Source: an uncultured Gammaproteobacteria bacterium
GTDB taxonomy: Bacteria; Pseudomonadota; Gammaproteobacteria; PS1; Pseudothioglobaceae
Reading direction: 5' to 3'
Assembly: GCA_937899995.1 (NCBI GenBank)
Contig: CALCCK010000015.1
Location: forward strand, 1-42,763
DNA: 42,763 bases
Made by a program: the position numbers and the translations under genes. Below the pieces are notes generated by a model. It was not told where the DNA came from and did no database searches. It saw nothing but the letters and a program-made list of their open reading frames with translations. Shown here piece by piece: positions 1 to 42,763 of the stretch; position 1 is the stretch's first letter; the number at the start of each line of letters is the position of its first letter.

Positions 1-76
1 TTTTTTTTTTTTCAAGCAGAAGACGGCATACGAGATAGGCTTGTGACTGGAGTTCAGACGTGTGCTCTTCCGATCT
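1..76. other. Illumina adapter contamination at the contig end
   Basis: Positions 1-12 are poly-T. Positions 13-36 match the Illumina P7 flow-cell sequence, 37-42 look like a six-base index (AGGCTT) and 43-76 match the TruSeq read-2 primer, ending in CTTCCGATCT. Genomic sequence begins at 77. This is library sequence left on the assembly and has no biological meaning; any gene model crossing position 76 is artificial. Confidence 0.98.
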
Positions 77-252
77 GCGTATTGAATCCTTCCTTGTGGC
101 TGATCTTTAATGGATTCGATCGCTCCTTCCCATCTAGGAATATTACCGTTATTGACAGAGAACGCCTGGTGTGATGTCTCAAAAAGTTGCACGCGTAAAG
201 CTGATAATTTTGATTCAGAGCATTGTTTTGAAAAATCGTCAAGTATAAACAT
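77..252 (-). CDS. cmoB: CmoB N-terminus, truncated by the contig end
   Basis: This is the first 58 codons of a gene whose 3' part is missing; the frame then runs without a stop through the adapter to base 1. CmoB makes 5-carboxymethoxyuridine at the wobble base of tRNA by transferring a carboxymethyl group from carboxy-SAM. The evidence is a short stretch at residues 36-57 with the order NGNIPRWEGAIES followed by GRIQ, which lines up with the conserved HGDLPRW..AL..LP....RI segment near the start of CmoB proteins. The SAM-binding domain would lie in the missing part. The ATG at 252-250 overlaps the -35 element of the divergent promoter. Identification rests on one short block, so it is moderate; another Methyltransf_9-type protein is possible. 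Confidence 0.6.
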
Positions 253-280
253 TTACAGTAAAAAAATAACCAGCTATAAT
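252..280 (+). promoter_or_regulatory. Sigma70-type promoter of the secreted protein gene
   Basis: TTTACA at 252-257 and TATAAT at 275-280 are separated by exactly 17 bp, close to the sigma70 consensus. A start site near 287 would give a leader of about 38 nt with GGAG at 312-315 before the ATG at 325. The -35 box overlaps the start codon of the divergent cmoB fragment. Confidence 0.7.
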
Positions 281-324
281 AATCAAAGATAAATTAAATT
301 TTAACCTTTTTGGAGATATAAATA

Positions 325-726
325 ATGATGAAAAACACTTTGAGTTTTATAGCAGCATTTGCTTTGATGGCCAATGTAGTGGCAGGTGGTGATGATCGTG
401 ATATGGGCCCTGTAGAATCATTTGATTCATTGGTACCAGTGGCAGAACAGATTGTTGTTGGTAATCAAAATGCCAAAACGATGACTTTAACTAATCCTGC
501 CGATGCAACTATCGGAACAACAACTTCCGGCACAATAATTACTACTGCAGCACATGAATCTTGTAAGGCTAGTCTGGATTTATCTGAATATAATATTGAG
601 CTTTTCAAAGAAGCTTTAATGGGTGATTATTTATATAATATTGGACCAATTGATACATTAGGAACTTCGTTTGCTAATGGTCGATGGGCAGATTATTTTT
701 CTTGTGTTGAGTCATATGGAAAGTAA
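325..726 (+). CDS. Small secreted protein of unknown function
   Basis: The protein is 133 residues long. Residues 1-21 form a typical Sec signal peptide (short basic start, hydrophobic core, cleavage probably after the AGG region). The mature part is about 110 residues, rich in Thr, Ala and acidic residues, with two cysteines (in ESCKAS and FSCVES) that could form one disulfide after export. I recognise no family. It stands alone: a near-consensus promoter lies upstream, a good ribosome site (GGAG, 10 nt before the ATG) precedes it, and a bidirectional terminator follows it, so it is a single-gene unit. A second ATG at 328 is an equally possible start. It may be periplasmic or surface-associated, but no function can be assigned. 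Confidence 0.75.
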   Translation: MMKNTLSFIAAFALMANVVAGGDDRDMGPVESFDSLVPVAEQIVVGNQNAKTMTLTNPADATIGTTTSGTIITTAAHESCKASLDLSEYNIELFKEALMGDYLYNIGPIDTLGTSFANGRWADYFSCVESYGK

Positions 727-743
727 ATAAAAATTAAGCAATA

Positions 744-770
744 AAAAAGCCCGCAATGCGGGCTTTTTTT
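744..770. terminator. Bidirectional intrinsic terminator
   Basis: The GC-rich stem AAGCCCGC / GCGGGCTT has a short AT loop and is flanked by A and T runs on both sides, so it can end transcription of the secreted protein gene (+) and of the convergent pyrH-frr operon (-). Confidence 0.9.
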
Positions 771-791
771 ATTACCTATTGAAATCTATGG

Positions 792-1349
792 TTAGATTTC
801 AAGCAATGAGTTTTCTTTGTGGTTTAACTTGTCATCAATTGACTTGACATGATCATCAGTGATTTTTTGAATGTTGTCTTCAGCTTTGCGTGCTTCATCT
901 TCTGAAATCTCTTTTTCTTTTAACAACTCCTTACAGTCAGAATTTGCATCACGTCTTATATTTCGAATAGCCACTTTGGCCTGTTCGGCTTCATCTTTAA
1001 CCACACGTACTAATTCTCGACGACGCTCTTCTGTCAGTGGCGGTAGGGGGATGCGAATTACCTGGCCCATGGATTGCGGGTTGAGCCCTAAGTCGGAAGT
1101 CATAATGGCCTTTTCAACGGGCGCACACATGTCTTTTTCCCAAACTGAGACTTTAAGTGTGTGTGAATCCTCAGCAACAATATTACCTACTTGAGATAAT
1201 GGCACCATTGAGCCGTAGTATTCTACTTGTACTTGCTCTAATAAAGAGGGGTGCGCTCGACCTGCTCTAATTTTACTAAAGTTGTTCTCAAGCGAGCCCA
1301 AACTTTTATCCATGCGTTCTTTAGCATCTTGTTGAATTTCAGTTAACAT
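792..1349 (-). CDS. frr: Ribosome recycling factor
   Basis: The 185-residue protein is the usual length for RRF, which works with EF-G to split the post-termination ribosome. The N-terminus has the family pattern ([28 protein letters not shown]), followed by the YYGS.VPL.Q and D.....[24 protein letters not shown] segments that form the beta domain and hinge, and a helical C-terminal half. It follows pyrH with a gap of one base, and its ribosome site AAGGAG lies inside the last pyrH codons, so the two genes are one operon with likely coupled translation. The pair matches the usual pyrH-frr order, but rpsB and tsf, often upstream, are not here. Confidence 0.98.
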
Positions 1350-1350
1350 A

Positions 1351-2064
1351 TTAGCTCCTTACGATGGTTCCCAAAGATTCACCTTTTAGGATTTTAGAAA
1401 GTGTTTCTGGATCTTCAAGCATACTAAAGACACAGATTTCTAATTTGTGCTCACGACACAAAGCAAATGCAGCTGTATCCATAATTTGTAGGTTTTTCTC
1501 AATTGCTTCATTAAAACTAAGCGTTTCGTAACGGGTTGCATCCGGGTTTTTCATTGGGTCGTCGGTATAAACACCATCTACTTTAGTGGCTTTAAAGACA
1601 ATATCAGCACCAATTTCAATACCTCGTAGTACCGCACCTGTATCAGTTGTAAAGCATGGACTGCCTGTACCTGCTGAGAAAATGACAACTTTTCCTTCAC
1701 TGAGTGCTTGTTTGGCTTTGTTATGATCAACCGGATCACAAACGCCACCGCCAATAGGGAAGCCTGACATTACCATAGCATCGATATTGGATCGGCGACA
1801 AGCATCTGAAATTGCTAGTGCATTAATGACTGTAGCCAACATACCCATATGGTCGCCAGTTACACGGTTCATGCCGGCCTCAGCCAGTGCTGCACCTCTA
1901 AAAATATTACCACCGCCAACAACAATACCCACCTCGACTTTTTGATTAAGTGCAGATTGGATGATGTTGACTACTTTCCTAAGAGTGTCTGGATCGACGG
2001 TATTCTCGGCACTGGCCAAAGCCTCACCACTGAGTTTTAACAAGATGCGTTTATATTTTCTCAT
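1351..2064 (-). CDS. pyrH: UMP kinase
   Basis: UMP kinase of the amino-acid-kinase fold phosphorylates UMP to UDP in the cytosol and is the committed step toward UTP and CTP. The 237-residue protein starts [16 protein letters not shown] (phosphate-binding Lys/Gly-rich start), then [27 protein letters not shown], and the [23 protein letters not shown] block typical of bacterial PyrH; C-terminal GTIV is also typical. The frame is open a further 42 codons upstream, but that extension runs into the divergent uvrA promoter and start and has no family similarity, so I chose the ATG at 2064-2062. It heads the pyrH-frr operon and is divergent from uvrA with 90 bp between start codons. Confidence 0.97.
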
Positions 2065-2112
2065 TCTTAACAAGGTCGTTAAATTATTTATGATTTTACA
2101 TTGCGTGACCGT

Positions 2113-2118
2113 TATAAT
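2113..2118 (+). promoter_or_regulatory. Likely -10 element of uvrA
   Basis: A perfect TATAAT lies 37 bp before the uvrA ATG in the 90-bp divergent gap with pyrH. No good -35 hexamer sits at 16-18 bp, so this is a weak call. No LexA box (CTG-N10-CAG) is evident in the gap. Confidence 0.45.
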
Positions 2119-2154
2119 GAACCCTTTGTCCGACATATTTTTAAAAGCATTAGA

Positions 2155-4977
2155 ATGGATCAGATTAGTATTCGTGGCGCCAGAGTCCACAACTTAAAAA
2201 ACATTGATATTGATATTCCAAGGAATAAACTAGTTGTGATTACCGGTCTATCTGGTTCGGGTAAATCATCACTGGCCTTTGATACGATTTATGCTGAAGG
2301 GCAACGTCGTTACGTTGAGTCTTTATCGGCCTATGCGCGTCAATTTTTATCCTTAATGGAAAAGCCTGATGTAGACCATATTGAAGGTTTATCTCCTGCC
2401 ATTTCTATTGAACAAAAGGCCACTTCGCATAATCCGCGTTCAACTGTTGGTACTATTACTGAAATCTATGATTATTTAAGATTGTTATTTGCTCGTGCTG
2501 GACTGCCAAAATGTCCGGAACATAAAATTGACCTAGTTTCGCAAACTATCTCGCAGATGGTAGATAGTATTATGACATTACCTAAAGGTGAGAAGATTAT
2601 GTTGCTTTCGCCTGTGGTACAAAATCGCAAGGGTAGCCATACAAAAATGTTAGATGAGTTATCTCATCAGGGTTTTTTACGCGCACGTGTGGATGGCAAG
2701 ATTGTGTATTTAGATGACATGACTGAGCTTGATGGCAAGACACACCACACTATTGAAATTGTCGTTGATCGTCTTAAAGTTAGAGAAGACATTACTTCTC
2801 GTTTGTCTGAATCTTTAGAAACAGCGCTTAATTTAAGCGATGGTTTAGTGCGTGTTGCACCAATGGACGAGGAATCAAAACAAGATGAATTGGTGTTTTC
2901 AGCCAAGTTTTCTTGTATTGAGTGCGGGTATTCTTTGGAAGAGTTAGAGCCAAGATTATTTTCATTTAACAATCCGGTAGGTGCTTGCCCAAGTTGTGAT
3001 GGATTAGGTGTTAAAGATGTTTTTGATGAAGCTAAAGTTGTGGCTAATCCTGATCTTAGTTTGGCCGACGGTGCGATTTATGGTTGGGGTCGATCAAACG
3101 CTTATTTTTATCAGATATTAATGTTGGTAGGACAATATTACGGCTTTAGTATTGATACCCCATATGAATTATTGAGTGACGAACATAAGCACATTGTCCT
3201 ATATGGTAGTGGTGAAGATGAAATTGATTTTTCAAGAATCAAGGGGCGCAAAGGGTGGGCAAATAAAGCCAAGCCATTTGATGGCGTCATCCCAAGAATG
3301 ATGCGTCGTTATGAAGAAAGCGAGATTCGATCTGTGCGTGAAGAATTGTCACGTTATGTAGTAACTAGAAACTGTAGTAGTTGTGAGGGCGATCGATTGA
3401 ATGAATCAGCCAGAAATGTATTTATTGGTGATTACAATTTATCCAAAATTTCTAAGTTTTCGATTGCTAATGCTCATAAATTTTTTAAAGATTTAAAACT
3501 TGAGGGCGCGCGTGGAAAGATTGCAGATAAGATTTTAAAAGAAATCACCCAACGTTTAGAATTTCTGATTAATGTAGGCTTGGAATATTTAAGTTTAGAG
3601 CGTCGTTCTAGTACTTTATCTGGCGGTGAGGCACAACGAATTCGTCTAGCCAGCCAAATAGGTGCAGGCTTAATGGGTGTTTTGTATGTATTAGACGAAC
3701 CTTCTATTGGACTACATCAACGAGATAATGAGAAGTTATTAAAAACGCTAATTTATCTGAGAGATATTGGTAATACAGTGATTGTAGTAGAGCATGATGA
3801 AGATGCGATTAAGAAAGCGGATTACGTGATTGATATTGGCCCAGGCGCAGGTATACATGGTGGTGAAATTATTGCTTGTGGTACACCGCAAGAAGTTAGT
3901 GACAATCCTAAATCTCTCACAGGTGATTATCTTAGTGGTCGTAAGAGAATTGAAATTCCAAATGAGCGAAAAACCGCACAAAACTGGCTTAAGATTCGAG
4001 GTGCTTCAGGTAATAATCTTGATCAAGTTGATTTGTCAATTCCGATAGGAGTGCTCACTTGTATAACTGGTGTGTCGGGTTCTGGAAAATCTACATTGAT
4101 TAATGACACACTATATTCTTTAGCCGCTAGAGAGCTGAACCGTGCACAAACAACACCCGCCCCTTATATCTCTGTCGAGGGGCTTGAGTATTTTGACAAG
4201 GTGGTTAATATCGATCAAAGTCCAATTGGGCGTACACCACGCTCAAATCCAGCAACATACACCGGAGTATTTTCACTGGTTCGTGATTTATTTTCTCTGA
4301 CTTTAGAGGCGCGCTCACGTGGCTATAAATCTGGACGCTTTAGTTTCAATGTCAAAGGCGGTCGTTGTGAAGCTTGTAAGGGTGATGGCTTAATCAAAGT
4401 GGAGATGCATTTCTTATCGGATATATATGTACCTTGTGATGTGTGTAATAGTCATCGATACAATCGTGAAACCTTAGAAATTTTCTATAAAGGAAAAACC
4501 ATCGCACAAGTTTTAGAGATGACAGTCGAAGATGCGGTAGTGTTTTTTGAACCTATGCCAAAGATTAAGCAAAAATTACAAACATTGATGGATGTTGGTT
4601 TGTCGTATATTACTTTAGGGCAAAATGCCACCACCTTGTCAGGTGGTGAAGCGCAGCGAATCAAGCTGGCCAAAGAGTTATCTAAAGCGGATACTGGGCA
4701 AACCCTTTATATTTTAGATGAGCCAACGACAGGTCTACATTTTCACGATATAAAACAATTGTTAGCGGTGATTAATCGTCTGCGTGAGCGTGAGAACACT
4801 ATTGTAGTTATTGAGCACAATTTAGATGTGATTAAAACTGCAGATTGGATTGTAGATTTGGGTCCAGAAGGTGGTGATAAGGGTGGCAAGATCATCGCAA
4901 CTGGAACGCCTGAAAAGGTCGCAGAAACCAAAGGCTCTTATACGGGACAATATCTAAAACCTATTCTTCAAAAATAA
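2155..4977 (+). CDS. uvrA: Excinuclease ABC subunit A
   Basis: UvrA is the damage-sensing ATPase of nucleotide excision repair and loads UvrB. The protein is 940 residues, the usual length. It has two ABC modules: Walker A GLSGSGKS at residues 31-38 and GVSGSGKS at about 639-646, signatures [12 protein letters not shown] near 488 and [12 protein letters not shown] near 828, and the matching Walker B strands ([20 protein letters not shown]). Two zinc modules are visible (C..C ... CPSC near 253-280; CEAC ... CDVC near 738-765). The start is the ATG giving [15 protein letters not shown]; an in-frame TTG 18 codons upstream lies on the promoter and is rejected. Its 3' end overlaps the convergent DUF3108 gene by 17 nt. 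Confidence 0.98.
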
Positions 4978-5560
4978 CACTTTTTAGTTTTAAACTAAAT
5001 CTTTGGTTTTTGAAAAATGTAAATAAAGCGTCTTGGGTTTTAGAAAAATGTAGTTCTATATTTTTATCTTTTTCGATGATTTTGACAGTATTGGCATCAT
5101 CACTTTCTACAATTTGATAACGATGCCGCTCTATTTTCTTGCCGTCATTAACCATAAAGTCGAAATTGATTTTGGCTGGATTGTTATTAATTTCATTAGA
5201 CAATGCTAAGAATAAAGAAAGCGGATCTAAATCGTCGTTTTTTAATTTAATGGTTATGTTTTTTTCAATTACGCCATTGATTACTTCAAATACACTGTAC
5301 GAATTCGCATTAACGCCAGAATGGTCAATACTAAGTATTGCCTCTGCTTCAATATTGTAGTCTTTGATTAATTTTCCTAAACCCGTAGTCTTGGCGTTGG
5401 ATTTGTAATGATACAAATTATTTTTTACAGTAAGTTTTCGATTGTCCACCCCTGCTTTGATACCAAACCATGAAAGTGTGTATGTGGCTTCATACGGGGT
5501 TAAAGCGCTAACGGTTGTATTGATTAGACAACATAAAATAGTGATAATGATTGATTTCAT
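4961..5560 (-). CDS. DUF3108 family exported protein
   Basis: The 199-residue protein has an N-terminal signal peptide (residues 1-19, [18 protein letters not shown]) and then a beta-rich domain starting [17 protein letters not shown], which is the typical opening of DUF3108 proteins (Y.A.Y.....GI.aG). The later block [15 protein letters not shown] also fits that family. These are periplasmic or outer-membrane-associated proteins of unknown function, often found beside purN in gammaproteobacteria, as here. Its ATG overlaps the purN stop by 4 nt (ATGA), so it is the last gene of a purM-purN-DUF3108 operon. Its tail overlaps the end of uvrA on the opposite strand by 17 nt. Function is unknown. 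Confidence 0.8.
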
Positions 5561-6162
5561 AACGCCTTTCCATCTAAAACAGCTTTGCCATTCTTCAATT
5601 TAAGCCTGCCCTGAGTAAACCAATGAATGACTTTAGGATAAAGTTTATGCTCTTCGATTAGCACTCTTTTGGCTAGAGAGCTGGCATCATCATCAGCCAA
5701 TACAGCGATACGACTTTGAGCGATAGTAGGGCCGCCATCAAGCTCAGTAGTTACAAAATGAATACTCACACCATGTTCGTTTTCACCCGCATCAATCACA
5801 CGTTGATGGGTGTTTAAGCCTTGAAATTTTGGCAATAGAGAAGGGTGTATATTTAGCATTTTTCCACAATATTGTTGAGCGAATGCTTCGGTAAAAATTC
5901 GCATAAATCCTGCTAAGATGACAATGCCAGGGTTGTATTGGTCGATGGTTTCACTAACAGCTTGGTCAAATATTTCTCTAGAATTAAACTGAGTATGGTC
6001 AATAACATGGCAAGGGATGCCTGCATTGCTTGCACGTGTGAGACCGTAAGCATTAGCATGGTTGCTAATAACACAACTGATATTTAAATCAATATTATCA
6101 GCTTGATCAATAATAGCTTGAAGATTAGAGCCACTGCCAGAAATTAAGACAACGCCTCTCAT
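5557..6162 (-). CDS. purN: Phosphoribosylglycinamide formyltransferase 1
   Basis: PurN transfers the formyl group of 10-formyl-THF to glycinamide ribonucleotide, the third step of de novo purine synthesis. The 201-residue protein has the N-terminal VVLISGSGSNLQAIID phosphate loop, the conserved catalytic core CVISNHANAYGL, GFMRI near the active site, and NIHPSLLPKFQGLNTHQRVIDAGENEHGVSIHFV with the catalytic Asn-His-Asp set (N and H in NIHPSLLP, D in ELDGGP). I chose the ATG at 6162-6160, giving MRGVVLISG; a longer in-frame start at 6210 would overlap purM by 44 nt and adds a Lys/Thr-rich tail without similarity. It sits 4 nt after purM in the same operon. Confidence 0.96.
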   Translation of the reverse strand: MRGVVLISGSGSNLQAIIDQADNIDLNISCVISNHANAYGLTRASNAGIPCHVIDHTQFNSREIFDQAVSETIDQYNPGIVILAGFMRIFTEAFAQQYCGKMLNIHPSLLPKFQGLNTHQRVIDAGENEHGVSIHFVTTELDGGPTIAQSRIAVLADDDASSLAKRVLIEEHKLYPKVIHWFTQGRLKLKNGKAVLDGKAL

Positions 6163-6166
6163 GGAT

Positions 6167-7168
6167 TTAAATAATGACTTGGTTGCCGTCGTTTTGGGTG
6201 ATGTCGCCAATTAACCAGGCAGTTTCACCAAGCTCATTCAAATGCGCTATGGCTTGTTCACTTTGTTCAGCAGGTATTACAATTACCATGCCAACACCGC
6301 AGTTAAAGACACGGTACATTTCCATAATATCGATGTTGCCATTATTTTGTAGAAATTGAAAAATTTCAGGTAGATCCCAAGATCTATCGTCTAATTTTGC
6401 AGCTAGATTAGCGGGTAAAACACGCGGAATGTTTTCCAGCAAGCCACCACCAGTAATATGTGAAATTGCATGAACCGAGAACTTTTCAATCAGTGACAGT
6501 ACAGATTTTACATAAATTCGAGTCGGTTCAATCAGTGTGTTTAATTGCGCTTCACTCGGGTTTGACCGTTCTAATACTTTGCGAATTAGAGAATAGCCAT
6601 TAGAGTGTGGGCCAGAAGAGGCCAATGCAATAATATGGTCACCATTAGCAACCTTAGAGCCATCAATAATTTTGTCTTTATCAACAATACCGACACAAAA
6701 ACCGGCTAGGTCATAATCTTCGCCTTGGTACATGCCTGGCATTTCAGCAGTTTCACCACCAATGAGTGCACAGCCTGATTGCTTACAGCCCTCACCAATG
6801 CCAGAAATCACTGATATCGCAATTTCAGTATTAAGCTTGCCTGTGGCAAAGTAATCTAAGAAGAATAAAGGCTCTGCCCCTTGTACAATTAAATCATTAA
6901 CACACATAGCGACCAAATCAATACCAATGGTATCGTGCTTGTTCAGCATTTCCGCTACTTTAAGTTTGGTGCCAACACCATCAGTGCCAGAGATTAATAC
7001 TGGATTTTTATATTTGTTAATCGGTAGTTCAAACATAGCGCCAAAACCACCCAATCCGGCTAATACACCTTCTCTTACAGTCGATTTTGCAATCGGTTTA
7101 ATGCGTTCAATAAGTTCATTACCTTTGGTAATATCAACGCCTGAGTCTTGGTAAGTCAATGATGACAT
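6167..7168 (-). CDS. purM: Phosphoribosylformylglycinamidine cyclo-ligase
   Basis: PurM (AIR synthetase) closes FGAM to aminoimidazole ribonucleotide with ATP, the fifth step of purine synthesis. The protein is 333 residues and has the family landmarks in order: [31 protein letters not shown], the ATP-site segment [71 protein letters not shown]-like (here [18 protein letters not shown]) and [16 protein letters not shown]. It leads the purM-purN-DUF3108 operon and is divergent from the CDP-alcohol phosphotransferase gene, with 42 bp between starts. Confidence 0.98.
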
Positions 7169-7181
7169 CTTAGTTTTTCCG

Positions 7182-7187
7182 TATAAT
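7182..7187 (+). promoter_or_regulatory. Possible -10 element of the 7211 gene
   Basis: TATAAT lies in the 42-bp divergent gap, 23 bp before the ATG at 7211. No convincing -35 is present within purM at the right distance, so this is only a candidate. Confidence 0.4.
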
Positions 7188-7210
7188 CAATATTTTTTTC
7201 TAGCAAAAAA

Positions 7211-7774
7211 ATGAATTTTAGTATTTCTTCTTTGCCAAATGCACTGTCAATTTTACGCATTATTTTAACAGTGCCCATTGTAATGACTTTATTAAATCAT
7301 AATTATTCTTTGGCAATTGTCTTGTTTTTTATTGCGGGTGTGACAGACGCATTAGATGGTTGGATTGCCAAACGCTTTTCTTGCCAAAGTCGATTAGGCT
7401 CTATTCTTGACCCTATGGCAGATAAGTTATTATTAGCTGGTAGTTTCATTACACTTTTTGTTATCGACTTGTTGCCGTTGTGGTTGCTAATATTAATTTT
7501 CCTACGTGATGTGATGATTGTGGCTGGTACGGTAGGTTATTTTTTAGGTACTGATGCTTCGCAGGATGAGTTGCTAGCACCGTCAAATTTATCTAAGTTT
7601 AATACAGTGTTACAAATTGTCTTAGTGTTGTTTTTGGTTATCACACAGATTTACCTGGTTTCACCGCAATGGACAGATATGTTTTTTATTGTTGTCGCTA
7701 CCTCAACTGTCCTCAGTGGTGCGGATTATATGTGGATTTGGATTAAACAAGTTATTTTGCAAGAGCGTCGGTAA
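7211..7774 (+). CDS. CDP-alcohol phosphatidyltransferase, probably PgsA
   Basis: This 187-residue integral membrane enzyme transfers a phosphatidyl group from CDP-diacylglycerol to an alcohol. The catalytic CDP-OH-P motif is plain at residues 47-72: D..DG..AK........G...D...D (DALDGWIAK, then GSILDPMAD), with AK where AR is commoner. About five hydrophobic segments follow. The start NFSISSLPNALSILRIIL matches the phosphatidylglycerophosphate synthase type (LPN.LT..R), so glycerol-3-phosphate is the likely acceptor. Specificity cannot be proved from sequence, and a genome may carry a separate main pgsA. Its stop overlaps the hda start by one base (TAATG), so the two are co-transcribed and probably translationally coupled, a pairing seen in other gammaproteobacteria. 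Confidence 0.85.
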   Translation: MNFSISSLPNALSILRIILTVPIVMTLLNHNYSLAIVLFFIAGVTDALDGWIAKRFSCQSRLGSILDPMADKLLLAGSFITLFVIDLLPLWLLILIFLRDVMIVAGTVGYFLGTDASQDELLAPSNLSKFNTVLQIVLVLFLVITQIYLVSPQWTDMFFIVVATSTVLSGADYMWIWIKQVILQERR

Positions 7775-8448
7775 TGAATCAATTAGGTTTGCCTTTTGCA
7801 CTGAATGCCAAAATGCGCTGGTGTAATTTTAGTGGTGATAAAAATCAACAAATTATCGAGTTTTTAACCAATATTTTTGATCAATCCTCTGTTTCAGTTG
7901 TTTATATCTATGGTGATAAGTCAAGTGGTAAAACCCATTTACTGCAAGGCTGTACTTTTGAGGCATTAGAACAGTCATTAGGTGTTGTGTACTTAGATTT
8001 TGCACAAGAGATGCCTGATGGTATTCTAAATGGATTAGAAGACAATGACTGGGTTTGTATTGATAACGTTGGTTATTTAGACAAAAATCAACAGCAAGAA
8101 TTATTTGATCTTTACAATCGTGCTACTCATACATCGGTTAAGTTGATTGTGAGCGGGTCTGTGTTGCCTGGTGAATTAACATTATTAAAAGATCTAAAAA
8201 CGCGTTTGTCTTTAGCGACTATTTTTTGCCTTGAAAACTTGGATGATGAAAGCAAAAAAGACATTATTCAGCAGCAGATGAACGAACGCAATATAAAGAT
8301 CGATCGTAAAATTTATGATTATTTATTTAAATATTATTCACGAGATCTAACAGATTTGTTGAACGCTATTGATCAGCTAGACAAAACGTCTTTACAACAA
8401 AAAAACAACATTAGTATTCCGCTTGTTAAGCAAGTATTAGATATTTAG
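7774..8448 (+). CDS. hda: DnaA regulatory inactivator Hda
   Basis: Hda is a DnaA-like AAA+ protein that, bound to the sliding clamp, stimulates hydrolysis of DnaA-bound ATP after replication starts. The 224-residue protein begins with a clamp-binding motif at residues 3-8 (QLGLPF). Walker A is at 47-54 (GDKSSGKT) and is followed by HLLQG as in DnaA. A Walker B-like strand WVCIDNVGYL is near 92, and ten residues later the QELFDLYNR helix matches DnaA/Hda. The C-terminal part (DDESKKDIIQQQMNERNI...DYLFKYYSRDLTDL) is the AAA+ lid. There is no DNA-binding domain IV, which separates it from DnaA. It overlaps the upstream gene by one base. Confidence 0.95.
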   Translation: MNQLGLPFALNAKMRWCNFSGDKNQQIIEFLTNIFDQSSVSVVYIYGDKSSGKTHLLQGCTFEALEQSLGVVYLDFAQEMPDGILNGLEDNDWVCIDNVGYLDKNQQQELFDLYNRATHTSVKLIVSGSVLPGELTLLKDLKTRLSLATIFCLENLDDESKKDIIQQQMNERNIKIDRKIYDYLFKYYSRDLTDLLNAIDQLDKTSLQQKNNISIPLVKQVLDI

Positions 8449-8454
8449 CTGATT

Positions 8455-8862
8455 TTATGATCGATCTCTAAATTTAAATTTAGAGATCTTTGGCATTAGT
8501 TGAGAGAAAGGAATTTTTTCGAAACTGCCGTAGGTTTGCTTAGTTAATGTAACCAGTTCAATGATATTGTTAATTCCTTTATCGTTTGAATGACTGAGTA
8601 TTTCTTGTAAAGCAAGCAAGCCACCCATTTTTATTTTAGATTGCTGACCCACTGATAAGCTAGACTGGCGATGCGATTTGAGTACAAAATCACTATTTTC
8701 TCGAAGACGATGATATAAAGATTGACACTCTGCAGAGGAGTGTTCATGTAAACAAGTACCAAATTCTTTTTCTGCAATACAATCTTTAGCGCTGTATTGA
8801 CACCCACATCGTCCACTTAAAATTAAATGCGAAAAAGGGCAGGTGTAATGATCAATATTCAT
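8455..8862 (-). CDS. Cysteine-rich conserved-looking protein, function unknown
   Basis: The 135-residue protein has all six cysteines in the first 46 residues (C8, C19, C21, C28, C37, C46), together with H5, H12, H39 and H41. The spacing (CPFSHL, GRCGC, KDC, GTC, EC) suggests a metal site, zinc or iron-sulfur. The rest is basic and helical, without cysteines, membrane segments or a signal peptide. I do not recognise the family. It is a single gene, convergent with hda and divergent from cysG, and its last codons contain the perfect palindrome at 8463-8488. Codon use resembles its neighbours. A redox or metal-linked role would be a guess. Confidence 0.75.
   Translation of the reverse strand: MNIDHYTCPFSHLILSGRCGCQYSAKDCIAEKEFGTCLHEHSSAECQSLYHRLRENSDFVLKSHRQSSLSVGQQSKIKMGGLLALQEILSHSNDKGINNIIELVTLTKQTYGSFEKIPFSQLMPKISKFKFRDRS
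8463..8488. repeat. Perfect 26-bp palindrome between convergent genes
   Basis: The sequence from GATCTCTAAATTT to its exact reverse complement AAATTTAGAGATC runs without a spacer. It lies 15 bp beyond the hda stop and inside the last codons of the convergent Cys-rich gene. It has no long T-run on either side, so it is not a standard intrinsic terminator, but the RNA would fold strongly and could protect or end both transcripts. Confidence 0.7.
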
Positions 8863-8890
8863 AACAATACTTTAATTGTTTGTTAGACAT

Positions 8891-8896
8891 TATAAT
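8891..8896 (+). promoter_or_regulatory. Likely -10 element of cysG
   Basis: A perfect TATAAT lies 31 bp before the cysG ATG in the 64-bp divergent gap. No clear -35 is at 17 bp (TACTTT at 8868-8873). Confidence 0.45.
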
Positions 8897-8926
8897 AGTA
8901 GCTTTTATTTTAGCGCTAAATAACCC

Positions 8927-10315
8927 ATGAATTACCTGCCTATTTTTATTGATATTAAACAACAGCCTTGCTTAGTGGTTGGTGGTGGTGATATTGCTCT
9001 GCGTAAAATCAATTTATTATTAAAGGCAAGTGCGGCCATTACTTGCGTATCAAAAGAATGCTGTAATGGTATTGAAAAACTGGTTAAAGATAACAAGATT
9101 ATTCATATTGAAAAAGCATTTGAAGCAACAGATATTAGTGCTCAAGTATTAATTGTATCGGCAACTGATGATTCAGACTTAAATGCACAAGTTTCAGCAT
9201 TGGCCAAAACAGCTAATATTCCAGTCAATGTGGTAGATTCTCCAGATTTATGTTCGTTTATTATGCCGTCTATTGTAGATCGATCACCAATTGTAATTGC
9301 TATTTCATCTGCAGGGAAGGCCCCAGTATTAGCTCGTTTGATTCGTTCAAAACTTGAAAGTACTATTCCACACGCATACGGCAAGTTAGCAGAGCTTGCT
9401 GGTAATTTTAGAGATCAAGTTAAAGCAAAATTCAACAATATTGAAGACCGACGTTACTTTTGGGAAAAGACTTTTTCAGGCATTGTTGCTGAAAAAGTAT
9501 TCTCCGGCAAGGTTGATGAAGCCAAAGCAGATTTGCAAGCACAACTTGATGGTAGCACTGACAGTGGTGTAGGTGAGGTATATCTAGTTGGTGGCGGTCC
9601 AGGTGACCCTGATTTACTGACTTTTAAAGCACTGCGCTTGATGCAACAAGCTGACGTTATTTTGTATGATCGCTTAGTCTCCGATGGTGTGATGGAGCTT
9701 GTTCGTCGTGATGCAGAGTTGATTTATGTGGGTAAAGAGCGTGATAATCATGCGGTACCACAGGGCGATATTAATCAATTATTAGTCGATTTAGCTAAAC
9801 AAGGTCGACGTGTTTGTCGTCTTAAAGGCGGTGATCCATTTATTTTTGGCCGAGGTGGTGAAGAGATTGAAACTCTAGCTGAGAATGGTATTCCATTCCA
9901 GGTGGTGCCTGGCATTACTGCCGCTTCTGGTTGTTCGACTTATTCAGGTATTCCATTAACACACCGAGACTATTCACAATCTTGTCGTTTTGTTACAGGT
10001 CACTTAAAAGATGGCAGTATGAATCTACCTTGGAATGAGTTGGCAGTTGAACAACAAACCATTGTTTTTTATATGGCATTGTTGGGTGCTAGACATTTAT
10101 CAGAGCAGTTGATTGCGCATGGTATGCGTGGTGATATGCCAGTAGCTTTGGTTGAAAAAGGTACTACACCAGAGCAGCAAGTTTATGTAACAACCTTAGC
10201 AGGATTACCTGATTTGGTTGAGAATACAATAATTCATGCGCCAACGTTAATTATCGTTGGTGAAGTGGTGAAGCTTAGAGAAAAACTTAATTGGTTTGAC
10301 GTTGATAACGACTAA
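8927..10315 (+). CDS. cysG: Siroheme synthase CysG
   Basis: The 462-residue protein is a full fusion of two enzymes that turn uroporphyrinogen III into siroheme. The N-terminal half is the precorrin-2 dehydrogenase/ferrochelatase with a Rossmann start LVVGGGDIALRK (residues 16-27) and the SSAGKAPVLARLIRSKLE segment. The C-terminal half, from about residue 216, is the SAM-dependent uroporphyrinogen-III C-methyltransferase: VYLVGGGPGDPDLLT, DVILYDRLVS, CRLKGGDPFIFGRGGEE, and PGITAASGCSTYSGIPLTHRD. Siroheme serves assimilatory sulfite reductase and, in sulfur oxidisers, the reverse dissimilatory sulfite reductase; which applies here is inference. The stop overlaps the end of the convergent DUF2892 gene by 4 nt. 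Confidence 0.97.
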   Translation: MNYLPIFIDIKQQPCLVVGGGDIALRKINLLLKASAAITCVSKECCNGIEKLVKDNKIIHIEKAFEATDISAQVLIVSATDDSDLNAQVSALAKTANIPVNVVDSPDLCSFIMPSIVDRSPIVIAISSAGKAPVLARLIRSKLESTIPHAYGKLAELAGNFRDQVKAKFNNIEDRRYFWEKTFSGIVAEKVFSGKVDEAKADLQAQLDGSTDSGVGEVYLVGGGPGDPDLLTFKALRLMQQADVILYDRLVSDGVMELVRRDAELIYVGKERDNHAVPQGDINQLLVDLAKQGRRVCRLKGGDPFIFGRGGEEIETLAENGIPFQVVPGITAASGCSTYSGIPLTHRDYSQSCRFVTGHLKDGSMNLPWNELAVEQQTIVFYMALLGARHLSEQLIAHGMRGDMPVALVEKGTTPEQQVYVTTLAGLPDLVENTIIHAPTLIIVGEVVKLREKLNWFDVDND

Positions 10316-10509
10316 TTTTTTAGTCCCATTGCTTTAAAGATCATTGCTGCTGGGCAAAAACCAGTAAAAGATGACTGGAATAGATTAAAGCCAACGAAAA
10401 AAGTTAGCCACAACCAACTTGGCTCATTAAACAAATTCTCAACAGCTAATAGTAATGAAACCATAATAAACACACCTGCCATAGCTGAAACAGCATTGTT
10501 AATTGTCAT
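10312..10509 (-). CDS. DUF2892-type small membrane protein
   Basis: The 65-residue protein has two hydrophobic segments (about residues 8-24 and 31-50) and the sequence pattern of the inner-membrane DUF2892 family: a short polar start with an Asn/Ala pair, a central W.WL.FFVGFNLFQSSFTGFCP block and a short tail ending in a small basic patch. The SFTGFCPA core is the signature of these proteins, which also occur as the C-terminal part of YgaP-like rhodaneses; the Cys is conserved. A link to sulfur-transfer proteins is suggested by the family, not shown here. It is convergent with cysG (4-nt overlap) and ends just before the tRNA-Leu promoter. Confidence 0.8.
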   Translation of the reverse strand: MTINNAVSAMAGVFIMVSLLLAVENLFNEPSWLWLTFFVGFNLFQSSFTGFCPAAMIFKAMGLKN

Positions 10510-10594
10510 ATCTTTATCCTGATCTTGAAATCACTCACTGTAACATTAATTAGGTATAATTTCAAATTTTCATCCTTAGGGGTGTTTAATAAAT

Positions 10595-10679
10595 GCGGGA
10601 GTGGTGGAATTGGTAGACACGCTGGATTTAGGTTCCAGTGTCGCAAGACGTGAGAGTTCGAGTCTCTCCTTCCGCACCA
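10595..10679 (+). tRNA. tRNA-Leu (UAG)
   Basis: An 85-nt class II tRNA with encoded CCA. The acceptor stem GCGGGAG pairs with CTTCCGC (one G-U). The D arm has GGTAGAC, the anticodon stem CTGGA/TCCAG frames anticodon TAG at 10629-10631, a long variable arm (TGTCGCAAGACG) is present as expected for leucine, and the T arm has GTTCGAGTC. A TATAAT at 10555-10560 lies upstream. serB follows 17 nt downstream and may be co-transcribed. Confidence 0.97.
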
Positions 10680-10696
10680 TAATCATGTTATAGGTT

Positions 10697-11512
10697 ATGA
10701 ACACAATCATTCAACATAGTGTCAATCTAGAAATTGCCACAAAAATTTCCACAAAATATGATTGCGAGATCAAACGCTATAATTCACATATTCGTCTTCA
10801 CACCGATCAACAGATTAATCTTGATGAGTTAAGGCAAACTTACCAGATCGATTTTAATTATCTACCTGATTCATTTGATTTCCAAAAGGCCGCCATATTT
10901 ATTAGCGATATGGATTCAACCTTAATTAATATTGAGTGTATTGATGAGATTGCTGATTTTTCTAATATAAAACCTCAAGTGGCTGCTATTACTGAGCTTG
11001 CTATGCAAGGAAAGATAGATTTTAATACTTCACTGATTGAACGAGTGGCATTATTAAAAGGACTTAATATATCGGTGTTAGACCAAGTGTATACCGAGCG
11101 ATTACAAGTAAATCCTGGTGGTGTAGAATTAATCCAATTTTTAAAAGCTAAAGGGGTAAAAAGTGCGGTTGTTTCTGGTGGGTTTACGTATTTTACTGAT
11201 CGATTAGCCAAGGATATTGGTCTTGATCATGCTCGCGCTAATAACCTAAACATAAAGAATAACCAATTAATAGGCACAATAAAAGGTGATATTATTAATG
11301 CAACAGCCAAGGCCAAATTTGTAAATGAATTGTGTAGTCAATATGCGGTTTCCCTTGGGCAAGTCATTGTTGCAGGAGATGGTGCAAATGATTTAGAGAT
11401 GATGTCAATCGCTGGCTTATCAATTGCGTATCATGCTAAACCATTAGTTGTAAAAAAAGCAGATATTGTTATCAATTATGGCGGTTTAAATCAAATTATA
11501 GATTTTTTTTAA
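10697..11512 (+). CDS. serB: Phosphoserine phosphatase
   Basis: SerB removes phosphate from phosphoserine, the last step of serine synthesis. The 271-residue protein has the HAD motifs: DMDST at 71-75 (nucleophile D71, acid D73), followed by the substrate-recognising Glu/Ile-rich cap start NIECIDEIAD; motif II VVSGGF; the conserved Lys in NATAKAKFVNEL; and motif III AGDGANDLEMM. The cap block ...ALLKGLN is typical of SerB. The N-terminal 65 residues stand in for the regulatory (ACT-like) domain but are much shorter and diverged compared with E. coli (322 residues). It begins 17 nt after tRNA-Leu. No terminator is evident between it and ccmF. Confidence 0.95.
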   Translation: MNTIIQHSVNLEIATKISTKYDCEIKRYNSHIRLHTDQQINLDELRQTYQIDFNYLPDSFDFQKAAIFISDMDSTLINIECIDEIADFSNIKPQVAAITELAMQGKIDFNTSLIERVALLKGLNISVLDQVYTERLQVNPGGVELIQFLKAKGVKSAVVSGGFTYFTDRLAKDIGLDHARANNLNIKNNQLIGTIKGDIINATAKAKFVNELCSQYAVSLGQVIVAGDGANDLEMMSIAGLSIAYHAKPLVVKKADIVINYGGLNQIIDFF

Positions 11513-11639
11513 TGATTAAATAAGAGTAATTAAGAAAGTATCTTTCATTTAGAGTCTTAATAATCACGTATTGTCTTGTAAATCTTATTGTTAGTAATAA
11601 AAAAAAAGATATTATTCATACATAATAGTAATTTAATCA

Positions 11640-11645
11640 TATAAT
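11640..11645 (+). promoter_or_regulatory. Possible ccmF promoter in a very AT-rich gap
   Basis: The 158-bp gap between serB and ccmF (11513-11670) is almost wholly A+T, with poly-A and poly-T runs. TATAAT at 11640-11645 is the best -10 candidate; CATACA at 11617-11622 is a poor -35. No ribosome site of usual strength precedes the ATG at 11671. I see no hairpin terminator or conserved RNA in the gap. Confidence 0.4.
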
Positions 11646-11670
11646 AGATTTTTTTTTAAATTAAATTACT

Positions 11671-13575
11671 ATGTTAGTTGAAGTTGGACATTTCGCACTT
11701 ATTCTTGCATTAGCATTTGCATTATTGCAAGTTAGTGTACCTACGTTAGGCATTATAAAAAATAATACCGCATTAACCCAATTGGCTAAGCCATTATTAT
11801 GGGGGCAGTTTTTTTGGATTATTGTGTCCTTTGCAATTTTGATGAATGCCTTTATTGTTGATGATTTTTCAGTCAAATATGTGGCGAATAATTCTAATAC
11901 AGAGCTACCTGATATTTTTAAAATATCGGCTGTTTGGGGTGCACACGAGGGCTCATTATTGTTATGGACAATGATTTTAGCTGGTTGGAGTGTTGCAGTT
12001 TCAATCTTCTCTAAACGATTACCAAATGAAGTAGTTAACCACATCCTTATTATATTAGGTTTTATTAGTATTGGATTTTTGTTATTTTTGTTACTGACAT
12101 CAAACCCATTTGAGCGTCTAGATATAGTGCCTTTGCAAGGGCGAGAACTTAATCCTTTGTTACAAGATTTTGGTTTGATTATTCACCCGCCAATGTTGTA
12201 TATGGGTTACGTCGGTATGTCCATTCCTTTTGCTTTTGTTTTATCATCGCTGGTACGTGGGCAGCTAGACTCTACTTGGCTTCGATGGTCAAGACCGTGG
12301 ACACTGATAGCCTGGGCTTTTCTAACTTTTGGTATTACGCTTGGCTCTTGGTGGGCGTATTACGAGTTAGGCTGGGGTGGTTGGTGGTTTTGGGATCCGG
12401 TAGAAAACGCTTCCTTTATGCCTTGGCTGGTTGCAACGGCATTGGTGCATTCTTTAAGTGTGAGTGAAAAGCGTGGCGCCTTCAAGCATTGGACTGTATT
12501 GCTAGCAATTTCTGGATTTTCACTGAGTTTACTAGGGACATTTTTGGTGCGTTCTGGCATTCTAACTTCAGTGCACTCATTTGCTTCAGACCCTGCTAGA
12601 GGTTTATTTATTTTAATATTTTTGATTATTGTGATTGGCAGCTCCTTAGCTTTGTATGCTTGGCGTGCTAATTTAATGCGTAGCAGCAATACATTTGAGC
12701 CATTGTCTCGTGAAAGTGCACTGTTAATTAATAATATTTTGTTTGTGGCAGCAATGCTGAGTGTATTTTTGGGTACGCTTTATCCGTTGTTGTTGGATTC
12801 GTTAGGTTTAGGCAAGATTTCAGTGGGTGCACCATATTTTACTGCAGTATTTATACCAATCATGATTCCAGCAGTGTTAGTGATGGTGATAGGACCATTT
12901 TTACGCTGGAAAAAAGATTCCACTCAAAGGGTGGGTCGATTATTGAAAAATGTCTGGATTGGTGTGGCCTTGTTATTTTTATCTTCGTTATTTTTAACAG
13001 ATAATATTTTTGTTTTATTGGCCGTATTCTTATTTATTTGGATTGTATTGCATTCATTGGTCTTATTGATTCAGCGGTTTAGTCAAAAAGGTAAGCCAGG
13101 CACTGCATTTATTGGCATGATTTTTGCACATATTGGTATTGCAATTTTCTTATTGGGTGCGACTGTAACAACACAATATGGTGTTGAAAAAGATATTAAG
13201 ATGGAGCTAAATGAAACAATCGACATTGAAGGTTATCAATTCACTTTTAAAGGTGTTGAAAGTTTTTCTTATCAAAATTATAAGGGCCATAAAGGTGAAA
13301 TTGAGGTTGCTTACGATGGTGAATATATTGCAACGCTAAAGCCTGAAAAGCGTCAATATGTGACTGGAATGCCAATGACAGAAGCCTCAATTGATCCATC
13401 GCTTTATAGGGACTTATATGTGGCATTAGGCGAGCCTTTGGGTAATAACGCATGGAGTTTAAGACTTTACTATAAACCACTAATTCGTTTGATCTGGTTG
13501 GGTGGTTTGTTTATTGTTTTCGGTGCTTTATTAGCAGCATTTGATCGACGTTATCGTTTGCGAGTGAAATCATGA
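11671..13575 (+). CDS. ccmF: Cytochrome c haem lyase subunit CcmF
   Basis: CcmF works with CcmH/CcmI to attach haem from CcmE to apocytochromes c in the periplasm. The 634-residue protein is close to the usual length and has many membrane segments. The haem-handling WWD domain is clear near residues 228-255 (YYELGWGGWWFWDPVENASFMPWL, in two parts GWGGWWFWDPVENA and SFMPWL). Other landmarks are WGAHEGSLLLW, the GRDLNPLLQD-like block (GRELNPLLQDFGLIIHPP) with a conserved His, and a second periplasmic His region GSSLALYAWR. Its stop overlaps the ccmI start (ATGA). The usual ccmG and ccmH between ccmF and ccmI are missing here and must be elsewhere or replaced. Confidence 0.97.
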   Translation: MLVEVGHFALILALAFALLQVSVPTLGIIKNNTALTQLAKPLLWGQFFWIIVSFAILMNAFIVDDFSVKYVANNSNTELPDIFKISAVWGAHEGSLLLWTMILAGWSVAVSIFSKRLPNEVVNHILIILGFISIGFLLFLLLTSNPFERLDIVPLQGRELNPLLQDFGLIIHPPMLYMGYVGMSIPFAFVLSSLVRGQLDSTWLRWSRPWTLIAWAFLTFGITLGSWWAYYELGWGGWWFWDPVENASFMPWLVATALVHSLSVSEKRGAFKHWTVLLAISGFSLSLLGTFLVRSGILTSVHSFASDPARGLFILIFLIIVIGSSLALYAWRANLMRSSNTFEPLSRESALLINNILFVAAMLSVFLGTLYPLLLDSLGLGKISVGAPYFTAVFIPIMIPAVLVMVIGPFLRWKKDSTQRVGRLLKNVWIGVALLFLSSLFLTDNIFVLLAVFLFIWIVLHSLVLLIQRFSQKGKPGTAFIGMIFAHIGIAIFLLGATVTTQYGVEKDIKMELNETIDIEGYQFTFKGVESFSYQNYKGHKGEIEVAYDGEYIATLKPEKRQYVTGMPMTEASIDPSLYRDLYVALGEPLGNNAWSLRLYYKPLIRLIWLGGLFIVFGALLAAFDRRYRLRVKS

Positions 13576-15569
13576 GTATGCAGGTGTGGTTTGTTTTAAT
13601 GATTGGTATGTCAGCCTCTTGGTTGATTTGGTTTTTATATCGTCCATTACAAGGTAATGACTTCAACCTTCAGAAATCAAATATCGCGTTAGGCAAACAA
13701 AGACAAAAGGAATTAGAACAAGATTTAGAAGGGGATTTAATTGATGCGCAATCTTTTTCACAAGCTCGAGATGAAATTACACAAACTTTGGCAATTGAAT
13801 TAAGCCAAACAACAGACAATTCTTTTGCTAATAATCAATCTCAAAACAATTATGGATCATTTGTATTTGTTTTAATTTTCTTATCGGTATTTTCTTTTGG
13901 CATTTATGATGCATTATCGCCAGACAAATCCCAAAAGGTTGAATCAGTAGAGCAGCAAGTTGCTTCATTGAGTTTAGACGAGAGCCTAATCAAATTACAA
14001 GAACATTTGGACAAAAAACCTGATGATGCAAAAGCATGGCAGATGCTTGGGTTAACTTATTTTGAATTAGATAATTTAAATGAGTCGTTGAAAGCCTATG
14101 AAAAATCACACCAATTAGATGAAAATAATGTTAGAACGCTGGTTGAATACGCAACAACATTAGCCAGATTAAAAAATGGAATTTTTGTTGGAAAGCCAAC
14201 AGAAATGGTTGAAAGGGCGCTGTCTATCAATCCAAATTCAATTGATGCTATTTATTTAACGGGTTTAATTGCGGCTAATCAACAAGATTTTGCAACAGCT
14301 GAAAGGCAATGGAAGCAAGCATTGATGCTACTACCTTTGACAGATCCTAATCGTCAAGCTATGCAAGAAATGTTAGAGCAAGTACAGAGCATGAGAACAC
14401 CGCAGTCTCAATCTACTCAAAATGGTTTAATGGTCGACGTTATTATTCCTGAACAATTGATGCGTGAACGTTCAAAGGATGATTATTTAATGGTTTATGC
14501 CAAAGCTGCAACAGGTATGCCAATGCCAATTTCAATTGTTAAAATACGCTTAAAAGATTTTACTGGTAGAGTTATATTGTCAGATGATAATTCAGTGATG
14601 CCGTCTCGTTTATTGTCACAAGCGAAAAAAATTATTGTGGTTGCCAGAATCAGCCAGACAGGCAATGCAATGAAACAATCAGGAGATGTAGATTTCGCTA
14701 GCGATCCATTTGAATTAAAAGGCACATCTAGGATCTTATTAGATATGACGCCCGAGCCTGAAGTCGACGAAGAGCCGCTTCCTACCAAAGAAAGCATTCA
14801 AAGCCTAGAGCAAAAAGTTAAAGATAACCCTAAAGATGCTGAGTCATGGGCTTTTCTGGGTTATTCTTATATCTCTATTGGTAAAAATAAAGCAGGTGTT
14901 GCTGCGTACAATCAAGCCAGAGAGTTAGAGCCAACCAATGTCAGTTTGTTAATTGAAAGTGCTTCTATTCTTGCGCAATTGCAAAATGATCAATTTCGAG
15001 GTGAACCAATTAAATTAGTTAATCAGGTTCTGCAGCTTGATGCAAATAATGTTGAAGCATTATGGCGTTTGGGTTTGTACCAGTATCAACAAAACACGAT
15101 CGACCTTGCTATTGCAACTTGGGAGCGCACACTACCATTGATGCCGAGTCAGTCTAAGGCAAAAATTGCTTTAATGAAAACACTGGTCATGGTTAAAGAA
15201 AAACATTCAGGAAAATCTCAAAAAGATGAAACAGTCAAACTGACAGTTAATGTTGAAATCAATGCAAACACTATGCAGAATCGACTGCGAACCAATGATT
15301 TTATTATGATTTATGTACGTGCGGCGAGCGGTATGCCAATACCAATTGCTATTGAAAAGATGCGCTTAAAGGATTTTTCAGGTAAGGTTACTTTGTCAGA
15401 CAATAATTCAGTCATGCCATCTCGTTTATTGTCACAAGCAGGAAAAATTATTGCTGTTGCTCGTATTACTAAGACAGGTCAAGCTATTAAACAAGCAGGA
15501 GATATTGAAGTTAGAAGCCAGCCTTTTTCTTTAAAAGAAACTGTTAAAGTAAACTTAAATATTAAATAA
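13572..15569 (+). CDS. ccmI: Cytochrome c biogenesis protein CcmI, internally duplicated
   Basis: CcmI is the TPR chaperone that brings apocytochrome c to the CcmF/H lyase. The N-terminus has a membrane segment (residues 4-21), the KQRQKELEQDLEGDLID linker typical of CcmI, and a second membrane segment near 95-115. What follows is a doubled unit: TPR repeats at about 133-275 and a beta-rich C-terminal domain at about 286-391, then a second TPR set (about 413-540) and a second beta domain (about 556-665). The two beta domains share long runs such as NSVMPSRLLSQA and KDF.G.V.LSD. Normal CcmI is near 400 residues, so this 665-residue form is an internal duplication. It overlaps ccmF by 4 nt. Confidence 0.92.
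   Translation: MSMQVWFVLMIGMSASWLIWFLYRPLQGNDFNLQKSNIALGKQRQKELEQDLEGDLIDAQSFSQARDEITQTLAIELSQTTDNSFANNQSQNNYGSFVFVLIFLSVFSFGIYDALSPDKSQKVESVEQQVASLSLDESLIKLQEHLDKKPDDAKAWQMLGLTYFELDNLNESLKAYEKSHQLDENNVRTLVEYATTLARLKNGIFVGKPTEMVERALSINPNSIDAIYLTGLIAANQQDFATAERQWKQALMLLPLTDPNRQAMQEMLEQVQSMRTPQSQSTQNGLMVDVIIPEQLMRERSKDDYLMVYAKAATGMPMPISIVKIRLKDFTGRVILSDDNSVMPSRLLSQAKKIIVVARISQTGNAMKQSGDVDFASDPFELKGTSRILLDMTPEPEVDEEPLPTKESIQSLEQKVKDNPKDAESWAFLGYSYISIGKNKAGVAAYNQARELEPTNVSLLIESASILAQLQNDQFRGEPIKLVNQVLQLDANNVEALWRLGLYQYQQNTIDLAIATWERTLPLMPSQSKAKIALMKTLVMVKEKHSGKSQKDETVKLTVNVEINANTMQNRLRTNDFIMIYVRAASGMPIPIAIEKMRLKDFSGKVTLSDNNSVMPSRLLSQAGKIIAVARITKTGQAIKQAGDIEVRSQPFSLKETVKVNLNIK
14427..14745 (+). 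repeat. Copy 1 of the duplicated CcmI C-terminal domain
   Basis: This encodes the first beta domain. Its partner lies 816 bp downstream; the best-conserved stretch, starting at 14591 and 15407, is nearly identical in DNA (TCTCGTTTATTGTCACAAGC in both). Confidence 0.85.
15236..15566 (+). repeat. Copy 2 of the duplicated CcmI C-terminal domain
   Basis: This is the second beta domain at the end of ccmI, in frame with copy 1 at an offset of 272 codons in the best-conserved part. Confidence 0.85.
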
Positions 15570-15578
15570 ATTTACCGC

Positions 15579-16703
15579 ATGTCAAAAACTATTGATCTTG
15601 CTGAGTTATTGCTTTCTAAGCCGTCTTTAACGCCGTCAGATGAAGGCTGTCAGGCGTTGATGAGTGCTCGATTATCTGATGTTGATTTTCAAGTTCAATC
15701 TTTAAAATTTGGCGAGGTCGAAAACTTCTGGGCGTCACGAGGTGATACATCGCCTGTATTTATTTTTGCAGGCCATACCGATGTTGTGCCAGTTGGTTTA
15801 GATTGGCAAACAGATCCGTTCAAGCCAGAAATCATAGATGGCATGTTGTATGCTCGGGGTGCAGCAGATATGAAGGGCTCACTTGCGGCGATGGTTGTTG
15901 CAACTGAGCGATTTGTTGCAGATTTTCCTAATCATCAAGGCACCATTGGTTTTTTAATTACCTCAGATGAAGAGGGTCCGGCAGTTGATGGCACGATTAA
16001 AGTCTGTGAATATTTAAAAAATAAAAACCAAACGGTTGATTATTGTTTGGTGGGTGAGCCATCTTCAACTAATCAATTAGGTGATGTGATTAAAAATGGT
16101 CGCCGTGGTTCTCTCAATGGTTGTTTAACGATAATTGGTAAACAAGGCCATATTGCCTATCCACATTTGGCTGATAACCCAATTCACTTAATCGTACCTG
16201 CACTGGATGCTTTGTGTAATGAATTATGGGATGAGGGTAACGAATACTTCCCTGCCACCAGTTTTCAAATCTCTAATATTCATGCCGGTACTGGTGTAAC
16301 CAATGTGATTCCCGGCGAAACTGAAGTTGTCTTTAATTTTAGATATTCAACCGAGTCTACTCATGAGAACTTACAACAAAGAGTGTTAGATATTCTAGAT
16401 AAGCACAATCTTGACTATAAGATTAATTGGGAGCATTCAGGCTATCCATTTTTAACCCCTAAGGGCGTTTTGGTTGGCAGTTGTGTGGATGCGATTAAAA
16501 CCGTTAAAGGTATTGATACAGAATTATCCACTTCGGGTGGCACTTCAGATGGGCGATTTATTGCGCCAATGCTAGATGCTCAGGTTGTTGAACTAGGTCC
16601 CTTGAACGCAACCATTCATCAAGTTGATGAGTGTGTCAGCGTACAAGATTTAGATGATCTGACTGATATTTATTATCAGATACTTAAAAACATATTGGCA
16701 TAA
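15579..16703 (+). CDS. dapE: Succinyl-diaminopimelate desuccinylase
   Basis: DapE hydrolyses N-succinyl-LL-diaminopimelate, a late step toward lysine and peptidoglycan meso-DAP. The 374-residue protein has the di-zinc M20 peptidase layout: GHTDVVPVG (zinc His and catalytic Asp), [12 protein letters not shown] (bridging Asp), [11 protein letters not shown] (catalytic Glu and zinc Glu), the CLVGEPSS segment with zinc ligand Glu, the dimerisation insert [29 protein letters not shown] (split here by family landmarks RGS and GH.AYPH), and the C-terminal zinc His in NATIHQVDE. The start context TTTACCGCATG is weak. It follows ccmI by 9 nt and precedes trmD by 3, so it is part of a ccmF-ccmI-dapE-trmD run. 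dapA lies 3 kb downstream. Confidence 0.97.
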
Positions 16704-16706
16704 ACA

Positions 16707-17381
16707 ATGCGTTTTAATGTGATCACCTTATTTCCTGAAATGTTTTCAGCGATTAAAGATGAAGGTGTGATTTCGCGTGGTATTAAAAAATCATTACTAT
16801 CTGTTAATACTTATCAACTTCGGGATTTTAGCGATAATAAACATAAAAATATTGATGACAAGCCTTACGGTGGTGGCGCAGGCATGGTGATGCAAGTTAA
16901 ACCAATACGTGATTGTATTAACAAAATCAAGCAAGACAAACCCAAGACAAAAGTTATTTATTTATCTCCACAAGGTAAAAAACTCACTCATAAGCTAGCT
17001 AAAGAATTATCAACATTAGGTTCAATCACCTTGTTATGTGGTCGTTATGAGGGTGTGGATGAGCGTGTGATTAAGAATGATATTGATATAGAAGTTTCAA
17101 TTGGGGATTATGTGATTAGTGGCGGTGAGTTAGCAGCAATGGTGCTTATTGATGCTGTGAGTCGACAAATTCCAGGCGTGCTGGGTAATCAAGAGTCGTT
17201 AAATGATTCATTTGCTAATGGATTATTGGATTATCCACATTACACTCGACCAGAAGTGATTGATGGTCAATCAGTGCCCGAAGTATTACTCAGTGGTCAT
17301 CAAGCTAATATCGACGCTTGGCGACAGTCTCAAGTCATTCAAAATACTCAAAAAAAACGCAAAGACCTAGTTAAAAAGTAA
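16707..17381 (+). CDS. trmD: tRNA (guanine-37-N1)-methyltransferase
   Basis: TrmD methylates G37 next to the anticodon of tRNAs reading CNN and CGG-type codons and prevents frameshifting. The 224-residue protein has the start FNVITLFPEMF, the DDKPYGGGAGMVM loop, and the trefoil-knot SAM site LSPQGKKL, LLCGRYEGVDERV and SIGDYVISGGELAAMVLIDAVSRQIPGVLG. The catalytic Asp region SFANGLLDYPHYTRP is also present. It ends soon after SGHQANIDAWR, about 25 residues earlier than many TrmD proteins, but the active site is intact. It is not in the usual rpsP-rimM-trmD-rplS operon; it follows dapE by 3 nt. Confidence 0.96.
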   Translation: MRFNVITLFPEMFSAIKDEGVISRGIKKSLLSVNTYQLRDFSDNKHKNIDDKPYGGGAGMVMQVKPIRDCINKIKQDKPKTKVIYLSPQGKKLTHKLAKELSTLGSITLLCGRYEGVDERVIKNDIDIEVSIGDYVISGGELAAMVLIDAVSRQIPGVLGNQESLNDSFANGLLDYPHYTRPEVIDGQSVPEVLLSGHQANIDAWRQSQVIQNTQKKRKDLVKK

Positions 17382-17384
17382 GGG

Positions 17385-17497
17385 TTTTCTTTTTTAAATT
17401 TCTCAACTATAATAAACTTTAATTATTTTGCAACGGCGCAAGATATTGAATAAGCATAGTTGCTATACAAGTTGCTCACGTGGGCGTTTTATTTTTA
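17385..17497 (+). promoter_or_regulatory. glnB leader with candidate ANTAR dual-hexaloop RNA
   Basis: TATAAT at 17408-17413 gives a start near 17420. Hairpin P1 (17425-17444) pairs ATTTTGC with GCAAGAT around loop AACGGC, with A at loop position 1 and G at 4. Hairpin P2 (17450-17466) has loop ATAGTT (again A1, G4) on AGC/GCT, extended by two pairs past a bulged A. A five-pair stem TGCTC/GGGCG-type hairpin at 17473-17486 followed by TTTTATTTTT could terminate. The two A1/G4 hexaloops fit the target of ANTAR antiterminators. The terminator is weak and does not overlap P2, so this unit is less certain than those upstream of the sensor gene and glnK. Confidence 0.5.
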
Positions 17498-17529
17498 AGT
17501 TAATGAAAACTTAATCAAAGGAGAGAAAT

Positions 17530-17868
17530 ATGAAGTTTTTAACAGCAATTATTCGACCACATCAATTAGATGATGTGAGGGAAGCTTTATCAGAAGCCGG
17601 TGTAACCGGTATTACTGTCACCGAAGTCAAAGGCTTTGGTCGTCAAAAAGGCCACACAGAAATGTATCGTGGGTCAGAGTATCAAGTTGATTTTTTACCT
17701 AAAGTCAAACTAGAGATCGCAATTTCAGCATCGAAGCTCGATGGTGTGATTGAGGTGATTACCAATGTTGCCAGTTCTGGCAAAGTAGGTGATGGCAAAA
17801 TTTTTGTCACTAATCTAGAAAAAGTTGTTCGTATTCGCACTGGTGAAACCGATCAAGACGCACTTTAA
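17530..17868 (+). CDS. glnB: PII signal protein, first copy
   Basis: PII proteins report 2-oxoglutarate, ATP/ADP and (by uridylylation) glutamine status and bind Amt channels, GlnE, NtrB and others. The 112-residue protein has the T-loop [17 protein letters not shown] with the modifiable Tyr51, the first PII signature around it, and the nucleotide-binding C-terminal signature [24 protein letters not shown] strong ribosome site (AAAGGAGAG) precedes the ATG. It is followed by amtB after 10 nt with AAGGAG between, the classic glnK-amtB arrangement, so its main job is probably to gate that channel. The symbol glnB or glnK is a matter of convention; the context favours GlnK function. A structured leader precedes it. 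Confidence 0.95.
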   Translation: MKFLTAIIRPHQLDDVREALSEAGVTGITVTEVKGFGRQKGHTEMYRGSEYQVDFLPKVKLEIAISASKLDGVIEVITNVASSGKVGDGKIFVTNLEKVVRIRTGETDQDAL

Positions 17869-17878
17869 GGAGTAAAAA

Positions 17879-19165
17879 ATGAAAAAATTATTATTAACAT
17901 TATTAACATTATTGGCTTTAATGCCAATGAGCGTGTTCGCCGAAGGTTTAGATGGTGCTAATACTTCGTGGATTCTAACGTCAACTGCGTTAGTGTTGTT
18001 TATGACCTTGCCAGGTCTGGCTTTATTTTATGGTGGTTTAGTTCGCACTAAGAATATCTTATCAATATTGATGCAATGTTTTGCGATTGCTGGTATTGTG
18101 TCAATTCTTTGGTTAGTGGCCGGCTATTCAATCGCCTTCGCTGAGGGTAATGCGTATTTTGGTGATTTATCAAAATTTATGCTAGCAGGCGTTACAGAGG
18201 ACTCTTTAAGTGGCGATATTCCTGAGAGTTTGTTTGCGCTTTTCCAGATGACTTTCGCGATTATCACACCAGCATTGATTATTGGTGGTTTTGCTGAGAG
18301 AATGAAGTTTTCAGCGGTATTGTTATTCAGTGCGATTTGGTTGATTGTAGTATATGCACCAATTACTCACTGGGTATGGGGTGGAGGTTGGTTAGGCGAA
18401 ATGGGCCTTCTTGACTTTGCTGGTGGTACTGTTGTTCATATTACTGCAGGTGTTGCCGCTTTGGTAGCAGCGATTGTAGTAGGTCCTCGCAATGGCTTTC
18501 CATCAAAACCAATGCCTCCACATAATATGACAATGACCATTACCGGTGCAGCAATGCTATGGGTAGGTTGGTTTGGCTTTAACGGTGGCTCTGCACTAGC
18601 AGCAAATGGCGATGCAGCAATGGCAATGTTGGTTACGCATATTTCTGCCGCAGCAGGTGCGATGACTTGGATGTTCTACGAGTGGATTAAGTATGGAAAA
18701 CCAACAGCTCTAGGCGCGGTTACTGGTATGGTTGCTGGTTTAGGTACGATTACACCAGCTTCTGGTTTTGTCGGTCCTGCAGGTGGTTTGGTAATTGGTA
18801 TTGTTGCAGGTATTGTTTGTTTTAACGCAGTAATATTGATTAAGCAAAAATGGAAAATTGACGATTCATTAGATGTATTTCCAGTACATGGTGTGGGCGG
18901 TGCTATTGGCACACTCATGGCAGCAGTTTTTGCATCAAGCGAATTGGGTATTTTCTCCGGACAAGGATTAGCAGAAGGTATGACTATTATGTCGCAACTA
19001 GAAGTTCAAGCGATTGGCGTTGTCGCAACTGTTGTTTATACAGCTGTAGCAACCTATATTATTCTTAAAGTAGTTGATATGATTACTGGTTTAAGAGTAA
19101 GTGCAGAGGAAGAGCAGCAAGGTTTAGATCTAATTTTACATGATGAAAAAGGTTACGATTTGTAA
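17879..19165 (+). CDS. amtB: Ammonium transporter, first copy
   Basis: This 428-residue Amt/Rh channel has a cleavable signal peptide (residues 1-21, ending VFAEG) and 11 membrane segments. The pore histidines are H187 (GGTVVHITAG) and H337 (FPVHGVGG). Other landmarks are LFYGGLVRTKN, QMTFAIITPALIIGGFAERMKF, WVGWFGFNGGSA and the cytosolic tail RVSAEEEQQGLDLILHDEKGYDL (last part GLDLILHDEKGYDL), where PII docks. It is of the E. coli AmtB type and forms an operon with the PII gene upstream. An intrinsic terminator follows. It differs clearly from the second Amt at 24933, so the two pairs are not a recent duplication. Confidence 0.97.
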   Translation: MKKLLLTLLTLLALMPMSVFAEGLDGANTSWILTSTALVLFMTLPGLALFYGGLVRTKNILSILMQCFAIAGIVSILWLVAGYSIAFAEGNAYFGDLSKFMLAGVTEDSLSGDIPESLFALFQMTFAIITPALIIGGFAERMKFSAVLLFSAIWLIVVYAPITHWVWGGGWLGEMGLLDFAGGTVVHITAGVAALVAAIVVGPRNGFPSKPMPPHNMTMTITGAAMLWVGWFGFNGGSALAANGDAAMAMLVTHISAAAGAMTWMFYEWIKYGKPTALGAVTGMVAGLGTITPASGFVGPAGGLVIGIVAGIVCFNAVILIKQKWKIDDSLDVFPVHGVGGAIGTLMAAVFASSELGIFSGQGLAEGMTIMSQLEVQAIGVVATVVYTAVATYIILKVVDMITGLRVSAEEEQQGLDLILHDEKGYDL

Positions 19166-19179
19166 GTTAAATCAAACCT

Positions 19180-19219
19180 AAAAAACCCGATAATTACTTT
19201 GTTTTTAGCGGGTTTTTTT
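19180..19219 (+). terminator. Intrinsic terminator after amtB
   Basis: AAAAAACCCG pairs with CGGGTTTTTT around a 19-nt AT-rich loop, followed by the T-run to 19219. It separates glnB-amtB from dapA. Confidence 0.85.
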
Positions 19220-19242
19220 ATGCCTAAAAAATGGGTTTCGTA

Positions 19243-19263
19243 TATAATTCTAATAATTATTAG
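19243..19263 (+). promoter_or_regulatory. dapA -10 element and adjoining palindrome
   Basis: TATAAT at 19243-19248 lies 30 bp before the dapA ATG. It is followed at once by a perfect 14-bp palindrome CTAATAATTATTAG (19250-19263), which would sit at the transcription start and could be an operator or a short 5' hairpin. No good -35 is seen. Confidence 0.45.
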
Positions 19264-19277
19264 TAATATTTAATCTA

Positions 19278-20168
19278 ATGCGTATTAATCACCCTTTAAC
19301 TGGCTGTATGGTCGCCTTAATTACCCCGATGTTTGAAGATGGGTCGGTAGATTTTGGTGCGCTCGAAGCTTTAGTTGAATTTCATATTGATGCCGGCACT
19401 CGTGCTATTATTTCTATGGGAACAACGGGTGAATCGGCAACACTTAATCATACTGAGCATGTTGAAGTCATGCGAAAAACGGTCGAATTTTCTAAAGGCC
19501 GAATCTCAATTATTGCAGGTACAGGAGCTAATTCAACAACAGAGGCGATTGCATTGACTAAAGCTGCAAAAGAGATTGGTGCTGATGCATGTTTATTAGT
19601 AACACCGTATTACAATAAACCGACTCAAGAGGGGCTTTACCAGCATTATAAAGCCATTGCTGATGTAGTCGATATTGATCAGATTTTGTACAATGTGCCA
19701 GGTAGAACGGCAGTCGATTTATCAGTAAAAACTGCTGTGCGCCTTTCTTCTATTGATAATATCATTGGCATTAAGGATGCGACAGGTGATTTAGAGGTGG
19801 CTAGGGCGTTGATAGACCAATGCCCCAATGATTTCTTGCTTTATAGTGGCGATGATGCTACAGCCGTTGAGTTTATTTTAATGGGCGGTCATGGTGGTAT
19901 TTCTGTGAGTGCAAATGTTGCTCCTAAAGCAGTTTCAGATGCTTATAATGCTGCTATGAATGGCGATCAGAATTTAGCAGAAACTATTAATTCAACACTA
20001 ATTGGTTTGCATCAGCATTTATTTGTTGAGTCTAATCCAATTCCAGTTAAATGGGCGTTGTTTAAAATGCAAAAATGTGAAGAGGGTATTCGTCTACCAC
20101 TTACCAAATTATCACAAGAGGCTCAAGTAGTATTAGAGCAGGATCTATTATCATTGGGGGTTATATAA
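19278..20168 (+). CDS. dapA: 4-hydroxy-tetrahydrodipicolinate synthase
   Basis: DapA condenses pyruvate with aspartate semialdehyde, the first committed step of the DAP/lysine pathway. The 296-residue TIM-barrel protein has GTTGESATL, the AGTGANST phosphate-type loop, LLVTPYYNKPTQEGLYQHY with the catalytic Tyr, YNVPGRTAVDL, and the Schiff-base Lys in GIKDATGDL. Lysine-feedback residues cannot be judged with certainty. It lacks a strong ribosome site. bamC follows 1 nt after the stop, so dapA-bamC is an operon as in E. coli (dapA-nlpB). Confidence 0.98.
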   Translation: MRINHPLTGCMVALITPMFEDGSVDFGALEALVEFHIDAGTRAIISMGTTGESATLNHTEHVEVMRKTVEFSKGRISIIAGTGANSTTEAIALTKAAKEIGADACLLVTPYYNKPTQEGLYQHYKAIADVVDIDQILYNVPGRTAVDLSVKTAVRLSSIDNIIGIKDATGDLEVARALIDQCPNDFLLYSGDDATAVEFILMGGHGGISVSANVAPKAVSDAYNAAMNGDQNLAETINSTLIGLHQHLFVESNPIPVKWALFKMQKCEEGIRLPLTKLSQEAQVVLEQDLLSLGVI

Positions 20169-20169
20169 A

Positions 20170-21321
20170 ATGTTGGCTAAATTATTAAGTGTTTTTCTCG
20201 TATTATTTTTGAGTGGCTGTATGTCGTTTGGTGGAGATGATAAAACTGAAGAAGAAAAATTAAGAGAAGCCTTTATTGATAAGAAGATTAATTATTATTC
20301 AGATAAGACCGTTTCCTCTTTAGAGGTTCCGCCAGACCTTACAACACCTAGCTCACAAAAAGCATTTAAGTTAAGTAAGTATGTTAACGATGTTCAAGAA
20401 GATACAATTAGTTTTAATATAAAGAAAGCTTCTACTCAAGAAAAAGAGAAGTCAGCCAATATTTTAAAAACACCATCAAATATTAAAGTCATAAAATCAG
20501 GCAAACGTCGTTGGTTAATTGTTGATAAAAAGCCAGATATAGTATGGGATTTATCAAAAAGTTTCTTGAAGTCTCGTGGTTTTTCTATTAAGAAAATCAA
20601 TAAAAAAATTGGCTTGATAGAAACTGACTTTTTAGAGAATTACGCTGAGATTCCAGACGAAAGTTTAGGCATGATTCGTAGTTTTATTAGCTCTAAACTT
20701 GGTGCTTATGTTCTTCCTACAGTTGATAAGTATCGAGTGCGTCTTGAGCCAATGAACAATGGTAAAAAAACAGCCCTATATTTATCATTAAGTTCGATGG
20801 AAGAGGTGGTAACTAATTCTGGCTCAAAAGATGAGAATACCATTTGGCAAGCACGCCCTAAAGATCAGGATTTAGAAACTACAATGTTGTATGAATTTAT
20901 GGTCTATTTAGGTGGGGATAAAGTCAAAGCAAGAGATCAGATTGTTAAAGCTAAAGAGCAAGAAAAAATTACAGTTAACCTAGTTCAAGGTGTTGGCGGT
21001 TATGCAAAATTAGTATTTAAAATGAATCAGTATGATACTTGGAGTAATATCGGTTGGGCATTGGATCAGCTTGACATTGAAATTGAGGATACTGATATTA
21101 AAGAAGGTAGTTTTTATATTAAAGTCGTTAGAACACAAGACAAAGGTATCTTCTCAAGAATTTTTGGTGATAGTGCCATCAAAAAATCTTTTCAAATACT
21201 TGTAAGGCAAACTAGTAGCAATACAACTGAGGTATATTTTAATGATATTTCTGAAGAAAATGAGCAAGCAACCATTGACTTTAGTCATGAATTCTTAGGA
21301 AATATTGCCAAACAGTTCTAA
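20170..21321 (+). CDS. bamC: Outer membrane assembly lipoprotein BamC
   Basis: BamC is an accessory lipoprotein of the BAM complex that folds outer-membrane beta-barrels. The 383-residue protein has a lipoprotein signal with lipobox LSGC (acylated Cys at residue 17), then an unstructured segment with SLEVPPDLTTP, which is the conserved BamC stretch that contacts BamD. Two helix-grip-like domains follow (about 115-230 and 250-383), each with the repeat feature IVWDL..SFLKSRGFSIKKINKKIGLIETD and its weaker second copy TWSNIGWALDQLDIEIEDTD (in shorter parts SNIGWALDQLDIE). The position directly after dapA supports the call. It is followed by a ligA gene after 8 nt. Confidence 0.92.
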   Translation: MLAKLLSVFLVLFLSGCMSFGGDDKTEEEKLREAFIDKKINYYSDKTVSSLEVPPDLTTPSSQKAFKLSKYVNDVQEDTISFNIKKASTQEKEKSANILKTPSNIKVIKSGKRRWLIVDKKPDIVWDLSKSFLKSRGFSIKKINKKIGLIETDFLENYAEIPDESLGMIRSFISSKLGAYVLPTVDKYRVRLEPMNNGKKTALYLSLSSMEEVVTNSGSKDENTIWQARPKDQDLETTMLYEFMVYLGGDKVKARDQIVKAKEQEKITVNLVQGVGGYAKLVFKMNQYDTWSNIGWALDQLDIEIEDTDIKEGSFYIKVVRTQDKGIFSRIFGDSAIKKSFQILVRQTSSNTTEVYFNDISEENEQATIDFSHEFLGNIAKQF

Positions 21322-21329
21322 TAGCCTAA

Positions 21330-23246
21330 ATGGCATTATCCTCATCAATTATTAATCAAATCATCCAACAAGAAGTTTTGTTGGATGATTTATCAGATGA
21401 CGATTTAGCAAGTTTTTGTCAAACTGCCAATCTGACTTATCGAACAGGCAAACCAATTGTAAGTGATCAGGATTATGATTTCATTTATCTGCCTGCATTA
21501 AAACAAAGACTTCCACACCATCCTTTATTACAATCTATTGAGCCAGAAGGGCAAGGTTTTTCTGAAGAAAAAGTATTGCTACCAGAAATAATGCTTTCCA
21601 CCGATAAAGCCTATTCTTGGGAAGAAATCAGTAAATGGATAGAGCGATTAGAAAAATCTGCTGTTGAAATCGATCTAGAACTGTCCTTAATCCAAATAAA
21701 AGCCACACCTAAATTAGATGGTTTTGCCGGCTTTGATGATGGCACTCGTCTTTACACGCGTGGAGATGGCAAAAAAGGCAGTGATATTACCCGTGTATTT
21801 GATCGAGGTCTGCATGTCTATAATGATTCTGAGCGTGGCCAGGGTGCAGGCGAGATTATGGTTAAAAAAAGTTATTTTGAGGTATTTTTATCACAAGATT
21901 ATGAATATCCACGCAATTTTCAAGCCAGTTTAATTAAAGAAAAAGCACTGGATATAAAAGCACAACAGGCCATTTTGGATAAGGCAGCACTCTTTGTACC
22001 TTTTACACAGCTGCCTACTTGGTTAGGCGGTATTAATGAATTAAGCAATCAGTTTGAGCGAATTGTAGAGAATGTGTTATCCACCGTTGACTTTGATGTA
22101 GATGGCGTGGTACTTGAAGTGACTAATGACGACTTAAAAATACAGATGGGGGCCAATCGTAAATTTCATCGTTGGCAAATTGCCTTTAAAGAGAATAAAG
22201 ACAAGGCGCAAGTAAAGGTGTTATCAGTCACACCTCAAGTGGGACGAACCGGCAAGATCACTCCAGTAGTAGAATTAGAGCCGACGTTACTTAGTGGTGC
22301 GACAATAGTGCGAGCAACAGGGCATCATTATGGATTGGTCAAAGAACAAGGATTAGGTTCGGGTAGTGTGATTGAGCTCATACGTTCAGGATTAGTGATT
22401 CCGAAAATCAATCAAGTTTTAAAGTCAGCACCCGTTGATATTCCGGAAATATGCCCAAGTTGTGGTGAAAAATTACAATGGAAATCTGATTTCTTAATGT
22501 GTCCTAATCATTCTATCTGTCCTGCGCAGGTGATTGGGAAAATGGAGTATTTTTTCAAAATATTAGCCAATAATAATGGCTTTGGTATTGCCACCATTGA
22601 AAAGCTTTATGAGCATGGTATACGTAAAGTTTCACAAATTTATGCACTGAGTATTGATGATTTAAACATTATGGATTTTGGTGAAAAAACTTGTACTAAC
22701 CTAGTAAATCAACTCAAGCGCTCGACCAGTGAACAAATTGAAGATTGGCGTTTTTTAGCTGCTTTTGGTGTAGCGAGAATGGGCACGGGAAATTGTGAAA
22801 ATTTACTTAAGTCTTACCCAATAAATACTATTTTTGAATTAAATTTAGAGCAGGTATCAACTATTGATGGTTTCGCAACATTAACGGCACAAATGATTGT
22901 TACTGGTCTTGATTCTATCCAATCAGAATTTGAATTATTGAGTCAATATCACTTTAATTTAGAATTAACACCTTTGCAAAAATATTTGGCAAAATTTACC
23001 CATAGTCTTAGTGGTAAAAAAATCATTTTCACAGGTAAGATGAGCGGCTCTAGAGAGGAAATGAAAAAACATGCTAAGTCAATTGGCATACAAGTGGTTA
23101 GTAGTGTTAGTGCCAAAACTGATTATCTAGTCATTGGTGAAAAGGTTGGGCAAAAAAAGATCGAAAGTGCTGAAAAATTTGGTGTTGAAATATTGACTGA
23201 AACCGATTATCTTGCACTGATTAAATTACAAATAACAAAAAAATAG
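21330..23246 (+). CDS. ligA: NAD+-dependent DNA ligase, divergent LigA type
   Basis: The 638-residue protein has the full LigA layout in order: Ia-like N-terminus (VSDQDYD, with Asp, Tyr and Asp conserved), adenylation domain with nucleophile K128 in TPKLDG, TRGDGKKGSDIT, GEIM, motif IV FDVDGVVLEV, OB fold VTPQVGRTGKITPVVELEP, a Cys4 zinc site from residue about 374 (CPSC ... CPNHSIC), helix-hairpin-helix repeats and a C-terminal BRCT domain (SGKKIIFTGKMS...). It departs from the family in places: the FANPRNAAAGSLRQ block is reduced to YPRNFQASLIKEK, and the YH pair that helps hold NMN reads YR. It is likely active, but a second, canonical ligA elsewhere cannot be excluded. It follows bamC by 8 nt. 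Confidence 0.85.
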   Translation: MALSSSIINQIIQQEVLLDDLSDDDLASFCQTANLTYRTGKPIVSDQDYDFIYLPALKQRLPHHPLLQSIEPEGQGFSEEKVLLPEIMLSTDKAYSWEEISKWIERLEKSAVEIDLELSLIQIKATPKLDGFAGFDDGTRLYTRGDGKKGSDITRVFDRGLHVYNDSERGQGAGEIMVKKSYFEVFLSQDYEYPRNFQASLIKEKALDIKAQQAILDKAALFVPFTQLPTWLGGINELSNQFERIVENVLSTVDFDVDGVVLEVTNDDLKIQMGANRKFHRWQIAFKENKDKAQVKVLSVTPQVGRTGKITPVVELEPTLLSGATIVRATGHHYGLVKEQGLGSGSVIELIRSGLVIPKINQVLKSAPVDIPEICPSCGEKLQWKSDFLMCPNHSICPAQVIGKMEYFFKILANNNGFGIATIEKLYEHGIRKVSQIYALSIDDLNIMDFGEKTCTNLVNQLKRSTSEQIEDWRFLAAFGVARMGTGNCENLLKSYPINTIFELNLEQVSTIDGFATLTAQMIVTGLDSIQSEFELLSQYHFNLELTPLQKYLAKFTHSLSGKKIIFTGKMSGSREEMKKHAKSIGIQVVSSVSAKTDYLVIGEKVGQKKIESAEKFGVEILTETDYLALIKLQITKK

Positions 23247-23346
23247 TTTACAATGAATCAAAAAACAACCTGAAGTTGGGTGGTTTTTGGCATAGAAGCC
23301 TAATAACAAATTCATTTTTAAAAATGGTTTGTTATTAGGCTTTTTT
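23226..23346 (+). promoter_or_regulatory. Promoter and ANTAR-type attenuator of the sensor gene
   Basis: TTACAA (23226-23231), 17 bp and TACAAT (23249-23254) make a promoter in the end of ligA, with a start near 23261. P1 (23261-23288) is a long hairpin, AAAAAC then AACCT... pairing with GGGT.GTTTTT with one mismatch, and a six-base loop GAAGTT (G at 1 and 4). P2 (23289-23300) is GGC/GCC around loop ATAGAA (A1, G4). The terminator is 13 perfect pairs, GCCTAATAACAAA (23298-23310) with TTTGTTATTAGGC (23328-23340), then T6. P2 and the terminator both need 23298-23300, so they exclude each other, as in ANTAR antitermination leaders. Confidence 0.7.
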
Positions 23347-23383
23347 ATTGAGGTTTTTAAAAAAAATATTTAAGAGGTAAAAA

Positions 23384-24319
23384 GTGCAAATTTCAGCATT
23401 AATTAACAAGCAAAAAGAATTTTTGAGTTATGAATTAGAAGGTGGCTTTAGGCAGTTATCACAGCAGTGTGCACATACGATGGTTAGCGCAAGAAGTTTT
23501 AATGATCTTGATGATTTACTACATTCTCATATGAAAAAATGTAAATACGCAAACTTAACTTACGTGCTTGATTGTTCTGGTGTACAGCTTAGTTCTAATG
23601 TTGATAGAACTCAAATATTAACTGATTTCCAAGGGCAGGATTTATCAGCCAGGCCATTTTTTAATAAAGTTGATGTTGAGCATCCATTTTATTTATCAGA
23701 TGCTTATATATCAGGCGTAACCCTTAAGCCATGTATTAGTGCGGTACATGCTATTTGTTACGATGATGTATTGATTGGTATGTTGGTATTTGATCTAGAA
23801 TTACAAAAATTACCGCTATTAGAGCCAAAAATTGGAAGCAACGATTTTCGTCAGATTAAGGGTGATCCTGAAATTCGATCGAATTTATTTAATCAAAATC
23901 GAGTACAGTCTGCGATGGATCAGTCGATTGATACAGTACATAATATTTCAGCTGAATTGTTGTGTGAATTAGGTGTATTCCATATTAAGCTTCACTACGC
24001 TTCATCTAGAGCAACTATTTGGACGTATGACGATCCATACAATTATAAACTTCACGTATTAGATGAAATTATTAGTCCTAATATTTGCCTTTTATATCCA
24101 AAAAAGTCGTATCCATCAACAGCTAAAGTGTCTCATGAGCAAATTAGGAAAGTGCTAGATCATTTTAAAAAAATGCGTTTTATGGACGAAAATTTGTATT
24201 TAAAAACAGGTAGCTTGAATATTATGAATGGTATAGTCGGCCTCAGTTTCTCTTGTGATGGTAGCCACTATTTATCAGTAGAAGAATTTTTAGCTAATTT
24301 TGATAAAATCTATGCTTAG
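23384..24319 (+). CDS. Soluble PDC/Cache-like sensor protein
   Basis: The 311-residue protein has no signal peptide or membrane segment. Residues about 15-145 look like a Cache (PDC) ligand-binding fold: YVLDCSGVQLSSN, GQDLSARPFF (84-93), YLSDAYIS (103-110) and the closing strand IGMLVFDLELQKL (131-143). Cache domains are usually extracellular, so a cytosolic one is unusual. The C-terminal half (about 150-311) is unrecognised, with two Cys-containing blocks; there is no kinase, GGDEF, methyl-acceptor or DNA-binding domain. Start is a GTG with AAGAGG eight bases upstream. It sits between ligA and glnK-amtB, and its leader carries the same ANTAR-type attenuator as glnK, so I infer that it belongs to the same circuit, perhaps as the ligand sensor that controls the ANTAR protein. 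Confidence 0.75.
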   Translation: MQISALINKQKEFLSYELEGGFRQLSQQCAHTMVSARSFNDLDDLLHSHMKKCKYANLTYVLDCSGVQLSSNVDRTQILTDFQGQDLSARPFFNKVDVEHPFYLSDAYISGVTLKPCISAVHAICYDDVLIGMLVFDLELQKLPLLEPKIGSNDFRQIKGDPEIRSNLFNQNRVQSAMDQSIDTVHNISAELLCELGVFHIKLHYASSRATIWTYDDPYNYKLHVLDEIISPNICLLYPKKSYPSTAKVSHEQIRKVLDHFKKMRFMDENLYLKTGSLNIMNGIVGLSFSCDGSHYLSVEEFLANFDKIYA

Positions 24320-24341
24320 TTAAAAATAATTGTAAAAAACC

Positions 24342-24369
24342 TTGTGTATTGCAATTATTTAGATATAAT
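24342..24369 (+). promoter_or_regulatory. Promoter of glnK-amtB leader
   Basis: TTGTGT at 24342-24347 and a perfect TATAAT at 24364-24369 are 16 bp apart. The expected start, near 24377, falls just before the first hairpin at 24382, so the transcript begins with the regulatory RNA. Confidence 0.65.
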
Positions 24370-24381
24370 TTGAACTAGTTA

Positions 24382-24465
24382 TTTCCTAAAGATGGGAAAA
24401 GAACACAGAACATTGACGTTTATTTAAGCTTTTGTAATAAGAAGCTGAAGTAAACGTTTTTTTTT
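24382..24465 (+). promoter_or_regulatory. ANTAR-type attenuator, unit 1 of the glnK leader
   Basis: P1 (24382-24399) is TTTCCT / GGGAAA around loop AAAGAT (A1, G4). P2 (24408-24421) is GAAC / GTTT around loop ATTGAC (A1, G4). The terminator pairs 24416-24431 with 24442-24457 (15 of 16 positions), has a 10-nt loop and ends in nine T (24457-24465). P2's 3' arm is the start of the terminator's 5' arm, so the two folds exclude each other. This is the arrangement bound by ANTAR proteins, which stabilise P1-P2 and let transcription pass. Confidence 0.82.
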
Positions 24466-24468
24466 GCT

Positions 24469-24925
<457 letters not shown>

Positions 24926-24932
24926 GGAGCAA

Positions 24933-26153
24933 ATGATGGAAAATACAATTTTAGAAATACAATTTGCAATTGACACCTTTTATTTCCTAATGATGGGTGC
25001 ATTGGTTATGTGGATGGCAGCGGGATTCTCGATGTTAGAAGCAGGTATGGTTCGTAGTAAAAATACGGCTGAAATCTTAACAAAAAATATTGGCCTATAT
25101 GCGATTGCTTGTACAACCTATATGGTTTACGGTTATGACGTAATGTATGGCGGTGGTGTCATGTTAGATGGCATTGAAGTGATTGCAAAAGATGCTACTT
25201 ATGCAGCACCTTCTGACTTCTTCTTCCAGGTAGTATTCGTAGCAACAGCGATGTCAATCGTTTCTGGTGCAGTAGCTGAGCGTATGAAGTTATTTACTTT
25301 CTTTGCTTTTGCGATTGTTTTCACGGGTGTTATTTACCCAATGGAAGGCGCATGGACATGGAATGGTGCATCAGTATTTGGCATGTATACCCTAGGTGAC
25401 TTAGGTTTTGCTGACTTTGCTGGTTCAGGTATTGTACATATGGCTGGTGCAGCAGCAGCTTTATCTGGTGTAATAGTTTTAGGTGCTCGTAGGGGTAAAT
25501 ACAACAAAGACGGTTCATCAAACGCAATTCCAGGTGCAAATATGCCATTAGCAACACTAGGAACCTTCATCCTATGGTTGGGTTGGTTTGGTTTTAATGG
25601 TGGCTCAGTATTAGCAATGGCAAGTAAAGAAAGTGCCAACGCAGTAGCGATGGTATTTTTGAATACTAATGCAGCAGCAGCTGGTGGTGTAATCGCGGCA
25701 TTAATCTTGGTTAAACTACTATGGGGCAAGGCAGACTTAACAATGGCACTAAATGGTGCATTAGCAGGTCTAGTTGCAATTACTGCAGGCCCAGATACGC
25801 CAACGGCTTTAGAGGCAACTCTAATTGGTGCTGTTGGTGGTGTATTAGTAGTATTCTCAATCGATATCTTAGACAAAGTATTTAAGATTGATGATCCAGT
25901 AGGTGCAATCTCAGTACACGGTGTTGTCGGTTTGTGGGGCTTGTTAGCAGTGCCATTAACAAACTCAGGTGTATCTTTCAGTGGTCAGTTAGCTGGTGCA
26001 GGTACAATCTTTGTTTGGGTATTTGGTACTTCAATGGTGTTATGGTTAGTTCTAAAAGCAATCATGGGTATCCGAGTTACTGCAGAGGAAGAAGACGAAG
26101 GTGTGGATATTACAGAATGTGGTTTAGAAGCATATCCTGAATTTACAAAATAA
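24933..26153 (+). CDS. amtB: Ammonium transporter, second copy
   Basis: The 406-residue Amt/Rh channel has pore histidines H169 (GIVHMAG) and H329 (SVHGVVG), MLEAGMVRSKNTAEILTKN near the start, WLGWFGFNGGSV, and a C-terminal cytosolic tail (GIRVTAEEEDEGVDITECG, with EEEDEGVD typical of the PII-responsive end). It has no cleavable signal peptide, unlike the first Amt, and belongs to a different Amt clade (MLEAGMVRSKN.. type, common in marine bacteria). Two ATGs occur at 24933 and 24936; AAGGAG at 24924-24929 favours the second. It is co-transcribed with glnK and ends at an intrinsic terminator. Confidence 0.96.
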   Translation: MMENTILEIQFAIDTFYFLMMGALVMWMAAGFSMLEAGMVRSKNTAEILTKNIGLYAIACTTYMVYGYDVMYGGGVMLDGIEVIAKDATYAAPSDFFFQVVFVATAMSIVSGAVAERMKLFTFFAFAIVFTGVIYPMEGAWTWNGASVFGMYTLGDLGFADFAGSGIVHMAGAAAALSGVIVLGARRGKYNKDGSSNAIPGANMPLATLGTFILWLGWFGFNGGSVLAMASKESANAVAMVFLNTNAAAAGGVIAALILVKLLWGKADLTMALNGALAGLVAITAGPDTPTALEATLIGAVGGVLVVFSIDILDKVFKIDDPVGAISVHGVVGLWGLLAVPLTNSGVSFSGQLAGAGTIFVWVFGTSMVLWLVLKAIMGIRVTAEEEDEGVDITECGLEAYPEFTK

Positions 26154-26179
26154 CTCCCAAAAAACCTAACTATGTTTTT

Positions 26180-26209
26180 AAGCCCCCTTTTTTAGGGGGC
26201 TTTTTTTAT
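26180..26209 (+). terminator. Intrinsic terminator after amtB (second copy)
   Basis: AGCCCCCT / AGGGGGCT with a TTTT loop and a T7 tail (26201-26207). It separates glnK-amtB from the ANTAR gene, which must read through or use its own promoter in the 28 bp that follow; no good one is visible. Confidence 0.93.
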
Positions 26210-26235
26210 TTTTATTTCAGGGTAAAATCAATAAA

Positions 26236-26820
26236 ATGAATACAGCATTAAAAATTATCCTAGTGGATAAAAATACCGGCCGCTCAGCTATGTTACGTCG
26301 CGCTTTACAAGACAAAGGTCACGAAGTGATTTGTCGTATGAGTAACAGCTCACAACTACAAGACAGTAACGAAATGACGCACGCAGACGTAGTGATTTTG
26401 AATGCTGATATTCCTGATGAAGAGGTATTTGCGAATCTAACTGATATCAATAAGACAAAGCCTAAACCAATCGTAATGTTTACTGAGGAGTCTAACTCTG
26501 AAATGGCAAATTCTGCGATTAAATCAGGCGTTAATGCGTATATCGTAGATGGCCTTGAAGAAAACAGAGTGCAGCCCATTATCGATGTGGCGATGGCACG
26601 TTTTCGTGAGTTCCAAGCGCTTAAAGATGAACTGGATGCAACGCGCAATCAGCTCTCAGAGCGTAAAGCAGTAGAGAAAGCAAAAGGTTTGTTAATGAAG
26701 CATAAAAATGTTAGCGAAGATGATGCTTACCAATCATTAAGAAAGATGGCAATGGATAAGAATAAGCGTATTTTCGATGTGGCTGAAAGTGTGATTAATG
26801 CGTTCGAACTATTAGAGTAA
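26236..26820 (+). CDS. ANTAR-domain RNA-binding antiterminator, NasT-like
   Basis: The 194-residue protein has a receiver-like N-terminus (about 5-125) and a C-terminal ANTAR domain (about 134-190: SERKAVEKAKGLLMKHK, SEDDAYQSLRKMAMDKN, VAESVI), which binds paired hexaloop hairpins in nascent RNA and blocks termination. Order and length are those of NasT. In the receiver the acidic pair reads DK (11-12) and the phosphoacceptor position is Asn56 (VVILNADIPD), while NasT-type proteins usually have Asp there; phosphorylation control is therefore unlikely and a protein partner, as with NasS-NasT, more likely. No nasS is in the window; the soluble Cache protein at 23384 is a candidate substitute. 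Four candidate RNA targets lie within 9 kb upstream. It ends 4 nt before the convergent tatC. Confidence 0.93.
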   Translation: MNTALKIILVDKNTGRSAMLRRALQDKGHEVICRMSNSSQLQDSNEMTHADVVILNADIPDEEVFANLTDINKTKPKPIVMFTEESNSEMANSAIKSGVNAYIVDGLEENRVQPIIDVAMARFREFQALKDELDATRNQLSERKAVEKAKGLLMKHKNVSEDDAYQSLRKMAMDKNKRIFDVAESVINAFELLE

Positions 26821-26824
26821 AACT

Positions 26825-27718
26825 TTATTCTTTATCTAACTTATTAAACTCTTCATCGATTTTATCCATTTCAGCATCTAACACTTCATTATCCCAATCT
26901 TCATTATCTGATACATCATCATCATCGTCATTTTTTTTTGAGTCTGTTGAAGGCTTAGTTGGGTCATTATCATTTATAGTTTCGGTTGGATTTTTCCTTT
27001 TAAACATTGGTGCAAAAATTAATCCCGCTTCAAATAATAACCACATCGGAATAGCAATTAATACCTGAGAAATGATATCGGGTGGTGTGAGCAACATACC
27101 TAATATAAAGGCGCCAATAATGACATACGCTCGGTTTTTCTTTAGCTTTTCGATTGTTGTAATGTTAAACATAATCAGCAAAATAGTAGCAATAGGCACT
27201 TCAAAAGCCACACCAAAGGCAAAAGAAACCTTAAGTACAAAATCTAAATAGTATTGAATATCAGGGGTGAAGTCGACAATGCTTGGGCCAACACTAGATA
27301 AGAATCCAAAAATAACCGGGAAAACTACATAAAATGAAAATAAGATGCCTGCATAGAACAAAATAGTGGACGACACTATTAAAGGAACAATCATTTGTTT
27401 TTCATGTTTGTATAAGGCGGGGGCAATAAAAGACCAAATTTGAAATAATAAGTAGGGCATTGCTAGATAAACCGCAAAGATTAGCGTCATTTTTAGTGGC
27501 GTTAAGAATGGTGAAATAACGCCAATGGCAATAATATTGGTACCAGCTGGTAATACGTTGATAATAGGTGCTGCAATAAATCCATAGACTTCGTTGGCAA
27601 ATGGAAAAATACCAATAAATATCAATAGGATAGCAATGACTGAATGCAGAAGTTTGTCGCGTAGTTCAACCAAATGCTGAACAAAAGTCATTTCTTCTCT
27701 TAATTTTTTTGAAGTCAT
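26825..27718 (-). CDS. tatC: Twin-arginine translocase subunit TatC, acidic tail
   Basis: TatC is the receptor for twin-arginine signal peptides and forms the core of the Tat translocon. The protein has six membrane segments and the family landmarks FVQHLVELRDKLLHSVIA near the N-terminus, the PLKMTLIFAVYLAMPYLLFQIWSFIAPALY segment (LPxLxYQ.W.F..PgL type) and FGVAFEVPIATILL with the conserved Glu. At 297 residues it is about 40 longer than usual: the last 60 or so are a charged tail with runs such as NDDDDDVSDNEDW. The start codon overlaps the tatB stop by one base. It is the last gene of hisI-hisE-tatA-tatB-tatC. Confidence 0.95.
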   Translation of the reverse strand: MTSKKLREEMTFVQHLVELRDKLLHSVIAILLIFIGIFPFANEVYGFIAAPIINVLPAGTNIIAIGVISPFLTPLKMTLIFAVYLAMPYLLFQIWSFIAPALYKHEKQMIVPLIVSSTILFYAGILFSFYVVFPVIFGFLSSVGPSIVDFTPDIQYYLDFVLKVSFAFGVAFEVPIATILLIMFNITTIEKLKKNRAYVIIGAFILGMLLTPPDIISQVLIAIPMWLLFEAGLIFAPMFKRKNPTETINDNDPTKPSTDSKKNDDDDDVSDNEDWDNEVLDAEMDKIDEEFNKLDKE

Positions 27719-28002
27719 TATTTATCGATATTGGCGTCGTTCTTAATTTTATTAAGCTCTTCTTTGGTCTCTTTCAAAATTTCAACGATATTTGAGTCTT
27801 TGTCTTCAAGGCTTAAATGTTTTTTGAGTTTATCAGTTTCAAGTTCATCACCAATATCTTCTTGAATTTTAGCGACGAATTTTTTGACTTGTCCAACGTA
27901 TTGGCCAGCTTTTCGAGCGATAGCCGGCATTCTTTCAGGGCCAACCACAATTAGTGTGATGACGCCAATTAAGGCAAATTCCCAAAAACCAATATCAAAC
28001 AT
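27718..28002 (-). CDS. tatB: Twin-arginine translocase subunit TatB
   Basis: TatB joins TatC to bind the signal peptide. The 94-residue protein has the typical start FDIGFWEFALIGVITLIVVGPERMP, giving one membrane helix, the invariant Glu near the N-terminus (E8) and the GPERMP hinge, then an amphipathic helix (AIARKAGQYVGQVKKFVAK) and a charged tail. E. coli TatB is longer (171). The GPERMP hinge separates it from TatA. It lies 3 nt after tatA and overlaps tatC by one base. Confidence 0.94.
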   Translation of the reverse strand: MFDIGFWEFALIGVITLIVVGPERMPAIARKAGQYVGQVKKFVAKIQEDIGDELETDKLKKHLSLEDKDSNIVEILKETKEELNKIKNDANIDK

Positions 28003-28005
28003 GGT

Positions 28006-28221
28006 TTATTTTTCTTTTTTGTCTTCTTCTTTGACAATTTTGGCTTCAATCACATCATCTTGATTGTCAATTTTTTTTCCTTCTGAGCCTTCTTTCATCG
28101 ACTTTTTAAAGCCTTTAATGGCGCCACCAAGGTCGCCACCAATATTCTTTAAGCGTTTACCACCAAAAAGTAGCAATACGATGACTAAGATAATAATCAG
28201 TTCAAATGGTCCTGGCATCAT
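28006..28221 (-). CDS. tatA: Twin-arginine translocase subunit TatA
   Basis: TatA forms the pore or membrane-weakening assembly of the Tat system. The 71-residue protein has one membrane helix ([17 protein letters not shown]), the conserved [14 protein letters not shown] hinge and amphipathic helix, and a short charged tail. It starts with two Met codons at 28221 and 28218; GGAG eight bases upstream of the first suits either. It is followed 3 nt later by tatB. Confidence 0.95.
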
Positions 28222-28236
28222 GTTTTCTCCTATTGT

Positions 28237-28554
28237 TTAGTTATTTCTATTGGCTTTTTCTTCCAAACCTGATAAGCCAAATCGTTTTGATAATTCATCT
28301 AGTATTTTATCGATTTTTATGTCTTTGTGTCGTAGTAATACAAGTGTGTGGAACCACAAGTCAGCCACTTCATAAATGATTTTATCTTTATCATTGTCTT
28401 TGGCAGCCATCACTACTTCAGTAGATTCTTCACCAATCTTCTTTAAGATTTCATCTAAGCCCCTGGCATATAAAGAAGAGACGTATGATTCATCTGCATT
28501 GGCAGATTTACGCTCTTCTAGTATTCGCTCTAATTTTGTTAGTATGTCATCCAT
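28237..28554 (-). CDS. hisE: Phosphoribosyl-ATP pyrophosphatase
   Basis: HisE hydrolyses PR-ATP to PR-AMP in histidine synthesis. The 105-residue all-alpha protein has the EE..E.. metal motif in [15 protein letters not shown] and the [13 protein letters not shown] block typical of the family. Here it is a separate protein, not fused to HisI as in enterics. Its start overlaps the end of hisI by 8 nt, and tatA follows after 15 nt; the hisI-hisE-tatABC order is common in beta- and gammaproteobacteria. Confidence 0.96.
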
Positions 28555-28927
28555 AAATATCTTTTGGGTCTTTTAGCACATCTGCAATACTTTTCCACTT
28601 GTTAGTATCTAGCTTTTGGAAAAAGCATGATTTTCTACCTGTGTGACAAGCTATGCCACCTACTTGTTTAACCTTAAGCAGAATAACATCATTATCACAA
28701 TCTGTATAGATTTCTTTGATTAATTGTGTGTGTCCTGATTCTTCACCTTTAAACCACAATTTTTTGCGAGAGCGAGAATAATAAACTGCTTGTTGTTTCT
28801 CAATCGTGAGCGCTAAGGATTCTTCGTTCATCCAGGCAAACATTAAAATTTCTCCCGTTTCAAAATCTTGGGCAATCGCAGGAATTAATCCATCACTATC
28901 GAATTGTGTTTGTTCTAATGCGCTCAC
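28547..28927 (-). CDS. hisI: Phosphoribosyl-AMP cyclohydrolase
   Basis: HisI opens the purine ring of PR-AMP with zinc, the third step of histidine synthesis. The 126-residue protein has the substrate block [16 protein letters not shown], the [18 protein letters not shown] segment, [13 protein letters not shown] with the magnesium Asp residues, and the zinc cysteines in [13 protein letters not shown]. It heads the hisI-hisE-tatABC operon and is divergent from the nuclease gene, 55 bp apart. Confidence 0.97.
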
Positions 28928-28982
28928 GTGCTACAACAGTCTTTTGTTAAAATGATTGATTTTACCGCTAGTATTTGCTTAC

Positions 28983-29459
28983 ATGAAATTATTTACTTTA
29001 TGCTTATTACTATCTATCAATGCTTTGGCCAATATAGGCAATTTCATATTAAGCAGTGAAAAAACTTTATATATTGTTGATGGTGATAGTATCAGTGTGC
29101 AAATGCGCATCAAAGGTATTGACACCCCTGAAATTAAACAAAAATGCCGAAAAACCAAATTTCAAGTAGTTGATTGTGGTCGCCTGGCTAAGGATTATTT
29201 AAAGCAAGTCTTGAAAAATTTACCGGGTGAACTGCTAATCGAACCCGTTAGTATTGATTACTACAATCGTATTTTAGTCAAAGTATACAAGGGCAATGTC
29301 GATATTGGTAAGCTTATGGTAGAATCGGGCATGGCGTTTTCTTATAAAGATGCTTATCGGCAAGAAGAAGATTTAGCTAAGGCAAAAAAACTTGGATTCT
29401 GGGGTTTTCACACGCAACCTATTCAGCCGTACAAGTGGCGCAAAATGAATCATCGTTAA
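28983..29459 (+). CDS. Secreted thermonuclease-like protein
   Basis: The 158-residue protein has a signal peptide (KLFTLCLLLSINALA) and a staphylococcal-nuclease domain: IVDGDSISVQMRIKGIDTPEIKQKC holds the metal Asp, the catalytic Arg (MRIKGID) and Glu/Asp near TPE; YYNRILVKVY carries the second catalytic Arg; and the ending AKAKKLGFWG matches the family. It should act on DNA or RNA in the periplasm or outside, perhaps for nucleotide scavenging. The ATG at 28983 is chosen; a TTG start nine codons upstream would put extra residues before the signal. It touches the end of gor (no gap). Confidence 0.85.
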   Translation: MKLFTLCLLLSINALANIGNFILSSEKTLYIVDGDSISVQMRIKGIDTPEIKQKCRKTKFQVVDCGRLAKDYLKQVLKNLPGELLIEPVSIDYYNRILVKVYKGNVDIGKLMVESGMAFSYKDAYRQEEDLAKAKKLGFWGFHTQPIQPYKWRKMNHR

Positions 29460-30791
29460 TTACCTTAAGGTTACTAGTTCTTCAGCACTAGATGGATGAA
29501 TAGCTATTGTGTCATCAAACTGCTTTTTAGTCGCACCCATCTTAATAGCAACTGCAAATCCTTGTAGCATCTCATCAGCGCCATGGCCCATAATATGACA
29601 ACCGATGATTTTTTCATCATCACCTTCGCACACAAGTTTTAAAGCGGTAGTGGTTTTGTGATCAAGTAAAGCATCTGCCATTGGGGTGAATTCTGATTTA
29701 TAGATTTTTATCTTGTCGAATTTTTCATTGGCTTCATCTTCCGTTAATCCGATAGTGCCAATCGGCGGATGAGAGAAGATCACGGTAGCGATGTTGTTGT
29801 AATCAAGGTGGCGATCAGTCATGCCATTGTATAAGCGATCAGATAGTCTTCTACCAGCTGCAATTGCTACTGGTGTGAGTGGCGCTCTACCAGTGGCATC
29901 ACCAAGTGCAAAAATATTATCAATATTAGTAACTTGGAATTTGTCTGTCGGGATAAATCCGCGCTGGTCGCACTCAACACCTGCATTTTCCAAACCAAGA
30001 TTTTGTGTCATTGGGTTTCTACCGACAGCCCAAATAATTTGGTCAAAGCCTGAAAATTTACCCTTATTAGTGACAATGGTTTTATCTTTTGTTACTCTGT
30101 CTATCTGCGATCCATGGTGAATGGTAATGCCATGCTCTGTGTAGTCTTTATCCAGTGCGGTTTGGATCATTGAATCAAAGCCTCTAAGCAGAGTATCAGC
30201 ACGGCCAAAAATCTCCACTTCTGAGCCAAGTGCATTGAGTACACCTGCAAGTTCTACACCAATATAGCCACCACCAATCACAGCTACTTTTTTAGGCAAG
30301 TCTTCTAATTCAAAAAAACCATCTGAAGTAATGCCATATTGTGCACCTTCAATATGTGGAATAGAGGGTTCGCCACCAGGCGAGAGTACAATATAATCAG
30401 CCGTGTAAGTATCGCCATTAACAGAGACTGTATTTTTGTCGACTAATTTACCAAAGCCGTGAATGTAATCAATACCTAAGTCTTCCAAATACCCATCGTA
30501 CCAATTGGTAATACCTTTAATATAGTTATCTCTGCCTTCTTTCAGCTTTTTCCATGAAAAATTTTTCACCTCAACATCAAAACCGAAGCCTTGAGCACTA
30601 TTAATATGTGTCGCGGTATTGGCGGCAAACCACATGACTTTTTTGGGCACACAGCCAACATTTACACAAGTACCACCAATGGTTTTCACTTCAATGATCA
30701 GGCATTTTTTACCGTATTCACTAGCACGCTCAACTGCTGATAATCCGCCAGAACCTGCACCAATTGCAATCATGTCATAATGTGTTGTCAT
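29460..30791 (-). CDS. gor: Glutathione-disulfide reductase
   Basis: Gor keeps glutathione reduced with NADPH. The 443-residue flavoprotein has the FAD loop GAGSGG (11-16), the redox pair C42 and C47 in [13 protein letters not shown], the NADPH loop [11 protein letters not shown] near 173, an FAD-contact ALGDATG and the C-terminal catalytic H432 in AIHPSSAEE. The GCVPKK form and the AIHP..AEE ending identify glutathione reductase rather than lipoamide dehydrogenase. A single Met start with CTCC-complement ribosome site (AGGAGAATAGG) precedes it. It lies 9 nt after prfB on the same strand. Confidence 0.95.
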
Positions 30792-30800
30792 CCTATTCTC

Positions 30801-31895
30801 CTAATAACCAGCTTTAAGGCTAGCTTCAATAAATTTGTCTAAATTACCATCTAATACATCTTGTGTATTGGTTGATTCTACTCCAGTACGTAAATCCTTA
30901 ATACGAGACTGATCAAGTACATAGGAGCGAATTTGATGCCCCCAGCCAATATCAGACTTTGCGTCTTCTAATTCTTGGTTTTTGCTATTTCGTTTTTGCA
31001 TTTCTAACTCGTATAGTTTAGATTTGAGCTGCTTCATTGCTTGGTCTTTATTGGCATGTTGTGAGCGCCCATCTTGGCACTGAACTACGGTGTTCGTTGG
31101 TAAATGGGTAATACGTACGGCTGAATCAGTTTTATTAACATGCTGGCCACCAGCACCACTGGCACGATAAGTATCAATACGAATATCAGCCTTATTAATT
31201 TCAATATCAATATTGTCATCCACTTCAGGAGAAACAAAGACAGATGAGAAAGAAGTATGACGTTTACCATTAGCATTAAAAGGTGATTTTCTTACCAGGC
31301 GATGGATGCCGATTTCACTACGTAACCAGCCAAACGCATATTCACCATCAAAATGAATGGTGGCTGATTTAATACCAGCAACTTCACCAGCTGACACCTC
31401 CATGAGTTTTACTTTGAAATTGTGCTTTTCACCCCAGCGTAAGTACATTCTTAAAATCATTTCTGCCCAATCTTGCGCCTCGGTACCACCTGAACCTGAT
31501 TGAATATCCAAGTAAGCGGAATTGGCATCGAGGTCACCGCTAAACATGCGCTGGAATTCTAATTTCTTAACTGAGGTTTCAATGCGATTTAAGTCATCAA
31601 TAACACTATTAGCAGTATCTTCATCATCTTCAGATTGAGCCATGTCTAAGAGTTCTTTCGCATCCTCTAAAACAGCGCTCGCCTCATCAAAGGTTTGGCA
31701 AATTGATTCTAATTTTGATTTCTCTTGACCTAGGGCTTGAGCTGTTTCTGGGTTAGACCAGATATCTGGATTCTCCATCTCTAGCAAAACCTCTTCGAGT
31801 CTGCCTCGTTTTTCTTCTAAATCAAGATGTACGGACAAAATAGAGGAACGCTCTGTTAGATCTTCAATTTTTTTATAAGTGGGGGATAACTCCAT
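30801..31895 (-). CDS. prfB: Peptide chain release factor 2, no frameshift
   Basis: RF2 releases nascent peptides at UGA and UAA. The 364-residue protein has the stop-reading SPF motif in [15 protein letters not shown] and the catalytic GGQ at 249-251. The usual autoregulatory +1 frameshift (CTT TGA C after about codon 25) is absent: here the corresponding codons are CTT GAT TTA in one open frame, and no SD-like AGGGGG precedes them. The whole protein is made from a single frame. It follows rpsO after a terminator and precedes gor. Confidence 0.97.
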
Positions 31896-31930
31896 AAGCT
31901 GTATTTTAACTAAAGCATTACTGTAGAAAC

Positions 31931-31960
31931 AAAAAAAGCCCCAAATGGGGCTTTTTTTTT
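31931..31960 (-). terminator. Intrinsic terminator after rpsO
   Basis: AAGCCCCA / TGGGGCTT flanked by A7 and T9; read on the minus strand it ends in a T7 run and sits 16 nt past the rpsO stop. It could also work on the plus strand. Confidence 0.9.
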
Positions 31961-31975
31961 ATCAAGGTATGAAAC

Positions 31976-32236
31976 TTATTTTCTAAGACCTAAACGAGAG
32001 ATTAAATCAGAATAAGCTGTTACATCATTACCTCTAAGGTAAGTTAGTAATTTTTTACGCTGAGAAACTAAACGTAAAAGACCTCTTCTTGAGTGGTGGT
32101 CTTTTTTGTGAGTTTTAAAATGCTCAGTTAAATGCTTAATACGAGCTGTTAGTAACGCAACTTGCACGTTTGTTGAGCCTGTATCGTTAGCTTCTTGTTG
32201 GTATTCTTTAATAATAGATTGTGTATCAATTGACAT
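31976..32236 (-). CDS. rpsO: Ribosomal protein S15
   Basis: S15 binds 16S rRNA early in small-subunit assembly. The 86-residue protein is of normal length (E. coli 89) and has the typical [45 protein letters not shown] (in two parts [19 protein letters not shown] and [11 protein letters not shown]) and the end SRLGLRK. In E. coli it is in an operon with pnp; here pnp is not adjacent, and the gene ends at a strong terminator. Confidence 0.98.
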
Positions 32237-32318
32237 AATTAGTATAAGTAAATCAAAATTCAGTAAAGGGTTAATTATACGCTAATTATTTTTTTGATTC
32301 CATAGCTTGAGTAAAAAA

Positions 32319-33230
32319 TTAATAAAAAGAGGCTTCTCCATTAGGCCTAGTCTTAAAACGTCTATGAATCCATAAATATTGTTCTGGTGCTTTAAGGATT
32401 TGATCTTGCAAAATTTGATTGGTTTTAGTGGCATCATCTATTGCATTATTACTCGGATAGTCTGTAAGTGGTGCATCAAAACTCATGGTATAGCCCTTAT
32501 CAGTACGGATAAAAAAATAAGGTATAACCACTGTATTTGATGTTTTTGCTAAACGCGCCGTTGCGGTAATGGTGGCAGTTTGGATACCGAATAAAGGCGC
32601 GAAAACAGAGTTATTTTCACCTAAGTCTTGATCGGGTGCATACCAAATAGGCAAGCCACTTTTTAATGTTTTCATCATAGTGCGCGTGTCTTTAGTTTTG
32701 ATCATCAGTGCGCCATTCTTAATAAAAGATTTGGTCATCACTTCATCAAACAAAGCATTATTTTGTGGGCGATAGATATTGGCAATCTTGTGTTTTAACA
32801 GTAACGCTCTTGAGCCTAGCATTAGCGGCATAAAATGGGCAGCAAGTAGAATAATACCTTGTTTTTTATTCAATGCATCCGTCAAGTGATGTTCATTATG
32901 AATGGTGATGAGTTTTTGTATTTTTTCGCTTTTACCAAAATAAGCATTGGCTGTTTCAAAAATCGAGACACCTATTGCTTCAAAGTTTTGCTTTACTAAG
33001 CTTTCTACTTGAATCGAACTTTTATTGGGAAAGCAGTGTTTAATGTTATTAAATGCAATTTTTCTACGACTTGACAACTTTTCCAAACGTGACATTAAGT
33101 AGAATAATCGACCAATCCCAGTACCAATAAGCACTTGGGATTTAAAGGGTAATTTGGCACCTAATTTCATAAAGCCAATCAAAAACCAAGTTGGTATAAA
33201 TTTAGGGTGATAAAAATTTTGTTTTTTCAT
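32319..33230 (-). CDS. lpxL: LpxL-like lipid A acyltransferase, altered catalytic motif
   Basis: LpxL adds a secondary acyl chain to Kdo2-lipid IVA in the inner membrane. The 303-residue protein has an N-terminal membrane anchor, the acyltransferase fold, and the C-terminal YLWIHRRFKTRPNGE signature of the family, plus IYRPQNNALFDEV and YAPDQDLG. The catalytic HX4E motif, however, reads H132-FMPL-M137: the codon is ATG where Glu is expected, although all surrounding motifs are intact. Either the enzyme is inactive, uses another acid, or the lineage has a changed mechanism. It is divergent from dnaG by 13 bp. Confidence 0.88.
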   Translation of the reverse strand: MKKQNFYHPKFIPTWFLIGFMKLGAKLPFKSQVLIGTGIGRLFYLMSRLEKLSSRRKIAFNNIKHCFPNKSSIQVESLVKQNFEAIGVSIFETANAYFGKSEKIQKLITIHNEHHLTDALNKKQGIILLAAHFMPLMLGSRALLLKHKIANIYRPQNNALFDEVMTKSFIKNGALMIKTKDTRTMMKTLKSGLPIWYAPDQDLGENNSVFAPLFGIQTATITATARLAKTSNTVVIPYFFIRTDKGYTMSFDAPLTDYPSNNAIDDATKTNQILQDQILKAPEQYLWIHRRFKTRPNGEASFY

Positions 33231-33243
33231 TAAAATATATTTT

Positions 33244-35052
33244 ATGCCTTATATCAGTCAAAGCTTTATTGACGATTTACCTAATCAAATTGACATTGTC
33301 AATTTGATCTCTAAACGCTTATCGCTTAAAAAAACAGGCAGTGATTATCGCGCACCTTGCCCTTTTCATGGTGGTAAAAATCGTAACTTTGCTGTCAATA
33401 GTCACAAGCAATTTTATCACTGTTTTAAGTGTGGTGAGAGCGGTGGCGCAATTAGTTTTGTACAAAAATTTGATAATTTAGATTTTGTTGAAGCAATTGA
33501 AGTGATTGCCGGTGAATTTGGATTAAAGATTGAATATGATAGCAACACCAAGCCGGTTGATCCGCGATTAGAGCGTTATCGAGATTTGTCTAAAAAGGTG
33601 AGTGCATTTTATATTCAGCAACTTCGTAACTCTCCAGCAAAGGAAAAAGCAGTTAGCTATGCAAAAAATAGAGGCATCAGCGGTGAGATTGCCAAGCGCT
33701 TTGAATTGGGCTTTGCCACACCGAGTAATAATGATCTATTAATAGAATTTGAAAAAAGTGAACAAGACATAAGCGATTTAAAGTCATTAGGCTTGTTAAA
33801 AACAGGTCAATATGGCGACTATGATTTTTTTCGTGATCGTTTAATGTTTCCTATTCATAATACCAAGGGTAATGTTATTGCTTTTGGTGGTAGAGCGTTT
33901 GATAATAAAGCCAAGGCTAAATATTTAAATTCTTCAGAAAGTCCAATATTTTCTAAGTCAAGAGAGCTTTATGGGCTTTACCATGCACGTAAATATTCCC
34001 GTGCGATGGATTATGTCTTGGTGGTTGAAGGTTATATGGATGTGGTGGCACTCCACCAGGCAGGCTTTACCAAAGTAGTTGCTACGCTAGGTACAGCAAC
34101 AACCCCAGAACATTTGCAAATATTAGCACGAACCACCAACACCATTGTTTTTTGTTTTGATGGTGATAGTGCAGGGCGAGCTGCCGCTTGGAAAGCGTTA
34201 CAAATTGCATTGCCAATCATTAAGGCTGGGCTGGTCATTAAGTTTTTATTCTTGCCTGATGGTGAAGACCCAGATACTTTGGTTAAGAAAGAGTCCAGAA
34301 AATCTTTTGAAGCACGCATTGAAAAATCTCATACTTTGTCTCATTTTTTATTTGATCATGTCAAAGCAGAAGTTGATTTTGACACCATCGAAGGCAAAAC
34401 TTTATTTTTAGAAAAAGTCTCAGTACTGATTAATCAAGTCAATTATGAAATTTACCAACAGCAGCTCATTGATGGGGTTGCTCAAGTGGTTGGGCAAAGT
34501 GTTGACCAGGTTCAAACTATTTTTAAGCAACAAGCTGAACAAGTAATATCAACATCCTTTAACATAATCCCAGTTATTGACAATGAACCGCTGACACCTG
34601 ATTTCTCAGATTTTTCGGATGATTATCAAGCGCTAAATCCAGCTCCTCAAGAGAATAGTGCGGTTAAAGCACTGATGTCTAGAATGATTAGTTTACTGCT
34701 TAATTACCCGATGCTCGCTGATGGTACGGTTGAAGTGAGAGTCAGAAATATTAAAAGATCAGAGGTTTTGTTAGAATTGGTGCGCTCAGCACAAATGGAT
34801 GAAGACATCTCTCAAGATGATTTAATTAAACCTTTTCAAAGTAAATCTGGTATTTATGATCGCTTAAAAGAGTTATGTACATTGGTACCACATTTAAGTG
34901 AAATACAAGCTAGAGATGAGTTTTTGTCCGCATTGACTGCGGCTGAGAAGCGTCAAGAAAGTGCTAAAATAAAAGGTGAAATTTTCAACGCTGACACGCT
35001 TGAAGCGCAGCAAAAAATCATGGAAGGCATTCAAAAAGGTAAATCTAAATAG
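33244..35052 (+). CDS. dnaG: DNA primase
   Basis: DnaG makes RNA primers at the replication fork. The 602-residue protein has the N-terminal zinc domain (CPFHGGKNRNFAVNSHKQFYHCFKCGE; ligands C39-type CPFH and CFKC), the RNA-polymerase-basic segment, the Toprim core with VVEGYMDVVALHQAGF and FCFDGDSAGRAAAWKAL, and a C-terminal helicase-interaction region. It is divergent from lpxL and ends 22 nt inside the convergent ftsI. rpsU and rpoD, its usual operon partners, are absent. Confidence 0.97.
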   Translation: MPYISQSFIDDLPNQIDIVNLISKRLSLKKTGSDYRAPCPFHGGKNRNFAVNSHKQFYHCFKCGESGGAISFVQKFDNLDFVEAIEVIAGEFGLKIEYDSNTKPVDPRLERYRDLSKKVSAFYIQQLRNSPAKEKAVSYAKNRGISGEIAKRFELGFATPSNNDLLIEFEKSEQDISDLKSLGLLKTGQYGDYDFFRDRLMFPIHNTKGNVIAFGGRAFDNKAKAKYLNSSESPIFSKSRELYGLYHARKYSRAMDYVLVVEGYMDVVALHQAGFTKVVATLGTATTPEHLQILARTTNTIVFCFDGDSAGRAAAWKALQIALPIIKAGLVIKFLFLPDGEDPDTLVKKESRKSFEARIEKSHTLSHFLFDHVKAEVDFDTIEGKTLFLEKVSVLINQVNYEIYQQQLIDGVAQVVGQSVDQVQTIFKQQAEQVISTSFNIIPVIDNEPLTPDFSDFSDDYQALNPAPQENSAVKALMSRMISLLLNYPMLADGTVEVRVRNIKRSEVLLELVRSAQMDEDISQDDLIKPFQSKSGIYDRLKELCTLVPHLSEIQARDEFLSALTAAEKRQESAKIKGEIFNADTLEAQQKIMEGIQKGKSK

Positions 35053-36950
35053 TGATCTATTTTTTTCTTATTAATTTTAATGGATTGATCGTTACTTAAA
35101 ATATTTTCCATTGCCATTCTAAATGTCATAGCAGCAGAATTCGCACCGCCACATTTATTACGCTTATCTGGGTAATAATAGTTATAACATTTTTTAGGAT
35201 GGTTTAATATGATTGCCATAATATACTTTGGCTGTTTAACGGGTACAAATCCAGTAAAAAAAGTTCGTTTAGCGCCTTTTTTATTATAAGATCCATCAAC
35301 TACCATTTCTGCCGTACCGGTTTTACCCGCCACATCATAACCTTTAATTCGTGCGCGATAGCCAGAGCCCTTCCATGTAACGACAGCATCTAACAGTTCA
35401 GCAATTCTATGGGTCGCTTCTTTACTAAAGACTTGTGTCTTTTCATCAAATATAATGGCATTTTTTAGCAATTTCAATGGAGGTACAGAACCTTGATTGG
35501 CAAAGACTAAATATGCTCTTGCTAGCTGTGCTAAGTTTGTTTCCATCGGTCCATGACCAAAAGACAATGTTCGTTTATCAGCAACCCCCCAAGAGTCAAA
35601 GTGCCTTAAAGAGCCAGAATTTTCAATACTTGGTATCAAACCAAGTGGGCGTCCAAATCCAAGCTTACTCCACGTATCGTACATGTCTTCTTTATTTAGT
35701 CTTTCAGAGACATTGACAGTTCCTAGGTTGTGTGACTTTTGTAAGATTTTCTTAATTGTCATTTGCTTATATTTTCCATCAGGCTTGATATGACCGATTC
35801 GCTTAGTAACATCAATTAATTCATCTTCAGTGGCCTTAATCTTCCCTTGGTCAAGCGCCAAAAGCATGGTAAATGGCTTCATGGTTGATCCAGGCTCTAC
35901 TTTATCTGAAAGTACACGATTGCGATAATTTTCAGCATTGTAGGTAGATTTGTCATTAGGATCATCTGCAGGATAATTAACCATAGCTAGGATTTCACCA
36001 TTTGGTGCTAGTATGATTGCTGACCCAGAATCGGCATCATGATAGTTCACTGATTTTTTAATGGCAGCGTATGCATAGTATTGAATATTAGAGTCAATGG
36101 TTAGCTCTATATTTTCCCCATGCCTTACTTTGTTAGTCATTACAGGATTAAAATATGACCCTAGGGACTCTTGGTCAAAATTTAATTTCAATATACCGTC
36201 TTGACCAGCAAGAATATGTTCAAATTCACGCTCAATGCCAGATGCGCCTTTTTTTTCATGATTAATCCGCCCAAGCAAGGGCGCTAATGATGCGTATTTC
36301 GGGTAATATCGTCGCGTATCTTCTTCTAATGCGACACCATTTATTTTTCTTTTCTTACAGTCGGTGATAGGTATATAGATAGGCTCATTTTTTTTGATAT
36401 TTATCATAACTAGAGTTCGATCAAATAAACTGAGCTTGACTTTTTTTTGTTTTGTTGTACAAATTTTTAGTTTGATTTTTGCAAGGTCTTTAAGGTTTTT
36501 AAGAACTGTACTAGTTAGTTCTAAATTTTTTCTAATAATTAGGTGCTTTCTACCTACTTTGCTATTTAGTTTCTTTGTAATGGCTGAGCGTAATTCTTTT
36601 TCTGGCATCTCAAGAGCTTCCGCTAATTTTGGAATGAACTCTGGTTGCACTTGGGTTGGGTCTAAGTTTACTTTTTTTAAGATAAGGTTACTGGCCAACA
36701 CATTGCCATTTCTGTCCAGGATATCTCCTCTACGGGCTTTATTTCGAACCTTGTCAACAGCTTGTTTATTACCTTTTTCTTGTATCGATACATTGCCTGC
36801 ATGAAGTTGATTGATAGTTACAATTCGATAACCAAAAACAATTAAAAAAAAGATAAAAAAGTATTTAATAAAGCCTTGTCTATACCAGTAGTTTTGCACT
36901 CTTCTAGAAACAATAGAGGTAGAGATTTTAAAAGGTTTTTTTTGTTTCAC
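35031..36950 (-). CDS. ftsI: Peptidoglycan transpeptidase FtsI (PBP3)
   Basis: FtsI cross-links septal peptidoglycan in the divisome. The 639-residue protein has a short cytosolic tail, one membrane helix (YFFIFFLIVFGYRIV), a dimerisation domain with RRGDILDRNGNVLA, and the transpeptidase motifs SxxK (S355-T-M-K358), SHN and KTG (K543). It overlaps ftsL by 4 nt. The normal next genes of the dcw cluster (murE, murF, mraY and so on) do not follow; instead the gene runs head-on into dnaG, which it overlaps by 22 nt. Confidence 0.97.
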   Translation of the reverse strand: MKQKKPFKISTSIVSRRVQNYWYRQGFIKYFFIFFLIVFGYRIVTINQLHAGNVSIQEKGNKQAVDKVRNKARRGDILDRNGNVLASNLILKKVNLDPTQVQPEFIPKLAEALEMPEKELRSAITKKLNSKVGRKHLIIRKNLELTSTVLKNLKDLAKIKLKICTTKQKKVKLSLFDRTLVMINIKKNEPIYIPITDCKKRKINGVALEEDTRRYYPKYASLAPLLGRINHEKKGASGIEREFEHILAGQDGILKLNFDQESLGSYFNPVMTNKVRHGENIELTIDSNIQYYAYAAIKKSVNYHDADSGSAIILAPNGEILAMVNYPADDPNDKSTYNAENYRNRVLSDKVEPGSTMKPFTMLLALDQGKIKATEDELIDVTKRIGHIKPDGKYKQMTIKKILQKSHNLGTVNVSERLNKEDMYDTWSKLGFGRPLGLIPSIENSGSLRHFDSWGVADKRTLSFGHGPMETNLAQLARAYLVFANQGSVPPLKLLKNAIIFDEKTQVFSKEATHRIAELLDAVVTWKGSGYRARIKGYDVAGKTGTAEMVVDGSYNKKGAKRTFFTGFVPVKQPKYIMAIILNHPKKCYNYYYPDKRNKCGGANSAAMTFRMAMENILSNDQSIKINKKKIDHYLDLPF

Positions 36951-37222
36951 AAAGTTTTTCTCTCTCTTAGTTTTGGCGTTTTCATTTGTAGTTTTTTAAG
37001 TGCGCTGTCTTGGATTTCTTTGCCACTTATTTGTTTAGAATACTCAGTTAGGAGTTGTTTGTGTAATGCCATCATTCTCTGGTTTTCAACTTGAACTGCA
37101 TTATATTTATGATATAAAAGATAATTCTGATGATGCCAACTTATAGTATAAAAAGACAAGGTAATAATGCTAATAATCAATACCATATTGAGTTTAGCAA
37201 CATGGTTGAAGCGGTCTAGCAT
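36947..37222 (-). CDS. ftsL: Cell division protein FtsL
   Basis: FtsL is a bitopic divisome protein that joins FtsB and FtsQ and activates FtsWI. The 91-residue protein has one membrane helix (about 11-28, LNMVLIISIITLSFYTISW) followed by a periplasmic coiled-coil region (QVENQRMMALHKQLLTEYSKQ). FtsL diverges quickly, so the call rests mainly on size, topology and position between rsmH and ftsI, with overlaps on both sides. Confidence 0.88.
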   Translation of the reverse strand: MLDRFNHVAKLNMVLIISIITLSFYTISWHHQNYLLYHKYNAVQVENQRMMALHKQLLTEYSKQISGKEIQDSALKKLQMKTPKLRERKTL

Positions 37223-38160
37223 GGAGTGACGCCTAAAGTAGTTCTTTCCGCTATTCTCAATATGGCGCTTCTAGAGCGCTTATTATTTTTAATTTCTGCT
37301 TTACTGGCAAATTGCTTACCTAAATCTTTAAATATGGTTTTCTGAATGTCGATATTCATCACAGGCAAGCCTTTGGGTAATTGCTTTTGTTTAGAATATT
37401 TTTGAATAAATTGCTTAACAATTCGATCCTCAATAGAGTGGAAGCTAATAATACTAAGTCGCCCCTCAGGTGCTAATAAGTCAAAACTTTGCTCTAATGT
37501 CTCAGATAACTGTTTTAATTCTTGGTTAATAAAGATACGAATGGCTTGAAATGAACGGGTTGCCGGGTGTTTATTTTTATGTGATCTAACCACGCCAGCA
37601 ATAATATTGGCCAATTGCAAAGTGGTTGTAATCGCTTTATCTTGCTGCATTCTTTTAATCGCACTAGCAATATGTCGACTTTTCCTCTCTTCTCCGAATT
37701 CATAAATGACATTGGCGATTTCCATCTCATCTGCCTGGGCTAACCATTGCGCTGCACTTATGCCACTGGTTTGGTCCATACGCATATCAAGTGGCCCGTC
37801 CGTATTAAAACTAAAGCCGCGATCAGCGTTGTCTAATTGTGGTGATGACACACCTAGATCCATCAAGATACCGTCGATTTTTCCGGATAAATTTCTCGCA
37901 CTTAATAGTTCACCCATGTGGGTAAAAGCACTATGAATAACGGTGAGACGGTCATCATTGAAGTTTTCTTTAGCGAATTCAACAGCGTGGATGTCTTGAT
38001 CAAAAGCGATGACTGAACCTGATTTGTCTAACTTATCTAAGATACCTTGCGTATGCCCGCCTCGGCCAAAAGTTGCGTCAATATAGATACCACCTGTTTT
38101 TATGTTAAGTGCATCGATTGACTCTGTAAACATCACTGATTGGTGATGATTAGAGGTCAT
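37216..38160 (-). CDS. rsmH: 16S rRNA (cytosine-1402-N4)-methyltransferase
   Basis: RsmH methylates C1402 in the decoding centre. The 314-residue protein has HQSVMFTESIDAL, the SAM site YIDATFGRGGHTQGIL, ILMDLGVSSPQLDNADRGFSF, the GPLDMRMDQ segment and a SFHSIEDRIVKQF end, all family landmarks. It overlaps mraZ (4 nt, ATGA) and ftsL (7 nt), as in the standard dcw cluster. Confidence 0.98.
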   Translation of the reverse strand: MTSNHHQSVMFTESIDALNIKTGGIYIDATFGRGGHTQGILDKLDKSGSVIAFDQDIHAVEFAKENFNDDRLTVIHSAFTHMGELLSARNLSGKIDGILMDLGVSSPQLDNADRGFSFNTDGPLDMRMDQTSGISAAQWLAQADEMEIANVIYEFGEERKSRHIASAIKRMQQDKAITTTLQLANIIAGVVRSHKNKHPATRSFQAIRIFINQELKQLSETLEQSFDLLAPEGRLSIISFHSIEDRIVKQFIQKYSKQKQLPKGLPVMNIDIQKTIFKDLGKQFASKAEIKNNKRSRSAILRIAERTTLGVTPC

Positions 38161-38609
38161 AGCGATAATTGGGTAATTTCTGGTGGAATTTCTTCTTTTT
38201 TACTTAATGAATCAAGACTTATAATTTGTTTATGCCAAGCATCTTCGTCCCACAGTTCGAAGTTATGACCTTGACCACTTAGAATTAGTTTTTTATTGAG
38301 TTTGGCGTATTCTCTTAATGTTGCTGGAATTAGAATGCGAGACGCTTTGTCGAGCTCGCAATCAGTCGCATGACCAATGAGTTTGCGTTTTAAGCGTTTT
38401 GTATGGATATTGAGCGAAGGTAATGCACTTACCTTACGCTCAAGGTTTTGCCAATCTCCCAAAGGGTAAAGTAGCAAGCAATTATCGTCTGGGTGAATAC
38501 TGAGTACCATCTTGCCTGCGCAAGTCTTGTCGATTTGCGCTTGATGACGCGTTGGAATTTTCAATCTTCCTTTTGCATCAATGGTTAGATTGTGAACCCC
38601 CCTGAACAT
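38157..38609 (-). CDS. mraZ: Transcriptional regulator MraZ
   Basis: MraZ is a ring-forming AbrB-like DNA-binding protein that represses or tunes its own dcw operon. The 150-residue protein is of standard length, with two swapped-hairpin halves: FRGVHNLTIDAKGRLKIPTRHQ and the second repeat ATDCELDKASRILIPATLREYA, each carrying the D..GR...P / D..SRI.IP motif. It opens the mraZ-rsmH-ftsL-ftsI operon. A ribosome site GGAGAAGAG precedes the ATG. Phased MraZ boxes lie 157-192 bp upstream of the start codon. Confidence 0.97.
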   Translation of the reverse strand: MFRGVHNLTIDAKGRLKIPTRHQAQIDKTCAGKMVLSIHPDDNCLLLYPLGDWQNLERKVSALPSLNIHTKRLKRKLIGHATDCELDKASRILIPATLREYAKLNKKLILSGQGHNFELWDEDAWHKQIISLDSLSKKEEIPPEITQLSL

Positions 38610-38635
38610 TTTCTCTTCTCCAAGATTTTTGTTTG

Positions 38636-38713
38636 CTAAGCAACGGCAACAAAGCTAATTGCTAAGATGACTACTGATGATGCGTAAATAATTGTTTGTA
38701 AAGTTGTTTCCAT
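38636..38713 (-). CDS. Candidate 25-residue membrane micropeptide upstream of mraZ
   Basis: In the 297-bp gap between mraZ and pyrD, an ATG preceded by GGGGGAAGC opens a 25-codon frame ending in TAG, 26 nt before mraZ. The product starts METTLQTIIYASS and is one hydrophobic helix (TIIYASSVVILAISFVAVA). Good ribosome site, a single membrane span and a position as the first frame of the dcw transcript suggest a real small membrane protein or leader peptide. I know of no match. Chance is possible for so short a frame. Confidence 0.5.
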   Translation of the reverse strand: METTLQTIIYASSVVILAISFVAVA

Positions 38714-38729
38714 GCTTCCCCCAAAGTGG

Positions 38730-38801
38730 TGATTAAAATTATTAACTCTTCAAGTCAATAAAATACATTTTATACCACTTTATTACACTTTGAACCACAT
38801 T
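38730..38801 (-). promoter_or_regulatory. dcw promoter with phased MraZ boxes
   Basis: Read on the minus strand, AAAGTG-type boxes occur every 10 bp: AATGTG (38801-38796), AAAGTG (38791-38786), AAAGTG (38781-38776) and AAAATG (38771-38766). MraZ proteins are known to bind such 10-bp phased repeats. Next come TTGACT (38758-38753) and TTTAAT (38737-38732, 15-bp spacing) as a plausible promoter. A further AAAGTGG on the plus strand (38723-38729) is an inverted copy. MraZ autoregulation is the natural reading. The rest of the gap toward pyrD (38802-38906) shows only a TATAAA (38878-38883) as a pyrD -10 candidate. Confidence 0.7.
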
Positions 38802-38906
38802 TATTACAAATATTTTGTTAAACAATGATTCTTCGAATAAGTGAATCAGCTTAGGTGTTATTTGATATGATTACAGTTATAAAAGATTGATGCAAAAGGA
38901 AATAAC

Positions 38907-40043
38907 ATGAAATTGGTTTACGCATTACGAGGTCGGATTAATTATTTGTTTTATCGATGGATTATTCGTCCTTTGATTTTTTTGTGGGAAGCAGAAGAGG
39001 CTCATAATAAGCTTAAGCGGTTTGGCCTATTATTTTCCTCTAGTGTTTTTGGTCGGCTCATATTAAAGGTTTTGTTTTATTACCAACACACAAGTCTTAA
39101 CACTATGGTTGATGGCATCAAATATGATAACCCAATTGGTCTTTCAGCTGGTTTCGACAAAGATGGTGAGTTAACTGACGCCTATCCACTCATTGGTTTT
39201 GGCTTTGCTGAGTTAGGTTCTTTTACCGGTGATGTGTGTCCGGGCAATCCAGGTGTTGGTAGGCGTTTATTCCGTTTGGTTAAATCTAAATCAATCTTGG
39301 TGTGGTACGGGCTTAATAATCAAGGCGCTGAGGCTATTGCTAAAAGACTAAAAGGTAAAAATTTTAAAATTCCAATTGGTATTAGTGCTGCTAAAACTAA
39401 CAATTCTGCTAGTTTTGACTTGCAAAATTCCATTGATGATTATTTAAAAACAATGGATAAATTTAAGGAAATTGGCGATTATTACACGGTTAATATTTCT
39501 TGCCCAAATGCCCAAGATGGTGAGCCTTTTGTTGATCAAAAAAATCTAGAGACATTGTTAAGTGCGCTGGACAGAGTCAAACAAGAAAACAAACCAGTCT
39601 ATATAAAATTGGCCGCTGATTTAAAGACGGATGAGATTAATACAATTGTAGATGCTTGTTTAAAGCACAAAGTAGATGGCTTGGTACTTACTAACCTAAC
39701 CAAGCCATCAATGAGTAATGAGTATCTTAAAGAAGAATTAACTTTTGATAAGGGTGCGCTCAGTGGCTTGCCAGTGCAACGTATTTCAACGGAAGTTGTG
39801 CGTCATGTTTATCAAAGAACACGCGGCAAGATTACCATTATTGGCGTGGGTGGCGTTTTTAGTGCAGACGACGCTTATGAGAAAATCACTTCTGGGGCTA
39901 ATTTAATTGAACTAATTACCAGTATGATTTTTGAAGGGCCGCAAGTGATCGGTGAAATTAACCGCGGTTTAGTTGAGCTACTGAAAAAAGACGGATTTTC
40001 ATCAATCGAAGAGGCGGTAGGGTCGCGCAATCCTTTGCTTTAG
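38907..40043 (+). CDS. pyrD: Dihydroorotate dehydrogenase, class 2-like with Cys base
   Basis: PyrD oxidises dihydroorotate to orotate in pyrimidine synthesis. The 378-residue protein has the long N-terminal extension of membrane-bound, quinone-using class 2 enzymes, then NPIGLSAGFDKDGELTDAYPLIGFGFAELGSF (opening GLSAGFDKDGE), FMN-site blocks and IIGVGGVFSADDAYEKI. The catalytic base, Ser in class 2 (NISSPN), is here Cys199 in NISCPN, as in class 1 enzymes. The region after it (AQDGEPFVDQKN) also departs from the TPGLR of class 2. Quinone as acceptor is inferred from the extension. Ends overlap mdh by 4 nt on the other strand. Confidence 0.92.
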   Translation: MKLVYALRGRINYLFYRWIIRPLIFLWEAEEAHNKLKRFGLLFSSSVFGRLILKVLFYYQHTSLNTMVDGIKYDNPIGLSAGFDKDGELTDAYPLIGFGFAELGSFTGDVCPGNPGVGRRLFRLVKSKSILVWYGLNNQGAEAIAKRLKGKNFKIPIGISAAKTNNSASFDLQNSIDDYLKTMDKFKEIGDYYTVNISCPNAQDGEPFVDQKNLETLLSALDRVKQENKPVYIKLAADLKTDEINTIVDACLKHKVDGLVLTNLTKPSMSNEYLKEELTFDKGALSGLPVQRISTEVVRHVYQRTRGKITIIGVGGVFSADDAYEKITSGANLIELITSMIFEGPQVIGEINRGLVELLKKDGFSSIEEAVGSRNPLL

Positions 40044-40963
40044 ATCTCTTTAATTAAGCCTTTAATGATTTGAGCAGAATTATCAAAAGCTTGTCGCTCT
40101 TCATCAGTAAAGTCTAGTTCAATAATTTTTTCTACCCCGTTTTTACCTAACACTACAGGCACACCAATGGCAATATCACTTTGATTATATTCACCTTCAA
40201 GCATGGTAATGCATGGTAGTAAGCGATGCTTGTTATGCACCATAGCTTCAACCATTATCGTCACTGCAGCACCTGGAGCATCATAGGCGCTGGATTTTTG
40301 TTTAAGGTTAAGGATTTCTGCGCCACCATCTCGGGTACGTTGAATAATATTGTTAATAGTTTTTTGATCTAATAAATGCTCAATTGGAATACCGCCGACT
40401 GTGGTGAATCTTGGTAGTGGCACCATGGTATCGCCATGACCACCGAGTACCATGGCTTGAATATCGTTAATAGAGTAGTTTGTTTCCATGGCAATAAAGC
40501 TTGACATACGCATTGAGTCTAAAATGCCGGCTTGGCCCATAATACGATTACGTGGCCAGCCAGTCTTTTTATTGGCGTAATAAGTGAGCACATCAACTGG
40601 ATTAGTAACGACAATGACATAGGCGTCGGGCGCATATTTTATGATACCATCCATAATTTCATCAATAATTTTAAGGTTGGTTGCTAATACATCAGTTCTA
40701 TCCGTGCCAGGTTTCCGTGGAGATCCTGCAGTAATAATAACGATGTTAGAGTTTTTGATACTAGAAATATCACTACTTCCAGTTAATTTGGCATCAAACT
40801 GATGAACACTAGCAGTTTCTTGGATATCAAGCGCTATACCTTTGGTGCGCTGTTCGTTACGACCAATCAACATAATGCATTCGGTTAATTTTTTGATGGC
40901 TAGAATTTGAGCGACACTCTCTCCAACTCGACCAGCGCCGACAATGCTGATTTTATTAACCAT
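40040..40963 (-). CDS. mdh: Malate dehydrogenase, LDH-like type
   Basis: Mdh interconverts malate and oxaloacetate with NAD. The 307-residue protein has VGAGRVGESVA, a substrate loop GSPRKPGTDRTDVL with Arg where lactate dehydrogenases have Gln (so malate is the substrate), the VVTNPVDVLTYYA segment and the catalytic His in LGGHGDTMVPL. It is of the LDH-like MDH family rather than the E. coli type. The start is the ATG at 40963, five bases after GGAGG; a start four codons upstream would lie across that site. It is divergent from the malic enzyme gene (62 bp apart), and ends overlapping pyrD. Confidence 0.93.
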   Translation of the reverse strand: MVNKISIVGAGRVGESVAQILAIKKLTECIMLIGRNEQRTKGIALDIQETASVHQFDAKLTGSSDISSIKNSNIVIITAGSPRKPGTDRTDVLATNLKIIDEIMDGIIKYAPDAYVIVVTNPVDVLTYYANKKTGWPRNRIMGQAGILDSMRMSSFIAMETNYSINDIQAMVLGGHGDTMVPLPRFTTVGGIPIEHLLDQKTINNIIQRTRDGGAEILNLKQKSSAYDAPGAAVTIMVEAMVHNKHRLLPCITMLEGEYNQSDIAIGVPVVLGKNGVEKIIELDFTDEERQAFDNSAQIIKGLIKEI

Positions 40964-41025
40964 GACAACCTCCATCTAATGCTTATATAATATCCTGCTA
41001 ATCGTATTAATAATATTAACCCAAA

Positions 41026-42246
41026 ATGAGTGAAGAATTCCACAAATTAGCACTTGATTATCACAAGGGTGAGCGCCCTGGAAAGATCTCTGTATCTTCA
41101 CATAAATCCTTGGATACGCATCACGATTTATCTTTGGCTTATACGCCAGGAGTGGCAGCACCCGTTAGAGAAATTGTCAAAGATAAATCTAAGGTTTATG
41201 ATTACACCATTAAAGGTAATTTGGTTGCAGTGATTACTGATGGTTCAGCGGTTCTAGGCCTTGGTAATGTTGGGCCATTAGCAGCCAAACCAGTCATGGA
41301 AGGCAAAGGGGTTTTGTTTAAACAATTTGCTGATATTGATGTCTTTAACATTGAAATCGATACCCAAGATGTTGATGAATTTATACAAACGGTTAAAAAC
41401 ATTTCCCCAACCTTTGGTGGTATTAATTTAGAAGATATCTCCGCTCCTCGTTGTTTTGAGATCGAGCAGCGTTTGATTGAGGCGCTTGATATTCCTGTTT
41501 TTCATGATGACCAGCACGGTACTGCTATTATTATTGCGGCCGGACTTTTAAATGCATTAGAGATTCAGGGAAAGACTCCTGAAAACGCAATACTAACTTG
41601 TTTGGGTGCGGGCGCTGCCGGTATAGCAACGCTTGATTTACTCTGTGAGCTTGGTTTTGAAAAATCCAATATTTTATTGGTAGATTCTAAAGGTGTGATC
41701 ACGGATTCACGCGAAGGATTAACCAAAGAAAAAGCAGATTATGCCAGTCATACTCGTAAGCAAACATTGGCAGATGCTATGGAGGGTTGCGATGTATTTG
41801 TGGGTGTAGCATCTAGTAATTTAGTATCGCAAGATATGGTGAAATCCATGGCGGATAATCCGATTGTGTTTGCTTTATCAAACCCTGATCCTGAAATCTC
41901 ACCTGCAGATGCCAATGCGGCGCGTGATGATTTGATTATGGCAACAGGTCGAAGTGATTATCCAAATCAAGTGAATAATGTACTGGGTTTTCCATTTATT
42001 TTCAGAGGTGCGCTTGATGCCAAGGCCAGTGAAATTAATGTTGAGATGAAAATTGCAGCCGTGCACGCACTTAAAGATTTGGCAAAATTGGAAGTCCCAC
42101 AAGATGTTCTAGATGCTTACGATATTGATGCTATAAGCTTTGGAAAGGATTATATCATCCCTAAACCCTTCGATAAAAGACTCATCGATGTTGTGCCAAA
42201 AGCAGTATTTGATGCCGCCGTTTCAAGTGGTGTATCTAGACTTTAA
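41026..42246 (+). CDS. Malic enzyme without phosphotransacetylase domain
   Basis: Malic enzyme decarboxylates malate to pyruvate with NAD(P). The 406-residue protein has LAYTPGVAAPVREI (catalytic Tyr), VITDGSAVLGLGNVGPLAAKPVMEGK, the metal Asp/Glu set in INLEDISAPRCFEIE and VFHDDQHGTA, and the Rossmann loop LGAGAAGIATLDLL. It is the MaeB-type catalytic part alone; many MaeB proteins (about 760 residues) carry a C-terminal PTA-like domain that is absent here. NADP or NAD preference cannot be settled by eye. The divergent pairing with mdh suggests shared control of the malate-pyruvate-oxaloacetate node. Confidence 0.93.
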   Translation: MSEEFHKLALDYHKGERPGKISVSSHKSLDTHHDLSLAYTPGVAAPVREIVKDKSKVYDYTIKGNLVAVITDGSAVLGLGNVGPLAAKPVMEGKGVLFKQFADIDVFNIEIDTQDVDEFIQTVKNISPTFGGINLEDISAPRCFEIEQRLIEALDIPVFHDDQHGTAIIIAAGLLNALEIQGKTPENAILTCLGAGAAGIATLDLLCELGFEKSNILLVDSKGVITDSREGLTKEKADYASHTRKQTLADAMEGCDVFVGVASSNLVSQDMVKSMADNPIVFALSNPDPEISPADANAARDDLIMATGRSDYPNQVNNVLGFPFIFRGALDAKASEINVEMKIAAVHALKDLAKLEVPQDVLDAYDIDAISFGKDYIIPKPFDKRLIDVVPKAVFDAAVSSGVSRL

Positions 42247-42288
42247 TTTCTCTTAATTTCGGTGTAAAAAAACTATCCAAAATACCCC

Positions 42289-42317
42289 TTGTTAATCAAG
42301 AATAGTTATGGGATAAT
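42289..42317 (+). promoter_or_regulatory. Promoter of the tRNA-tuf operon
   Basis: TTGTTA (42289-42294) and GATAAT (42312-42317) are separated by 17 bp, and tRNA-Tyr begins 15 bp later. The Tyr-Gly-Thr tRNAs and tuf are probably one transcript. Confidence 0.7.
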
Positions 42318-42331
42318 GGCCGATTGTTTTT

Positions 42332-42416
42332 GGAGAGATTTACGAGTGGTTAAAGTATGCGGATTGTAAATCCGTCGCCTCTGGCTTCGAAGGTTCGAAT
42401 CCTTCTCTCTCCACCA
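42332..42416 (+). tRNA. tRNA-Tyr (GUA)
   Basis: An 85-nt class II tRNA with encoded CCA: acceptor GGAGAGA/TCTCTCC, anticodon GTA at 42366-42368 in stem CGGAT/TCCG region, a long variable arm, and T arm GGTTCGAATCC. Confidence 0.97.
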
Positions 42417-42435
42417 ACAAAATAAAATAGAATTT

Positions 42436-42509
42436 GCGGGTATCGTATATTGGTATTACCTTGGCCTTCCAAGCCAATGAGACGAGTTCGATTCTCGTTA
42501 CCCGCTCCA
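42436..42509 (+). tRNA. tRNA-Gly (UCC)
   Basis: A 74-nt tRNA with encoded CCA: acceptor GCGGGTA/TACCCGC, anticodon stem TTGGC/GCCAA with anticodon TCC at 42468-42470, T arm GAGTTCGATTCTC. Confidence 0.97.
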
Positions 42510-42524
42510 TGTGGAAGAGGTTGT

Positions 42525-42600
<76 letters not shown>

Positions 42601-42630
42601 GTAAAATTTAAAGTAGTTCTAAACTAATGA

Positions 42631-42763
<133 letters not shown>

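Follow-up and report, generated by a model that had tools for sequence, protein, structure and literature searches.

Antitermination by ANTAR regulators is known from several systems with dedicated sensors; those of AmiC–AmiR, EutW–EutV and NasR include a binding protein, a histidine kinase and a fused NIT domain. To our knowledge, no Cache protein serves as the sensor in any of these. A closely comparable case is the NasS–NasT system of Paracoccus denitrificans, in which the receiver of the ANTAR regulator is controlled by protein contact (PMC3795266). The RNA targets of ANTAR proteins were described by Ramesh et al. in 2012 as dual hexaloop hairpins, the second of which (P2) overlaps a terminator, and P-II and ammonium-transporter genes are already among the reported targets (PMC3369931). 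Here we describe a locus at which a soluble Cache protein is encoded beside a glnK–amtB–ANTAR gene group, and consider whether it may act as a sensor for the ANTAR protein.

The locus lies in a window (the whole stretch of DNA that was analysed, 42.8 kb) from the 1.24-Mb draft genome of a marine sulfur oxidiser in a SUP05/Thioglobus-like family. The gene of interest occupies 23384–24319 of the forward strand, starts with GTG and encodes a soluble product of 311 aa, which we refer to as Cache-CTD after its Cache domain and its C-terminal domain (CTD). The open reading frame is real, with full-length homologues in family genomes at 60–88% identity, and at least 579 relatives occur elsewhere. It is preceded by ligA (21330–23246) and followed by glnK, encoding a P-II protein of 115 aa (24578–24925), amtB (24933–26153) and a gene for an ANTAR regulator with a pseudo-receiver, in which the acceptor Asp is replaced by Asn (26236–26820), all on the forward strand. 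The window also holds a second glnK–amtB operon (17382–19165), the leader of which is without ANTAR modules. Rfam matches in the window were confined to tRNAs, and PADLOC returned no match.

The Cache domain comprises residues 1–147 (23384–23824, forward strand), among which R90 and D137 are conserved. Pfam Cache matches of the window protein itself are weak; its relatives match dCache_1 at 2e-6 to 1e-5, and a profile built from 75 sequences finds KinD (7e-6), PctA (1e-4) and Tlp3 (2e-4) in the PDB. The AlphaFold model (pLDDT 90.1, pTM 0.85) contains the Cache fold on which the first-pass annotation had staked its reading, long N-terminal helix included, and structure comparison of residues ~1–147 recovers YkuI, WalK, KinD and dCache receptors at Z 12–16, the closest fold being the intracellular Cache domain of Bacillus subtilis YkuI (Z 15.7, 2.6 Å, 132 residues). 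The same annotation had described the protein as lacking a signal peptide or membrane helix, and hydropathy bears this out: the maximum over 19 residues is 1.67, inside the Cache core, whereas AmtB reaches 2.2 and a genuine membrane-bound Cache protein 2.5, and the N-terminus stands at -0.04, so that the membrane-bound, extracytoplasmic location typical of the Cache superfamily does not apply here. The motif by which dCache_1 domains sense amino acids is Tyr/Arg/Trp/Tyr/Asp. As the version of this motif found in PctA is only half kept in the window protein, being reduced to the Arg and Asp at R90 and D137, the earlier suggestion of an amino-acid ligand is unsupported and we do not claim one. 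A cytosolic Cache domain is not without precedent, since two Cache families, YkuI_C and Diacid_rec, have been reported to be mostly intracellular (PMC4822843).

The remainder of the protein, residues 148–311 (23825–24316, forward strand), forms the CTD, an undescribed domain with the motifs KGDPxxR...LFxQ, SSRATxW and FSCDGxHY. It had been called uncharacterised, and rightly so: the domain is conserved, and no sequence relative was found in Pfam, NCBIfam or the PDB. A separate model of the CTD (pLDDT 87.6) yielded nothing below E 0.01 in Foldseek, and its best Z was 5.0, so that no fold match convinces; a new fold is not thereby established. The CTD is homologous to a stand-alone protein of 213 aa from the same genome (hhalign probability 99), the gene for which (L047:4595–5233, contig C17) is kept in much of the family and lies between genes that we take, from their neighbours, to be truB and purD.

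The Cache-CTD gene had been proposed to have the same type of leader as glnK, and this is borne out: among the family loci scanned, a P2 of the pattern GG[CT]A[TC]AGA[AG]GC[CT] followed by a terminator occurs only in the leaders of these two genes. The Cache-CTD leader (forward strand) is a single ANTAR-type module in the order P1–P2–terminator. P1 lies at 23262–23287 with the hexaloop GAAGUU at 23272–23277, P2 (GGC-AUAGAA-GCC, with A1 and G4) at 23289–23300 and the terminator stem (GCCUAAUAACAAA...UUUGUUAUUAGGC plus U6) at 23298–23346, the 3' arm of P2 being the start of that stem, so that P2 overlaps the intrinsic terminator. Across six Cache-CTD leader sequences, A1 and G4 of the P2 loop and G4 of the P1 loop are present in all six and A1 of the P1 loop in five; the first P1 position is G in the window copy and A in the five relatives, which corrects the A read there earlier. 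The hairpin pairs are kept in 86% of cells, as against 27–59% when slid, and the terminator pairs in 97%. The leader is limited to genus g1 and G015.

The glnK leader carries two tandem modules on the forward strand, each with two A..G.. hexaloop hairpins, the second overlapping a terminator: module 1 at 24382–24454 (P1 UUUCCU-AAAGAU-GGGAAA, P2 AAC-AUUGAC-GUU) and module 2 at 24468–24549 (P1 UCUC-AAAGAU-GGGG, P2 GGU-AUAGAG-GCC). A mechanical scan of the 42.8-kb window for P1, P2 and terminator returned these two modules and nothing else, and shuffled sequences returned none. A covariance model (R1) built from the glnK modules gave the Cache-CTD leader 15.5 bits, less than the 21.7 bits of a spurious match in another part of the genome; being weak on the leader of the Cache-CTD gene and matching a coding region on C54/C38 without a terminator, it was set aside as proof of the leader. 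In several family genera P1–P2–terminator ANTAR leaders are also found before a nirB–MFS operon for nitrite/nitrate (L198, L199, L201, L202, L204, L207, L208, L210, L212), and we infer from these additional leaders that the ANTAR protein probably governs nitrogen assimilation.

Within the family the regulator and the candidate sensor are distributed very differently, the ANTAR gene being near-universal (47 of 49 good genomes) and full-length Cache-CTD present in about 16 of 83 genomes; these and the class-wide figures below come from draft genomes, and kinship is handled only in the tree permutation. Genomes without Cache-CTD have a contiguous ligA–glnK–amtB–(CBS)–ANTAR order and retain the glnK and nirB leaders, and their ANTAR receivers are 80–94% identical to that of the window, compared with 90–96% in carriers. 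The phospho-acceptor Asp is absent from the receiver in all 29 family members examined, and a search for a NasS-type NMT1_2 protein found none in the window's genome and weak matches only in the family; an input other than phosphotransfer, from a protein or a ligand, is therefore needed. Several genera have a CBS-domain-like protein of 147 aa between amtB and the ANTAR gene (L036:9712–10155 and others), of which the window's genus has a decayed copy or none. In G010 (L172, L203) the ANTAR gene follows ligA without glnK–amtB, and a glnK–amtB with an ANTAR leader lies elsewhere in the genome. The Cache-CTD gene is frameshifted or split at L044:7249–8185 and L050:6308–7235, one of these copies lying near an apparent hydrogenase cluster, which suggests ongoing loss.

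Across the class, the Cache-CTD gene is widely found in genomes without an ANTAR gene, which the first-pass annotation had named as grounds for refuting the partnership: for the protein family as a whole, 38 of 66 carrier genomes have none, the remaining 28 comparing with 63 of 210 among other genomes. We did not use this whole-family co-occurrence as evidence (odds ratio 1.7, p 0.07, uncorrected for kinship). Most copies across the class are orphans without conserved neighbours. For the subfamily to which the window's protein belongs, ANTAR is present in 11 of 17 genomes against the same 63 of 210 without the protein (p 0.006, but only p 0.10 against other Cache-CTD carriers), a partly post hoc result. 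In the protein tree, the window's clade (SH-aLRT 100 with 38-row and 85 with 29-row sampling) holds every other copy that was found beside ANTAR, glnK–amtB or nrtABC (L071, L117, L066, L318, L068 and L094). Seven independent members with such a context in one 24-tip clade out of 116 tips were obtained in 2 of 20000 permutations, with the qualification that some of the nitrogen-gene seeds were taken from members of the clade, which may slightly favour detection there; the permutation replaces a Fisher test for nitrogen context, which is circular in this setting. In L071 the ANTAR gene is immediately upstream of Cache-CTD, with glnA close by. In Cocleimonas flava (L068:2272–12210) the gene sits between nrtABC and amtB–glnK–ntrBC, and this member, like L066, has a nitrogen context though its genome is without ANTAR.

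The strongest independent evidence for a partnership with ANTAR comes from a Thiobacillus-like clade, in which all five ANTAR genes, from four genomes, overlap a gene of the Cache-CTD family as ATGA, the stop codon of the ANTAR gene overlapping the ATG of the next. Three of these partners are Cache-CTD proteins and two, of 159 aa, consist of the CTD only. In G837 and G804 the pair is followed, in the same orientation, by an nrtA (NMT1_2) gene with a canonical ANTAR leader (P1 GGCTGC-A[CA]TGGC-G..GCC, P2 GAC-AACGGC-GTC, terminator). In gene order, this is the NasT–NasS layout with Cache-CTD, or the bare CTD, in the place of NasS. A phylum-wide ANTAR search added nothing on pairing. In another gammaproteobacterial family (G056, L046:4907–6672), a dCache protein, membrane-bound through helices at its C-terminus, is encoded upstream of ANTAR and an nrtABC-like operon, which appears to be another Cache–ANTAR pairing; our literature search found no paper on such pairings.

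Taken to be a NasS-like partner of the ANTAR protein by the first-pass annotation, Cache-CTD keeps that role in part: the subfamily clustering and the overlaps in the Thiobacillus-like clade favour an association, whereas the many ANTAR-less carriers count against it. A partnership of the NasS type is not obligate in the window's family, where most genomes lacking the Cache gene keep an ANTAR protein with a little-changed pseudo-receiver. The reading we prefer, to which we give nearly an even chance, is that the protein serves the ANTAR nitrogen regulon as an auxiliary sensor in the cytosol and would contact the ANTAR protein through its CTD. Active ANTAR protein would bind the P1/P2 hairpins of nascent leaders, and P2 would block the terminator stem, leading to transcription of glnK–amtB and, in the window's genus, of the Cache-CTD gene itself, which is probably regulated by ANTAR. 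On sensing a small molecule in the cytosol through its Cache domain, the protein would most likely act through the CTD on the ANTAR pseudo-receiver, as NasS does on NasT, to tune or shut off antitermination, making Cache-CTD an auxiliary sensor with feedback. Since genes for the CTD without a Cache domain also remain linked to ANTAR, we infer that the CTD may be the point of contact and the Cache domain an optional input.

The main competing explanation, which is quite possible if on balance doubtful, holds that the protein belongs to the regulon without being the partner of ANTAR: a nitrogen-responsive cytosolic sensor with a different target, be it GlnK, AmtB, an enzyme or a transporter, the input to ANTAR coming from a factor that all family members have, for which GlnK is the simplest candidate. 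Such an arrangement would account for the conservation of ANTAR without the Cache gene, for a glnK gene adjoining ANTAR in nearly all family genomes, and for Cache-CTD adjoining glnK–amtB or nrtABC in genomes without ANTAR (L066, L068, L318); it leaves unexplained why, in the Thiobacillus-like clade, ANTAR genes overlap the following Cache-CTD or CTD-only gene as ATGA, and a GlnK-driven ANTAR fits poorly with G010, where no glnK–amtB lies beside ANTAR, though the glnK elsewhere keeps its leader. We consider it unlikely that the gene is a passenger of the ligA operon, a widespread orphan with an unrelated role that lies between ligA and glnK by chance. Its ANTAR-type leader in g1 and G015 and the significant clustering of nitrogen and ANTAR contexts in the window's subfamily speak against this, even if the orphan state of most family members and the ANTAR-less majority of carriers would fit it, as would the start of the gene 7–38 nt after ligA in several of the family's genera (in g4 and g10 it begins a few to about 40 nt after ligA, without the leader).

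Were Cache-CTD indeed an auxiliary ANTAR sensor, it would represent a new type of input for RNA-binding ANTAR regulators, would give a first role to an unnamed domain encoded by hundreds of genomes of beta- and gammaproteobacteria, and would help to explain how ammonium and nitrate uptake are tuned in the abundant SUP05 bacteria; the ANTAR gene that overlaps a CTD-only gene by four bases would offer a concrete pair for a direct contact test. More broadly, and tentatively, at somewhat less than an even chance, the CTD could be a hitherto unrecognised module for contact with ANTAR proteins. Cytosolic proteins of the Cache-CTD type could add a further class to the known sensors for ANTAR antitermination (binding proteins such as NasS and AmiC, histidine kinases, fused domains), serving nitrogen signals in sulfur-oxidising proteobacteria, with CTD-only partners sensing by themselves or without a Cache domain.

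Compared with known systems, the locus resembles NasS–NasT in that the candidate partner is the cytosolic counterpart of a sensor type usually found outside the cytoplasm, and in that the pair precedes nrtABC with an ANTAR leader in two genomes of the Thiobacillus-like clade. NasS is an NrtA/NMT1_2-type binding protein, whereas here a Cache fold is joined to the CTD; the putative sensor gene adjoins ANTAR in the Thiobacillus-like clade and is optional in the window's family. With AmiC–AmiR, EutW–EutV and NasR the candidate would share ANTAR antitermination under a dedicated sensor (PMC3369931). The leaders in the window share the P2–terminator overlap of the described ANTAR targets and resemble them in their dual hexaloop hairpins, save for the G at the first P1 loop position of the Cache-CTD leader, but the module is doubled before glnK and extended to the Cache-CTD gene (PMC3369931). 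Homology to the dCache_1 receptors PctA and Tlp3 and to KinD is detectable in sequence over the membrane-distal module, with Arg and Asp conserved in both, although the window protein is without membrane helices and does not keep Tyr121 and Trp128 of the PctA motif. YkuI of B. subtilis, the closest fold, shares a soluble, intracellular Cache domain and differs in domain order, its EAL domain standing ahead of the Cache domain, whereas in the window protein the Cache domain comes first and is followed by the undescribed CTD.
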